Shown piece after piece: positions 1 to 64,000 of a stretch of 64,000 nucleotides of DNA; position 1 is the stretch's first letter; each line of letters starts with the position of its first letter. Location: positions 1 to 64,000 of the forward strand of contig NZ_CAMYKG010000004.1 in assembly GCF_947258925.1 (NCBI RefSeq), in the 5' to 3' direction. Both the position numbers and the translations under genes were made by a program. This stretch comes from an uncultured Eudoraea sp. (lineage in GTDB: Bacteria > Bacteroidota > Bacteroidia > Flavobacteriales > Flavobacteriaceae). Below the pieces are notes generated by a model that saw only the letters and a program-made list of their open reading frames with translations, was not told the origin of the DNA and made no database searches.

Positions 1-1
1 A

Positions 2-310
2 ATGGCTGCCGAAGCTTTTAATAGAGGAGGTATTGATGACAATAAAGCACAGCAATTTTTAAATAGGGTAAGAAACAGAGCCGGTTTAGGAAATGTAACA
101 GCAACAGGCAATTCATTGACTACGGCGATATTTAAAGAACGAAGGGTTGAACTGGTAGGGGAAGGCCATCATTTTTTTGATTTGGTAAGAACCGGCCGAG
201 CGGCTCAGGAAATTGAAGGATTTACTTCAGGTAAGAATGAATTATTCCCAATACCCGATATCGAAATTGAATTGGCGGGAAGCCGATGGGCACAAAACCC
301 TGGTTATTAA
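2..310 (+). CDS. susD: SusD/RagB-family glycan-binding outer-membrane lipoprotein, C-terminal part
   Basis: Only the last ~102 residues are in the window; the gene starts before base 1. The tail has the usual SusD ending: an LNRVRNRAG helix, then FKERRVELVGEGHHFFDLVRTG, then a closing LFPIPDIEIE and NPGY. SusD proteins sit on the outer membrane as the lid of a SusC TonB-dependent transporter and bind the oligosaccharides it imports, so a susC gene is expected just outside the window. The stop lies 20 bp before the next lipoprotein gene, and the genes that follow suggest a beta-1,3-glucan substrate. Confidence 0.93.
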   Translation: MAAEAFNRGGIDDNKAQQFLNRVRNRAGLGNVTATGNSLTTAIFKERRVELVGEGHHFFDLVRTGRAAQEIEGFTSGKNELFPIPDIEIELAGSRWAQNPGY

Positions 311-330
311 TAAAAATAAACTTTGAAAAA

Positions 331-2490
331 ATGAAAATTATAAAGCAATTAACAGTACTATTTTTAGTAATAAATTTAATTAATTCCTGTACAAAAAGGG
401 AAACATCTTATGCGTTGGAAAATGTATCAGCACCGACAGATGTTAAGGCAGTCTTTGATATTTCACAAGATGATTCTGGTGATGTAGTGGTTACTCCTAC
501 CGCTGTAGGGGCAACTTTATTCAAAGTCTATTTCGGTGAAGTAGAAGACGAAACACCGGTAGAGGTTAGCCCTGGAGATAGTGCAGAATACACCTACGGG
601 GAAGGGGAATTTACGTTGAGAATTGTCGCAGTTGGTCTCACGGGGTTAACAAGTGAATTAAGCAAAATTGTAAATATATCTTTCGCTGCTCCAACAGATT
701 TGCAATTGGGAATTGCGATATCAACAACTAATCCATTGGAAATTTCAGTTACTCCAACTGCAACCAACGCTACAGTTTTTGATATTTATTATGGGGATGT
801 AGAAGATGAAGAACCTACGACAATAATGGCCGGTGAAACTGCAATACATGTCTATGCCGAGACTGGTGATTACACGGTAAGGGTTGTCGCCAGAGGTGCG
901 GGGGCTGCAACTGTCGAATCCTCGGAAGTTATAACTATATCTGGAGGTACAAATCCTATGGCTTTGCCAATAACGTTTGATGATCCGGCTGTAAACTATG
1001 CCTTTGAAACCTTTAATGGGGCCTCTTATGGAGTTGTAGATAACCCTGATCTTTCGGGAGCCAATACGGAGGCTACCAAAGTGGGAGCAATTACCAATTC
1101 CGGGAATAATTTTGAAGGAGGAGCTTTTAATCTTGGGACTCCAGTAGATTTTAGCGGTGATAACAAGACCATTACAATGAAATTCTGGTCCAATATAGCG
1201 GTACCGGTTTTAATGAAGTTTGAAGGAGGGGTAAACGGAGAACGTGAAAATGAGGTAGTAGTAAACCACGGAGGTACAGGCTGGGAAGATTTGAGTTTTG
1301 ATTTCGCAGTTGATGCCGTCAAAAGTTTTATTGATGGTAGCCAGGGAGTAGGAGAACCATTCGTCCCTACAGGACAATATGCTACAATAGTAATTTTTGT
1401 CGATGGTCCGGGGACCACCGCAGGAACATTTTATATTGATAATATTGAGCAGCCTGGCGGTGGTGCCGTGGCATTGTTAGAACTTCCAATAACATTTGAT
1501 GATAGCACTGTAGATTATGCTTTCGGAACGTTTAATGGGGCATCCTATGAAGTAGTTGATAATCCGGATCTTTCCGGAGCTAATACCACGGCTTCAAAAG
1601 TAGGAGCAATAACCAATTCTGGAAATAATTTTGAAGGTGGCGCCTTTAACTTGGATACGCCGGTAGACTTTAGCGGAGATGACAAGACGATAACGATGAA
1701 GTTCTGGTCCAATACGGCCGTTCCTATTTTGTTGAAATTTGAGGGTGGTGTGAATGGTGAACGACAGAACGAAGTGGTAGCCAATCATGGCGGTACCGGC
1801 TGGGAAATTTTGAGTTTTAATTTTGCAGTAGACGCCATTAAAAGTTTCATTGATGGCAGTCAGGGAGTAGGTGAACCTTTTGTACCCACCGGTCAATATG
1901 CCACTATGGTTATTTTTGTGGACGGACCTGGCACAACGGCAGGGACATTCTACATGGATGACATAGAACAGATTACACCAATGAATCCATTGGCCTTACC
2001 TATAACCTTTGACGATCCATTGGTTACATATGACTTTGGCACATTTAACGGAGCATCCTATGAAGTAGTGGATAACCCGGATCTTTCAGGAGCAAATAGC
2101 GTTGCTTCAAAAGTTGGTGCAATCACCAATTCAGGGAATAATTTTGAAGGTGGTGCCTTTACTTTAGACACCGCGGTAGATTTTAGTGGATCCAACAAAA
2201 CCATAACTATGAAGTTCTGGTCCAATGTCCCAACACCTGTATTACTCAAATTTGAAGGAGGGGTAAATGGAGAGCGGCAAAATGAAGTGGTTGCCAATCA
2301 TGGAGGAACAGGATGGGAAAATATTAGTTTCGACTTTGCGGTAGACGCCACTAAAAGCTTTATAGATGGTAGCCAGGGTGTTGGGGAACCATTTGTTCCA
2401 ACGGGCCAGTATGCTGTAATGGTAATATTCGTAGACGGACCAGGGACTACTGCCGGTACGTTCTATATGGATGATATAACGCAACAATAA
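331..2490 (+). CDS. Surface glycan-binding lipoprotein with three tandem ~172-residue modules
   Basis: I place the start at 331, not at an earlier in-frame ATG at 286 inside susD, because 331 gives a clean lipoprotein signal ending at INSC (Cys20). Two Ig/PKD-like domains (about residues 30-205) are followed by three near-copies of a ~172-residue module beginning LPITFDD (from about residues 212, 385 and 556). Each copy has TITMKFWSN, FEGGVNGER and a closing GTTAGTFYxDxIxQ. No catalytic signature is visible. The position directly after susD is where PULs encode surface glycan-binding proteins (SusE/F-like), so I infer a laminarin-binding role with multivalent carbohydrate modules. The module family is not identified with certainty. 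Confidence 0.8.
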   Translation: MKIIKQLTVLFLVINLINSCTKRETSYALENVSAPTDVKAVFDISQDDSGDVVVTPTAVGATLFKVYFGEVEDETPVEVSPGDSAEYTYGEGEFTLRIVAVGLTGLTSELSKIVNISFAAPTDLQLGIAISTTNPLEISVTPTATNATVFDIYYGDVEDEEPTTIMAGETAIHVYAETGDYTVRVVARGAGAATVESSEVITISGGTNPMALPITFDDPAVNYAFETFNGASYGVVDNPDLSGANTEATKVGAITNSGNNFEGGAFNLGTPVDFSGDNKTITMKFWSNIAVPVLMKFEGGVNGERENEVVVNHGGTGWEDLSFDFAVDAVKSFIDGSQGVGEPFVPTGQYATIVIFVDGPGTTAGTFYIDNIEQPGGGAVALLELPITFDDSTVDYAFGTFNGASYEVVDNPDLSGANTTASKVGAITNSGNNFEGGAFNLDTPVDFSGDDKTITMKFWSNTAVPILLKFEGGVNGERQNEVVANHGGTGWEILSFNFAVDAIKSFIDGSQGVGEPFVPTGQYATMVIFVDGPGTTAGTFYMDDIEQITPMNPLALPITFDDPLVTYDFGTFNGASYEVVDNPDLSGANSVASKVGAITNSGNNFEGGAFTLDTAVDFSGSNKTITMKFWSNVPTPVLLKFEGGVNGERQNEVVANHGGTGWENISFDFAVDATKSFIDGSQGVGEPFVPTGQYAVMVIFVDGPGTTAGTFYMDDITQQ
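964..2487 (+). repeat. Three tandem in-frame copies of a ~516-bp coding module
   Basis: Copies begin at 964, 1483 and 1996, so the periods are 519 and 513 bp. The protein copies are nearly identical over long stretches (for example the segment from ITNSGNNFEGGAF onward), while the DNA differs at many third codon positions. This suggests fairly old duplications kept by purifying selection. The third copy runs to the stop codon. Confidence 0.9.
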
Positions 2491-2501
2491 AAATTGTAAA
2501 T

Positions 2502-4127
2502 ATGAAGGTGCTTTTAAAAAGATATAGTCCGTTTGTTTTATTGTTATTTGTATTTATTTCCTGTCAGGAAAGTGAGCCTAAACTGGAGGCGATTATTGCT
2601 CCATCCGGCTTGTCTGTGACCAGTGATATTAGTGTTGATGGTTCAGGAATTGTAGTGTTTAATGCTACAGCAGAAAATGCAATAAGCTATAAGTACACTT
2701 TTAGTGATGGTACTTCTGAAATTTCACCAAGTGGTATAGTTACAAAAAGGTTTACAAAAACAGGTCTTAATACATATGGTGTAGTTGTTATCGCTTATGG
2801 TACAGGAGGTAATAGTTCTTCAACATCTTTTGAAGTAGAAGTTCAAAGTGATTTTTCCGATCCTGAGGCAATAGAACTACTCACCGGGAACGGTTCCAAA
2901 ACCTGGTATTGGGCCGCCTCGGAACCCGGCCATTTAGGAGTAGGGCAGAACGATGCCGACGCTGCAAATAATTTCTATCCCAATTTTTTCTCAGAGGTTC
3001 CCTTTGGTAAAGCTGGAAATCCAGATAGTGAATGTATCTATGAAGATCAATTAGTATTTACTTTAGACGGGGAAACCTTGAAATATGAATTAAATAATCT
3101 GGGTAAGACCTTTTTTAATGTTTCCTATCAGGATGTAGCTGGTGGTTCTGCGGGATTTGACTTTTGTTATGATTTTGATACTTCCGGAGAAAAAATAGTT
3201 ACACTGGCACCTTCGGAGTCCTTTGTAGCCGGCAATGGGGTAGAAGGGCAAACCAGGGGTACGGTAATGAATTTTACAGATGGTGGATTTATGGGATATT
3301 ATATCGGAGCAACTTCATATGAAATACTCTCTCTTACAGCAAACAGAATGATTGTGCGTGCTGTTCAGGGTAATGATGATTTCCTGGCCTGGTACCATAC
3401 TTTCTCTACTACTGATCCACTTGTGGAAGAAGAGGAATCCTTAATTTGGTCTGATGAGTTTGATACTGATGGAGCGCCGGATTCTGCATCTTGGAATTAT
3501 GATTTAGGAGATGGTTGCCCCGATCTTTGTCAGTGGGGCAATGATGAAGCCCAATCTTACACAAACGATCCAAGTAATATTGTTGTTGAAGACGGGCTCT
3601 TAAAGATTACAGCCATAGAAAATGCAGGTAATTATACCTCTGCGAGGATCAACTCCAAAGGTAAATTCGAATTTCAATATGGAAGGGTGGAGATCAGGGC
3701 AAAACTGCCTGCCGGGGGAGGAACCTGGCCTGCCTTATGGATGCTTGGTGGTGATATTGACACAAATCCATGGCCTGGCGCAGGTGAAATTGATATCATG
3801 GAACATGCGGGCAATAACCAGGATGTTATCCAGGGTGCCACTCACGACCCTATCAATTTTGGCGGCGATGCTCGAAAAATAAATACTACTATTAGTGGTG
3901 TTTCGGATGATTTTCATGTATATGGCATAGAGTGGACGGCTGCAGTAATAACATTTACCATTGATGGTGTGGAATATGGATCAATATTAAATGATGCTAA
4001 TCGTCCGTTTGACAAAGATTTCTATTTTGTTTTAAATATTGCCATGGGTGGCACTTTTGGAGGGGCAATAGACCCTTCTTTTACACAGTCAACCATGGAA
4101 GTTGATTACATTAGAGTATATCAATAA
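2502..4127 (+). CDS. GH16 beta-1,3-glucanase (laminarinase) lipoprotein
   Basis: Secreted lipoprotein: the signal ends at FISC (Cys21). It is followed by a PKD-like domain (about 35-115), a middle domain of unknown type (about 125-300) and a C-terminal GH16 domain (about 310-541). The GH16 signature GEIDIMEH puts the nucleophile at Glu429, the assisting Asp at 431 and the acid/base at Glu434. Other GH16 hallmarks are the SDEFDTDG start, PAGGGTWPALWMLG, and FHVYGIEWT. GH16 enzymes of this type cut internal beta-1,3 bonds of laminarin. The gene starts 11 bp after the binding protein and ends at a strong terminator, so susD, the binding protein and this enzyme form one transcript. Exact substrate (laminarin, or mixed-linkage glucan) is inferred. 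Confidence 0.92.
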   Translation: MKVLLKRYSPFVLLLFVFISCQESEPKLEAIIAPSGLSVTSDISVDGSGIVVFNATAENAISYKYTFSDGTSEISPSGIVTKRFTKTGLNTYGVVVIAYGTGGNSSSTSFEVEVQSDFSDPEAIELLTGNGSKTWYWAASEPGHLGVGQNDADAANNFYPNFFSEVPFGKAGNPDSECIYEDQLVFTLDGETLKYELNNLGKTFFNVSYQDVAGGSAGFDFCYDFDTSGEKIVTLAPSESFVAGNGVEGQTRGTVMNFTDGGFMGYYIGATSYEILSLTANRMIVRAVQGNDDFLAWYHTFSTTDPLVEEEESLIWSDEFDTDGAPDSASWNYDLGDGCPDLCQWGNDEAQSYTNDPSNIVVEDGLLKITAIENAGNYTSARINSKGKFEFQYGRVEIRAKLPAGGGTWPALWMLGGDIDTNPWPGAGEIDIMEHAGNNQDVIQGATHDPINFGGDARKINTTISGVSDDFHVYGIEWTAAVITFTIDGVEYGSILNDANRPFDKDFYFVLNIAMGGTFGGAIDPSFTQSTMEVDYIRVYQ

Positions 4128-4153
4128 TTTTCTTTAGTTAATTTGTTTAGCAG

Positions 4154-4187
4154 AAAAAAGGTTAGATGGTTCCCCTAACCTTTTTTT
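4154..4187 (+). terminator. Rho-independent terminator after the GH16 gene
   Basis: A 12-bp stem (4154-4165 with 4175-4186; arms AAAAAAGGTTAG and CTAACCTTTTTT) with a 9-base loop, ending in a T run. It closes the susD-GH16 transcript 27 bp after the stop. Confidence 0.85.
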
Positions 4188-4378
4188 GATTAAATTGTAC
4201 TTGATAACGATGTAACTAACCAACGACAGATAACCAGACCTATAGAGGTACCTTAAAAATGCTCCTTAGATTTGTTTCAATACGGGAATTCATTGGCAGA
4301 CAGACATCGGATGATCAAAGTAGTTTTCTATTAGAAATCTAAATGTCTCTTAAATGGTACAAGTAAAAAAAACAACAG

Positions 4379-5869
4379 ATGGTTAGAAAAATTACTACTA
4401 TCCTATCCTTAACACTGTTATTGGTTAACTGTGCGACCAAAGAAAAAGAATCGGCCGAAACCTTGGTTGCAGAACCCGAACCGAAAATTATGGCGACAAC
4501 AAATATGAATGCTAGTGTTTATACTACTGCCCATAAAACTGATTTAAGACTTACCGAGACCGGAGCCTTGACATTCAATGATTTTAAACAGCCGTTAGAG
4601 ACTGAAATTGATGTACTCGTTGATCCTGCTAAACAATTTCAGACGTTTATGGGGATCGGTGCAGCTCTGACAGACGCCGCGGCGGAAACTTTTTACAAAC
4701 TAACCGAAGAAAATCAAGATAAATTTTTAGAAGCGTACTATAGTCAGGAAAAGGGCATCGGCTATTCTTTAGCCAGGACCATTATTCATAGTTGCGATTT
4801 TTCAAGTGGGAGTTATACCTATATTGAAGAAGGAGATGCTGAGTTAGAGACTTTCAATATTGAACATGATAGACAATACCGATTGCCTTTTACAAAAAAA
4901 GCGATTGAAGCAGCAGGCGGAGAGTTAACGATGTATGCCAGCCCCTGGAGTCCGCCGGCTTTTATGAAAACAAATAATAATATGTTACAGGGTGGAAAAT
5001 TAAAACCCGAGTTTTATCAGCCGTGGGCCAATTATTATGTAAAATTTATTGAGGCCTATGAAGCAGAAGGCATTCCTATTTGGGGACTTACCATACAAAA
5101 CGAACCCATGGCCGTTCAACGTTGGGAGTCCTGTATATATACCGCCGAGGAAGAACGCGATTTTCTGAAGAATTATCTTGGGCCTACCCTGGAAAAGGCT
5201 GGAATGGGTGATAAAAATATCATTGTTTGGGATCACAACCGCGATCTGTTGTTTCAAAGGGCAAGTGTTATTTTAAATGACCCGGAGGCTGCTAAATATG
5301 TCTGGGGAGCAGGTTTTCATTGGTATGAAGACTGGAAAGATGGCATTCCAATGTTCGATAATGTGCAAAATGTCAATGAAGTATTTCCGGATAAGAATTT
5401 AATTTTTACAGAAGGCTGTAATGAAGGTTATGATATTAACAAAATAGAAGAAGTAAGGCTTGCTGAGCGCTATGGAAGGTCTATGATAAACGACTTTAAC
5501 AATGGTACGGTGGCATGGACAGACTGGAATATTCTATTGGATGAAACCGGGGGTCCTAACCATGTCGGAAATTTATGTTTTGCCACGGCACATGGTGACA
5601 CCAAAACAGGTGAACTTACATTGACCTATTCGTATTATTATATCGGACATTTTTCAAAATTTATACGACCTGGCGCCAAAAGGATTAGCAGTGTTTCAAG
5701 TTCAAATTCCTTGCTGTCAACTGCATTTGTAAATGTGGATGGTAGTGTAGTGATCGTTGCTATGAATCAAAGTGATGCACCTTTGGAATACAGTGTAACG
5801 ATGAATTCATTAACAGCTAAAGTTGATGTTCCCGGACACGGAATACAGACCATTGTGATGTCAGAATAG
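4379..5869 (+). CDS. GH30 glucosidase/glucanase lipoprotein
   Basis: Lipoprotein signal ending at LVNC (Cys18), then a full GH30 barrel plus a C-terminal beta domain. The acid/base is Glu242 in TIQNEP and the nucleophile Glu345 in IFTEGCNEG; GIGAALTDAAAE near the start and YASPWSPPAFMKTN are also typical of GH30_1-like enzymes. GH30 members in marine Bacteroidota laminarin loci remove beta-1,6-linked glucose branches, which is the best guess here. It begins ~190 bp after the terminator, so it likely has its own promoter; a TAGATTTG box at 4267-4274 is a weak candidate. A beta-glucosylceramidase-type label would be less likely in this context. Confidence 0.9.
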   Translation: MVRKITTILSLTLLLVNCATKEKESAETLVAEPEPKIMATTNMNASVYTTAHKTDLRLTETGALTFNDFKQPLETEIDVLVDPAKQFQTFMGIGAALTDAAAETFYKLTEENQDKFLEAYYSQEKGIGYSLARTIIHSCDFSSGSYTYIEEGDAELETFNIEHDRQYRLPFTKKAIEAAGGELTMYASPWSPPAFMKTNNNMLQGGKLKPEFYQPWANYYVKFIEAYEAEGIPIWGLTIQNEPMAVQRWESCIYTAEEERDFLKNYLGPTLEKAGMGDKNIIVWDHNRDLLFQRASVILNDPEAAKYVWGAGFHWYEDWKDGIPMFDNVQNVNEVFPDKNLIFTEGCNEGYDINKIEEVRLAERYGRSMINDFNNGTVAWTDWNILLDETGGPNHVGNLCFATAHGDTKTGELTLTYSYYYIGHFSKFIRPGAKRISSVSSSNSLLSTAFVNVDGSVVIVAMNQSDAPLEYSVTMNSLTAKVDVPGHGIQTIVMSE

Positions 5870-5928
5870 TAATTTATCATTTTGTAAATTAACCAAACTA
5901 AATAATCAACCAAATAAAACTGAAAAAC

Positions 5929-7470
5929 ATGGAAGAACCTGATTCAGTACTAAAAATGAATAAGTCTTATACGATACTCATAAGTCTTATAGTAGCTCTG
6001 GGAGGGTTTTTGCTGGGTTTTGACAGCGCTGTAATTTCAGGTGCGGTAAAAGGAATTACGATCTATTTTGAAATGACCGAATGGATGCTGGGATTCTCAG
6101 TGGGCTGTGTAGTTTTTGGTGCAATGGCCGGGAACTTGTTGGCAGGACCCATGAGCGATAAGTTCGGCCGAAAAAATATATTGATTATTGTAGCGGCATT
6201 ATTCACCATTTCTGCTACCTGGTCTGCATTGGCCACGGGTTATATTGAATTTATCACGGCAAGGATAATTGGCGGAATCGGGATTGGCGGAGCCATATTA
6301 ATTGCACCCATTTACATTGGAGAAATTGCGCCTCCTAAACTAAGAGGTAGCCTGGTATCTTTTAATCAACTAAATATCGTTATTGGTATTTCAGTCGCCT
6401 ACTTTTCCAATTATTTTCTGGTAAACCTGGGTGAAGACAGTTGGCGTTGGATGCTTGGTGTTGAGGCTATACCTGCAGCCATTTATTTTTTAGCACTCTT
6501 TACGGTTCCTAAAAGTCCGAGGTGGCTGATAAGGAAATTAAATAATGTTAAACTGGCAAGAAAGATCCTGGTAAAGATAGGGGGCGAGGAGTATGCCGAG
6601 CTTACAATCGCTGAAATTCAGCGCGGAATGTCTGCTGAGGAAGAAACAGGCAAACTATCCGATCTGTTTAAATACAGAAATCGCACTATCATGATAATTG
6701 CCATAGGTATTGCATTTTTTCAACAAATTACAGGGATAAATGCAGTGTTCTATTATGCCCCAACAATATTTGAACAGGCCGGAGGCAGTACAGATTCTTC
6801 GTTTTTACAGGCAATAGTCGTAGGACTGACCAACCTTGTATTTACATTGGTGGCTATTTGGTTAATTGACAGGCTGGGCAGGAAACCCCTTTTACTGATA
6901 GGAACTACTTTTATGACTATCGCTCTTATGATGGCCGCATACGCATTTAATAATGCGACCTATGATTTGAACGAGCAGACTTTGGCCAAAATAAGTAACA
7001 ATGAAATTAGAACCGCTTTGTCAGACTTTGATGGAAAGTCTTATCAGAGTCAGGCAGATCTTTTTGAAGAGATAGAGCCTGTAATGGATCAGGCCCTATT
7101 CCTTAAATTCAAGCGAAACGAAATCACCAATTTTATACAAATCAACGCCACCTTGGTATTGATTGCTATCCTTTTGTATGTTGCCGCTTTTGCCATTTCA
7201 TTGGGACCGGTGATGTGGACATTGATTTCAGAAATCTTCCCAAGCAGAATAAAAGGAATTGCCATCTCGGTGGTAGGTTTCTTTAACTCTTTGGTAAGTT
7301 TTTCGGTGACCCAGGTATTCCCCTGGGAATTATCCAATCTGGGGCCTACGGCTACTTTCGGCATTTATGCCTTGTTGTCGTTCTGCGCAATCTTCTTTGT
7401 ATATAAATTCGTGATTGAAACAAAAGAAAAAACATTAGAAGAAGTTCAGGAAATATTGATTAGGAAATAG
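5929..7470 (+). CDS. SP-family MFS sugar transporter (XylE/GLUT-like)
   Basis: Twelve-helix major facilitator of the sugar porter family. Motifs in order: GGFLLGFDSAVISGA in helix 1, DKFGRKN in the first cytoplasmic loop, PKSPRWLI after helix 6, QQITGINAVFYYAP in helix 7, DRLGRKPLLLIG in loop 8-9, and ETKEKTLEEVQ in place of the usual PETKG tail. A ~65-residue hydrophilic insert lies in the C-terminal half (about residues 343-405), a trait seen in Bacteroidota members. It should carry glucose or a small oligosaccharide across the inner membrane. Position between GH30 and the phosphorylase ties it to beta-glucan import. An internal ATG at 5956 is an alternative start. Confidence 0.9.
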   Translation: MEEPDSVLKMNKSYTILISLIVALGGFLLGFDSAVISGAVKGITIYFEMTEWMLGFSVGCVVFGAMAGNLLAGPMSDKFGRKNILIIVAALFTISATWSALATGYIEFITARIIGGIGIGGAILIAPIYIGEIAPPKLRGSLVSFNQLNIVIGISVAYFSNYFLVNLGEDSWRWMLGVEAIPAAIYFLALFTVPKSPRWLIRKLNNVKLARKILVKIGGEEYAELTIAEIQRGMSAEEETGKLSDLFKYRNRTIMIIAIGIAFFQQITGINAVFYYAPTIFEQAGGSTDSSFLQAIVVGLTNLVFTLVAIWLIDRLGRKPLLLIGTTFMTIALMMAAYAFNNATYDLNEQTLAKISNNEIRTALSDFDGKSYQSQADLFEEIEPVMDQALFLKFKRNEITNFIQINATLVLIAILLYVAAFAISLGPVMWTLISEIFPSRIKGIAISVVGFFNSLVSFSVTQVFPWELSNLGPTATFGIYALLSFCAIFFVYKFVIETKEKTLEEVQEILIRK

Positions 7471-7620
7471 ATTGATACATAAATATAGTTACTCATCAAG
7501 AGTAAATATTCCATTCATGCCAATCTAAACAATACTAAAAGTATATTAGAAAAAATCAATGGGGAATTAAAATTATAATGAAATAGTTTCTGGAATAAAG
7601 AACAATCAAATTAATAATAA

Positions 7621-10600
7621 ATGAATCAAGACACTATATACATCGGTGATATAAAAACTAATTTTGAGAAGTCTGAGATAAAGGGAGAAGTGGTACAGCT
7701 ACAAAATGAAAATTTTTATAAAATTTCAAACAGCGATGCCATGAGACCATTTTTCATGAGTATTGTAAGCGATTCTGATCATTGGATGTTTATTTCCAGC
7801 AATGGGGCACTAACTGCCGGACGAAAAAATAGTGATAGCGCTATTTTTCCTTATTATACAGATGATAAAATCACCGAATCTGTTGAAATTACAGGTAGTA
7901 AGACCATACTGCAAGTGCATAAAGATGATCGGTCTGTTCTTTGGGAACCTTTTTCTGATCGTTACCAAGGGGTTTATCAAATCATCAGAAATTTATATAA
8001 AAACAGCTTTGGTAATAAAATAATATTTGAAGAAATAAATGAGGACCTGGACCTTGTGTTCCGGTATCAGTGGAGTTCATCTGACCAATACGGGTTTGTA
8101 AAAAAGGCCACATTGATAAATCAATCTAAAAGTGCAGCTCAGGTAACTGTTTTGGATGGGATTCAAAATATTTTGCCCTATGGAATAAATGAAGGTTTGC
8201 AAAATAGCAGAAGCAACCTTGCCGATGCGTATAAGAAAAGTGAGCTGGAAGCTGAAGTGGGATTAGGCATTTATGCACTTAGCGCAGTAATTGTAGATAA
8301 GGCAGAACCAAGCGAGGCACTAAAATCAACACTTGCATATTCACTGGGGATGGAAAACCCCACCCGTTTGATTTCTTCATTACAGCTAAATACTTTTAGA
8401 AAAGGCTTGCCATTAGAGGAAGAAATTAATATCAAAGCCGAAAAGAGCGCTTATTTTATTAGCTCCAAAGTGGAACTCAGTCCGAATACTGAAAAAAACT
8501 GGATAATCGTGACTGATGTGAATCAGGGGCCTTCGGATGTAGAGGCCATCATTTGGTTGTTGAAATCAGAAAAGGGCTTATATGAGAAGATTTTAGAAGA
8601 TGTAGAAGCAGGAACGCAAAACCTTAAGGAATTAACCTATTCAGCAGACGGTTTACAACTTACTGCAGATAAACTCCAGAATACAAGACACTTTTCAAAT
8701 GTACTTTTTAACATCATGCGGGGGGGTATTTTTGATGACGGTTACCATATAGATAAAGGTGATTTTATAGGGTATATTAAAAAAGCAAATAATAAAGTCT
8801 ATAAGGAAAACAAAAATGTATTAAATCAAATTCCAACTAGTTTTTCACTAAAGGATTTAAAGGAAATCACCAATCAAAGTTCAGACAAGAACTTCAAACG
8901 GCTTTGTTTTGAATACATGCCTTTAAAATTTAGTCGCAGACATGGAGACCCCAGCAGACCATGGAATAGATTTACCATAAATACCCGTAGTGAGATTGAT
9001 GGGTCAAAAGTTTTGGATTATGAAGGTAACTGGAGGGATATTTTCCAAAACTGGGAGGCCCTGGCACACTCATATCCCGAATTTATTGAGAGCATGATCC
9101 ATAAGTTTTTGAATGCTACTACTTTTGAAGGCTACAACCCTTATCGTGTGACCAAAGATGGCTTTGACTGGGAAGTAATAGAACCAGACGATCCCTGGTC
9201 CTATATCGGCTATTGGGGTGATCACCAAATAATATATCTTCTTAAATTTTTGGAGATTATTAGGAATTATTACCCTTCTAAACTCGAAGCGTATTTTAAT
9301 GAAGAATTATTTGTGTATGCGAATGTTCCATATAAAATTAAAAGTTATAAGGAGACGCTGAAAAACCCAAAGGATACTATTGATTACGACCATGATCTGA
9401 ATGAGGAAATAATCCGAAGGAAAAACGAACTGGGCGCAGATGGAGCTTTATTAAGGAGCGGGAATTCTGATATTTACAGCGTTAATCTTCTTGAAAAATT
9501 ACTGGCCACCGCTATGTCGAAGTGTTCTAACTTTATTCCTGAAGCAGGAATATGGCTAAATACCCAGAGACCGGAATGGAATGATGCCAACAATGCTTTG
9601 GTTGGTAATGGCGTATCTATGGTTACGCTTTATTACCTCAGAAGATTTTTAAATTTCTTAAGGGACATACTTTCGAGTTCAAAATTCACCAATGCCGCTA
9701 TCTCAGAAGAATTAGTTGCTTTTTTTATAGGTCTTTCTACTACTTTAGAGAAGTATGAATATACCCTGAAAGGCAAAATTTCGGATGCTGAAAGAAAACG
9801 TATTTTAGACGGCCTGGGGGAAGCGGGTAGCACTTACAGAACCAAGATTTATATTCACGGATTTAGCGGCACCAAAAAGGATATTTCCAAAACAGCCTTA
9901 CTCAGTTTTATAGAGATGGCTTTAAAGTATCTAGATCATTCGATAGACGCGAACAGAAGGACGGATAATATGTATCACGCTTATAATTTAATGTCCGTAG
10001 CGAATGAAAATGAGATTTCCATTTCTAATTTAAGTGAAATGCTCGAAGGACAAGTTGCAGTGCTTAGCGCAGGCTACCTTTCATCAGAATCATGCCTTGA
10101 AATTCTCGATGCTTTAAAAGCAAGTAGCCTATTCAGGGATGATCAGTATAGTTATATCTTATATCCGGACAAGGAATTGCCGAGATTCGTAGATAAGAAC
10201 AATATACCTTCAGATAAAGTAGAACAGTCCGGTTTATTAAAACAATTGGTCAAAGATGGAAACAAACAGATTATAGAAAAGGACGTAGTTGGCAACTACC
10301 ATTTTAACGGGTCATTTAACAATGCCAATAGCCTTAGCAAAGCCTTATCTGAACTCCCAAAGGAGGAATACCATACACTAGTCGATCAGGATCAGGAATT
10401 TGTATTAACTATTTTTGAAGAAGTATTTGACCATAAATCATTTACCGGAAGATCTGGTACTTTCTTTGGATATGAAGGCCTTGGCTCCATTTATTGGCAT
10501 ATGGTGTCCAAACTGTTGTTGGCCGTGCAGGAATGTTGTTTAAAAGCAATTGAAGACAATGAAAGTGATGAAATTGTAGGCAGATTGTTGGAACATTACT

Positions 10601-11082
10601 ATGAAATAAATGAAGGTATAGGTGTGCATAAATCTCCTGAACTTTATGGAGCATTCCCAACCGACCCCTATTCACATACCCCTTCTGGGAAAGGGGCACA
10701 GCAGCCTGGCATGACAGGACAGGTTAAGGAAGATATTTTGAGCAGGATTGGCGAATTGGGCGTGTTCGTGAAAAATGGTAAACTTCAATTCAAACCAGAT
10801 CTTTTAAGGAGGAAAGAATTTATGCAAAAAGGGGATACTTTCCCATATATTGATCTTAATAAGCAACAAAAAGAATTAAAGCTGGAGGACAATTCACTTT
10901 GTTTCACTTATTGTCAGATACCAATTATTTACAAATTGTCAGAAAATGAAAGTTTGAAAGTTGTCCTCAGTGATGATTCCATTATGGAAAATGATGAATT
11001 ACAACTGGATTTGGCAACAAGTAAAAAGATTTTTGAACGCACCGGAGAAATCAGCCACATAATTGTATCTATTAAAAAATAA
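7621..11082 (+). CDS. Beta-1,3-glucan phosphorylase-like enzyme (GH149/GH94 clan), cytoplasmic
   Basis: At 1153 residues this is far longer than cellobiose phosphorylase (~800) and matches the size of GH149 beta-1,3-glucan phosphorylases. No signal peptide is present. An N-terminal beta-sandwich is followed by an (alpha/alpha) barrel that contains RHGDPSRPWNRFTINTRSE, WSYIGYWGDHQ and EWNDANNALVGNG. In GH94 enzymes the general acid is the Asp of a WND motif, so Asp655 is the candidate here. The likely reaction is phosphorolysis of beta-1,3-oligoglucosides to glucose-1-phosphate and a shortened chain. Placement among GH16, GH17 and GH30 genes with sugar importers supports this. Family assignment rests on length, motifs and context; a 1,2-beta-oligoglucan phosphorylase (also ~1100 residues) is the main alternative. 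Confidence 0.75.
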   Translation: MNQDTIYIGDIKTNFEKSEIKGEVVQLQNENFYKISNSDAMRPFFMSIVSDSDHWMFISSNGALTAGRKNSDSAIFPYYTDDKITESVEITGSKTILQVHKDDRSVLWEPFSDRYQGVYQIIRNLYKNSFGNKIIFEEINEDLDLVFRYQWSSSDQYGFVKKATLINQSKSAAQVTVLDGIQNILPYGINEGLQNSRSNLADAYKKSELEAEVGLGIYALSAVIVDKAEPSEALKSTLAYSLGMENPTRLISSLQLNTFRKGLPLEEEINIKAEKSAYFISSKVELSPNTEKNWIIVTDVNQGPSDVEAIIWLLKSEKGLYEKILEDVEAGTQNLKELTYSADGLQLTADKLQNTRHFSNVLFNIMRGGIFDDGYHIDKGDFIGYIKKANNKVYKENKNVLNQIPTSFSLKDLKEITNQSSDKNFKRLCFEYMPLKFSRRHGDPSRPWNRFTINTRSEIDGSKVLDYEGNWRDIFQNWEALAHSYPEFIESMIHKFLNATTFEGYNPYRVTKDGFDWEVIEPDDPWSYIGYWGDHQIIYLLKFLEIIRNYYPSKLEAYFNEELFVYANVPYKIKSYKETLKNPKDTIDYDHDLNEEIIRRKNELGADGALLRSGNSDIYSVNLLEKLLATAMSKCSNFIPEAGIWLNTQRPEWNDANNALVGNGVSMVTLYYLRRFLNFLRDILSSSKFTNAAISEELVAFFIGLSTTLEKYEYTLKGKISDAERKRILDGLGEAGSTYRTKIYIHGFSGTKKDISKTALLSFIEMALKYLDHSIDANRRTDNMYHAYNLMSVANENEISISNLSEMLEGQVAVLSAGYLSSESCLEILDALKASSLFRDDQYSYILYPDKELPRFVDKNNIPSDKVEQSGLLKQLVKDGNKQIIEKDVVGNYHFNGSFNNANSLSKALSELPKEEYHTLVDQDQEFVLTIFEEVFDHKSFTGRSGTFFGYEGLGSIYWHMVSKLLLAVQECCLKAIEDNESDEIVGRLLEHYYEINEGIGVHKSPELYGAFPTDPYSHTPSGKGAQQPGMTGQVKEDILSRIGELGVFVKNGKLQFKPDLLRRKEFMQKGDTFPYIDLNKQQKELKLEDNSLCFTYCQIPIIYKLSENESLKVVLSDDSIMENDELQLDLATSKKIFERTGEISHIIVSIKK

Positions 11083-11092
11083 CATTGGGAAT

Positions 11093-12388
11093 ATGGAAAA
11101 ACATCTTAAAATAACCATTTTCTTACTTTTTGCGATAATAGTTTTTTCTTGCAAAAACAATACAAATAAAGAGATTAATACGAATTCTGTGGAAACAACA
11201 ACAAGCTTAAGCGCAAAGGACATCCTGGGGAACCCGGAGTATTTGGCAATATCCTACGGAGGATACAGACAGGTTGATCATAGTATTGAACCGGCAATTG
11301 ATGAACTCAAGGAAGATATGAAACTATTGGCAGCAATGGGTGTCAAAATTGTGCGTACCTATAAAGTTCACCTGCCCCAAGCCACTAATTTATTAAAGGC
11401 TATTAGTGAATTAAAAGAAGAGGATCCCGATTTTGAAATGTATGTAATGCTGGGTGCATGGATAGATTGTAAAAATGCATGGACAGCTATGCCGCCGGAT
11501 CACGAACAAGAAAGTGAAACCAATGCAAATCAAATTTTGGTAGCTTCCTATTTGGCAAATCAATATCCGGATATTGTTAAAATAATTGCCGTCGGTAACG
11601 AGGCTATGGTGAAATGGGCTGAAACCTATTATGTGCAACCCAAAGTGATATTAAAATGGGTTACCCACCTCCAGGATTTAAAAAAAGAAGGTAAACTACC
11701 TGAGGATTTATGGATAACGAGTTCTGACGATTTTTCATCATGGGGCGGAGGTGGTGCTGAATATCATACCGAGGATCTTGAAAAATTGTATAATGCCGTA
11801 GATTATATCTCTATGCACACATATCCCTATCACAACACGCATTATAATCCTAAATTTTGGGGAGTGCCCGAAGAAGAAGAGGATTTAAGCGACATTGAAA
11901 AAATAGATGCTGCCATGCTTCGTGCAAAAGAGTTTGCAATGTCTCAATACGATAGTGTTTCAGGTTATATGAAAAGTATAGGCGTAGATAAGCCAATTCA
12001 TATCGGCGAAACCGGATGGGCAACAACCTCTGATGGATTCTATGGGTCCTCAGGTTCGGGAGCCACTGATGAATATAAGCAAGGATTGTATTACAAACAC
12101 ATGCGCGACTGGACAAATGCAGAGGGTATTTCATGTTTTTATTTTGAAGGTTTTGATGAACCGTGGAAGGATGCTAAAAATCCAAATGGTTCAGAGAATC
12201 ATTTCGGCCTTATAAATCTTAAAAGCCAGGCCAAATTTCCAATTTGGAATTTAGTTGATGATGGTGCTTTTGACGGGTTAACAAGGGACGGAACATCCAT
12301 CACGAAAACATACAATGGTGATAAAGAGGCACTTTTGAAAGATGTGTTGGTACCCCCATTGGCAAGCGAAACAAAAGCTCCGGAATAG
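11093..12388 (+). CDS. GH17 beta-1,3-glucanase lipoprotein
   Basis: The start at 11093 gives a lipoprotein signal ending at VFSC (Cys20); an in-frame ATG at 11063 would overlap the phosphorylase and spoil the signal. The catalytic domain has the GH17 pattern: acid/base Glu170 in AVGNEAMVKW and nucleophile Glu306 in HIGETGWATTS, with FEGFDEPWK near the end. GH17 enzymes of marine flavobacteria cut unbranched beta-1,3-glucan, complementing GH16 and GH30. It follows the phosphorylase by 10 bp and is clearly in the same operon. It is the only one of the three GH17 proteins here that carries an export signal. Confidence 0.9.
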   Translation: MEKHLKITIFLLFAIIVFSCKNNTNKEINTNSVETTTSLSAKDILGNPEYLAISYGGYRQVDHSIEPAIDELKEDMKLLAAMGVKIVRTYKVHLPQATNLLKAISELKEEDPDFEMYVMLGAWIDCKNAWTAMPPDHEQESETNANQILVASYLANQYPDIVKIIAVGNEAMVKWAETYYVQPKVILKWVTHLQDLKKEGKLPEDLWITSSDDFSSWGGGGAEYHTEDLEKLYNAVDYISMHTYPYHNTHYNPKFWGVPEEEEDLSDIEKIDAAMLRAKEFAMSQYDSVSGYMKSIGVDKPIHIGETGWATTSDGFYGSSGSGATDEYKQGLYYKHMRDWTNAEGISCFYFEGFDEPWKDAKNPNGSENHFGLINLKSQAKFPIWNLVDDGAFDGLTRDGTSITKTYNGDKEALLKDVLVPPLASETKAPE

Positions 12389-12444
12389 AAAAAGCCCATA
12401 TGGTTCAATACTTCCTGTAATAACATTCTATAAAAAAGTCAGAA

Positions 12445-13479
12445 ATGAGCGAAAGATTCGGATTAAAAATTTTTAATGGCATACTATTGCTTGTAGTTGG
12501 CGTTCTTTTTTCATGTACAGAAAATTCTAATACGGATATCGTTACTATCTCAGGACGTCAAATATTGGTAAATGATGCTCCTTACATAATTAAAGGGATT
12601 TGTTATCACCCCGTGCCCAAGGGCAGTGAGAAAAGAAGCTTTGATAATTTAAATCAGGATTTGGACTTGATGGTAGAAGCCGGAATAAATACAGTCAGGG
12701 TTTATGAACCTATTACAGACAAGAAGGTGCTTGACCAAATTCATGCGGCGGGTATAAAGATAATTGTGGGATTTGGATATAATCAGGGTGGGAAAAACGA
12801 TATACGCTCAGGAACATTTATTGATTATGTCAACACTTATAAAGATCACGATGCGATATTGCTTTGGGAACTTGGCAACGAATATAATTACCATCCGGAA
12901 TGGTTTGATGGGGATATCAAGAACTGGTATAAGGCAATGAATAATGCTGCACAACTAATACACGAAAAAGACCCTTCACATCCCGTTACCACTGCTCATG
13001 GGGAATTACCTGATTCATTGGCTATGTCATTATCTCCAAATATTGATGTTTGGGGAATGAATGTGTACCGGTACGATGATCCGACGCCAATATTTAAGGA
13101 ATGGGGTGCAATTAGTTCTAAACCAATGTATTTATCCGAAGCCGGAGGAGACAGTTATATGACTATATCCAAGGATGGTTACGAGCAAGGCACTAATGAG
13201 GATGCACAGGCCGATGCCAATAAGAATATTTTAGATGCTGTCTTTAATGCGTCCGACATTTGTTCCGGTGTAACCATATTTTCATTTACCGATGGGTGGT
13301 GGAAAGCCGGAAATGCTGAAACGCAGGATCCGGGAGGATGGGCTCCAAATAGCACCGGTGTACCTTATGACGGCACTCCTAATGAGGAGTATTGGGGGAT
13401 AGTAGATATTGATAGAAATAAGAAAGAAGCATTTCTTGTGGTCAAAGAAAAATACACGCATATATCCCGGAATAATTAG
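12445..13479 (+). CDS. Clan GH-A glycoside hydrolase lipoprotein (GH2-C/GH5-like barrel)
   Basis: Lipoprotein signal ending at LFSC (Cys24), then a bare TIM barrel of ~300 residues. The acid/base is probably Glu146 in WELGNEYNYHP and the nucleophile Glu232 in YLSEAGGDSY. The start IKGICYHPVPKG and the stretch MVEAGINTVRVYEP recall the GH2 C-terminal barrel, and GH72-type transglycosylases look similar. No GH2 sandwich domains are present. It lies 56 bp after the GH17 lipoprotein gene and before the GPH symporter, so a role in beta-glucan trimming or transglycosylation outside the inner membrane is inferred. The family number cannot be fixed from motifs alone. Confidence 0.75.
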   Translation: MSERFGLKIFNGILLLVVGVLFSCTENSNTDIVTISGRQILVNDAPYIIKGICYHPVPKGSEKRSFDNLNQDLDLMVEAGINTVRVYEPITDKKVLDQIHAAGIKIIVGFGYNQGGKNDIRSGTFIDYVNTYKDHDAILLWELGNEYNYHPEWFDGDIKNWYKAMNNAAQLIHEKDPSHPVTTAHGELPDSLAMSLSPNIDVWGMNVYRYDDPTPIFKEWGAISSKPMYLSEAGGDSYMTISKDGYEQGTNEDAQADANKNILDAVFNASDICSGVTIFSFTDGWWKAGNAETQDPGGWAPNSTGVPYDGTPNEEYWGIVDIDRNKKEAFLVVKEKYTHISRNN

Positions 13480-13544
13480 TATTTATGAATGAAACCTTCA
13501 CCTCTTGAAAAACCATAATAGCCAATAAACTAAAATTTAAAAAT

Positions 13545-14984
13545 ATGTCAACTCATAGCACAGCAGTACAAAATAAAGTTCCATTCGGTCAAAAAGTTGC
13601 ATTCGGGGTGGGTATGCTTGCCAATCAAATGTTTCCCGCAGTACTGGGCATTTTTATGGTAGTCCTGGTACAGGATTTAGGTTTTCCGGGATGGATGTGG
13701 GGTGTGATTTATTTTTTCCCCAGGGTGTTTGATTCAATCACCGACCCAATAATGGGTTTCATTTCAGATAATACTAAATCAAGGTGGGGTAGAAGAAGGC
13801 AGTATGTGCTTATCGGCGCCGTTATTATGGGTATTGCATTTATTACAATGTGGCAATTGTACAGAGAAAATGGTATAGACTATAATTTTACGTACTTCCT
13901 GCTTTGGTCTTTTGTATTCTATTTGGGGCTTACCATTTTCAGCGTACCCTATGTAGCCATGGGGTATGAGATGAGCAACGATTTTCACGAACGAACCAAC
14001 ATAATGGCCATTGCCCAATGGATTGGTCAATGGGCATGGGTTGTGGCACCCTGGTTTTGGGTAATTATGTATGATCAGGAATTGTTTGAATCTGCAGAAG
14101 TTGCTACCAGGTCACTGGCAGTTTGGGTAGGTCTTGCTTGCGCATTTTTTGCCATGGTACCTGCGATCTTTATTAAAAGTAAATCTACCCTGAATGAAGA
14201 TTATTCCCCCCTTAGCTTTAAAACGATTGGCAGCAGTCTTAAAGAAATACTTGTAGGGTTTAAACAAGCTTTTAGGCTAAAGCCGTTTAGGCAACTCTGT
14301 ATCGCTACGTTTTTGGTTTTCAATGCGTTTAATACCATTGCAGCATTCTCATTCTTTATTATCGTTTACCATCTTTTTGATGGCGATGCAGGGGCAGCCG
14401 GTTTTTGGCCAACACTTTTTGGATCTCTGGGTGCTTTGGGAACAACCTTTTTAGTCATTCCGATCGTGGCAAGAATATCAAAAAAAATAGGTAAAAAGAA
14501 GGCCTTTATTCTTTCTCAGGGAATATCGATTTTTGGTTACATTATGTTGTGGTTTCTTTTTATTCCGGGTAAACCGTATATGTTCATCTTTGCCTTGCCA
14601 TTTTTCTCTTTCGGTATAGGAAGTCTATTTGTGTTGATGATGTCTATGACAGCGGACGTTATAGATCTGGATGAGCTTAATACCGGAAAACGAAGAGAAG
14701 GAACATTTGGTGCTATTTACTGGTGGATGGTTAAGTTTGGCTTTGCAATTGCAGGAGGTTTGAGTGGTGTAATAATGAGTTCTGTAGGTTTTGATTCAGG
14801 TTCTCAAATCCAACCAGACGGCGCTGTTGATGGCTTAAGAGCATTTTTCTCCGGACTACCTATTCTGGGCACACTTATCGCCATGTATGTTATGCGTGAT
14901 TATGACGTCACCGAAGTTCGGGCTAATGAAATTCGTGCTGAACTGGATAAGCGCAAGGAAAAGTCATTAAATTCAAATGATTAA
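13545..14984 (+). CDS. GPH-family sugar:cation symporter (MelB-like MFS)
   Basis: Twelve-helix transporter of the glycoside-pentoside-hexuronide family. The diagnostic segments are FPRVFDSITDPIMGFISDNT in helix 2, RWGRRRQYVLIG after it, YEMSNDFHERTNI in loop 4-5, and ELNTGKRREGTFGAIYWWMVK before helix 11. These proteins co-transport oligosaccharides with Na+ or H+. With the SP-family porter at 5929 the locus has two inner-membrane importers, perhaps one for glucose and one for intact oligoglucosides that feed the cytoplasmic enzymes. The substrate is inferred from neighbours only. Confidence 0.88.
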   Translation: MSTHSTAVQNKVPFGQKVAFGVGMLANQMFPAVLGIFMVVLVQDLGFPGWMWGVIYFFPRVFDSITDPIMGFISDNTKSRWGRRRQYVLIGAVIMGIAFITMWQLYRENGIDYNFTYFLLWSFVFYLGLTIFSVPYVAMGYEMSNDFHERTNIMAIAQWIGQWAWVVAPWFWVIMYDQELFESAEVATRSLAVWVGLACAFFAMVPAIFIKSKSTLNEDYSPLSFKTIGSSLKEILVGFKQAFRLKPFRQLCIATFLVFNAFNTIAAFSFFIIVYHLFDGDAGAAGFWPTLFGSLGALGTTFLVIPIVARISKKIGKKKAFILSQGISIFGYIMLWFLFIPGKPYMFIFALPFFSFGIGSLFVLMMSMTADVIDLDELNTGKRREGTFGAIYWWMVKFGFAIAGGLSGVIMSSVGFDSGSQIQPDGAVDGLRAFFSGLPILGTLIAMYVMRDYDVTEVRANEIRAELDKRKEKSLNSND

Positions 14985-15062
14985 AAACAGCCTGAAGCAT
15001 TCGTTAACCATTAAGGTGACCTTTAACAAATAAAAAATAAAATAGATCTTAAAAAGAAGATT

Positions 15063-15947
15063 ATGTCGCGAAGAGAAGAAAAGATTTTGGCATTGACCAC
15101 CTTTGATTATGCCAATAAAACAACAGAGGACCTGAAAAAGTTATGGAAACAGGTTTTAAAAAAAGGAATGCACGGACTTTGCTATAGTCCTTATGAGGAA
15201 GGTCAAAAGCCGGGGGATCATATGTCGGAAACACAAATTCGAAGGCGTTTGGAAATTATAAAACCATATACAAAATGGATACGTTCCTTTTCCTGTACTG
15301 ACGGTAATGAAGCTATTCCCCGAATTGCTCATGAATTGGGTATAAAAACACTAGTAGGTGCTTGGTTAGGAGACGACCCAAAAATAAATGAACAAGAAAT
15401 AGCCAATCTGATTAAATTGGCCAATGAAGGCTATGTTGATATTGCTGCTGTTGGAAATGAAGTCATGTATAGGGGGGATTTAACGGAGGATGAATTGTTG
15501 AAGTTTATATATCAGGTTAAAGATGCCATACCAAACGTTCCCGTTGGTTATGTTGATGCCTATTATGAGTTTGCTGATCGCCCCAGGATAACCGAAGCAA
15601 GTGATGTGATTTTGGCCAACTGCTACCCCTTTTGGGAAGGTTGTAATCAGGATTATTCTTTATTATATATGAAGGATATGTATCAAAGGGCACTTAGGGC
15701 CGGTAATGGGAAAAGGGTCATTATTACAGAGACCGGATGGCCTAGTGAAGGCAGTAGCCTGGAAGGTGCAATCCCATCCTCTGAAAACGCTATAAAATAT
15801 TTTATTAACTCACAGAAGTGGTCCGCGGAAGAAGATATCGAAATGTTCTACTTTTCATCCTTTGATGAGTCCTGGAAAGTTGGTTCTGAAGGAGACGTAG
15901 GTGCTTATTGGGGCCTTTGGGATAAAGATGAAAAGCTTAAATTTTAG
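15063..15947 (+). CDS. GH17-family glycosidase, no signal peptide
   Basis: A 294-residue GH17 barrel. Acid/base Glu133 sits in AAVGNEVMYRG and nucleophile Glu223 in IITETGWPSEGS; YFSSFDESWK closes the domain. The N-terminus is charged and hydrophilic (MSRREEKI), so the protein should stay in the cytoplasm, unlike the GH17 lipoprotein at 11093. It may hydrolyse or transglycosylate imported beta-1,3-oligosaccharides next to the phosphorylase. It lies 78 bp after the GPH symporter and 39 bp before a second GH17 of the same kind. Confidence 0.82.
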   Translation: MSRREEKILALTTFDYANKTTEDLKKLWKQVLKKGMHGLCYSPYEEGQKPGDHMSETQIRRRLEIIKPYTKWIRSFSCTDGNEAIPRIAHELGIKTLVGAWLGDDPKINEQEIANLIKLANEGYVDIAAVGNEVMYRGDLTEDELLKFIYQVKDAIPNVPVGYVDAYYEFADRPRITEASDVILANCYPFWEGCNQDYSLLYMKDMYQRALRAGNGKRVIITETGWPSEGSSLEGAIPSSENAIKYFINSQKWSAEEDIEMFYFSSFDESWKVGSEGDVGAYWGLWDKDEKLKF

Positions 15948-15986
15948 AGCAATTCACTTAAATACCTTATAACTAACTATTGCTTA

Positions 15987-16928
15987 ATGAATTACGCCAG
16001 CCAATTGAAAATAGAACCCGGAAGTGCAATTTGCTATTCCGGATTTAGAGAAGGACAAAATCCCGGAGGGATCTATCCAAGTTATGAAGAAATAAAGGAG
16101 GATCTGCTAATACTTCAGAACCAGTGGCAATACCTTCGTTTATATGACTGCGACAGGCATACTGAGGTTGTTTTGGAAGTAATCGAAAAAGAGAAGCTGA
16201 ATTTCAAAGTAATGCTGGGAGCCTATATCGTTGCAGAAGCCAATAATTATGGTTGTCCCTGGGGAGGATCATATACTGAGGAACAACTTGAGAAAAATAA
16301 AATTACAAATGTCAGTCAAATTAAAAAATTGATCCTTTGGGCAAATAAATATCCAAATATCATTTTCTCCTTATCTGCAGGGAATGAGGCTTGCGTTGAC
16401 TGGACCGATCACTATGTCCCGGTTGATAGTGTTATCAATTATGTGAAGATGATTAAAAAAGGCGCCAAACAGCCTGTTACTTTTTGTGAAAATTATCTTC
16501 CATGGCTTGATAAGCTAAAAGATTTGGTAGAAGAAGTCGATTTTATAGCTATCCATACCTACCCGGTGTGGGAGTATAAGAACATTCATGAGGCCCTGGA
16601 ATATACCAAACAAAATTATCATGCGGTAGCCGATACCTATCCAAATAAGCCAGTGGTAATAACGGAAGCAGGTTGGACAACTTTTTCAAATGGAAAAGGC
16701 ATTTGCCCCAGTAATGTAAGTGAGGAATACCAGCGTATATATTACAATGATTTGGTAAATTGGTGTGAAGAAGCAAAAATTCTCACCTTTGTTTTTGAAG
16801 CATTTGATGAACCCTGGAAAGGATCTAACGAGGCACTTGAACCTGAAAAACACTGGGGATTATTCAAGGTTGACAGAACTCCAAAACTTGTGATGAGTGA
16901 ACTGTACTCGGGTGAGACGGCCGGCTAA
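15987..16928 (+). CDS. GH17-family glycosidase, no signal peptide (second soluble copy)
   Basis: A 313-residue GH17 barrel with acid/base Glu134 in SAGNEACVDW and nucleophile Glu227 in VITEAGWTTFS; FEAFDEPWKG and HWGLFKVDRTPK close it. The N-terminal ICYSGFREGQNPGG parallels LCYSPYEEGQKPGD of the previous gene, so the two are paralogues, but they are far from identical. No export signal is visible. It is the last gene of the glucan locus; the next genes run on the other strand. A 7-bp inverted repeat just after the stop (16929-16935 with 16950-16956) has no T run and is at best a weak terminator. Confidence 0.82.
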   Translation: MNYASQLKIEPGSAICYSGFREGQNPGGIYPSYEEIKEDLLILQNQWQYLRLYDCDRHTEVVLEVIEKEKLNFKVMLGAYIVAEANNYGCPWGGSYTEEQLEKNKITNVSQIKKLILWANKYPNIIFSLSAGNEACVDWTDHYVPVDSVINYVKMIKKGAKQPVTFCENYLPWLDKLKDLVEEVDFIAIHTYPVWEYKNIHEALEYTKQNYHAVADTYPNKPVVITEAGWTTFSNGKGICPSNVSEEYQRIYYNDLVNWCEEAKILTFVFEAFDEPWKGSNEALEPEKHWGLFKVDRTPKLVMSELYSGETAG

Positions 16929-17127
16929 GGTTATTTTACTAATTGTTTTAATAACCCTGATGGTAAATTCCATTAAGAAACTGCTTTACATTATAGCCTG
17001 GAATCGGCATTATCGGCTCCTGGTTGAACGTCTTTAGCAGTTGAAATTCACAAAAATTCGATATCATTTTGTAAAGAACATTTTTTACTTTAAGTGGAAG
17101 TGATAATAGATATAAATATCCGAATTA

Positions 17128-17541
17128 TTAATGAGGAAGTTTACTTTTTAACACACCATATACGAATGTTCCAAAAACAGCCGCCGCAATAACAATTAGC
17201 ATACTTATGACACCCGTACCAAGTAAAACATATAAGGGCCCGGGGCAAGCACCTGCAAGTGCCCAGCCAAGACCGAAAATCGTACCGCCTACAATATAGC
17301 GGATGAAACCATTGTCTTTTGGCATCAGATGTATTCGATTTCCTTCAATATTTTTTACACCAAATACTTTAAATAACCATACAAACAGAACCCCTAAGAA
17401 AACAGCAGAGCCAATGATACCATACATGTGAAACGACTGAAATTTAAACATTTCATAAATCCTGTACCAGGAAACCGCCTCAGATTTGACCAGTACAATT
17501 CCAAAAAATATACCTACCAAAAAGAATTTTAAAACTTTCAT
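17128..17541 (-). CDS. YeeE/YedE-family sulfur transporter, smaller half (DUF6691 type)
   Basis: A 137-residue membrane protein with four predicted helices and the motif [13 protein letters not shown], which is the pore signature of the C-terminal half of YeeE/YedE transporters. Family members import thiosulfate or related sulfur compounds. It overlaps the larger half at 17538 by 4 bp (ATGA-type), so the two are translated together and should form one transporter. The native sulfur substrate cannot be read from sequence. Confidence 0.85.
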
Positions 17542-18101
17542 GGTTTAAATATTAAAGGTAAAAGAAAATGGGTCATTAGAAGTCCCCCTATAAAAAAACC
17601 AACTACAGCAATTAGGGAAGGCCATTGCAAATTACTCAACCCTGTAATAGCATGCCCCGATGTACAACCACCGGCGTAGCGTGTTCCAAACCCAACAAGG
17701 AAACCTGCAATAATAAGTATGGCCATTCCTTTGATCGTTAAAACATTATTCCATGAATAAATTTCAGAAGGTAAAAGATTCTCTCCTGCATTGCTAAAAC
17801 CAAGCAAACTGAGATCCTCTACGGTTTGAGAATTTAAGGCTATGGTGGAACCATCGGACAAAAAGGTAACCGCTATATAGCCACCAATAATAGCACCTAG
17901 GACTACAACCAGGTTCCAGCGATACGCTTTCCAATCAAAGCGGAAGAAGTCAGAATATTTACCTGCACCTCCAATACTACATAAAGTTCTCAAAGTAGTT
18001 GACATGCCGAAGGTTTTGCCAAAATAAATCAGCAATAACATTACCAACGTTATTAAAGGACCTGAAACATACCAGGGCCAGGGTTTAAGTATATAGTCCA
18101 T
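17538..18101 (-). CDS. YeeE/YedE-family sulfur transporter, larger half
   Basis: A 187-residue membrane protein with [20 protein letters not shown], the Cys-containing pore motif of the N-terminal half of YeeE/YedE. In Bacteroidota this split pair is common, often near rhodaneses or sulfide-handling genes, though none is seen here. First gene of a two-gene unit read toward lower coordinates. Likely role: uptake of thiosulfate or another reduced sulfur species across the inner membrane. Confidence 0.87.
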
Positions 18102-18196
18102 TTGTTTTATTTAAATCAAGTCTTAAGCAATAATTGTCGGAATTACCGAATAATAATTACATCTACACCTTGTATTTAAAGATGCCAGACATTGGA

Positions 18197-18670
18197 TTAT
18201 TGTTTTACATAAACTTCACTCATAAATCCGGGAAGGTTCTCATTGGTAGTGCTTGTCAACCTGTCCTGGTTAAGGCTAAATAAGAACACGGTGGTGCCTT
18301 CAAACAAGGATAATTGAGAATTTTGAAATTGCCAGACACCGGAAGAGGTATTACTTGTATTTGTGCACCGAATATCAAATAATCCACCGGTTATGGCAGT
18401 AATATCTATAACAACCACGGTTGAACTCCAGGTCCCGTCACTATTTATTATTAATGTTCCGGATGCGCACGGGAGTTCCGATAGAATATTTGAAGTGGTA
18501 TTCCCATCCTCATTAATATCCTGTGGGGGATTTATATTCAGCTCTGATAAGTTCCAGGTACCCACAACAGCATCGTTGGGATTATCAACCGCTGCATTGT
18601 CATCAGATGAGCAAGCCTGGAAAATAAAAATATAAGCAAGCAGGGGAACTAAAACCTTTGACCTTTTCAT
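18197..18670 (-). CDS. Lipocalin-like surface/periplasmic lipoprotein
   Basis: A 157-residue lipoprotein: the signal ends at FQAC (Cys20) and is followed by SSDDNAAVDN, the acidic Ser/Asp-rich linker common in Flavobacteriia lipoproteins. The body begins VVGTWNLSELNI and has a CASGTLIINSDGTW strand pair and a WQFQNSQLSL segment. That pattern is typical of the lipocalin-like (DUF4923/lipocalin_4) proteins of Bacteroidota. The two Cys in the body may form a disulfide. Function unknown. Confidence 0.8.
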   Translation of the reverse strand: MKRSKVLVPLLAYIFIFQACSSDDNAAVDNPNDAVVGTWNLSELNINPPQDINEDGNTTSNILSELPCASGTLIINSDGTWSSTVVVIDITAITGGLFDIRCTNTSNTSSGVWQFQNSQLSLFEGTTVFLFSLNQDRLTSTTNENLPGFMSEVYVKQ

Positions 18671-19108
18671 TGCGAATTAATTTTTAAAAATTATTCAAAT
18701 GTAAATGTTTTAAATTGATTAGGAAACCCGGACACGAAAGTAGCAATGTAAAAATTCGTATTGCCGAAATGCTTTTCTCCAGGTAATATCTGCAAAAGGA
18801 TACGAAATTGACCCTGATTATGTAATTAAAAATTCAAGGATTTTTAAGACAGGCGTTTAGTTTTTAACTAGTTTAAAAGTTGCCTTGTTCAGTCTGAATG
18901 ACTTCAATTCAATCTCTTTGATTTAGACCTAAAAGTCATACGAAATGACTATCTTGAAGGAAATTAATACTGCCAAATTTGCTATTAAGTAAGATGCTGT
19001 AATCTGTAATTTCCATTGGTATTGGCTGATTTAGGTAATCTTTCCATGATAATTGTATTATGATCACGATCTAAATAACTTTTAATAAGAACTATATTCT
19101 AATTACCT
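18671..19108. other. Intergenic region between divergent genes, no gene seen
   Basis: This 438-bp AT-rich gap separates the lipocalin gene (- strand) from the acyl-CoA gene cluster (+ strand) and should hold promoters for both. I see no ORF of note, no tRNA and no convincing hairpin. No regulator gene for the catabolic cluster is present next to it. Confidence 0.6.
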
Positions 19109-20920
19109 ATGGCAAATCAATATTTAGATTTAGATACCCTCAAATTTTTACTTTACGAAGTACACGACCTTCAAAGTATATTGAATCAAAGTCGTTTTGA
19201 TGACTATGACGAGGAATCTATAGACCTTTTTTTGGATTCTATTAAGGAATTTTCGGATAGAGAATTATTCCCATTCTTTCAGGAAATGGACGAGCAGGCC
19301 GCTCATTTTAAAAATGGGGAAATTATTGTTCACCCTCAGGTAAAAAAATATGTGAAACTAGGAGGGGAATTAGGACTTATTTCCGGATTGTTCGATTATG
19401 AAATTGGGGGATTACAATTGCCCGGTATCGTTGTTACCGCTGCTGCTTATATCCAGGAGACCGCTAATAACCATTTACCCGGTTATCTTGGTTTAACCCT
19501 TGGAGCCCTGGAATTAATTGTACATTTTGGCAACGAAGAACTGAAGGATTATTTTGTTCCCAAAATGCTCACGGGTGAGTGGGGGGGTACAATGTGCCTG
19601 ACAGAGCCACAAGCAGGTAGTTCCTTATCGGACATTGTTACTTCTGCTGAGCCTGTAGAGGGAGGGTACAAGATCTCCGGACAGAAAATATTTATTTCAG
19701 GTGGAGATTATGAAGGAGTTGAAAATGTAGTTCACCTTGTTCTGGCCCGTATTAAAGGCGCGCCTGCAGGTACAAAGGGTATTTCCCTATTTGTAGTTCC
19801 TAAGAATAGAGTTTCTTCCGACGGAACGCTGATTTCCAATGATGTGACGACCTTCGCAGATTTTCAAAAAATGGGGCAAAAGGGTTACTGTACTACCCAT
19901 CTTTTCTTTGGACATAAGGAAGACTGCAGAGGATGGCTTGTTGGAGAGCCCAATAAGGGATTAAAGTACATGTTCATGATGATGAACGGTGCGCGTATAG
20001 CCGTAGGACGGGGAGCTGCGGCTATTACTATGGCAGCGTATCAGGCATCATTGGCGTACGCCAGGGAAAGACCTCAGGGACGAAGCCTGACAAATACAGG
20101 CAAAAAAGATGTGGCCCAGGAGCAAACATTAATTATAAACCACCCGGATGTTAAACGTATGCTTCTATTGCAAAAAGTAATAGCCGAAGGATCATTAAGT
20201 TTAATTTTACTTTCTTCTAAATACCATGATTTATCTCAGACTCATTCAGATCCGGGTGAGCGGGAAAAATATTCGCTTTTACTTGAGTTATTGACACCAA
20301 TTGCTAAAACCTATCCTTCTGAAATGGGGCTGCTCTCAGTAAGTAATGGGGTGCAGGTCCTTGGGGGTTATGGTTTTTGTTCGGATTATATCTTACAGCA
20401 ATATTACAGGGACATTCGTATTTTTTCAATTTACGAAGGTACTACCGGTATTCAATCCCTCGATCTGTTGGGCAGGAAGATCTCTATGGATAATGGTAAA
20501 GCACTAAAACTTTTATCCGAAGAAATCATGAAAAGTATTCATGAGGCCATTGAATATAATGCTTTGGCGCCTTATGGTTCAAAACTGGGGGAAGCTTTAA
20601 AATTAACCCAGGAGGTACTGCAATTTCTAATGGATTTTGCCAAAAAAGGAGACTATGAAAGATTCTTGTCGGATGCCACAGTGTTCATGGAATTTTTTGG
20701 AAATATTATCATAGGCTGGTTGTGGTTGGATATGGCTACAAAAGCACATAAGAAATTGAATTCAGGTAACGCTCAAAATTCACAGGAATTCCTGAATAGT
20801 AAGATCCATGCGATGAAGTTCTATTTCAAATATGAAATTCCTAAAACAAAGGCGTTGGCCGAGGTTTTAACGGATAAAGAGGTTTTGACAATGGCTGATG
20901 AAAATGAGTTGTTCAATTGA
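19109..20920 (+). CDS. Acyl-CoA dehydrogenase, long DmdC/FadE5-like type
   Basis: A 603-residue flavoprotein, longer than ordinary acyl-CoA dehydrogenases (~380) and matching the DmdC/FadE5 group with its extra C-terminal helical domain (about 465-600). Seen: MCLTEPQAGSSLSD (flavin/substrate loop), YKISGQKIFISGG, YARERPQGRSL with a following HPDVKRMLL, and SIYEGTTGIQSLDLLGRK, which carries the likely catalytic Glu. It oxidises an acyl-CoA to a 2-enoyl-CoA and passes electrons to ETF. It is the first gene of an eleven-gene + strand cluster. A specific role on methylmercaptopropionyl-CoA (DmdC proper) is possible but not supported by the neighbours. Confidence 0.88.
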   Translation: MANQYLDLDTLKFLLYEVHDLQSILNQSRFDDYDEESIDLFLDSIKEFSDRELFPFFQEMDEQAAHFKNGEIIVHPQVKKYVKLGGELGLISGLFDYEIGGLQLPGIVVTAAAYIQETANNHLPGYLGLTLGALELIVHFGNEELKDYFVPKMLTGEWGGTMCLTEPQAGSSLSDIVTSAEPVEGGYKISGQKIFISGGDYEGVENVVHLVLARIKGAPAGTKGISLFVVPKNRVSSDGTLISNDVTTFADFQKMGQKGYCTTHLFFGHKEDCRGWLVGEPNKGLKYMFMMMNGARIAVGRGAAAITMAAYQASLAYARERPQGRSLTNTGKKDVAQEQTLIINHPDVKRMLLLQKVIAEGSLSLILLSSKYHDLSQTHSDPGEREKYSLLLELLTPIAKTYPSEMGLLSVSNGVQVLGGYGFCSDYILQQYYRDIRIFSIYEGTTGIQSLDLLGRKISMDNGKALKLLSEEIMKSIHEAIEYNALAPYGSKLGEALKLTQEVLQFLMDFAKKGDYERFLSDATVFMEFFGNIIIGWLWLDMATKAHKKLNSGNAQNSQEFLNSKIHAMKFYFKYEIPKTKALAEVLTDKEVLTMADENELFN

Positions 20921-20979
20921 GGTTAAGAATTAAGATGCAATTAGCCAAATATCACAAAGCACTAAATCAACAAAAATAA

Positions 20980-21756
20980 ATGAGTAACACTATAAGATCG
21001 AAATTTGACCTGAACGGTAAAGTGGCAATAATCACCGGTTCAAGCAAAGGAATAGGAAAATCGATTGCCCGTGGCCTGGCAGAAAATGGAGCCCAAGTAG
21101 TTGTTAGTAGTCGAAAGCAGGCCGCCGTGGATGAAGTCGCTGTTGAATTTCAAAAAGCAGGTCTTAAAGCTGTGGGAATTCAATGCCATATAGGTGATTC
21201 CGAAGAACGCAAAGATTTGATTAATAAGACTATAGATCAATTTGGACGAATAGATATCTTGGTAAACAATGCTGCTATAAATCCTTATTATGGTCCCTTG
21301 GAGGGTTCAGATGAAGCAGTTTTTGATAAGATAATGAACGTAAATGTAAAGGCGCCATGGATCCTCTCTAATCTGGTCTTGCCTCATATGAAGGAGAAGG
21401 GGGGTAGCATCATCAATATTTCGTCTGTAGAAGGGCTTACGCCCGGATTTGGCTTAGGATTGTACAGTGCAACTAAATCAGCTTTGATTATGCTAACGAA
21501 GAATCAGGCTAAAGAATGGGGCCGTTACGGGATTAGGGCAAATGTCTTGTGCCCGGGCCTGATCAAGACTAAATTTAGTGAGGGATTATGGACGGATGAC
21601 AAGTTGGTAGCAGGTTTTAAAAAGGCCCTGCCCCTTGGTAGAATAGCCGCTCCGGAAGAAATGGCCGGAATAGCGATGTTATTGGCGTCAGACGCGGGGT
21701 CTTATATGACAGGAGGTGTCTATGCAGCGGATGGTGGATACTTAATATCAGGTTAA
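20980..21756 (+). CDS. Short-chain dehydrogenase/reductase (SDR)
   Basis: Classical 258-residue SDR. The cofactor motif is [10 protein letters not shown] near residue 19, followed by NNAAINP, the catalytic Ser in IINISSVEG and YSATK (Tyr/Lys). The Arg in VVVSSRKQ after beta-strand 2 suggests NADP(H). It probably interconverts a hydroxyacyl-CoA and oxoacyl-CoA within this acyl-CoA cluster. It lies 59 bp after the long acyl-CoA dehydrogenase and 14 bp before the shorter one. Confidence 0.87.
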
Positions 21757-21770
21757 ACAAAAATTATATT

Positions 21771-22991
21771 ATGAACTTTGATTACAGTGGAAAATCCATT
21801 GCCTTGCAGGACAAGCTAAAAAAATTTATAGCTGAACATATTGTTCCTTTTCAGGAAGAAGTTGAGTCATTCCATAAAGATCCTGTCAATATATGGAAGA
21901 AATGGCCGGGCCTTGTTTCCCTAAAAGAAAAAGCAAAAGCTGAAGGACTTTGGAATTTGTTTTTACCAAAGACATATGGAGAATTAAGTCCGGGTTTAAC
22001 CAATTTGGAATATGCCCCATTGGCCGAGATTATGGGCAGGATTTTATGGGCTTCGGAGGTTTTTAATTGCAGTCCCCCGGATACGGGAAATATGGAAGTA
22101 TTGGCAAAATATGGAACTCAGGAACAGAAAGATACCTGGTTACAGCCTTTGATGCAGGGTGATATGAGATCTTCCTTTTTAATGACCGAACCCGATGTCG
22201 CCTCCTCAGATGCTACAAATATTGAGACTTCCATTGAGGCCGATGGAGATGAATACGTTATTAAAGGAAAAAAATGGTGGTCCTCAGGGGCTATGGACCC
22301 TAATTGTAAGATTGCCATTGTTATGGGGAAAACCGACTTCGATGCCCCTCGCCACCTGCAACACAGTATGATTTTAGTTCCAATGGATACACCGGGATTA
22401 CAGATAGTAAGACCCTTGAGTGTTTTTGGCTATAATGATTCTCCCGAAGGACATGCTGAGATAGTTTTGAATGAAGTTCGTGTACCAAAAAAGAATCTAA
22501 TCCTTGGTGAAGGCCGTGGATTTGAGATAGCCCAGGGCCGTTTGGGACCGGGAAGAATACACCATTGTATGAGGTTAATAGGAATGGCTCAGTATTCTTT
22601 GGAGTTAATGTCGCAACGAACTACCCATCGCAAACCATTTGGGAGAACATTGGATACCTATAGCAGCATCCGGCAGGAAATTGCATACGCTCGTTGTGAG
22701 ATTGAGCAAGCACGTCTTTTGGTACTTTCGGCAGCTGATAAGATGGATAAGGTGGGCAATAAAGAAGCAAAAGACCTAATAGCCATGATTAAGATTATAG
22801 CTCCGAATATGGCCTTAAACGTTATTGATAAGGCCATTCAGATTATGGGGGGTATGGGTGTTAGTGGAGATACACCGCTGGCTCATTTTTATGCCGCCGC
22901 AAGAACTTTGAGACTGGCTGATGGCCCCGATGAAGTTCATTTAAGTCAATTGGGAAAAAACACAATAAAAATATACACAGATAACAGCTAA
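21771..22991 (+). CDS. Acyl-CoA dehydrogenase, ACAD10/11- and LvaC-like
   Basis: A 406-residue acyl-CoA dehydrogenase with [46 protein letters not shown], and [16 protein letters not shown] at the end. These are the features of the ACAD10/ACAD11 branch rather than of ordinary beta-oxidation enzymes. The stop overlaps the start of the kinase-like gene (TAATG at 22989-22993). In animals the two domains are fused as ACAD10/11, and in Pseudomonas the homologues LvaC and LvaA act in series: the kinase phosphorylates a 4-hydroxyacyl-CoA and the dehydrogenase-fold enzyme removes the phosphate to give an enoyl-CoA. I infer the same here. Confidence 0.87.
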
Positions 22992-24061
22992 TGGCGGAAA
23001 AGGAGCTAACCAAAACTGTAAGAATAGGGGAGGAACTACATGAAAAGAACTTGAAAAATTTCCTGTTGCAATGTGCTTTGATTAGTGATGAAAACAGTGA
23101 ATTGGTAATCAGGCAATTTTACAATGGCTATTCCAATCTTACGTATCTGCTAAAAATAGAGCAAAAGGAATACGTACTTCGTCGTCCTCCATTTGCGGCA
23201 CCAAAACGAGGCCATAATATGGGCAGGGAGTTTAAAGTGCTTAATATGCTTCATAAAGTATTTGATAAAGCTCCTAAACCATATGCGTATTCAGAAGATA
23301 TCGGGTTATTAGGAGCTCCTTTTTATATTATGAAGAAGGTTGACGGAATTATTCTTACGGCTAATGAGGCCGGAGAGCGCCAGATCTCACCGAATGAATT
23401 TAAAACTATAGCAGATACCTGGTTAAATGCTTATGTGGAACTACATCATGTGGATTATAAAGCAGCCGGACTGGCAGCATTGGGAAATCCGGAAGGATAT
23501 GTGGAAAGGCAAGTTTTGAACTGGGGGAAACAATACCTGGCAGCAGCCACAGAAGAAGTTCTTTCAGCTCAAAAAGTCATGTCATGGATGGAAAATAATC
23601 AACCTCAAAACTACGCTTATAGCCTTATCCATAATGACTATAAGTACGACAACGTAGTATTTACAAATAACCAATGGAAAGATGTAGCAGCAATACTGGA
23701 CTGGGAAATGTGCACCTTAGGTGATCCATTGATGGATTTAGGAACTTCCCTTGGATACTGGACGACGAGCTCCGATGCCGATTTTTTAAAACAGGGCCTT
23801 CCATCACCTACGACCATGGAAGGTAATCCTACACGCTCTGAAATTGTGCAGGAATACGCGCTTAAAAGTGGCAGGGATATTATGAATCTAACCTTTTATT
23901 ATGCATATGGCCTTTTTAAAATTGCGGTTATTGCCCAACAGATATATTATAGATACAAGCATGGACATACAACAGACCCTAGATTTGCCAACTTGAACAT
24001 AGTTTCAGGTTTGTGTTGTGACACCGCATGGAGGGCAATTCAGAGGGATAGTATAGACTAA
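22991..24061 (+). CDS. APH-fold kinase, ACAD10/11- and LvaA-like (candidate 4-hydroxyacyl-CoA kinase)
   Basis: A 356-residue aminoglycoside-phosphotransferase-fold protein. Seen: a YVLRRPPF strand with the ATP-binding Arg pair, the catalytic loop SLIHNDYKYDNVVF (HxDxxxxN) and the metal-binding segment AILDWEMCTLGDPLMDLG. This LDWE...GDPLxDLG form is typical of the ACAD10/11 kinase domain, not of antibiotic-resistance enzymes. It is translationally coupled (1-bp overlap) to the acyl-CoA dehydrogenase before it. The likely substrate is a 4-hydroxyacyl-CoA, which would let the cell break down gamma-hydroxy acids or lactones. The chain length of the substrate is unknown. Confidence 0.83.
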   Translation: MAEKELTKTVRIGEELHEKNLKNFLLQCALISDENSELVIRQFYNGYSNLTYLLKIEQKEYVLRRPPFAAPKRGHNMGREFKVLNMLHKVFDKAPKPYAYSEDIGLLGAPFYIMKKVDGIILTANEAGERQISPNEFKTIADTWLNAYVELHHVDYKAAGLAALGNPEGYVERQVLNWGKQYLAAATEEVLSAQKVMSWMENNQPQNYAYSLIHNDYKYDNVVFTNNQWKDVAAILDWEMCTLGDPLMDLGTSLGYWTTSSDADFLKQGLPSPTTMEGNPTRSEIVQEYALKSGRDIMNLTFYYAYGLFKIAVIAQQIYYRYKHGHTTDPRFANLNIVSGLCCDTAWRAIQRDSID

Positions 24062-24132
24062 ATAATATTTGCAGTGTGACAAGCAAAGACATACCTTAAA
24101 AGATCAGGGGCGTACGGTTAAATTAAAGAGAT

Positions 24133-24891
24133 ATGCATTTAAAAAATAAAGTGATTGTAATTACCGGATCCGGAGGTGGGATAGGAGCTGCTACGGCTTT
24201 ATTGCTGGCTAAGAAAAAGGCATTGGTTATTGTAGCTGATATCAATATTGAAAGTGCCCAAAAAGTAGTTGATGAAATAAATATAGCAGGCGGTAAGGCA
24301 TTTTCGTACCAGGTAGATGTAACCAAGTATTCTGAAGTAGAAAGTTTGATTTCGGATACTGTCAAGAATTATGGAAGCTTAGATGTCATGGTAAATAATG
24401 CCGGAATTGGTGGTGAAAATCAAAGAAAGACTGCCGAACACACCCTTGAAGACTGGGACAATGTTATCGCTGTGAATCAAACGGGTGTTTTTTATTGTAT
24501 GAAATTGGCTTTGCAGCAGATGATAAAGCAGGGATATGGAAATATAATCAATATCGCTTCCCTCGCTGGCTTAAAACCCTCTGGGAATAACCTTTCCTAT
24601 AGCGCAAGTAAATTTGCCGTCGTAGGCATGACCAAATCGGCTGCACTGGAATATGGACGTAAAAATATCAGGATAAATGCACTATGTCCGGGTTACACCC
24701 ATTCGGCACTTTTAGATAAATTACTCGACAGCAAGCCCGATATGGAAAAAACCCTAAAAAGATTGATTCCCATGGATAGGTTTGGAGAAGCGGATGAAAT
24801 CGCAGAGGCTGCCGTTTGGCTTGCATCAGATAAATCGAAATATATAACTGGTCAAACAATAACCTTGGATGGCGGGACATCTTTGTTATAG
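24133..24891 (+). CDS. Short-chain dehydrogenase/reductase (SDR)
   Basis: Classical 252-residue SDR: TGSGGGIGAAT cofactor loop, Asp in VIVADINIES after beta-strand 2 (points to NAD), NNAGIGG, Ser in INIASLAG, and YSASKFAVVG. The end GQTITLDGG is usual for the family. In this cluster it may oxidise a 3-hydroxyacyl-CoA. It follows the kinase by 71 bp. A second SDR with a different cofactor signature lies at 20980, so the two are not simple duplicates. Confidence 0.87.
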   Translation: MHLKNKVIVITGSGGGIGAATALLLAKKKALVIVADINIESAQKVVDEINIAGGKAFSYQVDVTKYSEVESLISDTVKNYGSLDVMVNNAGIGGENQRKTAEHTLEDWDNVIAVNQTGVFYCMKLALQQMIKQGYGNIINIASLAGLKPSGNNLSYSASKFAVVGMTKSAALEYGRKNIRINALCPGYTHSALLDKLLDSKPDMEKTLKRLIPMDRFGEADEIAEAAVWLASDKSKYITGQTITLDGGTSLL

Positions 24892-24937
24892 GATAATTTG
24901 AAAAACCGGTATTGAACAAATTAGAAATACTACCCAG

Positions 24938-25708
24938 ATGAATACATTAAAGATTATAAAGAAAGAAGGGTATACCATTATCGAGATGAATCGGGGAAAG
25001 GTAAATGCCATCAATTATGAAATGGTACAAGAACTTAGGCAAGTCTTCAGTGAAATTGAAAATGACAAAACGGTGAAAGGCGCAATACTTACAGGGCAGC
25101 CTAATTATTTCTCGGCAGGCTTGGATCTCATCGAACTATTTCAATACGATAAAAAGCAGATCGAAGAATTTTTCCATGTTTTTGGCGCACTTTTTATAGA
25201 ATTGATGCAGATCACAAAACCTCTTATCTCAGCAATTACAGGTCATTCCCCGGCAGGAGGTTGCGTTCTCGCTGTGGCTACCGATAACCGAATTATGGCA
25301 GATGGCGAACACTATATAATTGGACTGAATGAAGTGGCTGTAAACATTCAGATATCTCAGAACCTTATAGAAACTTATGCATTTTGGATTGGTGAAGGTT
25401 TAGCAAGCAGGTATATTATGGAGGGAAAACTACTTAATGGAAAAGAGGCCTTGTCAGTTGGTTTAGTGGATGAATTGGTCCCTTTAGATCAGGTATTGCC
25501 CAGAGCTGAGGCCAAGATGAAGCATTACTTAAAAGCGGATCAGGAAATACTTCTTAATACTAAAAGTAAACTTCGCAAAAATTTACACGGCAAGCTGGAT
25601 TTTAATGCTGAAAATTCACTTAAAGAAGCCGCAACCTTATGGTGGAAGCCAGAAATAAGGGCCAAAATGGAGGCTTATGTAAAGAGTTTCTCGAATAAAA
25701 AGAAATGA
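24938..25708 (+). CDS. Enoyl-CoA hydratase/isomerase family protein
   Basis: A 256-residue crotonase-fold protein. The oxyanion-hole segments are YFSAGLDL and SPAGGCVLAVATDNRIMA. The two catalytic Glu positions of true hydratases are not both evident: the second region reads IGLNEVAVNIQIS, which has one Glu and fits an isomerase or a specialised hydratase. It probably acts on an enoyl-CoA made by the dehydrogenases of this cluster. It lies 46 bp after the SDR gene and 10 bp before a reductase gene. Confidence 0.85.
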   Translation: MNTLKIIKKEGYTIIEMNRGKVNAINYEMVQELRQVFSEIENDKTVKGAILTGQPNYFSAGLDLIELFQYDKKQIEEFFHVFGALFIELMQITKPLISAITGHSPAGGCVLAVATDNRIMADGEHYIIGLNEVAVNIQISQNLIETYAFWIGEGLASRYIMEGKLLNGKEALSVGLVDELVPLDQVLPRAEAKMKHYLKADQEILLNTKSKLRKNLHGKLDFNAENSLKEAATLWWKPEIRAKMEAYVKSFSNKKK

Positions 25709-25718
25709 TAGAACAGAT

Positions 25719-26729
25719 ATGAAAAAAATGAATAAACAGCTAAAATTTGTAAAAAGACCCTTGGGTGAGGCTGATGCTTCAACCTGGTCATTGGAGAGTA
25801 ACCCTATACCCGAATTACAGGATGGAGAAATTCTGGTGAAGCAACACTATGTTTCGCTCGATCCGGCAATGCGGGGTTGGATGAATGATTCGAAATCCTA
25901 TATAGAGCCTATGCCTATTGGCTCTGTAATGCGCGCTGGTGCTGTAGGTGAGGTGGTAGCGGTTAACAACAATTCAGACTTCAATGTAGGCGATTATGTC
26001 GCGGGATTTGGAGGTGTACAGCAATATGCAGTTTCCGATGGAAAAAATTCCCGTATCATAGATCCAAACCTCGCACCTCTTCCTACCTATTTAAGCACTT
26101 TGGGCATGACAGGGATGACCGCCTATTTTGGAATACTTGATGTAGGGAAGATCAAAGAAGGTGATATTGTGGTTGTATCCGGGGCGGCCGGAGCAGTAGG
26201 GAGTATCGTAGGCCAGATAGCTAAAATAAAGGGCTGTCGGGTTATAGGTATTGCAGGGGGCAAAGAGAAATGTAATTATATACTTGAGGAATTGGGTTTT
26301 GATGCGGCTATTGATTATAAGAATGAGAATGTTAGATTCAGGTTGAAGGAAGAATGCCCGGAAGGTCTGGATGTATATTTTGACAACGTAGGCGGCGAAA
26401 TTCTTGATATCGCCCTGAGCAGACTCAGAATGCATGCAAGAGTAGTGATATGTGGCGCCATTTCACAATACAACAATAAAATGGCCATAAAAGGGCCGAG
26501 TAATTACCTTTCACTCCTGGTAAACCGCGCTACAATGCAGGGAATGGTGGTATTTGATTATGCAAAGAGGTATGGGGAAGCTGCAAAGGAAATGGGAGCG
26601 TGGCTGGCAGCAGGAAGATTGAAAAGTAAAGAAGACATATATGATGGCATTGAGAACTTTCATCAAACCTATCAAAGGTTGTTTTCAGGCGAAAAGTTAG
26701 GTAAACTGGTACTAAAAGTAATAGAATGA
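25719..26729 (+). CDS. NADP-dependent medium-chain reductase (PTGR/CurA-like)
   Basis: A 336-residue zinc-free MDR. It has the leukotriene-B4-dehydrogenase/CurA-type start (FVKRPLGEADASTWSLE), DPAMRGWMND, the cofactor loop VVSGAAGAVGSIVGQIAKIKG, and YFDNVGGEILD. Relatives reduce the 2-alkenal or 2-enone double bond with NADPH (curcumin reductase, prostaglandin reductase). Here it could reduce an unsaturated acyl intermediate or detoxify enones. The last 4 bases overlap the next reductase gene. An ATG at 25728 is an alternative start. Confidence 0.85.
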   Translation: MKKMNKQLKFVKRPLGEADASTWSLESNPIPELQDGEILVKQHYVSLDPAMRGWMNDSKSYIEPMPIGSVMRAGAVGEVVAVNNNSDFNVGDYVAGFGGVQQYAVSDGKNSRIIDPNLAPLPTYLSTLGMTGMTAYFGILDVGKIKEGDIVVVSGAAGAVGSIVGQIAKIKGCRVIGIAGGKEKCNYILEELGFDAAIDYKNENVRFRLKEECPEGLDVYFDNVGGEILDIALSRLRMHARVVICGAISQYNNKMAIKGPSNYLSLLVNRATMQGMVVFDYAKRYGEAAKEMGAWLAAGRLKSKEDIYDGIENFHQTYQRLFSGEKLGKLVLKVIE

Positions 26730-27700
26730 AAGCCATACGATGCAAGGAATTTGGCCCGCCATCTTCCCTGGTTTTAGAAGAAATGCCCGGTTTAAAGCCT
26801 ACGGCAAAAGAAGTGGTGTTAGATGTAAAAGCTTGCGGAATTAATTTTCCGGACACGCTAATTATCCAGGGTTTATATCAATTTAAGCCAGAACTTCCCT
26901 TCACTCCTGGCAGCGATATTGCCGGGATTGTAAAAGAGGTTGGTGATGAGGTAAAACATCTTAAGGTGGGTGACGAAGTCTTTGGGTTTGTCTTAAATGG
27001 AGGGTTTGCAGAAGAAGTGGTTGTACCGTCTAATACCTGTTTCCTGAAATCAAAAAATATGAATTTCCCAATTGCGGCGTCTTTTATGGTGGCATATGGT
27101 ACTTCATACCACGCACTTAAAGACAGGGCGAAACTGGAAAAAGGTGAAACACTTTTAGTGCTTGGTGCATCGGGTGGTGTAGGTTTAGCTGCCGTGGAGT
27201 TAGGTAAACTCATGGGCGCTAATGTAATTGCGGCTGCATCCTCTGAAGATAAACTACAATTATGTCGCGATTATGGCGCTGATCAAACTATTAATTATTC
27301 GAAAAAAGATCTGAAGACGGAAATTAAAAGATTGACTGATAAGAAAGGAGTAGATGTTATATATGACCCTGTTGGTGGTGAATATTCAGAGTCGGCATTC
27401 AGGGGAATTGCATGGCAAGGCAGGTATCTGGTCGTTGGCTTTGCTTCCGGTACAATACCGAAAATGCCATTAAATCTGCCATTACTGAAGACTGCCTCAA
27501 TTGTTGGTGTTTTTTGGGGTGATTTTGCTATGAGAAACCCGAAGGAGAATATGGAGAATACCAGGACCTTAATGAAATGGTATGATGAAGGTAAGCTAAA
27601 GCCCCATATCCACAAGACCTATAATTTGAGTGAAACGTCAAAGGCTTTAGAAGAAATTATAAATAGAAAGGTAAAAGGTAAATTAGTAATAAAAGTATAA
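26726..27700 (+). CDS. NADPH:quinone oxidoreductase-family MDR
   Basis: A 324-residue zinc-free MDR of the quinone oxidoreductase (Qor) type. Seen: the start KAIRCKEFGPPSSLVLEE, GINFPDTLIIQG, PGSDIAGIVKEVG, cofactor loop LVLGASGGVGLAAVELGK and DPVGGEYSESAFRGIAW. It starts inside the end of the preceding reductase gene (ATGA overlap), so the two are co-translated. It probably reduces an enoyl- or quinone-type substrate with NADPH. The next gene follows after 80 bp. Confidence 0.85.
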   Translation: MKAIRCKEFGPPSSLVLEEMPGLKPTAKEVVLDVKACGINFPDTLIIQGLYQFKPELPFTPGSDIAGIVKEVGDEVKHLKVGDEVFGFVLNGGFAEEVVVPSNTCFLKSKNMNFPIAASFMVAYGTSYHALKDRAKLEKGETLLVLGASGGVGLAAVELGKLMGANVIAAASSEDKLQLCRDYGADQTINYSKKDLKTEIKRLTDKKGVDVIYDPVGGEYSESAFRGIAWQGRYLVVGFASGTIPKMPLNLPLLKTASIVGVFWGDFAMRNPKENMENTRTLMKWYDEGKLKPHIHKTYNLSETSKALEEIINRKVKGKLVIKV

Positions 27701-27736
27701 GGCTTTTAATCTGGTAATTAATTCAGCTTAAATCAA

Positions 27737-27750
27737 ATTCCTTAAGGAAT
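27737..27750. promoter_or_regulatory. Perfect 14-bp palindrome before the third SDR gene
   Basis: ATTCCTTAAGGAAT reads the same on both strands and sits 30 bp before the SDR start, in the only gap of 80 bp within this half of the cluster. It could be an operator, but nothing else in the window repeats it. Confidence 0.3.
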
Positions 27751-27780
27751 AAAAAGAAATATAATCATAGAACATACGAA

Positions 27781-28518
27781 ATGAGATTAAAAGACAAAAT
27801 AGCAATAGTTACCGGGGGTTCCCGTGGCATAGGCCGGGCTGTAGCCGAGCTCTTTGCAAAAGAAGGGGCAACGGTAATTATTATGGACCTATTGCCGCAA
27901 GGGCAACAAGTAACTGATAGTATAAATGACTCGGGGGGAAAAGCGGAATATCACCAGGTTTCGGTAACGGATAAGCCTGCGGTAACAAGACTTTTTAAAA
28001 TGGTAAATGATGAATATGGAAGAATAGATATCCTTATTAATAATGCGGGAATTACGAGGGACAGAACCCTTGAAAAAATGAGTGAGGATGAATGGGACGC
28101 AGTTATTGATGTCAATCTGAAAGGCGTATTTATATGTACCCAGGCGGCTGTTCCCTATATGAAGGAGAATAAATGGGGCAGGATAGTAAGTGCCGCCTCG
28201 AATGTAGGTTTAAGGGGTAATTTCGGACAGACAAATTATGCCGCCACCAAAGCCGGTGTAATTGCCATGTCAAAAACATGGACCATGGAATTTGGTAAGT
28301 ATGGGATTACGGCCAACGCAATAGCGCCCGGATTTACGATGACCGAAATGGTAGATAAGATCCCGGCAGAGCATTTTACCAAAATTAAGGATAGCATTCC
28401 GCTTCGGACTGTAGCACAACCCATAGATATTGCCTATGGTTACCTGTACCTGGCATCAGATGAAGCTCGTTTTGTTTCGGGCATTTGCCTTACAATAGAT
28501 GGTGGAACCTCAAGATAA
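27781..28518 (+). CDS. FabG-like SDR (3-oxoacyl reductase type)
   Basis: A 245-residue SDR close to FabG/PhaB: TGGSRGIGRAV cofactor loop, NNAGITRDRTLEKM (the FabG-type signature), Ser in VSAASNVG and YAATKAGV. The Asp in IIMDLLPQG after beta-strand 2 suggests NAD, which would favour 3-hydroxyacyl-CoA oxidation. It lies 5 bp before the MaoC hydratase gene, so hydration and oxidation steps are encoded side by side. Confidence 0.87.
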   Translation: MRLKDKIAIVTGGSRGIGRAVAELFAKEGATVIIMDLLPQGQQVTDSINDSGGKAEYHQVSVTDKPAVTRLFKMVNDEYGRIDILINNAGITRDRTLEKMSEDEWDAVIDVNLKGVFICTQAAVPYMKENKWGRIVSAASNVGLRGNFGQTNYAATKAGVIAMSKTWTMEFGKYGITANAIAPGFTMTEMVDKIPAEHFTKIKDSIPLRTVAQPIDIAYGYLYLASDEARFVSGICLTIDGGTSR

Positions 28519-28523
28519 ATACT

Positions 28524-28988
28524 ATGGCCAAAATAGAATTAGAGAATTTTGATGCCTTTCGGGCAATAGAAGGTCAAACATTACCTGCCGGGGACTGGCT
28601 TAGGGTGACACAGGAAATGATCAATGACTTCGCGAAAGCCACCATGGATTTTCAATGGATTCATATTGATGTTGAAAAAGCAAAAAAACACTCACCTTTT
28701 AAGAAACCTGTGGCACATGGCTTCATGTCACTTGCACTTTTGTCAAAGATGTTGGGTGATGTTTTAGTGGTTAAATCTTCCAAAATGGGTATAAATTATG
28801 GGGTAAACAAAGTGCGTTTTCCAAGCCCGGTATTGGTCAATAGCCGCCTAAGACTGATCTGTACGATACAGAAAATCGAAAAATTCGGGGATAATGGCTT
28901 GAAAATTACTTCGAATTGTGTCGTAGAGAAGGAGGGATCCGATAAACCTGCCTGTGTGGCGGAATTTATAAGCCTGATGTTTGAGTAA
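28524..28988 (+). CDS. MaoC-family (R)-specific enoyl-CoA hydratase
   Basis: The start at 28524 (MAKIELENF) is preferred over an in-frame ATG at 28485 inside the SDR gene. It gives 154 residues, the normal length for single hot-dog MaoC hydratases. The hydratase motif is DFQWIHIDVEKAKKHSPFKKPVAHGF, carrying the Asp/His pair (DxxxxH). It hydrates a 2-enoyl-CoA to the (R)-3-hydroxyacyl-CoA, which the adjoining SDR could oxidise. Confidence 0.88.
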   Translation: MAKIELENFDAFRAIEGQTLPAGDWLRVTQEMINDFAKATMDFQWIHIDVEKAKKHSPFKKPVAHGFMSLALLSKMLGDVLVVKSSKMGINYGVNKVRFPSPVLVNSRLRLICTIQKIEKFGDNGLKITSNCVVEKEGSDKPACVAEFISLMFE

Positions 28989-29063
28989 TTTCTTAAATTT
29001 AAAAATGATCATCCAATAAAAGTTGCCGATAATTAGCAATATATAAACAAAAAACACCAACCA

Positions 29064-30881
29064 ATGACCAGAGTTTTTGATCTTCTTTACAAACAATTGA
29101 AAAACAACCCGCTTGACGCATCTTTAAGTGCCCGCGATGCACTTGGAAATTGGAAATCCTTTAGTACCGAAGATGTAAAAAATTATGCGGAACAAGCTGC
29201 CTCCGGCTTATTGAAATTAGGATTAAAACCGGGAGATAAGGTGGCCATGGTAATTTATAAGAACAGACCGGAGTGGGTCATAATGGATTTTGCCCTGCAA
29301 ATGTCCGGTTTAATAAGTATTCCCCTTTACCCTACAATAAGTATTTCTGAGTTTGAATATATTTTAAACGAAGCTGAAGTAAAGGCGGCTTTTTGCGGAG
29401 GACTTGATCTCTATGATAAATTGTCATTAACCAGTAATAAAGTTCCCAGTTTAAAAAGCATATTTACATTTGACAAAGTTGAAGGGAGACCATTTTGGGA
29501 GGAAATTTTAGACAGTGATAATCTACCCCAGATTGAAGAAATTAAGAATCGGGCAAAGGGTGATGATCTGATTACAATTATTTATACATCCGGAACAACC
29601 GGAAATCCAAAAGGGGTTATGTTGACAAATAGGAATATTTTACATGCTATCCTTGAAACTTCCCCATTCGTAACCATTTATCCCGGGGAAAAAGTATTGA
29701 GTTTTCTACCCTTGTGCCACATATACGAAAGAGCGGTTTCACTTGCATGGTTTAACAAGGCTGCCAGCATATATTTTTGTGGCACGGATAATCTTAGTGG
29801 CCCTAATGGTGATTTGGCATCTGTGAAACCTGTAGTTTTCACGACAGTTCCAAGACTTCTTGAGAAAGTATATGAGGCGATCTACAATAAAGGCCTGACA
29901 TTAAAAGGAATAAAAAAGGCACTTTTCTTTTGGGCCCTTCGCTTAACAGATAATTATGAACTGGATCAGAATTTATCCCCTTATAATAAGATGAAATGGG
30001 GGATTGCTGATAAATTGATTTTCAGCAAATGGCGAGAAGCCCTGGGAGGAAATGTACGCTTAATTGTTACAGGTTCTGCCCCTTGTCCCTTAAAAATAAT
30101 ACGTGTCTTTTGCGCTGCCGGGATAAATATACGGGAGGCATATGGGCTAACAGAAACTTCTCCTACTTTAACTGTTAATGGCACGGAACCAGGAGGGGCC
30201 ATCATTGGGACAGTGGGATATGCCATCAATGGTGTAGAATTGTATATAGATAAATCTTCAGGGGAATATAATGAAGATGAAGGTGAAGTACTCGCTATTG
30301 GTCCCAATGTAATGTCGGGCTATTATAAAAAACCCGAGATAAATGCTCAGGTATTCAAAGAAATTGATGGCAAAAAATGGTTCTGTACCGGGGATATTGG
30401 AAAAATGATCAAAGGTGCAAATGGAAAAGAATTTTTGAAAATTACCGACAGGAAAAAAGAGTTGTTGAAAACTTCCGGCGGTAAATATGTAGCACCCGCA
30501 CCCATAGAAAACAGGATAAAAGAAAATTTTGTTATTGATCAGATCATGGTAATTGGCGATAAACAAAAATTTGTCTCAGCGCTTATTGTTCCCTCAGAAG
30601 ATGGGTTGAAGAACTGGTGTTTGCATAAAAATATTAAGTGGACCAGTCTTGAGGATATGGTGAAGCAGGATAGAATAATTGCAAAATATCAAAAAGTGAT
30701 TGATATCTATAATCCAGAATTCAATCATATAGAGCAAATAAAGAAATTCCGGCTTGTTCCGACTGTTTGGCTGCCTATTCACGAAGATGGTTCTGTAGCT
30801 GAACTAACACCAACCTTAAAGCTTAAAAGACGCGTGATAAGGGAGAAATATAAAAAGGAAATACAGGAAATATACACCTAA
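29064..30881 (+). CDS. Long-chain acyl-CoA synthetase (AMP-forming)
   Basis: A 605-residue ANL-superfamily ligase of the FadD15 type. The P-loop TSGTTGNPKG begins at Thr175; later motifs are REAYGLTETSPT, WFCTGDIGKM and ITDRKKELLKTSGGKYVAPAPIE. It activates a fatty acid to the acyl-CoA and so feeds the cluster upstream. It is the last gene of the run, after a 75-bp gap. The hinge motif with its GGK form is typical of long-chain enzymes. Confidence 0.9.
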   Translation: MTRVFDLLYKQLKNNPLDASLSARDALGNWKSFSTEDVKNYAEQAASGLLKLGLKPGDKVAMVIYKNRPEWVIMDFALQMSGLISIPLYPTISISEFEYILNEAEVKAAFCGGLDLYDKLSLTSNKVPSLKSIFTFDKVEGRPFWEEILDSDNLPQIEEIKNRAKGDDLITIIYTSGTTGNPKGVMLTNRNILHAILETSPFVTIYPGEKVLSFLPLCHIYERAVSLAWFNKAASIYFCGTDNLSGPNGDLASVKPVVFTTVPRLLEKVYEAIYNKGLTLKGIKKALFFWALRLTDNYELDQNLSPYNKMKWGIADKLIFSKWREALGGNVRLIVTGSAPCPLKIIRVFCAAGINIREAYGLTETSPTLTVNGTEPGGAIIGTVGYAINGVELYIDKSSGEYNEDEGEVLAIGPNVMSGYYKKPEINAQVFKEIDGKKWFCTGDIGKMIKGANGKEFLKITDRKKELLKTSGGKYVAPAPIENRIKENFVIDQIMVIGDKQKFVSALIVPSEDGLKNWCLHKNIKWTSLEDMVKQDRIIAKYQKVIDIYNPEFNHIEQIKKFRLVPTVWLPIHEDGSVAELTPTLKLKRRVIREKYKKEIQEIYT

Positions 30882-30918
30882 CGGAAGTTTTTGACTGCTA
30901 TTAGGATTTATCAGAATA

Positions 30919-31212
30919 CTACGGATTTTGATTCTTCAGCGCATTGAGGCTGTCCATTTCCTTTCTGAAACGCAGGATCACCAGGGAATCTAGTTGTTGT
31001 GAAATGCTATCTTGCATTACTGCCCAGTTGGACTGATTCATATTGGAATTATACTTCAATATCCTGTGAAATTTTGCCACGTTAAAGCGGTTAGCTTCCC
31101 AGGCTGCAGCCGTACTTTCCTGATGTTTCAGGTCCTGTAGGTATATGCCAATGCCAAAACCCACGATAACCGCGATCAAGGCAATTGCTAAATTTCTTGT
31201 GCTTCTAGGCAT
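30919..31212 (-). CDS. Small single-pass membrane protein, unknown function
   Basis: A 97-residue protein with one N-terminal membrane helix (about residues 8-27, NLAIALIAVIVGFGIGIYLQ) and a hydrophilic, probably helical tail of ~70 residues (QDLKHQES... SQQLDSLVILRFRKEMDSLN). The tail pattern suggests a coiled coil outside the inner membrane. I do not recognise the family. It is convergent with the acyl-CoA synthetase gene. Confidence 0.6.
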   Translation of the reverse strand: MPRSTRNLAIALIAVIVGFGIGIYLQDLKHQESTAAAWEANRFNVAKFHRILKYNSNMNQSNWAVMQDSISQQLDSLVILRFRKEMDSLNALKNQNP

Positions 31213-31305
31213 TTTATAGGTTTTAAGATCATGACAGTAAAACTATCATGTATTGGGGTTTGGTAAGTCAAAGATACCAATTAGATTGATATGGCCGAAA
31301 GCAGC

Positions 31306-31407
31306 CTACATAATATTGGAAACCACCATGAATGTCATAAATAGGACAAACGCACTCCCAAACGTTAGTACAATGCTGATAATTCTGGATTTTCTTTTCA
31401 TAACCAT
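31306..31407 (-). CDS. Possible 33-residue single-helix membrane protein
   Basis: A short ORF starting MVMKRKSRIISIV. A basic start is followed by one hydrophobic helix (IISIVLTFGSAFVLFMTFMV) and the stop. It lies 100-200 bp upstream of the 97-residue membrane-protein gene and on the same strand. A basic-then-hydrophobic layout is what small membrane proteins look like, but chance ORFs of this length are common. Confidence 0.3.
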   Translation of the reverse strand: MVMKRKSRIISIVLTFGSAFVLFMTFMVVSNIM

Positions 31408-32082
31408 AAAATTAAATTTGTCCGCTCCAAAAACAAAAGATATCCGTTTAACTATAACTTATTTGGATGAAATGCGTAGTGTTCCCTTTTTATCCTTGTC
31501 ATAAAATTCCTATATACAGATGGTTTTTTACAACTTTTGGTTAATAATATGGCCTACAGTGTCTTGGTAAAGTTTATGTTTACCTCGGATAAAAGGTAAG
31601 TTCTTAGCTTCTTCAAACAAATAAGCGCTCACATTTGTAAGCGCTTTTCAATCTTAAGAGATCTCGACAGGATTACTCGCTTTGCTGGTGTTCCTTTGTG
31701 CTCCCAGGTGAAAATAGAAAATCCATGGCTAAGCCATATTTTTTATTTTTCTCGAAGATTAGAAAGCAATACTTTCCATCTTCTCCAAAAACAAAAATCC
31801 ATTACTTTCGTAATGGACTTTCTGCTTTAAGTGACCTTGGCAGGATTATTCACAATGCTCATTATCCTGACAAAGCTCCGCTTTGAAAATAGTTCGAACA
31901 AAAAAACGCTCAAGCAAGCTTGGCGTTTTTCCTTATCGTACTATTTATTCGTGACCTCGACAGGATTTGCTGGCGCACGTCCTTTTAGCTCAAAGTTGCA
32001 AATACAAAACCACGAGCTGTCGCTCGGGGTATTAATTTTATTCTAAAACTCAAACGCTGTTTGGTTTTTCCATAAAACAAAT

Positions 32083-32104
32083 AACCACGCCTTTTGGCGT
32101 GGTT
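32083..32104 (-). terminator. Hairpin terminator after the tRNA-like gene
   Basis: A 9-bp perfect stem (AACCACGCC with GGCGTGGTT) and a TTTT loop, 12 bp downstream of the tRNA-like gene on the - strand. It is followed by a T-rich stretch on that strand. Confidence 0.6.
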
Positions 32105-32116
32105 TTGTGCTTGATG

Positions 32117-32190
32117 TGACCTCGACAGGATTCAAACCTGTAATCTCTTGAGCCGTAATCAAGTGCATTATTCAGTTATGCTACGAGGCC
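32117..32190 (-). tRNA. tRNA-Arg-like gene, anticodon ACG, with unusual D- and T-loops
   Basis: The 74-base - strand sequence folds as a full cloverleaf. It has a 7-bp acceptor stem (GGCCTCG with CGAGGTC, one G-U), D-stem GCAT/ATGC, anticodon stem CTTGA/TCAAG with loop TTACGGC, a 5-base variable loop and T-stem ACAGG/CCTGT. The anticodon is ACG, and A20 and C35, the arginine identity bases, are present. The D-loop has A at position 19 in place of G, and the T-loop has U at 56 in place of C. These two positions normally pair, so A19-U56 replaces G19-C56. No CCA is encoded. It could be a working minor tRNA or a tRNA-like RNA; a plain pseudogene is less likely given the intact stems. Confidence 0.7.
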
Positions 32191-32267
32191 TTATATATTC
32201 TGTTCCCTAACGGGCTGCAAATATATTTCTTTTTACATTTAAGGCAAAATTAGAACCTATCAAATAA

Positions 32268-32780
32268 ATGGATTTTAAAAATTACATCAGAGATATTCAT
32301 GATTTTCCGGAAAAAGGGGTGACATTCAAAGATATCACTCCGTTATTAAAAGATGCAGATGCATTGCAAGCGGCAGCCCAGGCCATGTTAAGAATGATAG
32401 GTGATGTTAAAGTAGATAAGGTGGTTGGCATGGAAAGCCGTGGTTTTTTCTTTGCGCCTATCCTCGCATCATTGCTTAATGCCGGATTTGTTCCGGTAAG
32501 AAAGGTCGGAAAATTACCATCAGACAAGATTAGCCGGACCTATGCACTTGAATATGGAAAAGATACACTTGAAATACATGCAGATAGTATTTCACCTGGT
32601 GAGAACGTAATTATTCACGATGACGTTTTAGCTACAGGGGGTACTGCAAAAGCAACTTGTGAATTGGTAGAAGCTCTTGGCGGAAAGGTGCTGCAATGTA
32701 ACTTTTTATTGGAGTTATTGGAATTAAATGGGGCTTCCAAACTGGAAGATTATGATTTAAAGGCTTTGGTAAGTTATTAG
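32268..32780 (+). CDS. apt: Adenine phosphoribosyltransferase
   Basis: A 170-residue type I phosphoribosyltransferase that makes AMP from adenine and PRPP (purine salvage, cytoplasm). Seen: FPEKGVTFKDITPLL at the start, ESRGFFFAPILA, RKVGKLP flexible loop and the PRPP-binding motif VIIHDDVLATGGTAKA. Length is normal. Its last 4 bases overlap the end of a small convergent gene. Confidence 0.96.
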   Translation: MDFKNYIRDIHDFPEKGVTFKDITPLLKDADALQAAAQAMLRMIGDVKVDKVVGMESRGFFFAPILASLLNAGFVPVRKVGKLPSDKISRTYALEYGKDTLEIHADSISPGENVIIHDDVLATGGTAKATCELVEALGGKVLQCNFLLELLELNGASKLEDYDLKALVSY

Positions 32781-32929
32781 TCCAGGGCGTTCGTAGTAAT
32801 ATAATAGCGCCATCCAATAATGGCCAATTGATATTTGGATGCTTTAGAAAGGTCCTTTCTCTTCTTGGTATAGGAAGGTAATATCAGTTTGTTTAGTTTG
32901 GCAAGAAGCTTAAAGAATGATTTTTTCAT
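32777..32929 (-). CDS. Small conserved Flavobacteriia protein (50 residues)
   Basis: A 50-residue basic protein: MKKSFFKLLAKLNKLILPSY, then a TKKRKDLSKASKYQLAIIGW segment and a WRYYITTNALD end. From memory, near-identical short proteins occur across Flavobacteriia and are often carried in databases under the misleading name 'SsrA-binding protein', although they lack the SmpB fold and length (~150). The coding pattern, basic start and 4-bp convergent overlap with apt support a real gene. Function unknown; RNA or ribosome association is a guess from charge alone. Confidence 0.75.
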   Translation of the reverse strand: MKKSFFKLLAKLNKLILPSYTKKRKDLSKASKYQLAIIGWRYYITTNALD

Positions 32930-32970
32930 GCTGTACTTTTTGTAAATATACAATCTTATACATAAAATAA

Positions 32971-32996
32971 ATGAACGCTCAAAGCGCTCATTTTTA
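32971..32996 (+). terminator. Possible terminator downstream of apt
   Basis: A short hairpin, ATGAACGCT with AGCGCTCAT (one mismatch, 3-base loop), followed by TTTTT. It lies ~190 bp after apt, beyond the small antisense gene, so it may end the apt transcript. Confidence 0.4.
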
Positions 32997-33464
32997 CTTC
33001 ATTTACTCCATATTTAATTAGGTTATTATCAGTATAAGAGAGACTAAAACATAAATAATAATTTTTGCAATCGTAATCATAAGTTGTAATTAATTTATAA
33101 AGTTAAAACTTGTTGCTTTTCGTAATTGAAATTCGAAGATATGTGAACGCATGCACCTTCTGCAAATAATTTACCGTAAATTAATGTAATTGCATACATA
33201 ATTGTAAGTATTAAAATGATATTTATTATAATTAGATGGTGCTTCTCTTGTTTAGTGTTTTAAATAGTAATATTAAAACGATAAAAAACTTAACAATTGT
33301 AACATTTGTAGGGGGTTTTTTGGGCTATGAGTTAACTTCAAGGCGTTTTGAAGGCTGAAATTCGCTTATTTTGTCAATTCCGTCCTGAAAAAACAAAACT
33401 ACCTGCCTAATTTATGGCCGATAGTTTTATGGTTTTATTGATCAATCTGATATTTCAGCAATAG
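32997..33464. other. AT-rich intergenic region, no gene seen
   Basis: About 470 bp with no ORF that looks coding, no RNA gene fold and no repeat. It lies beyond the 3' end of the M56 gene, which reads toward it. Confidence 0.55.
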
Positions 33465-35132
33465 TTAATTCCCTTTCTTCGTATGGACTTCTATAACGCC
33501 ATTTTTTGCTTTCTTTCCATACTTTTCAAAGGCCTTATCACCTTTGAAGACATTAATAGTCTCAATTTCTTCCGGAGCTAAGGATTTTAGCTTCTTCTTA
33601 CTGCTTTCTTTACCGTCAATTATATAGAGTGGGTCTTCTTCATCGGTATCTATAAAAAAGAAACTATTGCCTTCTTCACTTATTACTTCGATATCATTAT
33701 CATCATCCGAATCTTTAAGAATAAATACATTGGCGTCTTTTTCATCTGAACTGCTTTTCATGATCCGCACATGCTTCTCATAAATCTCATCATCTACTCG
33801 CATTTCCTCTATGGTTTCGTGGGTAACTTCTTTTCCTTTGACAATAATAATTTCTTTGCCGTTGATGTTTTTTATCTCAATATGCCTGTCATCGTCATCA
33901 TCGCTGTAAACCCAGGTATGGACGTTTGTCTTTTCATGTAGGACCTTGTGCTTAGATTTGGAATCACCCATAAAAAATAAGTTGTCATCTCCATTATAGA
34001 CTAATGTTATGGGATCTATGGGTTTGCCATCATTGTCAAATTCGGCAGAACTGCTGAATTTTTTACCGTCCTTCTTCTTAGAGCGCATATCAATTTCGAT
34101 GTTTATGATTTCTTTATTTTCATTATGTACTACCGTATATGAAAAATCTAATTCCTTTGCCGATAATTCTTTTTTAATTTCCTCCAGTTCCTCATTAGTG
34201 GTATCCTTGTTAATCAGGATTTCGATAGTTTTCTGGTTTTCAGCCGATATGAAGCTGTCATCCGATTTTGGGGTATAGATCGTCCGGGTGTTAAAGCTTA
34301 ACAGGAAAATGGCCAATGCCGGAAGAATTAATACCATTTTCCAGGCGTTTCTTTTGTTTGATTTTGATTTGTGTAACATAACTATTCGTTTTTTGATTAA
34401 TGAACTGTAAAAATTATTCGTGATTGGCGTAAAGAATTGATTTCCAGATACTTTAAGTAAAGCATATTTATAGGCCTTATCGGATACGACACTTTGAATA
34501 GCGGTGTCATCCGCCAAAAATTCCAGATTTTGTTCTATGTTCTTTTTATATAACCAGCTAAATGGATTTGCCCACAATATAATAGTAACAAAATGGGCTA
34601 TCAATAAGTCCAAAGAATGTTGTTGGGAACTATGTGCACGTTCATGTTTTAATATAGCTTCGAGCTCAAGGGTATCAAATTTGTTTGGGTTATAGATAAT
34701 GTATCGAAAAAAAGAAAAAGGGGCAATGTCTTTATCGGTTTCTACAAAAACGTTACCATCTTTCTTAATGATTCTGTTGGAATTAATCACTTTACGAATA
34801 GCAAAGAGTTGGAAAATAAATCTGAATACAAGCATAAGTAAACCAAGGCCATAAACCACGTAAAGGATATTCAGCCAATTAAATTGGGGTTTACCTATTT
34901 CATAAGAAGAATTTACCGCTAAAGAATCTGCAATGGTTAAAGGAGTCGCAACGATTTCCACGTAGTTATTGATAACTATTAAGGGACAAATAAAAGCTGC
35001 AATGACTCCGGTTAATAAAAAATTGCGATTCGCCCGAAAAAAGGTTTCGTTTTTTAGAAAAGCCTGGTAGAATACATAAAATAGGACAAGGATTCCGGAG
35101 GCTTTTAATAGATAAATCATGAAAGCTTCCAT
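33465..35132 (-). CDS. BlaR1/MecR1-like M56 family metallopeptidase, sensor type
   Basis: A 555-residue membrane protein. The N-terminal ~300 residues hold four predicted helices and the M56 zinc motif H163-E-R-A-H167 with a downstream Glu204 in QNLEFLADD. The next ~190 residues are rich in Asp and Lys and probably lie outside the membrane. The last ~50 (PLYIIDGKESS ... EIETINVFKGDKAFEKYGKKAKNGVIEVHTKK) match the TonB-plug-like tail seen in many Bacteroidota M56 proteins. In BlaR1 systems the protease triggers removal of the BlaI repressor. The gene abuts the BlaI-like gene. No penicillin-binding sensor domain is present, so the signal is not a beta-lactam via that domain. Confidence 0.88.
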   Translation of the reverse strand: MEAFMIYLLKASGILVLFYVFYQAFLKNETFFRANRNFLLTGVIAAFICPLIVINNYVEIVATPLTIADSLAVNSSYEIGKPQFNWLNILYVVYGLGLLMLVFRFIFQLFAIRKVINSNRIIKKDGNVFVETDKDIAPFSFFRYIIYNPNKFDTLELEAILKHERAHSSQQHSLDLLIAHFVTIILWANPFSWLYKKNIEQNLEFLADDTAIQSVVSDKAYKYALLKVSGNQFFTPITNNFYSSLIKKRIVMLHKSKSNKRNAWKMVLILPALAIFLLSFNTRTIYTPKSDDSFISAENQKTIEILINKDTTNEELEEIKKELSAKELDFSYTVVHNENKEIINIEIDMRSKKKDGKKFSSSAEFDNDGKPIDPITLVYNGDDNLFFMGDSKSKHKVLHEKTNVHTWVYSDDDDDRHIEIKNINGKEIIIVKGKEVTHETIEEMRVDDEIYEKHVRIMKSSSDEKDANVFILKDSDDDNDIEVISEEGNSFFFIDTDEEDPLYIIDGKESSKKKLKSLAPEEIETINVFKGDKAFEKYGKKAKNGVIEVHTKKGN

Positions 35133-35492
35133 CTAGTTTTCTTTTTCAATTAGTTCTATAATTTCCTTCAACTCCTCAATGGATATCTTTTGTTCTTTGG
35201 CAAAAAAGGATACCATACTTTTATAGGAATTGTCATAATAATCTATCAGGGTATTGGAAATAAAACGTTTTCTATAGACCTCTTTGGTAACAAGAGGATA
35301 ATAGCGATGTGTATTGCCAAACGCTTCATGAGCAACATAATTCTTATCCTCCAGGTTCCGAACTATAGTAGATAAGGTATTGTAATGTGGTTTTTTACCT
35401 TTCAATTCTTCCCTGATTTCCTTTACAAACGCTCGCTCTAGTCTCCAGAGGATTTTCATAATTTCCTCCTCCTTATTGGTAAGTCTATGCAT
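35133..35492 (-). CDS. BlaI/MecI/CopY-family repressor
   Basis: A 119-residue winged-helix repressor: MHRLTNKEEEIMKILWRLERAFVKEI start, the recognition helix in PHYNTLSTIVRNLEDKNYV, then YYPLVTKEVYRKRF and a C-terminal dimerisation helix. The stop is directly followed by the M56 gene start. It should repress this operon by binding the two palindromes just upstream (35530-35564). Confidence 0.92.
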   Translation of the reverse strand: MHRLTNKEEEIMKILWRLERAFVKEIREELKGKKPHYNTLSTIVRNLEDKNYVAHEAFGNTHRYYPLVTKEVYRKRFISNTLIDYYDNSYKSMVSFFAKEQKISIEELKEIIELIEKEN

Positions 35493-35509
35493 CTTGAACT
35501 AATTTTATT

Positions 35510-35564
35510 CAAACCTATTACTAATAATTTAGTTATACAACTACTTTTATAGTTATTTAACTAT
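35510..35564 (-). promoter_or_regulatory. BlaI promoter with two operator-like palindromes
   Basis: On the - strand a -7 box TAGGTTTG (35510-35517) and a -33 TTG (35538-35540) are separated by 20 bp, the usual Bacteroidota spacing. Two inverted repeats of the form TAGTT-N4-AACTA lie at 35530-35543 and 35550-35563 (the second extends to ATAGTT/AACTAT at 35549-35564). Their centres are exactly 20 bp apart, two helical turns. The first covers the -33 element, so a bound repressor would block the polymerase. Confidence 0.7.
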
Positions 35565-35714
35565 TTTTTTGGTTTTAGGACCTGTAAACTTCATTTAGAA
35601 TTCATTTTTCCATAAAGGGCACTTATTATATTTCCATTAAAAAGCGGGTTTAATTTATTGCTTTATGACTTAATGTTTTCGGGGTATTCTGCTATCTTTA
35701 CCGAAATCTTCGGG

Positions 35715-36653
35715 ATGCTCAATTTTTTGTTTATCGTCATTGGTTTGTCTTTATTAATACTGGGAGGAAACTGGTTATTAAAGTCGGCTGTAGCTTTTTC
35801 TTTGCGCCTCAATATATCCAGAATTATTATCGGCATGACCATAGTTTCCTTTGCAACTTCGGCACCGGAACTTATTGTTAGCATAAATGCTGCATTAGAT
35901 GGTTTTCCGGATCTGGCCCTTGGAAATGTGGTTGGATCCAATATCGCCAACCTGGGATTAGTATTGGCAATTATTATAATTCTTGGCAACATTGATGTAC
36001 GTAAGGCTTTCTATATTACAGACTGGCCGGTGATGATGGCCGCAACTTTTTTAGTTATAGGTTTTCTGTATTTCGACGGTGCCTTACAACGCCATGAAGG
36101 CGGAATTATGCTTCTTTTCCTATTTCTGTTTTTGATTTTTTTACTTCGTTTTCAGAAAACGGCTGTAATAGATGATGCCCGTGAGGATGATAAACCTCTC
36201 GCGCTTTACAAGGCGTTGCTTTTTCTGGGATTGGGTGGTGCGGCCCTTTGGGGAGGTTCAGAATTATTGGTCATGGGCGCTGTAGGCATGGCTACTTTTT
36301 ATGAAGTAAGTGAACGTATTATTGGAATTACCGTAGTTTCTGTAGGTACAAGTATCCCCGAACTGGCAGCTTCCATTATAGCAGTAGTTAAAAAGGAAAA
36401 ATCCATTTCCGTGGGTAACCTTATTGGTTCCAATATCTTTAATTTGTTAGCTGTATTAGGAATTACTTCTTTAATTCAACCCATTTATGTCATTGATCAG
36501 GGGCTGCTAACCAATGATATCTGGTGGATGTTGGGTATTTCCTTCCTTATTCTTCCATTGGTCTTCTTTCCTAAAGGACTTCGACTGGGCTGGAGAGACG
36601 GTCTTATATTGTTGTTTTTCTATTCTCTTTTTCTATATTTTACGCTATTCTGA
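35715..36653 (+). CDS. Calcium/sodium antiporter (CaCA family, YrbG-like)
   Basis: Inner-membrane exchanger with ~10 helices and the two inverted alpha-repeat motifs: GMTIVSFATSAPELIVSI with GNVVGSNIANLGLVL, and GITVVSVGTSIPELAASI with GNLIGSNIFNLLAVLG. It expels Ca2+ in exchange for Na+ or H+. I prefer the ATG at 35715 because homologues start right before the LLILGGNWLLKSA helix; the frame is open back to a TTG at 35658 and an ATG at 35673. Confidence 0.92.
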   Translation: MLNFLFIVIGLSLLILGGNWLLKSAVAFSLRLNISRIIIGMTIVSFATSAPELIVSINAALDGFPDLALGNVVGSNIANLGLVLAIIIILGNIDVRKAFYITDWPVMMAATFLVIGFLYFDGALQRHEGGIMLLFLFLFLIFLLRFQKTAVIDDAREDDKPLALYKALLFLGLGGAALWGGSELLVMGAVGMATFYEVSERIIGITVVSVGTSIPELAASIIAVVKKEKSISVGNLIGSNIFNLLAVLGITSLIQPIYVIDQGLLTNDIWWMLGISFLILPLVFFPKGLRLGWRDGLILLFFYSLFLYFTLF

Positions 36654-36677
36654 AAATGGATTTAACAATTATGTTCT

Positions 36678-38267
36678 ATGAATATAAGATTACGACTTGT
36701 TTTATTCCTCCTTATAGTTTTTAATATATCGCTTACGTCGGCCCAAAAGCCGGAATTTATATATGGAAGATTGCTGAACATTATAAGCAAAGAACCCATT
36801 CCTTTTGCTACTATTCGAGTGCAGAATTATGCTTTAGGGGTAATTTCTAATGCAGATGGAGGGTTTAAAATACCTCTTAAGTACCAGACCTTAGGCGATG
36901 TCCTGGAGGTGTCCTCTATGGGTTATGAGACTAAAATAATTTTAATATCTGAATTAATTTCTAATGAAATAAATATCATTTATCTAAAGGAAGGAATAAT
37001 TGAGCTCGAAGAAGCAGTGCTAAAGGCAAGAAAAAAAAGACCTCTGGGCACCAAAAGAATTGTCAGGAATGCTATAAATGCTATTCCCCGAAATTATCCG
37101 ATAAGTTCTTTTTCCACACTTGGATATTATCGGGATTATCAATTGGATAAGAATAAATATCTTAACCTTAATGAAGCTATTCTTGAAGTATTTGATGGTG
37201 GTTTTGACAAATCAGATTTGAAGACCACCAAAGTGCGTTTGTACGATTTCAGGGAGAATACAGATTTTGAAAGAAATTCTGTTGCCCGACAACCCTATAA
37301 TTACAAAAGTGGATTAAAAGTTATCGATAATGCCTATTTGCATGATTTTGGAGGTAATGAATTTACTATTTTACGCATTCACGACGCCATCCGGAATTAT
37401 GAATATGAAACCTATTCATTTGTAAATAGGTTCAAATACGAATTCCTGTCAAATCACAGTTTTAAAAGGAAACAAGACACGTATTTAAAAGGAGAGTATC
37501 TATATACCATCGATTTTAAAAAATCGTACGAAAACTACCTTGCTTACGGGACCTTATATATTTCCAGGAAAGATTTTGCCATTCATAAAATGGAATATTC
37601 GCTTTATGACCGTTTTAAATCAATGCCGAAGGGCAAAACAAACAAACATGATACCGGCAAACAGCTTATTTTTGAGGTAATCACGGAATATCAGCGTGTA
37701 AATACTAAAATGTTTTTAAATTATATCTCTTTTCACAATACGTTTATGCTTGTGGAACCACCAAAATTCAGGACAGAACAGTTTTTAGTTGACCTCAAAA
37801 AAAGATGTTTTGTAATTAAGTTAAGTGGCCAGCCAGAACCAGTATCCACACAGAGGATAACTAATTATACTATAAAGCATAATGGAAAAAAGGTACCAAT
37901 AGGTCTCATAGTAACAGGTGATAAAGAGATTGAGGTATACCCGCGGATACCTCAGGAGAAGGAAGACGCAATGTTTAAGGAAATTAGTATGGCAACAAGC
38001 ATTGTAGAAGGGATATCTGACCTGTTAAGTATAAAAGTTAAAAATATTTTGGATACTGAGGGTAATGTTTTAGATAGACCTACTTATGGTCTATTTGATC
38101 AATTTCGTGAGTACTTTGTTCAGCAGGTAAATTCTTCCGGTAAAGGCCCTGCAGATAGTCTTTATATGAGGAAGAATATCCCTATTTTTAAAGGGCAACC
38201 CCTGGTAAAACCGGATGGGTTCACAGATTTTTGGATGAACACCCCACTAAAAACACCTATAAATTAA
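36678..38267 (+). CDS. Exported CarboxypepD_reg-like (carboxypeptidase regulatory-like) protein
   Basis: A signal peptide (cleavage near TSAQ, residues 20-23) is followed by a carboxypeptidase-regulatory-like beta domain: FIYGRLLNIISKEPIPFATI, then ALGVISNADGGFKIPL and LEVSSMGYET (about 28-105). The remaining ~420 residues (from EEAVLKARKKRPLGTKRIVRNA) resemble the bodies of DUF5686-like outer-membrane-associated proteins of Bacteroidota. No catalytic motif is visible. It lies 24 bp after the exchanger gene, so the two may share a transcript. Function unknown. Confidence 0.75.
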   Translation: MNIRLRLVLFLLIVFNISLTSAQKPEFIYGRLLNIISKEPIPFATIRVQNYALGVISNADGGFKIPLKYQTLGDVLEVSSMGYETKIILISELISNEINIIYLKEGIIELEEAVLKARKKRPLGTKRIVRNAINAIPRNYPISSFSTLGYYRDYQLDKNKYLNLNEAILEVFDGGFDKSDLKTTKVRLYDFRENTDFERNSVARQPYNYKSGLKVIDNAYLHDFGGNEFTILRIHDAIRNYEYETYSFVNRFKYEFLSNHSFKRKQDTYLKGEYLYTIDFKKSYENYLAYGTLYISRKDFAIHKMEYSLYDRFKSMPKGKTNKHDTGKQLIFEVITEYQRVNTKMFLNYISFHNTFMLVEPPKFRTEQFLVDLKKRCFVIKLSGQPEPVSTQRITNYTIKHNGKKVPIGLIVTGDKEIEVYPRIPQEKEDAMFKEISMATSIVEGISDLLSIKVKNILDTEGNVLDRPTYGLFDQFREYFVQQVNSSGKGPADSLYMRKNIPIFKGQPLVKPDGFTDFWMNTPLKTPIN

Positions 38268-38300
38268 AAAACCGCCTTTAAGGAATTAAAGGCGGCTCAG
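38266..38300. terminator. Bidirectional terminator between convergent genes
   Basis: A perfect 10-bp stem, CCGCCTTTAA (38272-38281) with TTAAAGGCGG (38286-38295), and a GGAA loop. On the - strand it is followed by a T run, so it ends the glutamine synthetase transcript; it may also stop the convergent gene. Confidence 0.85.
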
Positions 38301-38318
38301 TAAAAATTATGCGGAGAA

Positions 38319-39344
38319 CTAGTTAGCTACAGCTTCAATATTTGCTGATTTAACAGTTTTGATAATTCTTCCTGCAATCTTGTATGGGTCACCATTAGAA
38401 GCAGGGCGCCTGTCTTCTAACCATCCTTTCCATCCCTTTTCAACGGTGATGATCGGGATTCTGATAGAAGCTCCCCGGTCTGAAACACCATAACTAAAAT
38501 CCTTAATGGATGCTGTTTCATGTAAGCCAGTAAGCCTTTCATCATTAAAAGCACCGTAAACGTCTATATGATCAATAGCAACAGGCCTGAAAGCCTCACA
38601 AATTTGTTCATAAATCTCTTTAGAACCACATGTTCTTAACGTTGTATTTGAAAAGTTTGCGTGCATTCCACTACCATTCCAATCGCCCTTAACCGGTTTT
38701 GGATGTAATTCAATATAGTAGCCATATTTCTCAGTTAGGCGATTCAATAAATAACGGGCAATCCAAATCTCATCACCAGCTTTTTTAGCACCCTTGGCAA
38801 AGCACTGAAATTCCCACTGTCCGGGCGCCACCTCCTGATTAATACCTTCGATATTAATGCCGGCCGCAAGACATAAGTCCATATGCTCTTCTACAAAGTC
38901 TCTCCCCCAGGTGTATCTTCCACCAACGGAGCAGTAATACTTACCTTGAGGCCCTGGAAACCCGCCACGTGGAAACCCAAGCGGTAAATCCGTCTCAGTA
39001 TCCATTAAAAAATATTCCTGTTCAAATCCGAACCAGAAGTCATTATCATCATCATCAATTTGAGCACGATGATTTGATTCATGCGGTGTTCCATCAGCAT
39101 TTAGCACTTCTGCCATTACTAAAAATCCGTTAGCTCTTTCGGGATCCGGATAAATAGCAACCGGTTTCAACAAACAATCTGAAGAATCACCTGTTGCCTG
39201 TTCTGTTGAACTTCCGTCAAAAGACCATAATGGGCAGTCCTCTATTTTGCCACCAAAATCTTCTTCAATTTTAGTTTTGCTTCTCAACTCCTGCGTTGGT
39301 TCGTGGCCATCCAACCAAATGTATTCCAATTTTGTCTTACTCAT
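38319..39344 (-). CDS. glnA: Glutamine synthetase, GSII (eukaryote-like) type
   Basis: A 341-residue GSII. It makes glutamine from glutamate, ammonia and ATP. Seen: LEYIWLDG start, SFDGSSTEQATGDSSDCLLKP in the N-terminal beta-grasp domain, the metal-site stretch FGFEQEYFLMD, NQEVAPGQWEFQ, KPVKGDWNGSGMHANFS and DRGASIRIP. The ~340-residue length fits GSII rather than GSI (~470). It is divergent from a GSIII gene, with a shared 211-bp promoter region holding nitrogen-control-like elements also found before the P-II operon at 61.5 kb. Confidence 0.94.
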   Translation of the reverse strand: MSKTKLEYIWLDGHEPTQELRSKTKIEEDFGGKIEDCPLWSFDGSSTEQATGDSSDCLLKPVAIYPDPERANGFLVMAEVLNADGTPHESNHRAQIDDDDNDFWFGFEQEYFLMDTETDLPLGFPRGGFPGPQGKYYCSVGGRYTWGRDFVEEHMDLCLAAGINIEGINQEVAPGQWEFQCFAKGAKKAGDEIWIARYLLNRLTEKYGYYIELHPKPVKGDWNGSGMHANFSNTTLRTCGSKEIYEQICEAFRPVAIDHIDVYGAFNDERLTGLHETASIKDFSYGVSDRGASIRIPIITVEKGWKGWLEDRRPASNGDPYKIAGRIIKTVKSANIEAVAN

Positions 39345-39379
39345 AATCTTCGATGTTAATTTTTCAATTTTGCGATTTC

Positions 39380-39475
39380 CAAAAATAAATTATTTTAATT
39401 ATATCTATTAAAAAATAGGGGGTATTTATCAAAAAATTCGACATATTTATCAACACCCCTGTTTATTAGAGGGTA
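39380..39475 (-). promoter_or_regulatory. GSII promoter with candidate nitrogen-control elements
   Basis: On the - strand: -7 box TATTTTTG (39380-39387); 22 bp upstream the element TACCCCCTATTTTTT (39410-39424); 51 bp further up a second TACCCTC (39469-39475). There is no -33 TTG; the element sits at that place. The same arrangement precedes the P-II gene. On the + strand, facing GSIII, ACCCCT-GTTTATT at ~39454-39467 followed by TAATTTAG (39492-39499) is a weaker copy. Direct repeats TATTTATCAA at 39423-39432 and 39444-39453 are 21 bp apart. Confidence 0.6.
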
Positions 39476-39555
39476 TTTTGCAATATTTGCATAATTTAGC
39501 GGTTTTTCTATTAATTGCTTAATATCGTTGAAATTAAACTCTTAAAATTCAATTA

Positions 39556-41742
39556 ATGTCCAAAAGAAGATTAAATGCAATTACCGAAAGCCTGCAGCGC
39601 CAACAGCATTCAGTGATAGAAACAGGCCGAAGATCAGAACTATTTGGCACCCATGTTTTTAATGAAGACCGGATGCTGCAATATCTTACAAAGGATGCGC
39701 ATAGAAGCGTTAATGAAGCAATATTTGCGGGTACCAAAATTGATAGAAAAATAGCAGATCAAGTAGCTGAAGCCATGAAAGCATGGGCAATCTCAATGGG
39801 TGCTACGCATTATACACACTGGTTTCAACCTTTAACAGGATCAACTGCAGAAAAGCATGACGCTTTTTTTGACCTTAGGACGGACGGACGGGCGGTTGAA
39901 AGATTTGGTGGCGACCAACTTGTTCAGCAGGAGCCAGATGCCTCAAGTTTTCCTAGTGGGGGAATAAGGAATACCTTTGAAGCAAGGGGTTACACGGCTT
40001 GGGATCCTACTTCCCCGGCATTTATTTATGGTACAACGCTTTGCATTCCCACAATTTTTGTCTCCTATACCGGAGAAGCGCTGGACAACAAGGCCCCTCT
40101 ATTAAGAGCTTTGCACGCTGTGGATATTGCGGCTACAGCCGTGGCCAAATATTTTGATAAAAATGTTTCTAAGGTCCATGCTACCTTAGGGTGGGAGCAA
40201 GAGTTTTTTTTGGTAGATAAGGCATTGGCAAATTCACGCCCTGATATAGTTTTAACCGGTCGGACACTTATTGGACATCTCGCAGCCAAAGGTCAGCAGT
40301 TAAGTGATCATTATTTTGGAGTTATTCCCACCAGGGCAGTAAACTTTATGAGGGAACTGGAAAAAGAATGTATTCAACTGGGCATCCCTTTAAAAACCAG
40401 ACATAATGAAGTTGCGCCCAATCAATTTGAATTGGCTCCCGTTTTTGAAGAAGCAAACCTGTCAGTTGACCATAACTTGCTCCTCATGGATATTATGGAA
40501 AAGGTAGCAGACAGGCATAATTTTAAAGTTCTATTTCATGAAAAACCTTTCGCGGGGATCAATGGTTCAGGGAAACATAATAATTGGTCGCTGGCAACGG
40601 ATACCGGAGTTAATTTGTTAAGTCCGGGATCTACACCAATGAAAAACCTGCAGTTCCTAACCTTTTTTGTAAATACTATTAAAGCGGTGGACACCTATGA
40701 GGAGCTTTTGAGGTCTTCAATTGCTTCTGCCAGTAACGATCATAGATTGGGTGCCAACGAGGCTCCACCTGCTATTATTTCAATCTTTATTGGCACACAA
40801 CTAAGTCATGTTTTGGATGAATTGGAAGGAGTTTCCAAGGGAAAACTTTCACCTGAGGAAAAAACTGAACTAAAGCTCAATGTAGTAGGTAAGATCCCGG
40901 AAATTTTATTGGACAATACCGATAGAAACAGGACTTCACCATTTGCATTTACCGGAAATAAGTTTGAGATGCGTGCTGTTGGTTCTAAAACAAATTCTGC
41001 AAAGCCCATGATGATTCTGAATACGATTGTCGCTAATCAATTAAAGGAATTTAAAAAGGAAGTAGATGCTTTAATTGATAAAAAGAAATTAAAGAAGGAT
41101 GAGGCAGTTTTTAATGTATTAAGGGAATATATTAAATCATCCAAAAGAATTCGTTTTGATGGGGATGGCTATAGTGAAGAATGGGAAAAAGAAGCTAAAA
41201 AAAGGAAGTTGAGTAATAACAAAGATACTCCTTCGGCAGTCCGGGTGCTGACATCTAAAAAGAGTTTGGAACTTTTTAAGGGCTTGGAGGTCATGAATAG
41301 TACTGAAGTAGAAGCGAGGCAGGAAGTTGAATTAGAAACCTATATTTTGCAAACCCAAATTGAGGGCAGGGTTTTAAATGATTTGGTATATAGCAACATC
41401 ATTCCTGCGGCAATCGAATATCAAAATAAAATAATTAAAAATGTTCTGGGCTTAAAAGAGATTTATGGCGCAGCGCATAAAAAATTATCCGAGGGCCATC
41501 TTACTTTGATTGAACAGATTTCGGAGCATATGGTAGTTATAAAAAGGAATACAGATGATATGACCAATGCCCGAAAGATCGCTAATAATTTAAAAGATCT
41601 CAATAAGAAAGCATTCGCATATTGCGATAATGTTCGACCCTATTTTGATAAAATCCGATATCATTGTGATAAGCTTGAGCAACTAATCGACGATCAGTCC
41701 TGGCCCCTTACTAAATACAGGGAACTATTGTATATTAAATAA
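39556..41742 (+). CDS. glnN: Glutamine synthetase, GSIII type
   Basis: A 728-residue GSIII, the class typical of Bacteroidota and cyanobacteria. Seen: the N-terminal FGTHVFNEDRMLQYL, HYTHWFQPLTGSTAEKHD, LGWEQEFFLVD, RHNEVAPNQFELAP, HEKPFAGINGSGKHNNWS and NDHRLGANEAPPAIIS, in normal order. The C-terminal ~150 residues form the family's helical tail. Having GSII and GSIII back to back gives the cell two ammonia-assimilating enzymes under one control region. Confidence 0.95.
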   Translation: MSKRRLNAITESLQRQQHSVIETGRRSELFGTHVFNEDRMLQYLTKDAHRSVNEAIFAGTKIDRKIADQVAEAMKAWAISMGATHYTHWFQPLTGSTAEKHDAFFDLRTDGRAVERFGGDQLVQQEPDASSFPSGGIRNTFEARGYTAWDPTSPAFIYGTTLCIPTIFVSYTGEALDNKAPLLRALHAVDIAATAVAKYFDKNVSKVHATLGWEQEFFLVDKALANSRPDIVLTGRTLIGHLAAKGQQLSDHYFGVIPTRAVNFMRELEKECIQLGIPLKTRHNEVAPNQFELAPVFEEANLSVDHNLLLMDIMEKVADRHNFKVLFHEKPFAGINGSGKHNNWSLATDTGVNLLSPGSTPMKNLQFLTFFVNTIKAVDTYEELLRSSIASASNDHRLGANEAPPAIISIFIGTQLSHVLDELEGVSKGKLSPEEKTELKLNVVGKIPEILLDNTDRNRTSPFAFTGNKFEMRAVGSKTNSAKPMMILNTIVANQLKEFKKEVDALIDKKKLKKDEAVFNVLREYIKSSKRIRFDGDGYSEEWEKEAKKRKLSNNKDTPSAVRVLTSKKSLELFKGLEVMNSTEVEARQEVELETYILQTQIEGRVLNDLVYSNIIPAAIEYQNKIIKNVLGLKEIYGAAHKKLSEGHLTLIEQISEHMVVIKRNTDDMTNARKIANNLKDLNKKAFAYCDNVRPYFDKIRYHCDKLEQLIDDQSWPLTKYRELLYIK

Positions 41743-41752
41743 GCATAGAATT

Positions 41753-41781
41753 AAAGCTCACATTTTGTGGGCTTTTTTTAA
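41753..41781 (+). terminator. Rho-independent terminator after GSIII
   Basis: Stem AAAGCTCAC (41753-41761) with GTGGGCTTT (41767-41775), including one G-T pair, with a 5-base loop and a T run ending at 41779. Confidence 0.8.
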
Positions 41782-41813
41782 GGTTTGTCCTATTTTTACG
41801 AAAACCAAAATCA

Positions 41814-42992
41814 ATGGATCCGTCTGCCAGTAAACGTTATAGCCAAAGAGGAGTATCAGCCTCCAAAGAAGACGTTCATAATGCCATAAAAAATATTGAC
41901 AAAGGGTTATTTCCAAACGCTTTTTGCAAGATTGTAGAGGATTACCTCACCGGGGATGAGGAATATTGTTTGGTAATGCATGCAGATGGTGCGGGTACCA
42001 AATCCTCACTTGCGTATATGTATTGGAAAGAAACAGGCGACCTGTCTGTTTGGAAAGGTATTGCACAAGATGCACTGATTATGAACCTGGATGATCTTTT
42101 ATGTGTTGGTGTTACAGATAATATCCTGTTGTCTTCTACGATTGGAAGAAATAAAAACCTGATTCCGGGAGAGGTGATTTCGGCCATAATTAATGGGACC
42201 GAGGAATTGATTGAAGATTTGGCCAATCATGGGATCACGATTCATAGTACTGGTGGAGAAACTGCAGACGTAGGAGATTTAGTGCGTACGGTGATCGTTG
42301 ATTCTACAGTGACTGCCCGGTTGAAAAGGTCGAGTGTAATTAATAATTCTAATATTTCCCCGGGAGATGTTATTGTTGGTCTGGCGTCTTACGGACAGGC
42401 GACATATGAGAAGGAATATAATGGTGGGATGGGTAGTAACGGACTTACCTCAGCAAGGCACGATGTTTTTTCAAAATACCTGAGTGCAAAATATCCTGAG
42501 AGTTATGATGCAAGTGTTCCTGAAGCCTTGGTCTATTCCGGAAATGCTAAACTTACAGATGCCGTGCCCGATTCTCCTTTGGATGCCGGTAAACTTGTGT
42601 TGTCACCTACGAGAACCTACGCTCCAATCATAAAAAAAATTCTTCAAAAATACGATTCCGAACATATCCATGGGATGGTGCATTGCAGCGGTGGGGCACA
42701 GACCAAAATCCTTCACTTTGTGGAAAACCTGCATATCGTCAAAAACAACATGTTTCCCGTACCTCCCTTGTTTAGATTAATACAGGAGCAATCGGGTACA
42801 GATTGGAAAGAAATGTATCAGGTTTTTAATTGTGGACATCGTATGGAGCTTTATGTGGATAAAAGCATTGCCCGGGACCTAATTGAAATTTCTAAAGAAT
42901 TTGATGTAGAAGCCCAAATTATAGGCTATGTAGAGGCAAATCCCAAAAAAAAGTTAACAATCAAGAGCCAATACGGTAGCTTTAACTATTAA
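41814..42992 (+). CDS. purM: AIR synthase (phosphoribosylformylglycinamidine cyclo-ligase)
   Basis: A 392-residue PurM of the Bacteroidota form. It converts FGAM to AIR with ATP in purine synthesis. Seen: RYSQRGVSASKEDV start, MHADGAGTKSSLAY (the DG.GTK motif), LLCVGVTDNILLSSTIGRN, HSTGGETADVGD and GMVHCSGGAQTKI. It is somewhat longer than the E. coli enzyme (345). It stands alone, 71 bp after GSIII and beyond its terminator. Confidence 0.93.
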   Translation: MDPSASKRYSQRGVSASKEDVHNAIKNIDKGLFPNAFCKIVEDYLTGDEEYCLVMHADGAGTKSSLAYMYWKETGDLSVWKGIAQDALIMNLDDLLCVGVTDNILLSSTIGRNKNLIPGEVISAIINGTEELIEDLANHGITIHSTGGETADVGDLVRTVIVDSTVTARLKRSSVINNSNISPGDVIVGLASYGQATYEKEYNGGMGSNGLTSARHDVFSKYLSAKYPESYDASVPEALVYSGNAKLTDAVPDSPLDAGKLVLSPTRTYAPIIKKILQKYDSEHIHGMVHCSGGAQTKILHFVENLHIVKNNMFPVPPLFRLIQEQSGTDWKEMYQVFNCGHRMELYVDKSIARDLIEISKEFDVEAQIIGYVEANPKKKLTIKSQYGSFNY

Positions 42993-43090
42993 GGTATACG
43001 AATCCTTGTTTTAAAGCGTTCTTTCTTTAGTGATTTTTACCCTAATCCTCTAGTTGGATTTACCCAAGAAAAGTTAAAAATAGTTATGTT

Positions 43091-43522
43091 ATGGAGAGAA
43101 AAGAATTTTTAAGAAGTCTGGGAGCTGGTGCCGCTTTTGCTTTAACCTTCCCATGTATTAATGGTTGTTCAAGTGATGATGGAGACCTGGATGTGTTACC
43201 GGTGCCTACCGGAGTTGACTTTACAGTTGATCTTACTTCACAGGAAGGTTTAGGATTGCAGAATAATGGTGATTTTATTCTAAAAAATGATGTGGTCGTT
43301 GTAAAGAACCTGGAAGGGAACTTTGTAGCTGCCAGTCAGATTTGCAGTCATCAGCAAACAGATCAGGTAAGATTTATTGACGATAATGGAGGAATATTTC
43401 GTTGCTCTACGCATGGATCAGAATTTGATCAAAACGGTACACCATTAAATGCCATTACAAGCAATCCGCTTAAAACGTTTAACACAGAATTAAACGGTGA
43501 TTTACTGCGTGTTTTTGAGTAA
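43091..43522 (+). CDS. Rieske [2Fe-2S] lipoprotein
   Basis: A 143-residue exported protein. The N-terminus (RKEFLRSLGAGAAFALTF) looks Tat-like with an RK rather than RR pair, and it ends in a lipobox INGC (Cys26), so a folded, lipid-anchored protein is expected. The cluster ligands are Cys85 and His87 in QICSHQQ and Cys105 and His108 in FRCSTHGSEF. It likely moves electrons in the periplasm or at the membrane surface. The next gene but one is an FMN transferase, which hints at a shared extracytoplasmic redox role. Confidence 0.85.
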   Translation: MERKEFLRSLGAGAAFALTFPCINGCSSDDGDLDVLPVPTGVDFTVDLTSQEGLGLQNNGDFILKNDVVVVKNLEGNFVAASQICSHQQTDQVRFIDDNGGIFRCSTHGSEFDQNGTPLNAITSNPLKTFNTELNGDLLRVFE

Positions 43523-43551
43523 TTACCGCTATTCGCATTTTTAATTAAAAT

Positions 43552-43662
43552 ATGAAAAGTTTGGCCCTGGATCTTTTCGTTTTTTCCTATGCTCTTTCTT
43601 TAGTTGATAAGAGCGCAACATTGCTGTACCCCATTTTTTCACTACTAAAAAAATCAAAGTAA
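43552..43662 (+). CDS. Possible 36-residue small protein coupled to apbE
   Basis: The ORF starts MKSLALDLFVFSYALSLVDK, has a hydrophobic first half and ends LLKKSK. Its stop codon (43660-43662) directly abuts the GTG start of the apbE-like gene. Translation of this ORF may therefore feed ribosomes to that weak start. It could be a real small protein, a leader peptide or chance; no homologue is recalled with confidence. Confidence 0.4.
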   Translation: MKSLALDLFVFSYALSLVDKSATLLYPIFSLLKKSK

Positions 43663-44661
43663 GTGAGGAGTTTGGTGGTATTACTTTTTGGTATTCTTAC
43701 CATGGCCATGTCCTATGGACAGAATAAAAAATATGTAACCGTAAAAAGATCAGTAAGTTTAATGGGTGCTCCCTTTGAACTTACAGTTGTTGCCCAAAGC
43801 GAAGAAATTGGCTATATCAATTTGGAAGAAGCCATTGCAGAAGTTAGGCGAATTGAAAAATTGATTTCCTCCTGGGATCAGGATTCAGAAACTTCAGAAA
43901 TTAATCGAAATGCGGGCCTGAAACCCGTTAAGGTAAGCTATGAACTTTATAAGCTGATAGAGCGTTCTAAAAAGATTTCGGAAATTACAGAAGGTGCTTT
44001 TGATATTACGGTAGCCGCTATGGAAGACACCTGGAAGTATGATGGCTCCATGACGGCATTCCCAACCCCCGAACAGATAAGTGAGGCGGTTTCAAAAGTA
44101 GGGTATGACAAAATCGTATTAAATAGGGCCGATAATACTGTGTTTCTTAAGCAAGAGGGTATGCGAATAGGGTTTGGTGCAATTGGAAAAGGCTATGCCG
44201 CGGATAAGGTTAAGGAATTACTGGTCTCCAAACAGGTGCCAGCCGGCATGATCAACGCTTCCGGTGATATTACAACATGGGGAACAAAAGCAACTGGTGA
44301 GAAATGGTTGATAGGTGTGCATCGCCCAAGAGGTAACGGCAGGATATTTACATGGCTTCCTTTAATTGAATCATCCGTATCTGTTACAAGTAATCTGGAT
44401 AGATACCTGACTTTTAATGGTAAAAAATATTCGCAGTTTATTGATCCAATATCGGGATATCCTGCCACAGGTATCAACAAGGTGACTTTACTTGCCCAAA
44501 GTGCCGAATTTTGTGATGCCCTGGCTACAGCGGTATTTGTTCTGGGTAAGGAAAGAGGGATGTTCCTGGTAAACCAACTTGGTGACACTGAAGTAATAAT
44601 TCTGGACGCCTTTAATCAGATGTGGACCAGCAATGGAATAATTCTGGATACAGAAGAATAA
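43663..44661 (+). CDS. apbE: FAD:protein FMN transferase
   Basis: A 332-residue ApbE-family protein with a signal peptide (MRSLVVLLFGILTMAMSYGQ). It links FMN to Thr or Ser of exported or membrane redox proteins. Seen: SLMGAPFELTV, ISSWDQDSETSEINRNAG (FAD region), GFGAIGKGYAADKV, GMINASGDITTWG and FIDPISGYPATG followed by VFVLG. The start is a GTG; no better ATG is in frame upstream without a stop. It lies 140 bp after the Rieske lipoprotein gene. Confidence 0.92.
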   Translation: MRSLVVLLFGILTMAMSYGQNKKYVTVKRSVSLMGAPFELTVVAQSEEIGYINLEEAIAEVRRIEKLISSWDQDSETSEINRNAGLKPVKVSYELYKLIERSKKISEITEGAFDITVAAMEDTWKYDGSMTAFPTPEQISEAVSKVGYDKIVLNRADNTVFLKQEGMRIGFGAIGKGYAADKVKELLVSKQVPAGMINASGDITTWGTKATGEKWLIGVHRPRGNGRIFTWLPLIESSVSVTSNLDRYLTFNGKKYSQFIDPISGYPATGINKVTLLAQSAEFCDALATAVFVLGKERGMFLVNQLGDTEVIILDAFNQMWTSNGIILDTEE

Positions 44662-44762
44662 AAATTCTCATTATTATTTTACCGATACTCATCCTATATT
44701 AGTTTTTAAGAGGTTAATAACCTTTAAAAATTTGTAAATTCGCATACCTAAGAGATGATTGC

Positions 44763-45839
44763 ATGTTAGATAAATTAAATATAGTTAAACAACGTTTTGA
44801 TGAGGTATCGGATCTTATTATTCAACCTGATATAATATCTGATCAAAAACGCTATATACAACTTAATAAGGAGTACAAAGATTTAAGGGTGCTTATTGAG
44901 AAAAGAGATCGATATATTGAGCTTACGAACAATATGAACGAAGCCGAGGAGATCATTGCTGATGGGAGTGATTTAGAGATGGTTGAAATGGCAAAAATGC
45001 AATTGGATGAAGCCAAGGAAGGATTGCCCCTATTGGAAGAGGAAATAAAGTTTTTATTAATTCCTAAGGATCCGGAAGATGCCAAAGACGTTGTGATGGA
45101 AATACGGGCAGGGACAGGTGGAGATGAGGCGAGTATATTTGCCGGGGACCTCTACCGAATGTATGCGAAATATTGCGAGTCTAAAGGTTGGCGGACAAAT
45201 ATTATTGATCTAAGTGAGGGTACCAGTGGGGGTTATAAGGAAATCCAGTTTGAAGTAAGTGGCGAAGATGTATATGGTACACTCAAATTTGAAGCGGGCG
45301 TACACAGGGTACAGCGTGTTCCTCAGACAGAGACGCAAGGACGTGTTCATACCAGTGCAGCAACGGTAATGGTTTTACCCGAAGCTGAAGATTTTGATGT
45401 TCAGATAGACCCCAAAGATGTCCGCATAGATTATTTTTGTTCTTCAGGTCCCGGGGGCCAGTCAGTAAATACTACGTACTCTGCAGTTAGGCTAACTCAT
45501 ATTCCAACAGGCCTGGTAGCACAGTGCCAGGATGAAAAATCACAACATAAAAACAAGGATAAGGCCTTTAGAGTATTGAGATCACGTTTGTATGATATGG
45601 AACTTGCCAAGAAACAGGAAGAGGACGCTGCAAAAAGAAATTCGCAGGTTAGCAGCGGAGATCGTTCAGCAAAGATCCGGACTTATAATTATCCACAGGG
45701 CAGGGTTACCGATCATAGGATAGGCCTAACTCTTTATGATCTCCAGAATATAATAAATGGTGATATTCAAAAGATTATTGATGAGTTAATGTTGGTGGAC
45801 AATACAGAAAAATTAAAAGAAGCTTCGGAGATTTTTTAG
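44763..45839 (+). CDS. prfA: Peptide chain release factor 1
   Basis: A 358-residue class I release factor that ends translation at UAA and UAG. Seen: [42 protein letters not shown] and the catalytic [19 protein letters not shown] loop (GGQ). Two further RF1 segments are [12 protein letters not shown] and the end [14 protein letters not shown]. There is no frameshift site, as expected for RF1 (RF2 often has one). It is followed by pyrF after 8 bp. Confidence 0.95.
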
Positions 45840-45847
45840 GAGTTAGC

Positions 45848-46669
45848 ATGAAAATTGAACACTTAGTTGAGCAAATCTACCGAAAGAATTCCTTTCTCTG
45901 TATAGGCTTGGATACAGACCTTGAAAGGATACCGAACCATCTGTTAAACGAAGAGTCACCCATTTTTTCTTTTAATAAGGCTATTATTGATGCTACCCAG
46001 CACCTTTGTGTTGCTTATAAACCAAATATTGCATTTTATGAGGCGTATGGTTCAATAGGGTGGGAGGCCTTGCGCAGGACCATTGAATACCTTAATGAAT
46101 TTTACCCTGAAATATTTACCATTGCAGATGCAAAGCGAGGCGATATAGGAAACACCTCCTACCGTTATGCCAAAGCCTTTTTTGAGGATATGGACTTTGA
46201 TTCCATTACCGTGGCACCTTATATGGGGAGAGATTCGGTTGAACCTTTTTTATCTTTTGAGGATAAACATACTATTCTCCTCGCCCTGACCTCAAATGAA
46301 GGGGCTTTTGATTTTCAAACAAAGAAGATTGGAGAAAGGACTCTATATGAAAAAGTTTTGGAAACCTCTATTTCATATAAGAATTCTCAAAACCTGATGT
46401 ATGTTGTTGGGGCTACTAAGGCAAGTTATTTGGCCGAAATCAGGGAAATAATACCTGATAGTTTTCTGTTAGTTCCGGGGGTAGGCGCCCAAGGGGGAAG
46501 CCTACAGGAGGTATGTAAATATGGAATGACTGAAAATGTAGGGCTATTGGTGAATTCTTCCAGGGGGATAATCTATGCCTCAAAGGATCATGACTTTGCT
46601 ATTGCAGCTGCCAAAAAGGCAAAGGAATTACAGGATACTATGGCAAAGGAACTAAAAAAGAAGAATTAA
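45848..46669 (+). CDS. pyrF: Orotidine 5'-phosphate decarboxylase
   Basis: A 273-residue type 2 OMP decarboxylase, the last step of UMP synthesis. Seen: [46 protein letters not shown] with the catalytic Lys/Asp set (DAKRGDI), [14 protein letters not shown] and [10 protein letters not shown]. It shares a transcript with prfA. The stop is directly followed by a small convergent gene. Confidence 0.95.
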
Positions 46670-46873
46670 TTACTTTACTAAACTCTCTAAAAGCTTTTCC
46701 AGCTTCCGGGCCTTTAATTCAAAAAAAGCCGCCAGCTTGTCGTCTGTAGTTTTAAAATCTGAAGCTTTATTTAAAAAATTCTGATATTGGTACTCTATTT
46801 GGGCTAGAGCTTTTTGTCCGCTTGTTATTGGAGTAATCGCTCCAACTTTACAATACTGATTATCCATGGTCAT
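46670..46873 (-). CDS. Small conserved-looking protein, unknown function (67 residues)
   Basis: A 67-residue acidic/basic helical protein: MTMDNQYCKVGAITPI followed by SGQKALAQIEYQYQNFL and KLAAFFELKARKLEKLLESLVK. It reads toward pyrF and its stop touches the pyrF stop. The even spread of charged residues and the tight fit suggest a real gene. An ATG at 46867 is an alternative start. Confidence 0.5.
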   Translation of the reverse strand: MTMDNQYCKVGAITPITSGQKALAQIEYQYQNFLNKASDFKTTDDKLAAFFELKARKLEKLLESLVK

Positions 46874-47091
46874 ATTCTTTTTCTTCGTTCTTACAAATAT
46901 ACGGCCAAAATGAAGCTTTGGATGTCAGAATATATATGTATTCACCTAAAAATCAAGTGTTTTGTCCAATATTTAACTAAATTGTTGAAAACAAGCATAA
47001 AAAGTCTAGAAATTTATGAGAATTGTTGAGTCTTCGGTTTATTTGTCAAAGCTGAAACTGAAGGCAAATTAATGGGTAATGGGAACAACTT
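46874..47091. other. Intergenic region, no clear gene
   Basis: AT-rich, with only chance ORFs. It may hold the lost 5' part of the pseudogene that follows; no reading frame here can be joined to it with confidence. Confidence 0.4.
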
Positions 47092-47316
47092 TGGATTGAT
47101 AATTCAGAAGGTCATTTAAAATTGTATGGGAGTAGAAGTGGGAACCAAATGATTCTAAAATCTGATCTTTTTGCTGGCTAAGACGGTGGGAAATATGTAA
47201 ATAAGATTACCTGGACCCATAATAAAGTCGGTACGGTACGTCAACTATGGGAAGTACTGAATAAGGACACCGTTGTAAATGTCGCCTTTGATGGCTTGTA
47301 TAAAAAAGTGAATTAA
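47092..47316 (+). pseudogene. C-terminal remnant of a DUF1579-like small protein gene
   Basis: Read in one frame from 47092 the DNA gives WIDNSEGHLKLYG, then a stop (TAA, 47179-47181), then DGGKYVNKITWTHNKVG, TVRQLWEV and AFDGLYKKVN before a final stop at 47314. The WT...GTVRQLWEV...FDGLYKK pattern is the end of a family of ~150-180-residue secreted proteins seen in Bacteroidota. The frame lacks a start and most of the N-terminal part and has an internal stop, so the gene is dead unless read through. A hairpin terminator remains just after it. Confidence 0.65.
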
Positions 47317-47347
47317 GTCAGAGATATTGAGGCATTTTGGAACAAAA

Positions 47348-47369
47348 AAACCGGTGCTTCCACCGGTTT
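47348..47369. terminator. Hairpin terminator after the pseudogene
   Basis: A perfect 9-bp stem, AAACCGGTG (47348-47356) with CACCGGTTT (47361-47369), and a CTTC loop. It is flanked by an A run on one side, so it would work best on the - strand, but it also follows the pseudogene. The 244 bp from 47370 to the next gene hold nothing I recognise. Confidence 0.6.
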
Positions 47370-47613
47370 AAACTAACTAACTCAAAAAATACTAACTCAA
47401 ATAATTCGTTCAAGGGCATCTGCTTGAAACTGAGCAGAACTACAAAAGCTTAGAATTTGTAGCTATTTGCCTTTAAAAATTTAACGTTAATTTTTTCTCT
47501 TTATTGTAAGGATTTTAAGAAATAATTTAATCATTCTATGAAATCGAGGCTGATTTTTAGGGATAAATGCAATAATCAAGGGAGTTCTTTATAAATCCGG
47601 TGCTCAGGGGGTA

Positions 47614-48585
47614 TTAATAATACCTGGACATTATTTTCTCGGTTTCTTTCTTGTTTTTGAAAACTTCAAATGTTTTTCCCTGGGTTCGCAGGGCACCAAG
47701 CGTATTTGCATATTGTGCCGCTTTAATAGGGTCATTGTAAAAACAAAACCCGTAAGCTAAGCCTCCGGCAAAGGAGTCCCCGCATCCGGTAGTATCAATA
47801 ACATCTTTCATTAAAACAGATTTTACAAAGGTTTTCACAATAGCATTATCCTTAAGGTAATACACTACACAACCTCTTGAATCTAATGTTACATAGAAAT
47901 ATTTTACGCCTTTTGATAACACATGCTCGGCCATTGCATCTAAATGATCTGTTTTATCTTCTTCATAACTAGTCATTTCCTCGTATTCGTATTCACTTTT
48001 AAACCAACACGCCTGGGATTCTTCAAGATTCATTTTAAGAATGTCAATATTGGGAAGCCATTCATCCATGTCTACCCAGAACTTCCGGTATCGATCTCCT
48101 GTCATACTCATGGTCGTAGTAGGTCCATGTGCATCAAAAATTATCAACCCTTTTTTATGCTGCTTAATATAACTTAATGTACTTAGGGAAATCTCGAAGT
48201 CTGTAATGGGAACAAAAACATAGGCATCAATATCATCTAAATCTGAAATATCCTTCGGTAAGATGGGCCTCATGCAGGATGTTTGCTTCTCTAATCGATT
48301 ATTTTGATCTATAAACCTCAATTCTATAACCGTGCCTCTATCCTCCTCACTGCCTATATAGGAAGTGTCAATATTTGAATATGGTTTAAACACTTCCAGA
48401 ATTGGATCAAAATCTTTCTGATGGACATGGGCAATTGGAACAACGTTTCCTTCTTCTCCCAATAGCTTGGCCAAAGCGATTACAGGATGTGTTACACAAC
48501 CGTATTTTTGTATTACCTCTTCCTGGTGTGTGTAGATAGTATCTCTTGGTATTGGTCCTAAAACCGCTATTTTAACCATAAGCAT
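47614..48585 (-). CDS. PfkB-family carbohydrate kinase
   Basis: A 323-residue ribokinase/PfkB-fold kinase. The catalytic motif near the end is DTTGCGDSFAGGLAYGF, where Asp is the base, in place of the more usual GAGD. Near the start GPIPRDTIYTHQE replaces the usual G-x-D-N motif. Substrate cannot be told from sequence (fructose, ribose, adenosine and others are all in the family). It is followed on its own strand by nothing; purU lies upstream on the same strand after a 72-bp gap. An ATG at 48579 is an equally good start. Confidence 0.82.
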   Translation of the reverse strand: MLMVKIAVLGPIPRDTIYTHQEEVIQKYGCVTHPVIALAKLLGEEGNVVPIAHVHQKDFDPILEVFKPYSNIDTSYIGSEEDRGTVIELRFIDQNNRLEKQTSCMRPILPKDISDLDDIDAYVFVPITDFEISLSTLSYIKQHKKGLIIFDAHGPTTTMSMTGDRYRKFWVDMDEWLPNIDILKMNLEESQACWFKSEYEYEEMTSYEEDKTDHLDAMAEHVLSKGVKYFYVTLDSRGCVVYYLKDNAIVKTFVKSVLMKDVIDTTGCGDSFAGGLAYGFCFYNDPIKAAQYANTLGALRTQGKTFEVFKNKKETEKIMSRYY

Positions 48586-48657
48586 TGCTCTTTGTAAAAT
48601 ATTATTTCGTTAATATACTAAATAATATGTGTTGTGAAAAGAGCTTTTACTCTGAGC

Positions 48658-49509
48658 TTACGAGAAAATTACGGTTTTATTATTGTAGACCATGGTTTTC
48701 CTGTTCACATGAAGTTGAACCGCTCTGGAAAGTACAATTTTTTCCAGATCACGTCCTTTAGCGATAAAATCCTTTACCCTGTGTGAGTGCGATACCATAG
48801 TAACATCTTGTTCAATTATGGGTCCTGCATCTAAGGCTTCTGTTACATAATGGCTGGTTGCTCCAATGATTTTAACACCCCTTGCAAATGCCGCATGATA
48901 AGGTTTGGCTCCCGCAAACGCAGGAAGAAAAGAATGGTGAATGTTTATGATTTTATTTTGAAAATGATCTATAATCTTACTGCTTAATATTTGCATATAG
49001 CGTGCAAGTACTATAAAATCTGTATTATGTGTTCTTAATAGTTCCAATTGCTTCTCCTCTGCTTCCGCTTTCATTTCTTTGGTTACGGGAATATAGTAGA
49101 AAGGAATTTCAAATTGTTCGGAAATATGTTTGGCATCTTCATGATTGCTTAAGATGAATGGAATCTCAACTTCCAGTTCACCGGATTTATATCTGCTTAA
49201 TAGGTCATACAGGCAGTGGTTGTATTTAGAAACAAAAATGGCCATTCTAGGTTTTAAGTTATCAGGATGTATACTCCATTTCATCTCATATGGGAGGGCC
49301 AATTTTGTCTCAAACTCTTCTTTGAATTCAGAAAATGCAATGGTATTATTTGAAAACTCACTTTCCAGGCGCATAAAAAAAACGCCGAGTTCCTCATCGA
49401 CATGCTGGTCCAGGTAAACAATATTTCCACCTTTTTCGTGTATATAACCAGTTATAGCGCTTATTATTCCCGACTTATCCGGGCAGTGAATAAGAATTGT
49501 GTTTCTCAA
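48658..49509 (-). CDS. purU: Formyltetrahydrofolate deformylase
   Basis: A 283-residue protein with an N-terminal ACT domain (TILIHCPDKSGIISAITGYIHEKGG, about 4-80) and a formyl-transferase-like domain. The hydrolase motifs are FVSKYNHCLYDLL, IPFILSNHED, and NIHHSFLPAFAGAKPYHAAFARGVKIIGATSHYVT with DAGPIIEQD (His and Asp of the active site). It releases formate from 10-formyl-THF and so balances one-carbon and purine metabolism. Confidence 0.94.
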   Translation of the reverse strand: MRNTILIHCPDKSGIISAITGYIHEKGGNIVYLDQHVDEELGVFFMRLESEFSNNTIAFSEFKEEFETKLALPYEMKWSIHPDNLKPRMAIFVSKYNHCLYDLLSRYKSGELEVEIPFILSNHEDAKHISEQFEIPFYYIPVTKEMKAEAEEKQLELLRTHNTDFIVLARYMQILSSKIIDHFQNKIINIHHSFLPAFAGAKPYHAAFARGVKIIGATSHYVTEALDAGPIIEQDVTMVSHSHRVKDFIAKGRDLEKIVLSRAVQLHVNRKTMVYNNKTVIFS

Positions 49510-49652
49510 AATAATCTATTTTAGCCCATAAAATTATACTATTAGGCACAGAGGCTTGTTGAAACTAATGATTTTTATAAAATTCTGATTGTAAGGTGAT
49601 TTTTTTTGCATTTTCCGTAAATTGCTTACCTAAAGAAGTCCAAAAATTATCA

Positions 49653-52600
49653 ATGGAGCAAAATAAAATTTATAAACCAAAGAATAAAATAAGAGTCGTT
49701 ACGGCGGCTTCACTGTTTGATGGTCATGACGCTGCCATTAATATTATGCGGCGTATTATTCAATCGACAGGAGTAGAGGTTATTCATTTAGGTCATGACA
49801 GAAGTGTAGATGAGGTGGTAAATTGCGCTATTCAGGAAGATGTTAATGCCATTGCTATGACTTCGTATCAAGGCGGTCATAATGAATATTTTAGATATAT
49901 GTTGATGAATTATGGGATTACAAGGATATATTCTCCGGATGATGGCCGGAAAATGGGTCTTCAGGGAATGATAAACAATCTTGTTGAACTGTGTGATTTC
50001 CCGGTTCCAAATTTGGCCCTAAATAAAGGAATGACCCTGCATGAATCTTTGAAGAAGAAACAGCCTGAGACCATTGCCAGGTTAATAAGTCTTGCTGAAA
50101 ACAGACCGTCCGAATTTGAGGAACTCTTTAGCGGAATTCGACAGGATAAATATCATGTCCCTGTGCTTGGAATTACAGGCACCGGGGGTTCGGGTAAATC
50201 CAGTTTAGTTGACGAACTTGTCCGTAGGTTTTTAAGGGATTTTCCTGAGAAATCTATTGGATTAATATCCGTTGATCCTTCCAAAAGGAAAACAGGAGGA
50301 GCACTGCTGGGCGACCGGATCCGCATGAATGCCATAAATGATAATAGGGTATATATGCGATCTTTGGCAACACGACAATCCAATTTGGCATTATCTAAAT
50401 ATGTAAATGAAGCTGTTGAGGTTTTAAAAACTGCCGATTTTGATTTAATTATCCTTGAAACTTCAGGAATAGGACAATCAGATACCGAAATAATTGAGCA
50501 TAGCGATGTTTCCCTTTATGTAATGACACCAGAATTTGGAGCAGCTACTCAGCTTGAGAAAATTGATATGCTGGATTTTGCTGATCTGGTTGCAATAAAT
50601 AAGTTTGATAAAAGGGGTGCACTAGACGCACTTAGGGATGTAAGGAAACAGTATTTGCGGAATCAGGGATTATGGGAAAGTGATGTAGAGACCTTGCCCG
50701 TTTTTGGAACTATAGCTTCTCAATTCAATGATCCTGGAATGAATCGTTTATACAAAGCGGTTATGGAAAAATTGACCCAAAAAGCTAATGCTAATCTCGA
50801 ATCGACTTTGGTAGTTAGTCAGGAAATGGATGAAAAAGTGTTTGTGGTACCCCCATCCAGAACAAGATATCTTTCTGAGATTTCGGAAAGTATTAAATCC
50901 TATGATGTCAAAGTTGCCAACCAGGTTGAAGTAGCACAACATTTATACGGTATTTATAAAACAATAGCAGGTCTTTCTAATACACCACCAGTCTTAAATA
51001 GCTCAGGTATCGAAGCCTCAAGTATACATGTGCCTGAGGAAAACTCCAATGATAATTTAATTCAACAATTACTCTTGGAATTTGACCGGGTAAAAATGAA
51101 TTTGGATCCTTACAACTGGGAAATTTTGCTCAATTGGGACAGTACCATTAAAAAATACAAAGACCCTTCCTATGTTTTTAAAGTAAGGAATAAAGAAATT
51201 ACAATCAGCACCCATGAAAAATCGCTTTCCGGCCTTGCGATTCCCAAAGTAGTCTTGCCAAGGTATCGGGGATGGGGTGATCGGCTCCAGTGGCGGCTTC
51301 AGGAGAATGTACCGGGGGATTTTCCCTATACTTCCGGACTTTACCCGTTTAAAAGGACGGGGGAAGATCCTACACGTATGTTTGCGGGTGAAGGCGGACC
51401 GGAACGTACCAACAGAAGGTTTCACTATGTAAGTCTGGATATGCCTGCCAAAAGATTATCCACCGCATTTGATTCTGTTACGCTCTATGGAAATGATCCG
51501 GATCACAGACCAGATATTTATGGCAAAATAGGTAATGCCGGCGTATCTGTTTGTTGTTTGGATGATGCAAAAAAATTGTATTCAGGTTTTGACCTGAGCG
51601 ATCCCATGACTTCGGTAAGCATGACAATAAACGGTCCTGCTCCTATGCTGTTGGGCTATTTTATAAATGCGGCAATTGATCAAAACTGTGAGAAGTATAT
51701 CCATCAAAACGGCCTTGAAAAAGAGGTAGCAGCAAAAATCAAGGCCCATTATGGGAAAGATATAGAAAACAGACCTAAATATGAGGGTGATTTGCCGGAA
51801 GGTAATAACGGTCTTGGTCTTTTTTTACTGGGTATATCCGGTAACGAAGTCCTTGCACCGGAGATTTATAATTCGATTAAACAGGAAACCTTAAAAAAAA
51901 TCAGGGGTACAGTCCAGGCTGATATCCTTAAAGAAGATCAGGCTCAGAATACATGTATTTTTTCCACAGAATTTGCCTTACGACTTATGGGTGATGTGCA
52001 GGAATATTTTATTGACCATGAGGTAAGAAACTTTTATTCTGTATCAATTTCCGGATATCATATTGCGGAAGCAGGTGCCAACCCAATTACACAATTGGCA
52101 TTTACACTGTCAAATGGGTTTACCTATGTAGAATACTATCTAAGCAGGGGAATGGATATTAACAAATTTGGTCCCAACTTGTCGTTTTTCTTTTCCAATG
52201 GAATTGATCCTGAATATGCTGTAATAGGAAGAGTGGCAAGACGTATTTGGGCCAAAGCCATGAAAGACAAATACAATGCGGATCCAAGGGCGCAGATGTT
52301 AAAATATCATATACAAACATCCGGCAGAAGTTTGCACGCGCAGGAGATTGATTTTAATGATATCCGAACAACCTTACAGGCATTATATGCTATTTATGAC
52401 AATTGTAATTCATTGCATACCAATGCATACGATGAGGCCATTACTACGCCAACGGAGGAATCTGTTAGGAGAGCAATGGCGATTCAATTGATTATTAATA
52501 AGGAATTAGGTCTTGCCAAAAATGAAAATCCGCTGCAAGGGTCTTTCATTATTGAAGAACTTACAGATCTTGTTGAAGAGGCCGTCTTGCTTGAATTTGA

Positions 52601-53003
52601 TAGACTAACTGAACGTGGAGGTGTTTTGGGTGCCATGGAAACCATGTATCAAAGATCCAAAATACAAGAAGAAAGTATGCATTATGAGATGCTGAAACAT
52701 ACCGGGGAATATCCGATAATAGGTGTGAACACTTTTTTGAGTTCCTCAGGATCACCGACCATACGTCCGGCTGAGGTAATTCGAGCAACAAAAGAAGAAA
52801 AACAACATCAGATCAATACTTTGGAAAGGCTGCATAGTAGAAATGAGGCAAGAGCGGAAAAACAGTTACAAGAACTTCAGGAAACTGCTATTAAGAATGA
52901 AAATATTTTTGCGAAACTTCTTGAGGTAACCAAAGACTGTTCCCTCGGCCAAATTACCCAGGCCTTGTTTGAAGTGGGGGGACAATACAGAAGAAATATG
53001 TAA
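49653..53003 (+). CDS. icmF: Fused isobutyryl-CoA mutase / G-protein chaperone (IcmF type)
   Basis: The start at 49653 ([10 protein letters not shown]) is preferred over an in-frame ATG at 49596, giving 1116 residues. Order of domains: B12-binding (D23-G-H-D-A-A, His25 as the cobalt ligand; about 10-140), a MeaB-like GTPase (Walker [13 protein letters not shown], residues 173-184; [28 protein letters not shown]), a linker, then the acyl-CoA mutase barrel (from about 560; [41 protein letters not shown]). This is the IcmF layout, not the split methylmalonyl-CoA mutase. It moves the carbon skeleton between isobutyryl-CoA and butyryl-CoA, or related pivalyl/isovaleryl substrates. Confidence 0.92.
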
Positions 53004-53065
53004 ATGATTCCCGGGGTATTGCAGGTAAATATTAAAAAAGAATTATTGTAATTATCGAAGTGGTA

Positions 53066-53530
53066 TTAATAACCCATGTAATCATTAAATCCCCAATTTA
53101 AATTGCCGCCATTTATTCCGATAGATTTTCTCCATTTCTTGAAAGACTTCCTGAAACCAAGAATTTCCTGTCTTAGTAGATCTAAGTACTCCCTTTCTTT
53201 TAATCCATCATTTTCCAGACCATTGCAATAAGACATTATGTTCCTTATCATTATATTAATAAAAGAGGCACTTTTCATACGAACTGCATATGACTCCGAG
53301 GACTCTGCCCTGGCAATCTGCTGAGGAATTAAAATAGCATCGGTAAGTAAGGAATCGGCAATATGATCCCTTAAGCTATTTGATTTGTATAAATGAAGCA
53401 AATCCTTGTTCTGCGAAACATAGGAGGCAATTTCCCTGCTCATCGTGCAGAGGTCTATAGCTTTTCTGTAAACCGGTATGGTTCTTAAGTTCTTGTAGGG
53501 CATTTTCTCTTTAAGCAAAAATTCAAACAT
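53066..53530 (-). CDS. Four-helix-bundle-like protein, unknown function
   Basis: A 154-residue all-helical protein without signal peptide. The pattern YKNLRTIPVYRKAIDLCTMSRE, LRDHIADSLLTDAILIPQQIARA and the Ser/Glu-rich middle resembles the four-helix-bundle (S23/IVP-like) family that is frequent in Bacteroidota. The C-terminal GGNLNWGFNDYMGY is unusual for that family. Function unknown. Confidence 0.65.
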   Translation of the reverse strand: MFEFLLKEKMPYKNLRTIPVYRKAIDLCTMSREIASYVSQNKDLLHLYKSNSLRDHIADSLLTDAILIPQQIARAESSESYAVRMKSASFINIMIRNIMSYCNGLENDGLKEREYLDLLRQEILGFRKSFKKWRKSIGINGGNLNWGFNDYMGY

Positions 53531-53581
53531 AAAGTTACGGCCTAATTTTGGATAATATCTTTAAAATACAAATCAATTTTG

Positions 53582-53589
53582 TAATTTTG
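53582..53589 (+). promoter_or_regulatory. Candidate -7 box of the Lrp-type regulator gene
   Basis: TAATTTTG matches the Bacteroidota TAnnTTTG -7 consensus and lies 33 bp before the TTG start. A second identical box is at 53543-53550. No clear -33 TTG is seen at the proper distance. Confidence 0.4.
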
Positions 53590-53622
53590 CTTTATAAAAA
53601 ATATTATTAATAACATTTTACT

Positions 53623-54075
53623 TTGAATAACAAAATAGATGATTTAAACTGGCGCATCCTTCAACTCCTTCAGGAAAATTCCAGGTTGTCTTTGGCGAAA
53701 ATTGGAAGGCAGGTGGGCCTTACGCCGCCGGCCGTAGCTGAGCGCGTTAAAAAAATGGAAGATCTTGGAATTCTTGAAGGCTTTAAGGCAAAAGTATCAT
53801 ATAGTTTGGCAGGTTATCAGCTTAAAGCAATTATTACATTAAAAGCTTTTATGGGTAAATTGCAGCCTTTTCTTGAGATGGTTCCAAAGCTAGACGAAGT
53901 TGTCAATTGCTATCGCATCACAGGTAATGAAAACATAATAATGGAAGTAGTTCTTAAAGATCAAGCACATCTTGAAGGATTTATTGATAAACTTATCAGA
54001 TATGGTGAAACCCGGACCCATATTATTTTATCTGATGTTGTGTCTGAGGCACCAATAAAACGTCTGAAGATTTAA
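53623..54075 (+). CDS. Lrp/AsnC-family transcriptional regulator
   Basis: A 150-residue regulator: an N-terminal winged helix (IDDLNWRILQLLQENSRLSLAKIGRQVGLTPPAVAERVKKMEDLGIL split as helix-turn-helix) and a C-terminal RAM ligand domain (ITLKAFM ... VVNCYRITGNENIIMEVVLKD). The start codon appears to be TTG; no ATG lies in a usable position. It stands alone, so the target genes are not evident; Lrp proteins commonly control amino-acid metabolism and their own gene. The 290 bp after it contain no gene. Confidence 0.88.
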   Translation: MNNKIDDLNWRILQLLQENSRLSLAKIGRQVGLTPPAVAERVKKMEDLGILEGFKAKVSYSLAGYQLKAIITLKAFMGKLQPFLEMVPKLDEVVNCYRITGNENIIMEVVLKDQAHLEGFIDKLIRYGETRTHIILSDVVSEAPIKRLKI

Positions 54076-54365
54076 AATTTTCATCAGGAATTGAATCCAC
54101 AGCTTATATTTTTTACAATTTTATATGCAGATGTAGATAAGGTAATCAGAAATTTAGAGCCGGTCATCCTGAAGTGGAAAATAAATGTTTTTGAATATTT
54201 GTTCTTAAACAATTTAATCACTTAATTTAACTAATGGACTAAGATAGCGATATGGTTTTAGCTAAGTTGCTACTAATCAAGCTTAAAGATGTTTTTAAGA
54301 ATTATTACTATAAATTCGGGTATCAATAAATTTATTTTGGCTAGGTTTTTGATTAATTCAAAAAT

Positions 54366-55790
54366 ATGAAGCGAATATTATTTCTTCTTTTAATCTGTGG
54401 TTGTTCCTACTCAGCTATCTCACAATCAAAGCAAGCGGTATTTAAGAAGGGTACTATAACAGATTCGATTCCCATCAATGATTCTATTCCTGAAACCTAT
54501 AAATTATATATTCCAAAAAAGTTTGACGGCAAGGGAACCTGGCCCATAGTTTTTGTTTTCGACATGAATGGGCAAAATTCTCAGGCAATTAATGCTTTTA
54601 AAGGGGCCGCGGAAAAGCAGGGATATTTTCTCGCTTCATCAAATAGTATTCATGACTCCCTATCAATTTCCAAGAATATTATGGTTGCCAGCAGGATGTT
54701 TCAGGCAGTTGCGAAAATGCTCCCCGTTAATAGCGAAAGAGTTTATACAGCAGGCTTTGCCTCCGGGGCTAAATTTGCATCAATAGTCCCTTCATTTATA
54801 AAACAGGTTGATGGAGTAATATCATGCGGATCATTCGTGGCTAATGTAGAATTGTTAGATATAAAAAACTCATTTCACTTTGTGGGAATTGTGGGCAATG
54901 AGGATTTCAATTATACGCAAATGTTGCAGGGTAGGGAATTGCTAAATAAAATGAAATTTCCTAATAATTTATTAGTATTTGATGGAGGTGAACGCTGGAA
55001 TGATTTTAGGTTGATAGAAAAAGGGTTAAAAATCTTGACCCTTGCAGCAATAGCAAAGGGGAATGCCCCGAAAAATGATTCGCTGGTAATGACTTCTTAT
55101 AGCAATGATTTTGAAGAATATCAAAGGCAGCTAAATTCTAATCAGATGCTCACTGCTGCTAATCTGCTCAATGAATTGATTTCTGTTTACAGGTCTCATG
55201 TCGGAGTTGATTCCCTGAAAGAGAAAGTAAAAACTTTGAAAAAAGATAAAACGTATAGAGCTCAAAAACGCCTTTTTAGTAATACGCTTTTTCAGGAGTC
55301 ATTCATCAAAGACGATTATAATTATAATTTAATGGAAGATTTATCAACTCTAAATTATAATAATCTGGGCTGGTGGAACTATCAAATAACGGATTTAAAG
55401 AAATATGAAAAAAAATTGTATCCCTTCGAAAAACACGTTGGAAAGAGATTGTTGGGGTATATAAATGCGCTAATTGAAGATAATATAGATATTGAAAAGG
55501 AGTATCAGGATGCTGATGATGAGGTTTTAAGTTATCTATGGATGCTGAAAACAATTACAGAGCCAAAGGCATATCAGTATTATTTAAAAATAATTTCGGA
55601 TAGTTCTAAATATGAGGATTTTGGGACGGCCTTGTTTTATCTCGAGGAATTATTAAAAAATGGATATCAGGACAAGACAACACTATATTCCTTGGAACAT
55701 ACAGCTCTTTTGAGAATAATGCCCGAGTTCAATACCATAGTAAATAAGTACCTGAAAGGTTCTCGGTATGATGCAATTATTGAGGAATAG
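54366..55790 (+). CDS. Exported alpha/beta-hydrolase-like protein lacking the usual nucleophile
   Basis: A signal peptide (MKRILFLLLICGCSYSAISQ, perhaps a lipobox at ICGC or signal peptidase I site) is followed by an esterase/PHB-depolymerase-like fold (about 40-235): YKLYIPKKFDGKGTWPIVFVFDMNG and RVYTAGFASGAKFAS. The nucleophile elbow should read G-x-S-x-G but here is GFASG, with Ala at the Ser position. The C-terminal ~230 residues are helical and may be a repeat scaffold. It is likely non-catalytic or uses the neighbouring Ser. The gene end overlaps the convergent DJ-1-like gene by 14 bp. Confidence 0.7.
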   Translation: MKRILFLLLICGCSYSAISQSKQAVFKKGTITDSIPINDSIPETYKLYIPKKFDGKGTWPIVFVFDMNGQNSQAINAFKGAAEKQGYFLASSNSIHDSLSISKNIMVASRMFQAVAKMLPVNSERVYTAGFASGAKFASIVPSFIKQVDGVISCGSFVANVELLDIKNSFHFVGIVGNEDFNYTQMLQGRELLNKMKFPNNLLVFDGGERWNDFRLIEKGLKILTLAAIAKGNAPKNDSLVMTSYSNDFEEYQRQLNSNQMLTAANLLNELISVYRSHVGVDSLKEKVKTLKKDKTYRAQKRLFSNTLFQESFIKDDYNYNLMEDLSTLNYNNLGWWNYQITDLKKYEKKLYPFEKHVGKRLLGYINALIEDNIDIEKEYQDADDEVLSYLWMLKTITEPKAYQYYLKIISDSSKYEDFGTALFYLEELLKNGYQDKTTLYSLEHTALLRIMPEFNTIVNKYLKGSRYDAIIEE

Positions 55791-56514
55791 TTTTAGGTAC
55801 TAATTCAAGTTCCCAATCTATGACCAAACCTTTAGCCAACGATTTGGCTATTTCTTTTCCGTAAAGATGTTCACATAGATATAGGGCGGCCTCAAAGCTT
55901 TTAGCGCCACCTGCGGAAGTGATATACTTGCCATCATGAACAAATAGTACACTGTCCTTTACATTTAAATGTGGGAACATTTGCCTGTATTTTGATATGT
56001 CGCTGGGAAAGGTGGTAGAGGCTACATTATCTAGTAGTCCTGCTTTTGCCAGAACAAAAGCACCATCGCAATGAGAAGTCATAAATAATGCATTCTTGTC
56101 TACTCTTTTTATAAAATTAAGCATGGCCGTATCTTTCAAATCTTTGTCCAGATGGTGTTCTGCGCTTGGAATTACCAGTATATTTATTGGTGGAAGGGAA
56201 TCTTTTAAGTAATTAAAATCGGGTAAAATTCGCAGTCCCTCAAAAGTTGTTATAGGCTCTAAAGTATTAGCCACCGTGAACGTATTCATCGCTTTGATGC
56301 CTTCTCTGTATTTTGTATGTTGAAAAATGTCATACGGGGCTGTAAATTCTGTATTATATGTTCCATCCATGATTAAAAAGGCAACATTATAATTATCAGG
56401 ATTTAATTCAGTGTTACTTTTAAGAATAGTAGCTGTAGTCTCTGGATTCCTCTTTTTTTCGGAACATCCATAAACCATGCCTAAAAGGAAACTAAGGACC
56501 AAGAAATTTTTCAT
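55777..56514 (-). CDS. DJ-1/PfpI-superfamily lipoprotein
   Basis: A 245-residue lipoprotein (lipobox VYGC, Cys17) with a class-I glutamine-amidotransferase-like fold of the DJ-1/PfpI/AraC-associated type. The nucleophile elbow is MTSHCDGAFVLAKAGLLDN, with Cys in place, but the usual TTHW that follows is replaced by STTFPSD. It therefore has the family's Cys without its partner His. The protein is outside the cytoplasm, which is unusual for the family. It sits 5 bp downstream of the MFS gene on the - strand. Confidence 0.78.
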   Translation of the reverse strand: MKNFLVLSFLLGMVYGCSEKKRNPETTATILKSNTELNPDNYNVAFLIMDGTYNTEFTAPYDIFQHTKYREGIKAMNTFTVANTLEPITTFEGLRILPDFNYLKDSLPPINILVIPSAEHHLDKDLKDTAMLNFIKRVDKNALFMTSHCDGAFVLAKAGLLDNVASTTFPSDISKYRQMFPHLNVKDSVLFVHDGKYITSAGGAKSFEAALYLCEHLYGKEIAKSLAKGLVIDWELELVPKTIPQ

Positions 56515-56519
56515 AGATT

Positions 56520-57728
56520 TTACTTTCGGGAATTGTTTAGAAGTAATTTTTTCAGCAACAAAAGTAGCAAAATACCGAGTAGGCCAATAAATGAAGCCAA
56601 ATACCAGGTGGTTTGGTAGCCGAATTTTACAATGGATAGCATTCCTGAATTATGGGCGAAAATGTGAGAAATGGAAAAGGCTATACTATAAAGGGCCATA
56701 TACTCTCCTTGTCTGCCTCTTTTAGCTCTGTCCATAGCAAAGGCATTAGAGAACGGGAATGCGATCATTTCCCCAAGTGTCATCAATAACATCCCTATAG
56801 CAAGTACCCCAATCCATGAAGTAAAATTTAGAATAAGAATACTTAAAGAAACAAGCGCTAAACCAATTATCATATTCGATATTTTGGACTGGGACCTGGT
56901 TTCCATAAATTTTATCAGGGGCATTTCAAAGACAAAAATTATGAAGCCATTCACAGCCAGGAGTAAACCTATTTGTGTTTCATTTAGTTTATGTATGTCA
57001 TTATAGTATATGGGAATTGTGGAAAAATACTGCACAAATATGAATCCGAACAGGACCATTGCAATAATAAACAACAAATACGGGACATCTTTATATGCAG
57101 ATTTTGGTGTTTTGTTTTCTACGCTATCAAGGATTTTTACCTTTTTGGGATTCAGGAGAACTAATAGCAAAAAACCTGCCGCTATACAACTAATACCGTC
57201 TACCCAAAATAATCCATGGTACCCTATTGTGCCAATTATTAGTCCACCTAAGGCAGGTCCCGCAGAAAATCCAAGATTTATTGCAAGGCGAATAAGAGTC
57301 ACAGATCTTGTTTTGTTCTCAGGCATGCTATACGCGCTTAGCGCTACAAATGTGGCAGGTCTGAACGCATCGGCAATGATCATTAACACAAAAATACCAC
57401 CACAAATTGACCAAAATGATTCGAAATATTGCAGGATAATAAAAAGTATTCCTGTAAGTATTAGACTTGCCAACATCACAGGGTATGATCCAAAAACATC
57501 TGTTAATTTACCACCCAGCCATGCTCCAATAAGTGAGCCTAATCCAAAACAACTCATGATAATACCAACATTTTCCAGGGTGAAACCAAGATCCCGGGTA
57601 AGATAAAGTGACAAAAATGGGATGACCATAGTACCGGCCCTGTTTATTAAGGTAATCAAAGACAGCCACCATACTTCTTTGGACAATCCTTTAAATGAAT
57701 TTATATAGCTGTTATAAATCGACTTCAT
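56520..57728 (-). CDS. MFS efflux-type transporter (DHA1-like)
   Basis: A 402-residue, twelve-helix major facilitator. Seen: the start LSLITLINRAGTMVIPFLSLYLTRDLGF, LGSLIGAWLGGKLTDVFG (motif A), RLAINLGFSAGPALGGLI (motif C-like, typical of efflux proteins) and MDRAKRGRQGEYMALY. Substrate unknown. It is the first gene of a unit with the DJ-1-like lipoprotein and has a terminator-like hairpin 14 bp before its start. Confidence 0.82.
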   Translation of the reverse strand: MKSIYNSYINSFKGLSKEVWWLSLITLINRAGTMVIPFLSLYLTRDLGFTLENVGIIMSCFGLGSLIGAWLGGKLTDVFGSYPVMLASLILTGILFIILQYFESFWSICGGIFVLMIIADAFRPATFVALSAYSMPENKTRSVTLIRLAINLGFSAGPALGGLIIGTIGYHGLFWVDGISCIAAGFLLLVLLNPKKVKILDSVENKTPKSAYKDVPYLLFIIAMVLFGFIFVQYFSTIPIYYNDIHKLNETQIGLLLAVNGFIIFVFEMPLIKFMETRSQSKISNMIIGLALVSLSILILNFTSWIGVLAIGMLLMTLGEMIAFPFSNAFAMDRAKRGRQGEYMALYSIAFSISHIFAHNSGMLSIVKFGYQTTWYLASFIGLLGILLLLLLKKLLLNNSRK

Positions 57729-57742
57729 TCTTTCTAAAACAT

Positions 57743-57769
57743 AAAAAAGCCTGACATTCTTGCCAGGCT
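57743..57769 (-). terminator. Terminator-like hairpin in the leader of the MFS gene
   Basis: On the - strand AGCCTGGC-AAGAAT-GTCAGGCT (57769 down to 57748, with a G-T pair) is directly followed by TTTTTT. It ends 14 bp before the MFS start codon, so it is either an attenuator or the end of an upstream - strand transcript. Confidence 0.55.
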
Positions 57770-57934
57770 AAAATCTATAAATTGGTATTTAATTTATTTA
57801 GAGTTATATGGCATGCCCTGCTACGGAAATTTCCCTGCTAAAATTAGAATTATTGATCTGCTCATGTTGATATCTTGCCGGGTAAAAATATATAAAAAAA
57901 GGAGATGTTGTATTTTTGAACGAAATACCGGTTT

Positions 57935-58600
57935 ATGAAAAGAAAAATTATGGCTGCTATCATTTGTTTGTTTTTTGGTATTCAGGGATGTGCAGACAAA
58001 CGTAAATATCATGATACGACAAAGTCCGAAAGTGCAGCAAGTGGTTCACAGATTGTTAAGGAAATTGTGGGCTTTCAAAATAAGCTCAATGAAGAATTCC
58101 GAAATCCGGAGACCTCTCCATTACCGGACAGATATCGAAAAGATTTTGAGGGATTAGATTTTTTTGAACCGGATACTTCATTCAGGGTGATAGCTACCCT
58201 CGAAAGAACCGCAGACGCGCTTCCGTTTATGATGCCAACTACTACTGATCGCCTTTCTGAGGAGGTTGTATACGGGATAGTAAAATTTATTTTAAAAGAT
58301 AAAGCGTACAGTCTGGAAGTATATCAAAATGTGGAATTAATGGATACTGCAGAATATAAAGATTATCTTTTTTTGCCTTTTTTGGATAATACCAATGGTA
58401 AAGAGACCTACGCCGGTGGTCGTTATCTGGATTTAGCAATTCCTGAAGGTAATTCTATTATACTGGATTTTAACAGGGCTTATAATCCTTATTGTGTGTA
58501 TAATAAGAAATATTCCTGTCCTATTGTCCCAAAAAGAAACTTCCTGAATACTAAAATTATGGCTGGGGTGAAAAGCTTTAAGCAAAATTCAAATAAATAG
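57935..58600 (+). CDS. DUF1684-family lipoprotein
   Basis: A 221-residue lipoprotein (IQGC lipobox, Cys19). The C-terminal part has the DUF1684 hallmarks: DKAYSLEVYQN, YLFLPFLDNTNGKETYAGGRYLDL and DFNRAYNPYCVYNKKYSCPIVPKRNFL. A -7-like box TATTTTTG is at 57911-57918. Function unknown for the family; it is widespread in bacteria and archaea. Confidence 0.88.
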   Translation: MKRKIMAAIICLFFGIQGCADKRKYHDTTKSESAASGSQIVKEIVGFQNKLNEEFRNPETSPLPDRYRKDFEGLDFFEPDTSFRVIATLERTADALPFMMPTTTDRLSEEVVYGIVKFILKDKAYSLEVYQNVELMDTAEYKDYLFLPFLDNTNGKETYAGGRYLDLAIPEGNSIILDFNRAYNPYCVYNKKYSCPIVPKRNFLNTKIMAGVKSFKQNSNK

Positions 58601-58626
58601 GCCCCGATGTGTTACCATCAGGGCCG
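58600..58626. terminator. Hairpin between convergent genes
   Basis: GGCCCCGATG with CATCAGGGCC pairs over 10 positions with one C-A mismatch and a TGTTAC loop. No T run follows on either strand, so it is a weak terminator or a processing site shared by the DUF1684 and porin genes. Confidence 0.4.
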
Positions 58627-58670
58627 GCATGTATTTAACTAAACAAAACAAACTAAACTATTTCTTATAT

Positions 58671-59798
58671 CTAGTAGGAAAATACGGCAGCAACCAAGAA
58701 GGATGCTAAACTTTTTGACGCTTCTAAATCATTATTTATGAATGCGTCATCTGATGCACTGTCTAACCTGAACTCAGGAATAAATTTCAGATATTCACCA
58801 ACGGTTATATTTCCTGTAAGCGCTATTTCGAATACATCCGAATCTGCAACTCCTGTGCCAATAGCACCAAAATTCCCCTGTTCTGAGAAATATTCTGCCC
58901 GTAATCCAATAGCAAATGTATCGGAAGTTGTATACTGGGGATATATTGCTGCACCCCAAAAACCAACCCCGTCAGTGTCCTGGTAGGTAGCGTTTAAACC
59001 AAGAAAAAAGGAATCACCTATATCAAAACCACCGGTATAGTCAATTTGAAAAAGGCCCTTAATATCAGTGTCGGTTGGAACCCCCGCAACCAGGATCTCA
59101 TTAAACCCTTGTTTCCCATATATAAAGTTTAAAAATTGACCGGCATACCCTAACTGGGCTCCAAAGGAATATTCGCTAAATGGGTTAATATCAGTAAAGT
59201 CTGTTGGATTCATTACCGCTACCATTATTGACCAGTCGTTCCCAAGATCAAAATCAGCCTTTATACCTGCGTGTGAAAAGGGGCCATAAGAAAACATATA
59301 GGAAGTACTATAATTAAAGTTTCCAACCGGGGAAATTACCTCGTAGCCAAGGAATGTATTAAAATTCCCGAAGGTTAATGTGGTTTTTTCACTGACATTC
59401 CAGTAAACATAAAGCTGGTTAATAATATTCGCCGAACCTAAAGGCGATCCGAAAACGGCTTCTTCACCACGTGGACCAAAAACTAAATCGGCAACAACTC
59501 CTACTTTTTCGCCTTCATAAGCTCCTATTAAGTTAACCATACCCAATGCAAAACCAGGTCTGTTGGCAAAAGAAGTTCCGGGCGCGGTTGGTCCAACAGA
59601 TCCACCGGTATCGTCTGGTATTACTTTGTTAAGGCCATTAAAATTAGCCCTGAAATATCCATCAACTGACCCACTAAAGGAAAATTTCTTTTTTTCCTTT
59701 TCTTCCTCTTCCTCTTGGGCAAAAGCTGCCGTTCCAAGCAATAGTAATGCCAAAAAAAAGAGATTTTTTATGTAACTTGTGTTTGTAAATGTTTTCAT
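58671..59798 (-). CDS. Outer-membrane beta-barrel porin linked to ammonium transport
   Basis: A 375-residue protein with a signal peptide (ending near TAAFAQ), an acidic linker (EEEEEKEKKK) and a body of alternating beta strands with a closing aromatic FLVAAVFSY, which is the outer-membrane insertion signal. The family resembles the outer membrane beta-barrel (BBP2-like) porins. It follows the amt gene by 117 bp and is in line with the P-II/amt operon, so I infer a role in letting ammonium or another small nitrogen compound through the outer membrane. Confidence 0.8.
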   Translation of the reverse strand: MKTFTNTSYIKNLFFLALLLLGTAAFAQEEEEEKEKKKFSFSGSVDGYFRANFNGLNKVIPDDTGGSVGPTAPGTSFANRPGFALGMVNLIGAYEGEKVGVVADLVFGPRGEEAVFGSPLGSANIINQLYVYWNVSEKTTLTFGNFNTFLGYEVISPVGNFNYSTSYMFSYGPFSHAGIKADFDLGNDWSIMVAVMNPTDFTDINPFSEYSFGAQLGYAGQFLNFIYGKQGFNEILVAGVPTDTDIKGLFQIDYTGGFDIGDSFFLGLNATYQDTDGVGFWGAAIYPQYTTSDTFAIGLRAEYFSEQGNFGAIGTGVADSDVFEIALTGNITVGEYLKFIPEFRLDSASDDAFINNDLEASKSLASFLVAAVFSY

Positions 59799-59873
59799 AA
59801 TTCAATGTTTTTAAGATTCCTTACAAAGGAATTCGTTAAACGTGTTAATTTGATTTAATTGAAGATTTTACAT

Positions 59874-59901
59874 AACGGAGCGTTCTGCCAAACGCTCCGT
59901 T
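59874..59901. terminator. Strong intercistronic hairpin between amt and the porin gene
   Basis: A perfect 11-bp stem, AACGGAGCGTT with AACGCTCCGTT, and a 6-base loop. There is no long T run, so it may be a partial terminator or an RNA-stability element separating amt from porin levels. Confidence 0.55.
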
Positions 59902-59914
59902 AATTTTTATGTTA

Positions 59915-61168
59915 TTAGTGTTGATTCAATCTAAAATCGGCATAGGCATCCATTCCGTGTTCTGCCAAATCCAAACCATCCATTTCTTCCTCTTTAGGAA
60001 CTCGTATTCCAACTGTTTTCTTAAGAGTAAAAATGATTATGAAGGCTGTAATACAACAGAATACACCAACTGAAGCAACTCCTGTTAATTGATAGATAAA
60101 CTGTTGTCCTCCGGCCAGGTCTCCGAATATACCTACGGCAAGAGTTCCCCAGATACCACATATAAGGTGAACGGTGACTGCCCCAACAGGGTCATCTAAT
60201 CTAATCCTATCAATTAGGGCTACCCCCAGAACAATTATGGCACCGGCTATAAGGCCTATAACTACTGCTTCGTTAGGGGACATCAGATCGGCACCAGCCG
60301 TGATCCCGACCAAGCCTCCCAGTATACCGTTCAGGAACATAGTAAGGTCCATATTCTTATACAAAATAGTGGATAGGATAATGGACCCAACGCCGCCGGC
60401 TGCTGCAGCCAGACAGGTTGTTACCAGAACAAGTGATGTAGCAGCTGGGTCTGCAGATAATACAGAGCCTCCGTTAAAACCAAACCAACCCAACCAAAGG
60501 ATGAGTACCCCGGCTGTAGCCATGGGAATGTTATGGCCCGGGATAGCTTTTGGTTGCCCATCTTTGCCAAATTTCCCAATTCTGGCTCCCAGAAGGTAAA
60601 TGGCAATTAATGCACCCCAACCACCAACTGAATGTACCAGCGTTGATCCTGCAAAGTCATAAAAGCCTCCTTCTTCTCCGCCTAATGCAGAAAGGAATCC
60701 GCCACCCCATTGCCAGGAACCTACGATAGGGTATATAAGGCCTACATATATGATAGTAAATATCATAAAAGGACCTATCTTAATACGTTCCGCAACAGCA
60801 CCTGAAACTATCGTCGCTGCTGTGGCCGCAAACATTCCCTGAAAAAGGAAGTCAGTCCACCAGGTATAACCTCCATCTGCATATTCAGGAGTCATACCAT
60901 TTTCCGGGGCGTCAATCCCAAAACCTGCAAATTCCAAAATACCCATCGAACCTTCTTCAAATCCGGGGTACATTAAATTAAAACCACCTATATAATACAT
61001 CAGTAATCCTACTGTAATTATAAAGATGTTTTTAAAGAGTATATTAATCGTGTTTTTTTGTCTGGTGAGGCCAATTTCTAAAAAGGCGAACCCTGTATGC
61101 ATAAAAAATACAAGGGCGGTACATACCATCATCCAAACGTTATTAGCTGTAAATAATCCTGCGTCCAT
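59915..61168 (-). CDS. amt: Ammonium transporter
   Basis: A 417-residue Amt/MEP channel, eleven predicted helices. Seen: FFMHTGFAFLEIGLTRQKN, the pore segment FDFAGSTLVHSVGG (here YDFAGSTLVHSVGGWGALI, with the first pore His) and GWFGFNGGS. The second pore His lies in VTVHLICGIWGTLAVG. It moves ammonium across the inner membrane and is gated by P-II. It lies 27 bp after the P-II gene on the same strand. Confidence 0.95.
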   Translation of the reverse strand: MDAGLFTANNVWMMVCTALVFFMHTGFAFLEIGLTRQKNTINILFKNIFIITVGLLMYYIGGFNLMYPGFEEGSMGILEFAGFGIDAPENGMTPEYADGGYTWWTDFLFQGMFAATAATIVSGAVAERIKIGPFMIFTIIYVGLIYPIVGSWQWGGGFLSALGGEEGGFYDFAGSTLVHSVGGWGALIAIYLLGARIGKFGKDGQPKAIPGHNIPMATAGVLILWLGWFGFNGGSVLSADPAATSLVLVTTCLAAAAGGVGSIILSTILYKNMDLTMFLNGILGGLVGITAGADLMSPNEAVVIGLIAGAIIVLGVALIDRIRLDDPVGAVTVHLICGIWGTLAVGIFGDLAGGQQFIYQLTGVASVGVFCCITAFIIIFTLKKTVGIRVPKEEEMDGLDLAEHGMDAYADFRLNQH

Positions 61169-61195
61169 TTCTTTTAAGTATTAGTTAGTAACTTT

Positions 61196-61534
61196 TTAGT
61201 TGATTCCGGCCTGGCCGTTTTCCTTGGTTCTTATTCGATAGGCCTGCAGTACATCGGAAACAAATATTTTTCCATCACCTACATTCCCTGTGTAAGCAGC
61301 TTCCAGAACTGTATTAACCGTTCTTTCAAGGAATTCGTCAGATATCACAATTTCCAGGTACCTCCGTTGTATATCAGTAGTACTATAGGAAATACCACGA
61401 TAGACATGTCCTTGTTTTTCATTTCCAACTCCAGTTACATCCCAGTAACTAAAGAAATTTACCTCAATTTCATGCAGTGCTTTTTTCACGTCATCAAATT
61501 TGGATTTTCTAATAATAGCTTCAACTTTTTTCAT
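61196..61534 (-). CDS. glnK: P-II nitrogen regulatory protein
   Basis: A 112-residue P-II protein. The start KKVEAIIRKSKFDDVKKALHE and the end GNVGDGKIFVSDVLQAYRIRT are typical. The T-loop holds YRGISY, so the tyrosine that is uridylylated in proteobacteria (here Tyr50) is present, but the FLPK-type part is replaced by TTDIQRRYLEI. It senses ATP/ADP and 2-oxoglutarate and blocks Amt when nitrogen is ample. Gene order P-II, amt is the classical pair. The promoter region shares elements with the GSII gene. Confidence 0.93.
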   Translation of the reverse strand: MKKVEAIIRKSKFDDVKKALHEIEVNFFSYWDVTGVGNEKQGHVYRGISYSTTDIQRRYLEIVISDEFLERTVNTVLEAAYTGNVGDGKIFVSDVLQAYRIRTKENGQAGIN

Positions 61535-61559
61535 TTGTATATTTTATTGTTGATCGCGT

Positions 61560-61656
61560 CAAATATATATAGAATAAGTTAAGACCCTAAAAAAATAGGG
61601 GGTAGTATGGCAATTTTTATATTTATAATAAAAAGACCCTCTAAAATTTGAGGGTA
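61560..61656 (-). promoter_or_regulatory. P-II/amt promoter with candidate nitrogen-control elements
   Basis: On the - strand: -7 box TATATTTG (61560-61567); 22 bp upstream TACCCCCTATTTTTT (61590-61604), identical to the element before GSII; and 52 bp further up TACCCTC (61650-61656). The proximal element has its own dyad CCCTA/TAGGG (61585-61600). The distal one lies in a perfect dyad, ACCCTC-N8-GAGGGT (61636-61655). Confidence 0.6.
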
Positions 61657-61731
61657 TATCAGAAAAAAAGCATTTATTTGTTTTTATGATTATTTTGTGG
61701 GAACGTTTTAACTAAAGTTGTAGGAAAGCAA

Positions 61732-61762
61732 AAAAAAGCTGTTCATTATCACCATGAACAGG
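61732..61762 (-). terminator. Rho-independent terminator after crcB
   Basis: Stem CTGTTCAT with ATGAACAG (61739-61761) and a 7-base loop, followed on the - strand by a run of T (61738 down to 61731). It ends the crcB transcript. Confidence 0.85.
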
Positions 61763-61812
61763 CCTAAAAAATACCTTCAATAAAAGGAAGCTTAATTATA
61801 TACTAAAGGAGG

Positions 61813-62184
61813 TCACATCAATCTGGCAAGCCAGAGCCCGGCAGCTACAGCAAGAACCCCTACTGCAATGCTACTTATTGTATAAAAGGAAAAGTGAAGC
61901 AATTGTCCGGATTGAAGTAAGCCGTGGTTTTCCAATGCGAAAGCAGAAAAAGTGGTAAAGCCACCACAAAAACCAGTAGATAGTAATAAGGTTTGATCTT
62001 TGGACAGGAGGTCGCCTTTCACAGAGGTTCCTAGTATAAACCCAATCAAGAAGCACCCAATGATATTTACAAGGAATGTTCCAAGAAAAAAATTGTGGAA
62101 ATAATCGTTGAAAGATTTACTGATAATAAAGCGAAGCATGGTACCAAAGCCACCTCCAATAAAAACAAGGAAGAATTGTTTCAT
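61813..62184 (-). CDS. crcB: Fluoride channel/exporter
   Basis: A 123-residue CrcB/Fluc protein with four helices: the start FLVFIGGGFGTMLRFIISK, GTFLVNIIGCFLIGFILG with the conserved Asn, and STGFCGGFTTFSAFALEN. It forms a double-barrelled F- channel in the inner membrane. No fluoride riboswitch is visible upstream; the gene instead follows a small membrane-protein gene by 17 bp. Confidence 0.93.
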   Translation of the reverse strand: MKQFFLVFIGGGFGTMLRFIISKSFNDYFHNFFLGTFLVNIIGCFLIGFILGTSVKGDLLSKDQTLLLSTGFCGGFTTFSAFALENHGLLQSGQLLHFSFYTISSIAVGVLAVAAGLWLARLM

Positions 62185-62201
62185 ACCTTAAAGGTATAAA
62201 A

Positions 62202-62381
62202 CTAAATGGCTTTTTTGTACTTAGCCGAATCTAAATCCAGCGGGTATATTTTGGTAATCGACTGTTCTGAAATATTTTTTCTGAGTTTACTTACTTGCTT
62301 ACCGGCGTTGGTAACACTGTATATTAAAAGTGCTGCATTCAGAAGAACTAAAACAAGAACAATTGTTAAAAAAGTGGTCAT
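62202..62381 (-). CDS. Small membrane protein (59 residues)
   Basis: A short gene: one N-terminal membrane helix (FLTIVLVLVLLNAALLIYSV) and a basic, then acidic cytoplasmic-type tail (NAGKQVSKLRKNISEQ and IYPLDLDSAKYKKAI). It starts MTTFLTIV and ends 17 bp before crcB on the same strand, so they probably share a transcript. Even charge spread and tight spacing support a real gene. Function unknown. Confidence 0.6.
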   Translation of the reverse strand: MTTFLTIVLVLVLLNAALLIYSVTNAGKQVSKLRKNISEQSITKIYPLDLDSAKYKKAI

Positions 62382-62497
62382 TTAATCGAATCTTATTAAT
62401 TGGTTAACGCAAAATTAGTTATTTTCTTACATTAAACGAATGAAAAGTAAAGATTGTTGTCAAATGCGTAATTTTTGTGGCGTTCGTATAATATTTG

Positions 62498-62686
62498 TTA
62501 ATTTTTGAGAATGTCTTTAATAACAAATAGAATTATTACGAATAGTATAAAGACAATTCCTACCCACTTCACACCTTTGTAATTCTTAATATGAAGTTTT
62601 TTGTCTTTTCTATAGGCAAGTATGAGAATTAATGTGAATAACAAAATAAAAACTACCGCAAATATTAGTTGACCGGTGCTAAACAT
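62498..62686 (-). CDS. Small two-helix membrane protein (62 residues)
   Basis: Two hydrophobic helices (residues about 6-24 and 40-58) separated by a basic loop (YRKDKKLHIKNYKGVKW). I recall similar short proteins across Flavobacteriia, of unknown function. It is divergent from the MazG-like gene, whose start is 38 bp away. The gap to the 59-residue gene downstream on the same strand is 116 bp. Confidence 0.65.
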   Translation of the reverse strand: MFSTGQLIFAVVFILLFTLILILAYRKDKKLHIKNYKGVKWVGIVFILFVIILFVIKDILKN

Positions 62687-62723
62687 ATTATTTATTTTTA
62701 TACAAAATTAAAACAAAAAATCC

Positions 62724-63110
62724 ATGAAAAGGAAAATAGCTGCTGTTGAACTATTTCATAATTCTTTTGGACTTGGAGTATCTCACTCAATGAGGGCGAA
62801 CTTGGGTGAGGCAAAGAATAAATTACGATTTAATCTCATGGATGAAGAGAATAAGGAGTACTTTGAAGCAGCACAAAACAATGATCTGGCAGAGGTAGCC
62901 GATGCTCTGGGAGATATGCTTTATATTTTATGCGGGACTATTCTGGAACACGGGATGCAATATAAAATAGAAGAAGTTTTCGAAGAAATACAACGAAGTA
63001 ATATGAGTAAATTAGGAAAAGACGGTAAGCCTATTTACAGGGAAGATGGAAAAGTATTAAAGGGGCCAGAATATTTTAAACCAAATATTCAAGCTATTCT
63101 TGATAAATAA
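62724..63110 (+). CDS. MazG-like nucleoside triphosphate pyrophosphohydrolase
   Basis: A 128-residue all-alpha NTP pyrophosphohydrolase. The metal-site pattern is LMDEENKEYFEAAQ (ExxE) with DLAEVADALGDMLYILCGT (ExxD), as in the MazG/phosphoribosyl-ATP diphosphohydrolase-like group. A C-terminal LGKDGKPIYREDGKVLKGPEYF segment is characteristic of this subfamily. It probably removes unwanted nucleotides in the cytoplasm. Confidence 0.88.
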   Translation: MKRKIAAVELFHNSFGLGVSHSMRANLGEAKNKLRFNLMDEENKEYFEAAQNNDLAEVADALGDMLYILCGTILEHGMQYKIEEVFEEIQRSNMSKLGKDGKPIYREDGKVLKGPEYFKPNIQAILDK

Positions 63111-63111
63111 A

Positions 63112-63142
63112 ATGGACGCTAAATCTTAGCGCCCATTTCTTT
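63112..63142. terminator. Terminator between the MazG-like gene and ilvE
   Basis: Stem GGACGCTAA with TTAGCGCCC (one mismatch) and a 3-base ATC loop, then a T-rich stretch ending in TTTTTT. It lies between convergent genes and may serve both. Confidence 0.65.
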
Positions 63143-63161
63143 TTTGTTTTATAGAACAACA

Positions 63162-64000
63162 TTACATTACCTTGTAACGCCATCCAAATTTATCTTCGAT
63201 CCTGTTGTATTGAATATCCATTAATTGCTGTTTCAGGACAGACGCATATGAATTTTCAATTTTGGGCAATTCATAGCGTTCACCTTTATAGCCAAAGCCT
63301 AAAATAGGATTAATTACAGCAGCAGTCCCGCTTCCAAACATTTCTTTAAGCGTATTATTCTTAATCCCTTCTACAATTTCAGAAACCTTAATAGGTCTTA
63401 TTTCCAGTTCAATTCCCCGGTCTTTGGCAATAGTTATGATACTTTTTCTGGTTATACCATCTAATATCCTGTCTCCTGTTGGACAGGTGATAAGTTTGTC
63501 TTCCAGCCTAATAAAAATATTCATTGTACCTGCCTCTTCAATATACTCATGGGTGTTTGCATCTGTCCAAACCACCTGTTGAAAACCTTCTTCTTTGGCA
63601 AGATTGGTTGGATAAAATTGTCCGGCATAATTTCCGGCGGCTTTGGTAAAACCAAATCCACCATCCGCTGCCCTACTAAATTTTTCAGCAATCTTTACCC
63701 TTACTTCACCACCGTAATAAGCCTGTGCCGGAGAACAAATAATAATAAATTTAAATTCTTCGGAAGGTGAGGCAATTATCCCGGGTTGTGAAGCAATTAC
63801 AAAAGGACGTATATACAGGGAATTGCCTACGCCAGGTTTAATCCATTTTTCATCCAATTGTAAAAGTTTCTTAAGTCCATCGAAGAAGTACTCCTCAGGA
63901 AATTCTGGCATTGCAAGCCGCACACTTGATTTGTTAATGCGTTTGAAGTTTTCATCCGGTCTGAACAACCAAACTCCCCCCTCATCATCCCTGTATGCCT
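63162..64000 (-). CDS. ilvE: Branched-chain amino acid aminotransferase, C-terminal ~280 residues
   Basis: The reading frame continues past the window edge: 63969-64000 encode AYRDDEGGVWLF ahead of FRPDENFKRINKSSVRL, so the ATG at 63968 is internal and the true start is outside. Seen: RLAMPEFPEEYF, YIRPFVIA, VKIAEKFSRAADGGFGFTKAAGNYAG with the PLP-binding Lys, QVVWTDANTHEYIEEAGTMN and FGSGTAAVI. This is the BCAT2-like form (~350 residues). It makes or breaks Leu, Ile and Val by transamination. Confidence 0.94.
   Translation of the reverse strand, partial: AYRDDEGGVWLFRPDENFKRINKSSVRLAMPEFPEEYFFDGLKKLLQLDEKWIKPGVGNSLYIRPFVIASQPGIIASPSEEFKFIIICSPAQAYYGGEVRVKIAEKFSRAADGGFGFTKAAGNYAGQFYPTNLAKEEGFQQVVWTDANTHEYIEEAGTMNIFIRLEDKLITCPTGDRILDGITRKSIITIAKDRGIELEIRPIKVSEIVEGIKNNTLKEMFGSGTAAVINPILGFGYKGERYELPKIENSYASVLKQQLMDIQYNRIEDKFGWRYKVM

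Follow-up and report, generated by a model that had tools for sequence, protein, structure and literature searches.

In integrons, attC cassettes stand in directional arrays at a fixed site and form hairpins that are imperfect, contain mismatches and vary at the tip; their core consensus is RYYYAAC / GTTRRRY. The rtT repeats of a tRNA operon contain part of the 3' end of the tRNA, and RtT RNA is Rfam family RF00391. The stretch from the T-loop to the 3' end of a tRNA is the classical duplicated core of integrated elements. Bacterial tRNA-Arg(ACG), the gene at the center of this study, reads CGN codons via inosine, and A20 and C35 are arginine identity bases. Two reports assign rtT RNA to the tyrT operon of E. 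coli (PMC4986893, PMC2965389). A further report describes partial tRNA copies that integrative elements leave near the gene and that bound elements of about 9-23 kb (PMC9897764). Tail duplications behind tRNA genes are usually taken as the scars of integrated elements. The tails described here, behind tRNA-Arg(ACG) of an uncultured Eudoraea sp. and behind other tRNA genes of its relatives, instead end small, strongly folded, apparently swappable units, the hairpin of which tends to follow the T-stem of its own tRNA. We read these units, with a chance of being right that we put slightly below even, as small cassettes with a defined fold and with terminators of their own, for which the tRNA tails serve as sites of recombination; their anatomy is observed, and the recombination is what we infer. 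A prior description of such tail units was not found in the open-access literature searched, outside which most subscription papers lie.

The window, by which we mean the whole stretch of 64,000 nucleotides that was analyzed, contains a single tRNA according to ARAGORN, tRNA-Arg(acg) on the - strand at 32116-32190. The gene proper occupies 32117..32190, and the extra base, 32116, is the encoded C74. Rfam family RF00005 matches 32117-32190 with 59.6 bits (gathering score 29, E 2.2e-10), a match to the tRNA covariance model with anticodon ACG. Folded without constraints, it adopts the cloverleaf at -21.3 kcal/mol (z -2.35), equaled or bettered by 4 of 200 shuffles. An earlier note on this DNA had read a full tRNA with this anticodon between exactly these two positions, and it had named the bases correctly. 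The sequence has A15, G18, A19, A20, C35, A46, U48 and the T-loop UUUGAAU (with U56), all stems are paired, and the A15-U48 pair and both arginine identity bases are in place. In the draft genome from which the window stems (3.30 Mb, 80 contigs, 94.5% complete), 28 tRNAs were found, and the window tRNA is the only one with anticodon ACG; a separate canonical tRNA-Arg(ACG) is not among them. The gene was likewise found once in each of five genomes of the genus.

The unusual feature of this tRNA is its tertiary pair between positions 19 and 56. We tallied these positions in 235 distinct tRNA sequences, a non-random set made up of relatives and of loci picked by tail or by D-loop/T-loop patterns. 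A19-T56 is present in 35 of 39 distinct tRNA-Arg(ACG) sequences and G19-C56 in the remaining four, and a mixed state occurs in none. For tRNA-Arg(UCG), the numbers are five and three of nine, with one sequence unparsed, and the tRNA-Arg(UCG) of the source genome is one that has A19-U56. Arg(CCG), Arg(CCU) and Arg(UCU) together have G19-C56 in 19 of 19 cases, and the 168 remaining tRNAs comprise 149 with G-C, 4 with G-T, 2 with C-C and 13 unparsed. A pattern that permits both forms has matches in 285 of 395 genomes of the class. Across the sequences compared, A19-U56 is the state that tRNA-Arg(ACG) usually has in this lineage and is of old standing, and the two positions change jointly. Since the pair is compensated in every Arg(ACG) counted and sits in the sole ACG tRNA found, the data support the proposal of the earlier note that the double change reflects selection on the folded RNA, here of a working tRNA.

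The same note had also offered a variant tRNA, or a tRNA-like RNA with another job, for which the unusual 19-56 pair alone would speak. That pair turns out to be usual in the lineage and common to Arg(UCG), and because the window tRNA is in addition the sole ACG tRNA found, no reason is left to assume another job, which we regard as exceedingly improbable. Most likely, the window tRNA is intact, lineage-typical and functional. It resembles bacterial tRNA-Arg(ACG) in its cloverleaf, in A20 and C35, in a promoter-like site in front and in being the single ACG gene found, and it differs, together with most relatives examined, in having A19-U56 instead of G19-C56. The term A19-U56 is absent from the open-access literature among the matches listed. 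As a tRNA the gene is ordinary, yet it documents that, in one isoacceptor of a lineage, the two partners of the 19-56 tertiary pair have covaried cleanly in nature.

The promoter-like site was read from the sequence as TTTTG, 19 nt and TATATTTG (32218..32249, - strand), which, going by the consensus, we take to be of the Bacteroidota -33/-7 type. Within 40 nt before tRNA-Arg(ACG), TATATTTGCAG is found in genomes G001, G002, G003, G006 and G008 (genomes and loci are cited by our own G and L numbers, G000 being the source genome), and is absent from the same interval in G005 and G009. The relatives of the source genome put it in Flavobacteriaceae; one of them, G003 of the same genus, matches Eudoraea adriatica DSM 19308 at the tRNA-Arg(ACG) locus with 100% identity across 2702 bases. 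Behind the tRNA, the terminator scan places a terminator-like hairpin at 32083..32104 on the - strand, which scores on the + strand too. There are no ORFs of at least 100 aa between 30881 and 32268. A pair of genes for a BlaR1-type M56 peptidase and a penicillinase repressor (BlaI/MecI-like) lies near the tRNA, at 33465-35492 on the - strand.

The last 17 bases of tRNA-Arg(ACG), from T-loop base A58 to the encoded C74, recur three times downstream on the same (-) strand, a feature that the earlier note does not list. Copy 1 (31951..31967) is identical to the tRNA 3' end at 17 of 17 positions, copies 2 (31831..31847) and 3 (31658..31674) at 15 of 17 each. The tRNA 3' end is thus directly repeated downstream of its gene, as in an attachment-site scar, and in the source genome the 15-base tail core, with at most one mismatch, is confined to this array. 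The tails delimit three units, all on the - strand. Unit 1 (148 nt, 31968..32115) consists of a closing helix, three hairpins and a T-arm-like hairpin that we call P3 (AGGA-CG-TGC-GCCA-GCA-AA-TCCT, 31961..31983, - strand); stretches 78-82% similar to unit 1 occur in L382, L377, L322 and others. Unit 2 (103 nt, type A, 31848..31950) begins with a rod whose hairpin and T run are terminator-like, followed by a hairpin P2 (CAAAGC-GGA-GCTTTG, 31871..31885, - strand) and by P3 (CAGGAT...ATCCTG, 31841..31869, - strand, from the fold), and in its lowest-energy fold GCTTTG pairs with the tail and not within P2. Unit 3 (156 nt, 31675..31830) has terminator-like hairpins at 31793-31822 and 31724-31738 according to the terminator scan and P3 at 31668..31695 (- strand, from the fold), and it is 86% identical over 155 nt to a unit of E. 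adriatica in L281. Taken with the tail and against dinucleotide shuffles, the fold z-scores of units 1 to 3 are -4.41, -4.70 and -4.06.

Each of the three tails has a terminator-like hairpin behind it. The one behind tail copy 3 was located by the terminator scan at 31623..31646 (- strand), and the one behind tail copy 1, a hairpin and T run in unit 2, is seen in the fold only and was not picked up by the consensus scan. Altogether, eight terminator-like sites fall within 731 bases, versus 0.6 expected; five of them read on the - strand and three on the +. Units 1 to 3 are non-coding and strongly folded, and their terminators are partly readable on both strands. A promoter inside each unit, for which a TATTTKCA box had been considered, was dropped, the box looking like the T-tract end of a second hairpin.

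The density of terminator-like sites is what one would expect if tandem duplication and slippage had copied the tRNA end together with its terminator, the benefit being insulation of highly transcribed tRNA genes, and the tail and hairpin being by-products of palindrome correction. Near-identical tandem units in L320 and L326, as well as full tandem tRNA-Arg copies in other Bacteroidia, speak for such an origin. However, close relatives differ in unit type, yet the units resemble those of other genera, and the hairpin shows compensatory variation as well as constant features of its own, namely the AA that it keeps even where the tRNA has another base, for example Arg(CCU) or Leu(CAA). We therefore consider duplication of terminators unlikely as an explanation of the arrays, and prefer recombining cassettes.

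How does the array compare with the described systems? In an Rfam scan of 31550-32250 with E values up to 5, the tRNA was joined by 14 other matches, all of which score far under the gathering value of their family, and RtT was not among them; at the gathering threshold, eight loci yielded only tRNAs, in seven of the eight. Like the rtT repeats, the window tails hold a piece of the tRNA 3' end. Unlike them, window-type units are found at many tRNAs, each with its own tail, and have terminator-like hairpins and the T-stem hairpin. With the tRNA copies of integrative elements they have in common the partial tRNA copy near the gene, and here too integrases occur beside such tails, but the units are mostly about 90-170 nt long, have strong folds and stand in arrays. 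The directional arrays at a fixed site and the imperfect hairpins are reminiscent of attC cassettes; the window units differ from these in that they are without an ORF of at least 100 aa, have no attC core in the tail (inspection of AATCCTGTCGAGGTCAC by eye on both strands did not reveal RYYYAAC / GTTRRRY) and, as far as ORFs of at least 100 aa between 30881 and 32268 show, have no integron integrase tied to them. Three further candidates were set aside. A CsrA sponge had been suggested by the GGA loop of P2, and CsrA was found in none of eight genomes of the genus. A RAYT/REP system is probably not required, since the Y1 transposase PF01797 exceeds its cut-off in three of these eight genomes, G000 included. 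For an origin of the tails by reverse transcription, the copies seen do not extend into CCA.

The arrangement is not peculiar to one tRNA. In five genomes of the genus, tail copies follow 39 of 157 tRNA genes at a distance of up to 600 nt downstream, 47 copies in all (at most three mismatches, full tRNA copies excluded), and the same 157 genes have no tail copies upstream and none on the opposite strand. By genome, tail-bearing genes number 8/28, 11/36, 10/36, 3/35 and 7/22, where in two of the five the tRNAs read were 35 of 36 and 22 of 23 matched. The 47 copies include the own end of a Leu(UAG) that ARAGORN had misplaced (position 6) and a 30-nt tandem at tRNA-Ser(GCU). As a control, probes from the tRNA 5' end gave five copies in the same test, and two inner parts gave none each. 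Behind the tRNA genes fetched from one genome of another genus of the family (41, of 46 matches) and from one genome of another family of the order (54, of 59 matches), there were no tail copies.

Across the family, an exact non-tRNA copy of the Arg tail occurs in 28 of 397 Flavobacteriaceae genomes, as judged by a pattern that is blind to altered tails. In a scan of named genomes, which also produced many chance-like matches outside Bacteroidota, the 80 matches listed include the tail in Kordia, Croceitalea, Nonlabens, Aquimarina, Maribacter and others. The two scans, in which some genomes appear twice, contain at least 167 Arg tails, 85 within 700 nt behind a tRNA-Arg and 82 elsewhere, the latter a mix of chance matches, contig ends and tails that are real but distant. 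As many as five tails stand in the arrays of L322, L320, L326 and L347; in Nonlabens L322 two unit types alternate, and in Haloflavibacter L320 a repeat of about 185 nt occurs in three similar copies. In L331 (Flagellimonas onchidii), L354 and L386, the tail repeats are very short (14-45 nt behind the tRNA), and those of L354 and L386 retain parts of the T-arm. In other Bacteroidia (G070, G145, G177, G264, G377), three full-length-looking tRNA-Arg(ACG) matches stand in tandem, with start-to-start distances of 83-111 nt.

Counting from tRNA or tail to the next tail, we distinguished 67 segments with lengths mostly of about 88-105, 121-137 and 144-168 nt. A common plan can be recognized, from which some segments deviate. 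Directly after the tail comes a strand that is followed by a terminator-like hairpin; longer units then have a middle hairpin and another hairpin readable as a terminator of the other strand; at the end stand a strand complementary to the first, the small hairpin P2, and P3. The last has the form AGGA-NN-xyz-loop-z'y'x'-AA-TCCT, its 3' strand continuing into the tail, and thereby rebuilds the T-stem before the tail. The AA before the 3' strand of the T-stem is constant in P3 even where the tRNA differs, as in Arg(CCU) and Leu(CAA). Fold z-scores lie below -2 in 57 of 60 segments (median -4.33), and paired runs in the closing helix average 8.42, versus 5.70 +- 0.18 with swapped partners (60 segments).

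Compensatory change was assessed by alignment-free tests because MAFFT seemed to misregister the hairpins of long units. On the negative side, RNAalifold found no pairs in 19 long units, taken from the 34 with lengths of 144-170, and only P2 in 24 short modules (23 of 30, plus one from the window); P2 is also all that the covariance model R1 contains. The strict P3 motif is present in 29 of 64 contexts; with the triplets swapped, 6.3 +- 2.1 contexts have it, and at most 16 in 2000 trials. Among 59 distinct 23-mers of P3, changes on both sides fill 47 cells versus 23.6 +- 4.3 after shuffling (0/500), and the covariation score is 0.217 versus 0.131 +- 0.014 (0/500 shuffles), with lower values for slid versions. 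In the same 59 23-mers, the number of double-change pairs and of pair types is no higher than in shuffles, which counts against the preferred reading. The upstream strand of P3 fits its own tail better than the tails of other tRNAs (5.33 versus 4.65 +- 0.14, maximum 5.11 in 500; 45 units, 16 tRNA kinds). Relatedness is only partly corrected for in the P3 and helix counts. Within these limits, compensatory changes in P3 are shown; errors of replication can, however, keep a palindrome paired even where selection is absent.

The tRNA-Arg(UCG) units provide examples, their P2 stem being altered on both sides (CAAGGC/GCCTTG instead of CAAAGC/GCTTTG) and their P3 reading GGGA/TCCC, which matches that tRNA. 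Such changes in P3 and in the closing helix, together with the strong folds, could be explained if the units were structured trailers, i.e. small RNAs released from read-through tRNA transcripts, like rtT from tyrT in E. coli, with the tail hairpin kept for a role of the RNA, for example as decoy for a T-arm-binding enzyme or RNA. Two further findings fit such RNAs. Behind tRNA-Arg(UCG) of G006, P2 and P3 form a 48-nt block that recurs as a tandem repeat and leaves out the remainder of the tail, and unit 2 is 93% identical over 87 non-coding nt to a unit of another genus, in Croceitalea dokdonensis (L347). If the units are RNAs, they would make up a large set of tRNA-linked RNAs, apparently undescribed.

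Several observations speak against trailers, among them the turnover of the units. Six genomes of the genus with 99-100% identical tRNA-Arg(ACG) have five kinds of first unit, one each in G000, G002, G003 and G008 and one that G001 and G006 have in common. In G005 and G009, where tRNA-Arg(ACG) is 84% identical, the first unit of G005 resembles that of G008, and G009 has a further kind. Tail arrays are thus apparently exchanged quickly. Moreover, a terminator-like hairpin precedes the units and no promoter of their own is established, the exact Arg tail is confined to the small fraction of family genomes given above (altered tails missed), no Rfam family matches, and a CsrA sponge, as one possible role, lacks its CsrA. 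On balance we hold release of trailer RNAs to be rather unlikely, if worth keeping in mind, and favor cassettes that recombine at the tails.

Tyrosine integrases lie near tails in L296 and L390, with no tRNA seen at either locus. A 120-nt stretch before the tail is common to L322, L368 and L369 (one base apart in L369), and its last 50 nt also precede the tail in L399; this stretch looks like the end of an integrated element. In Aquimarina megaterium, a GH5 cellulase gene and an LPMO10 gene (L305:2612-7444) lie between tRNA-Arg(ACG) and a distal tail 5.6 kb away. The source genome has five tyrosine recombinase matches, of which three (G000:C24:59619-60041, G000:C43:22173-22271 and G000:C20:5547-6044) are within about 1 kb of a tRNA gene, the neighbors being tRNA-Pro(UGG), tRNA-Arg(CCU) and a tRNA cluster; none of the five lies in the window array. 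In this group, elements very likely do integrate at the tRNA tail.

It could be argued that each tail is simply the leftover of a large element that once integrated at the tRNA and was later lost. The classical extent of the duplicated core counts for such scars, as do the integrases and the common element end at such tails and a 50-aa integrase remnant about 0.9 kb from tRNA-Arg(CCU) of the source genome. Leftovers would not be expected to have common lengths, folds and unit types across genera, and unit types that are common to several genera weaken the scar reading. Within the genus, stretches 72% similar to unit 3 are found at tRNA-Arg(UCU) of G006 and G009, which speaks for recombining cassettes. 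Between the window tails we met neither an integrated element nor its remains, but units of 103-156 nt without ORFs of at least 100 aa. The likely element end of L322, L368 and L369 is without the P3 hairpin, which speaks against scars as the source of the units and counts against mobile cassettes as well. Scars of lost elements strike us as very improbable, and the short units seem to form a separate class.

Together, these considerations suggest a model in which the units are small non-autonomous elements that would enter and leave at the tRNA tail. Recombination would regenerate the tail, so that the tRNA is kept whole and its transcription kept closed. P3, the T-arm-like hairpin, may be the recognized site, as folded DNA or as RNA. 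Candidate enzymes would be tyrosine integrases, as beside the tails of L296 and L390, or small GIY-YIG nucleases, which lie beside some such tRNAs. In the genomes examined, there was no excised or circular form of a unit, and no mobilizing gene tied to the units. A more far-reaching version, which we think doubtful, is an integron-like system in Flavobacteriaceae without known integron parts, in which non-coding cassettes of about 90-170 nt would have P3 and tail as their recombination site and the T-arm and tail of the tRNA as fixed entry site, and tRNA genes would gather and exchange terminator cassettes. If mobile, the units would be tRNA-targeted elements of a very small kind, on which recombination of folded DNA could be studied in a natural setting. 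Whether they are mobile or RNAs, fragment counts behind tRNAs need re-reading in Flavobacteriaceae.

As mobilizers of the units, the GIY-YIG ORFs were rejected: they are present at few loci, upstream of or between tRNA copies, and none lies in the short units. In L454 (G267, Bacteroidia; L454:537-794 and onward to about L454:850), an intact tRNA-Arg(ACG) and a tRNA-like copy flank an 85-aa GIY-YIG nuclease ORF, which ends within the D-arm of the copy. The anticodon arm of this copy is a plain hairpin without an anticodon, and a similar copy is present in L455. Other small GIY-YIG ORFs, at L011:19-363, L136:1182-1496, L134:1251-1616, and in L101 and L057 (- strand), directly precede or enter tRNA genes (Asn twice, Pro, Asp and Arg); Pfam confirms those in L011 and L134, and those in L136, L101 and L057 were recognized by motif only. 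Three of these five tRNAs have tail copies downstream.
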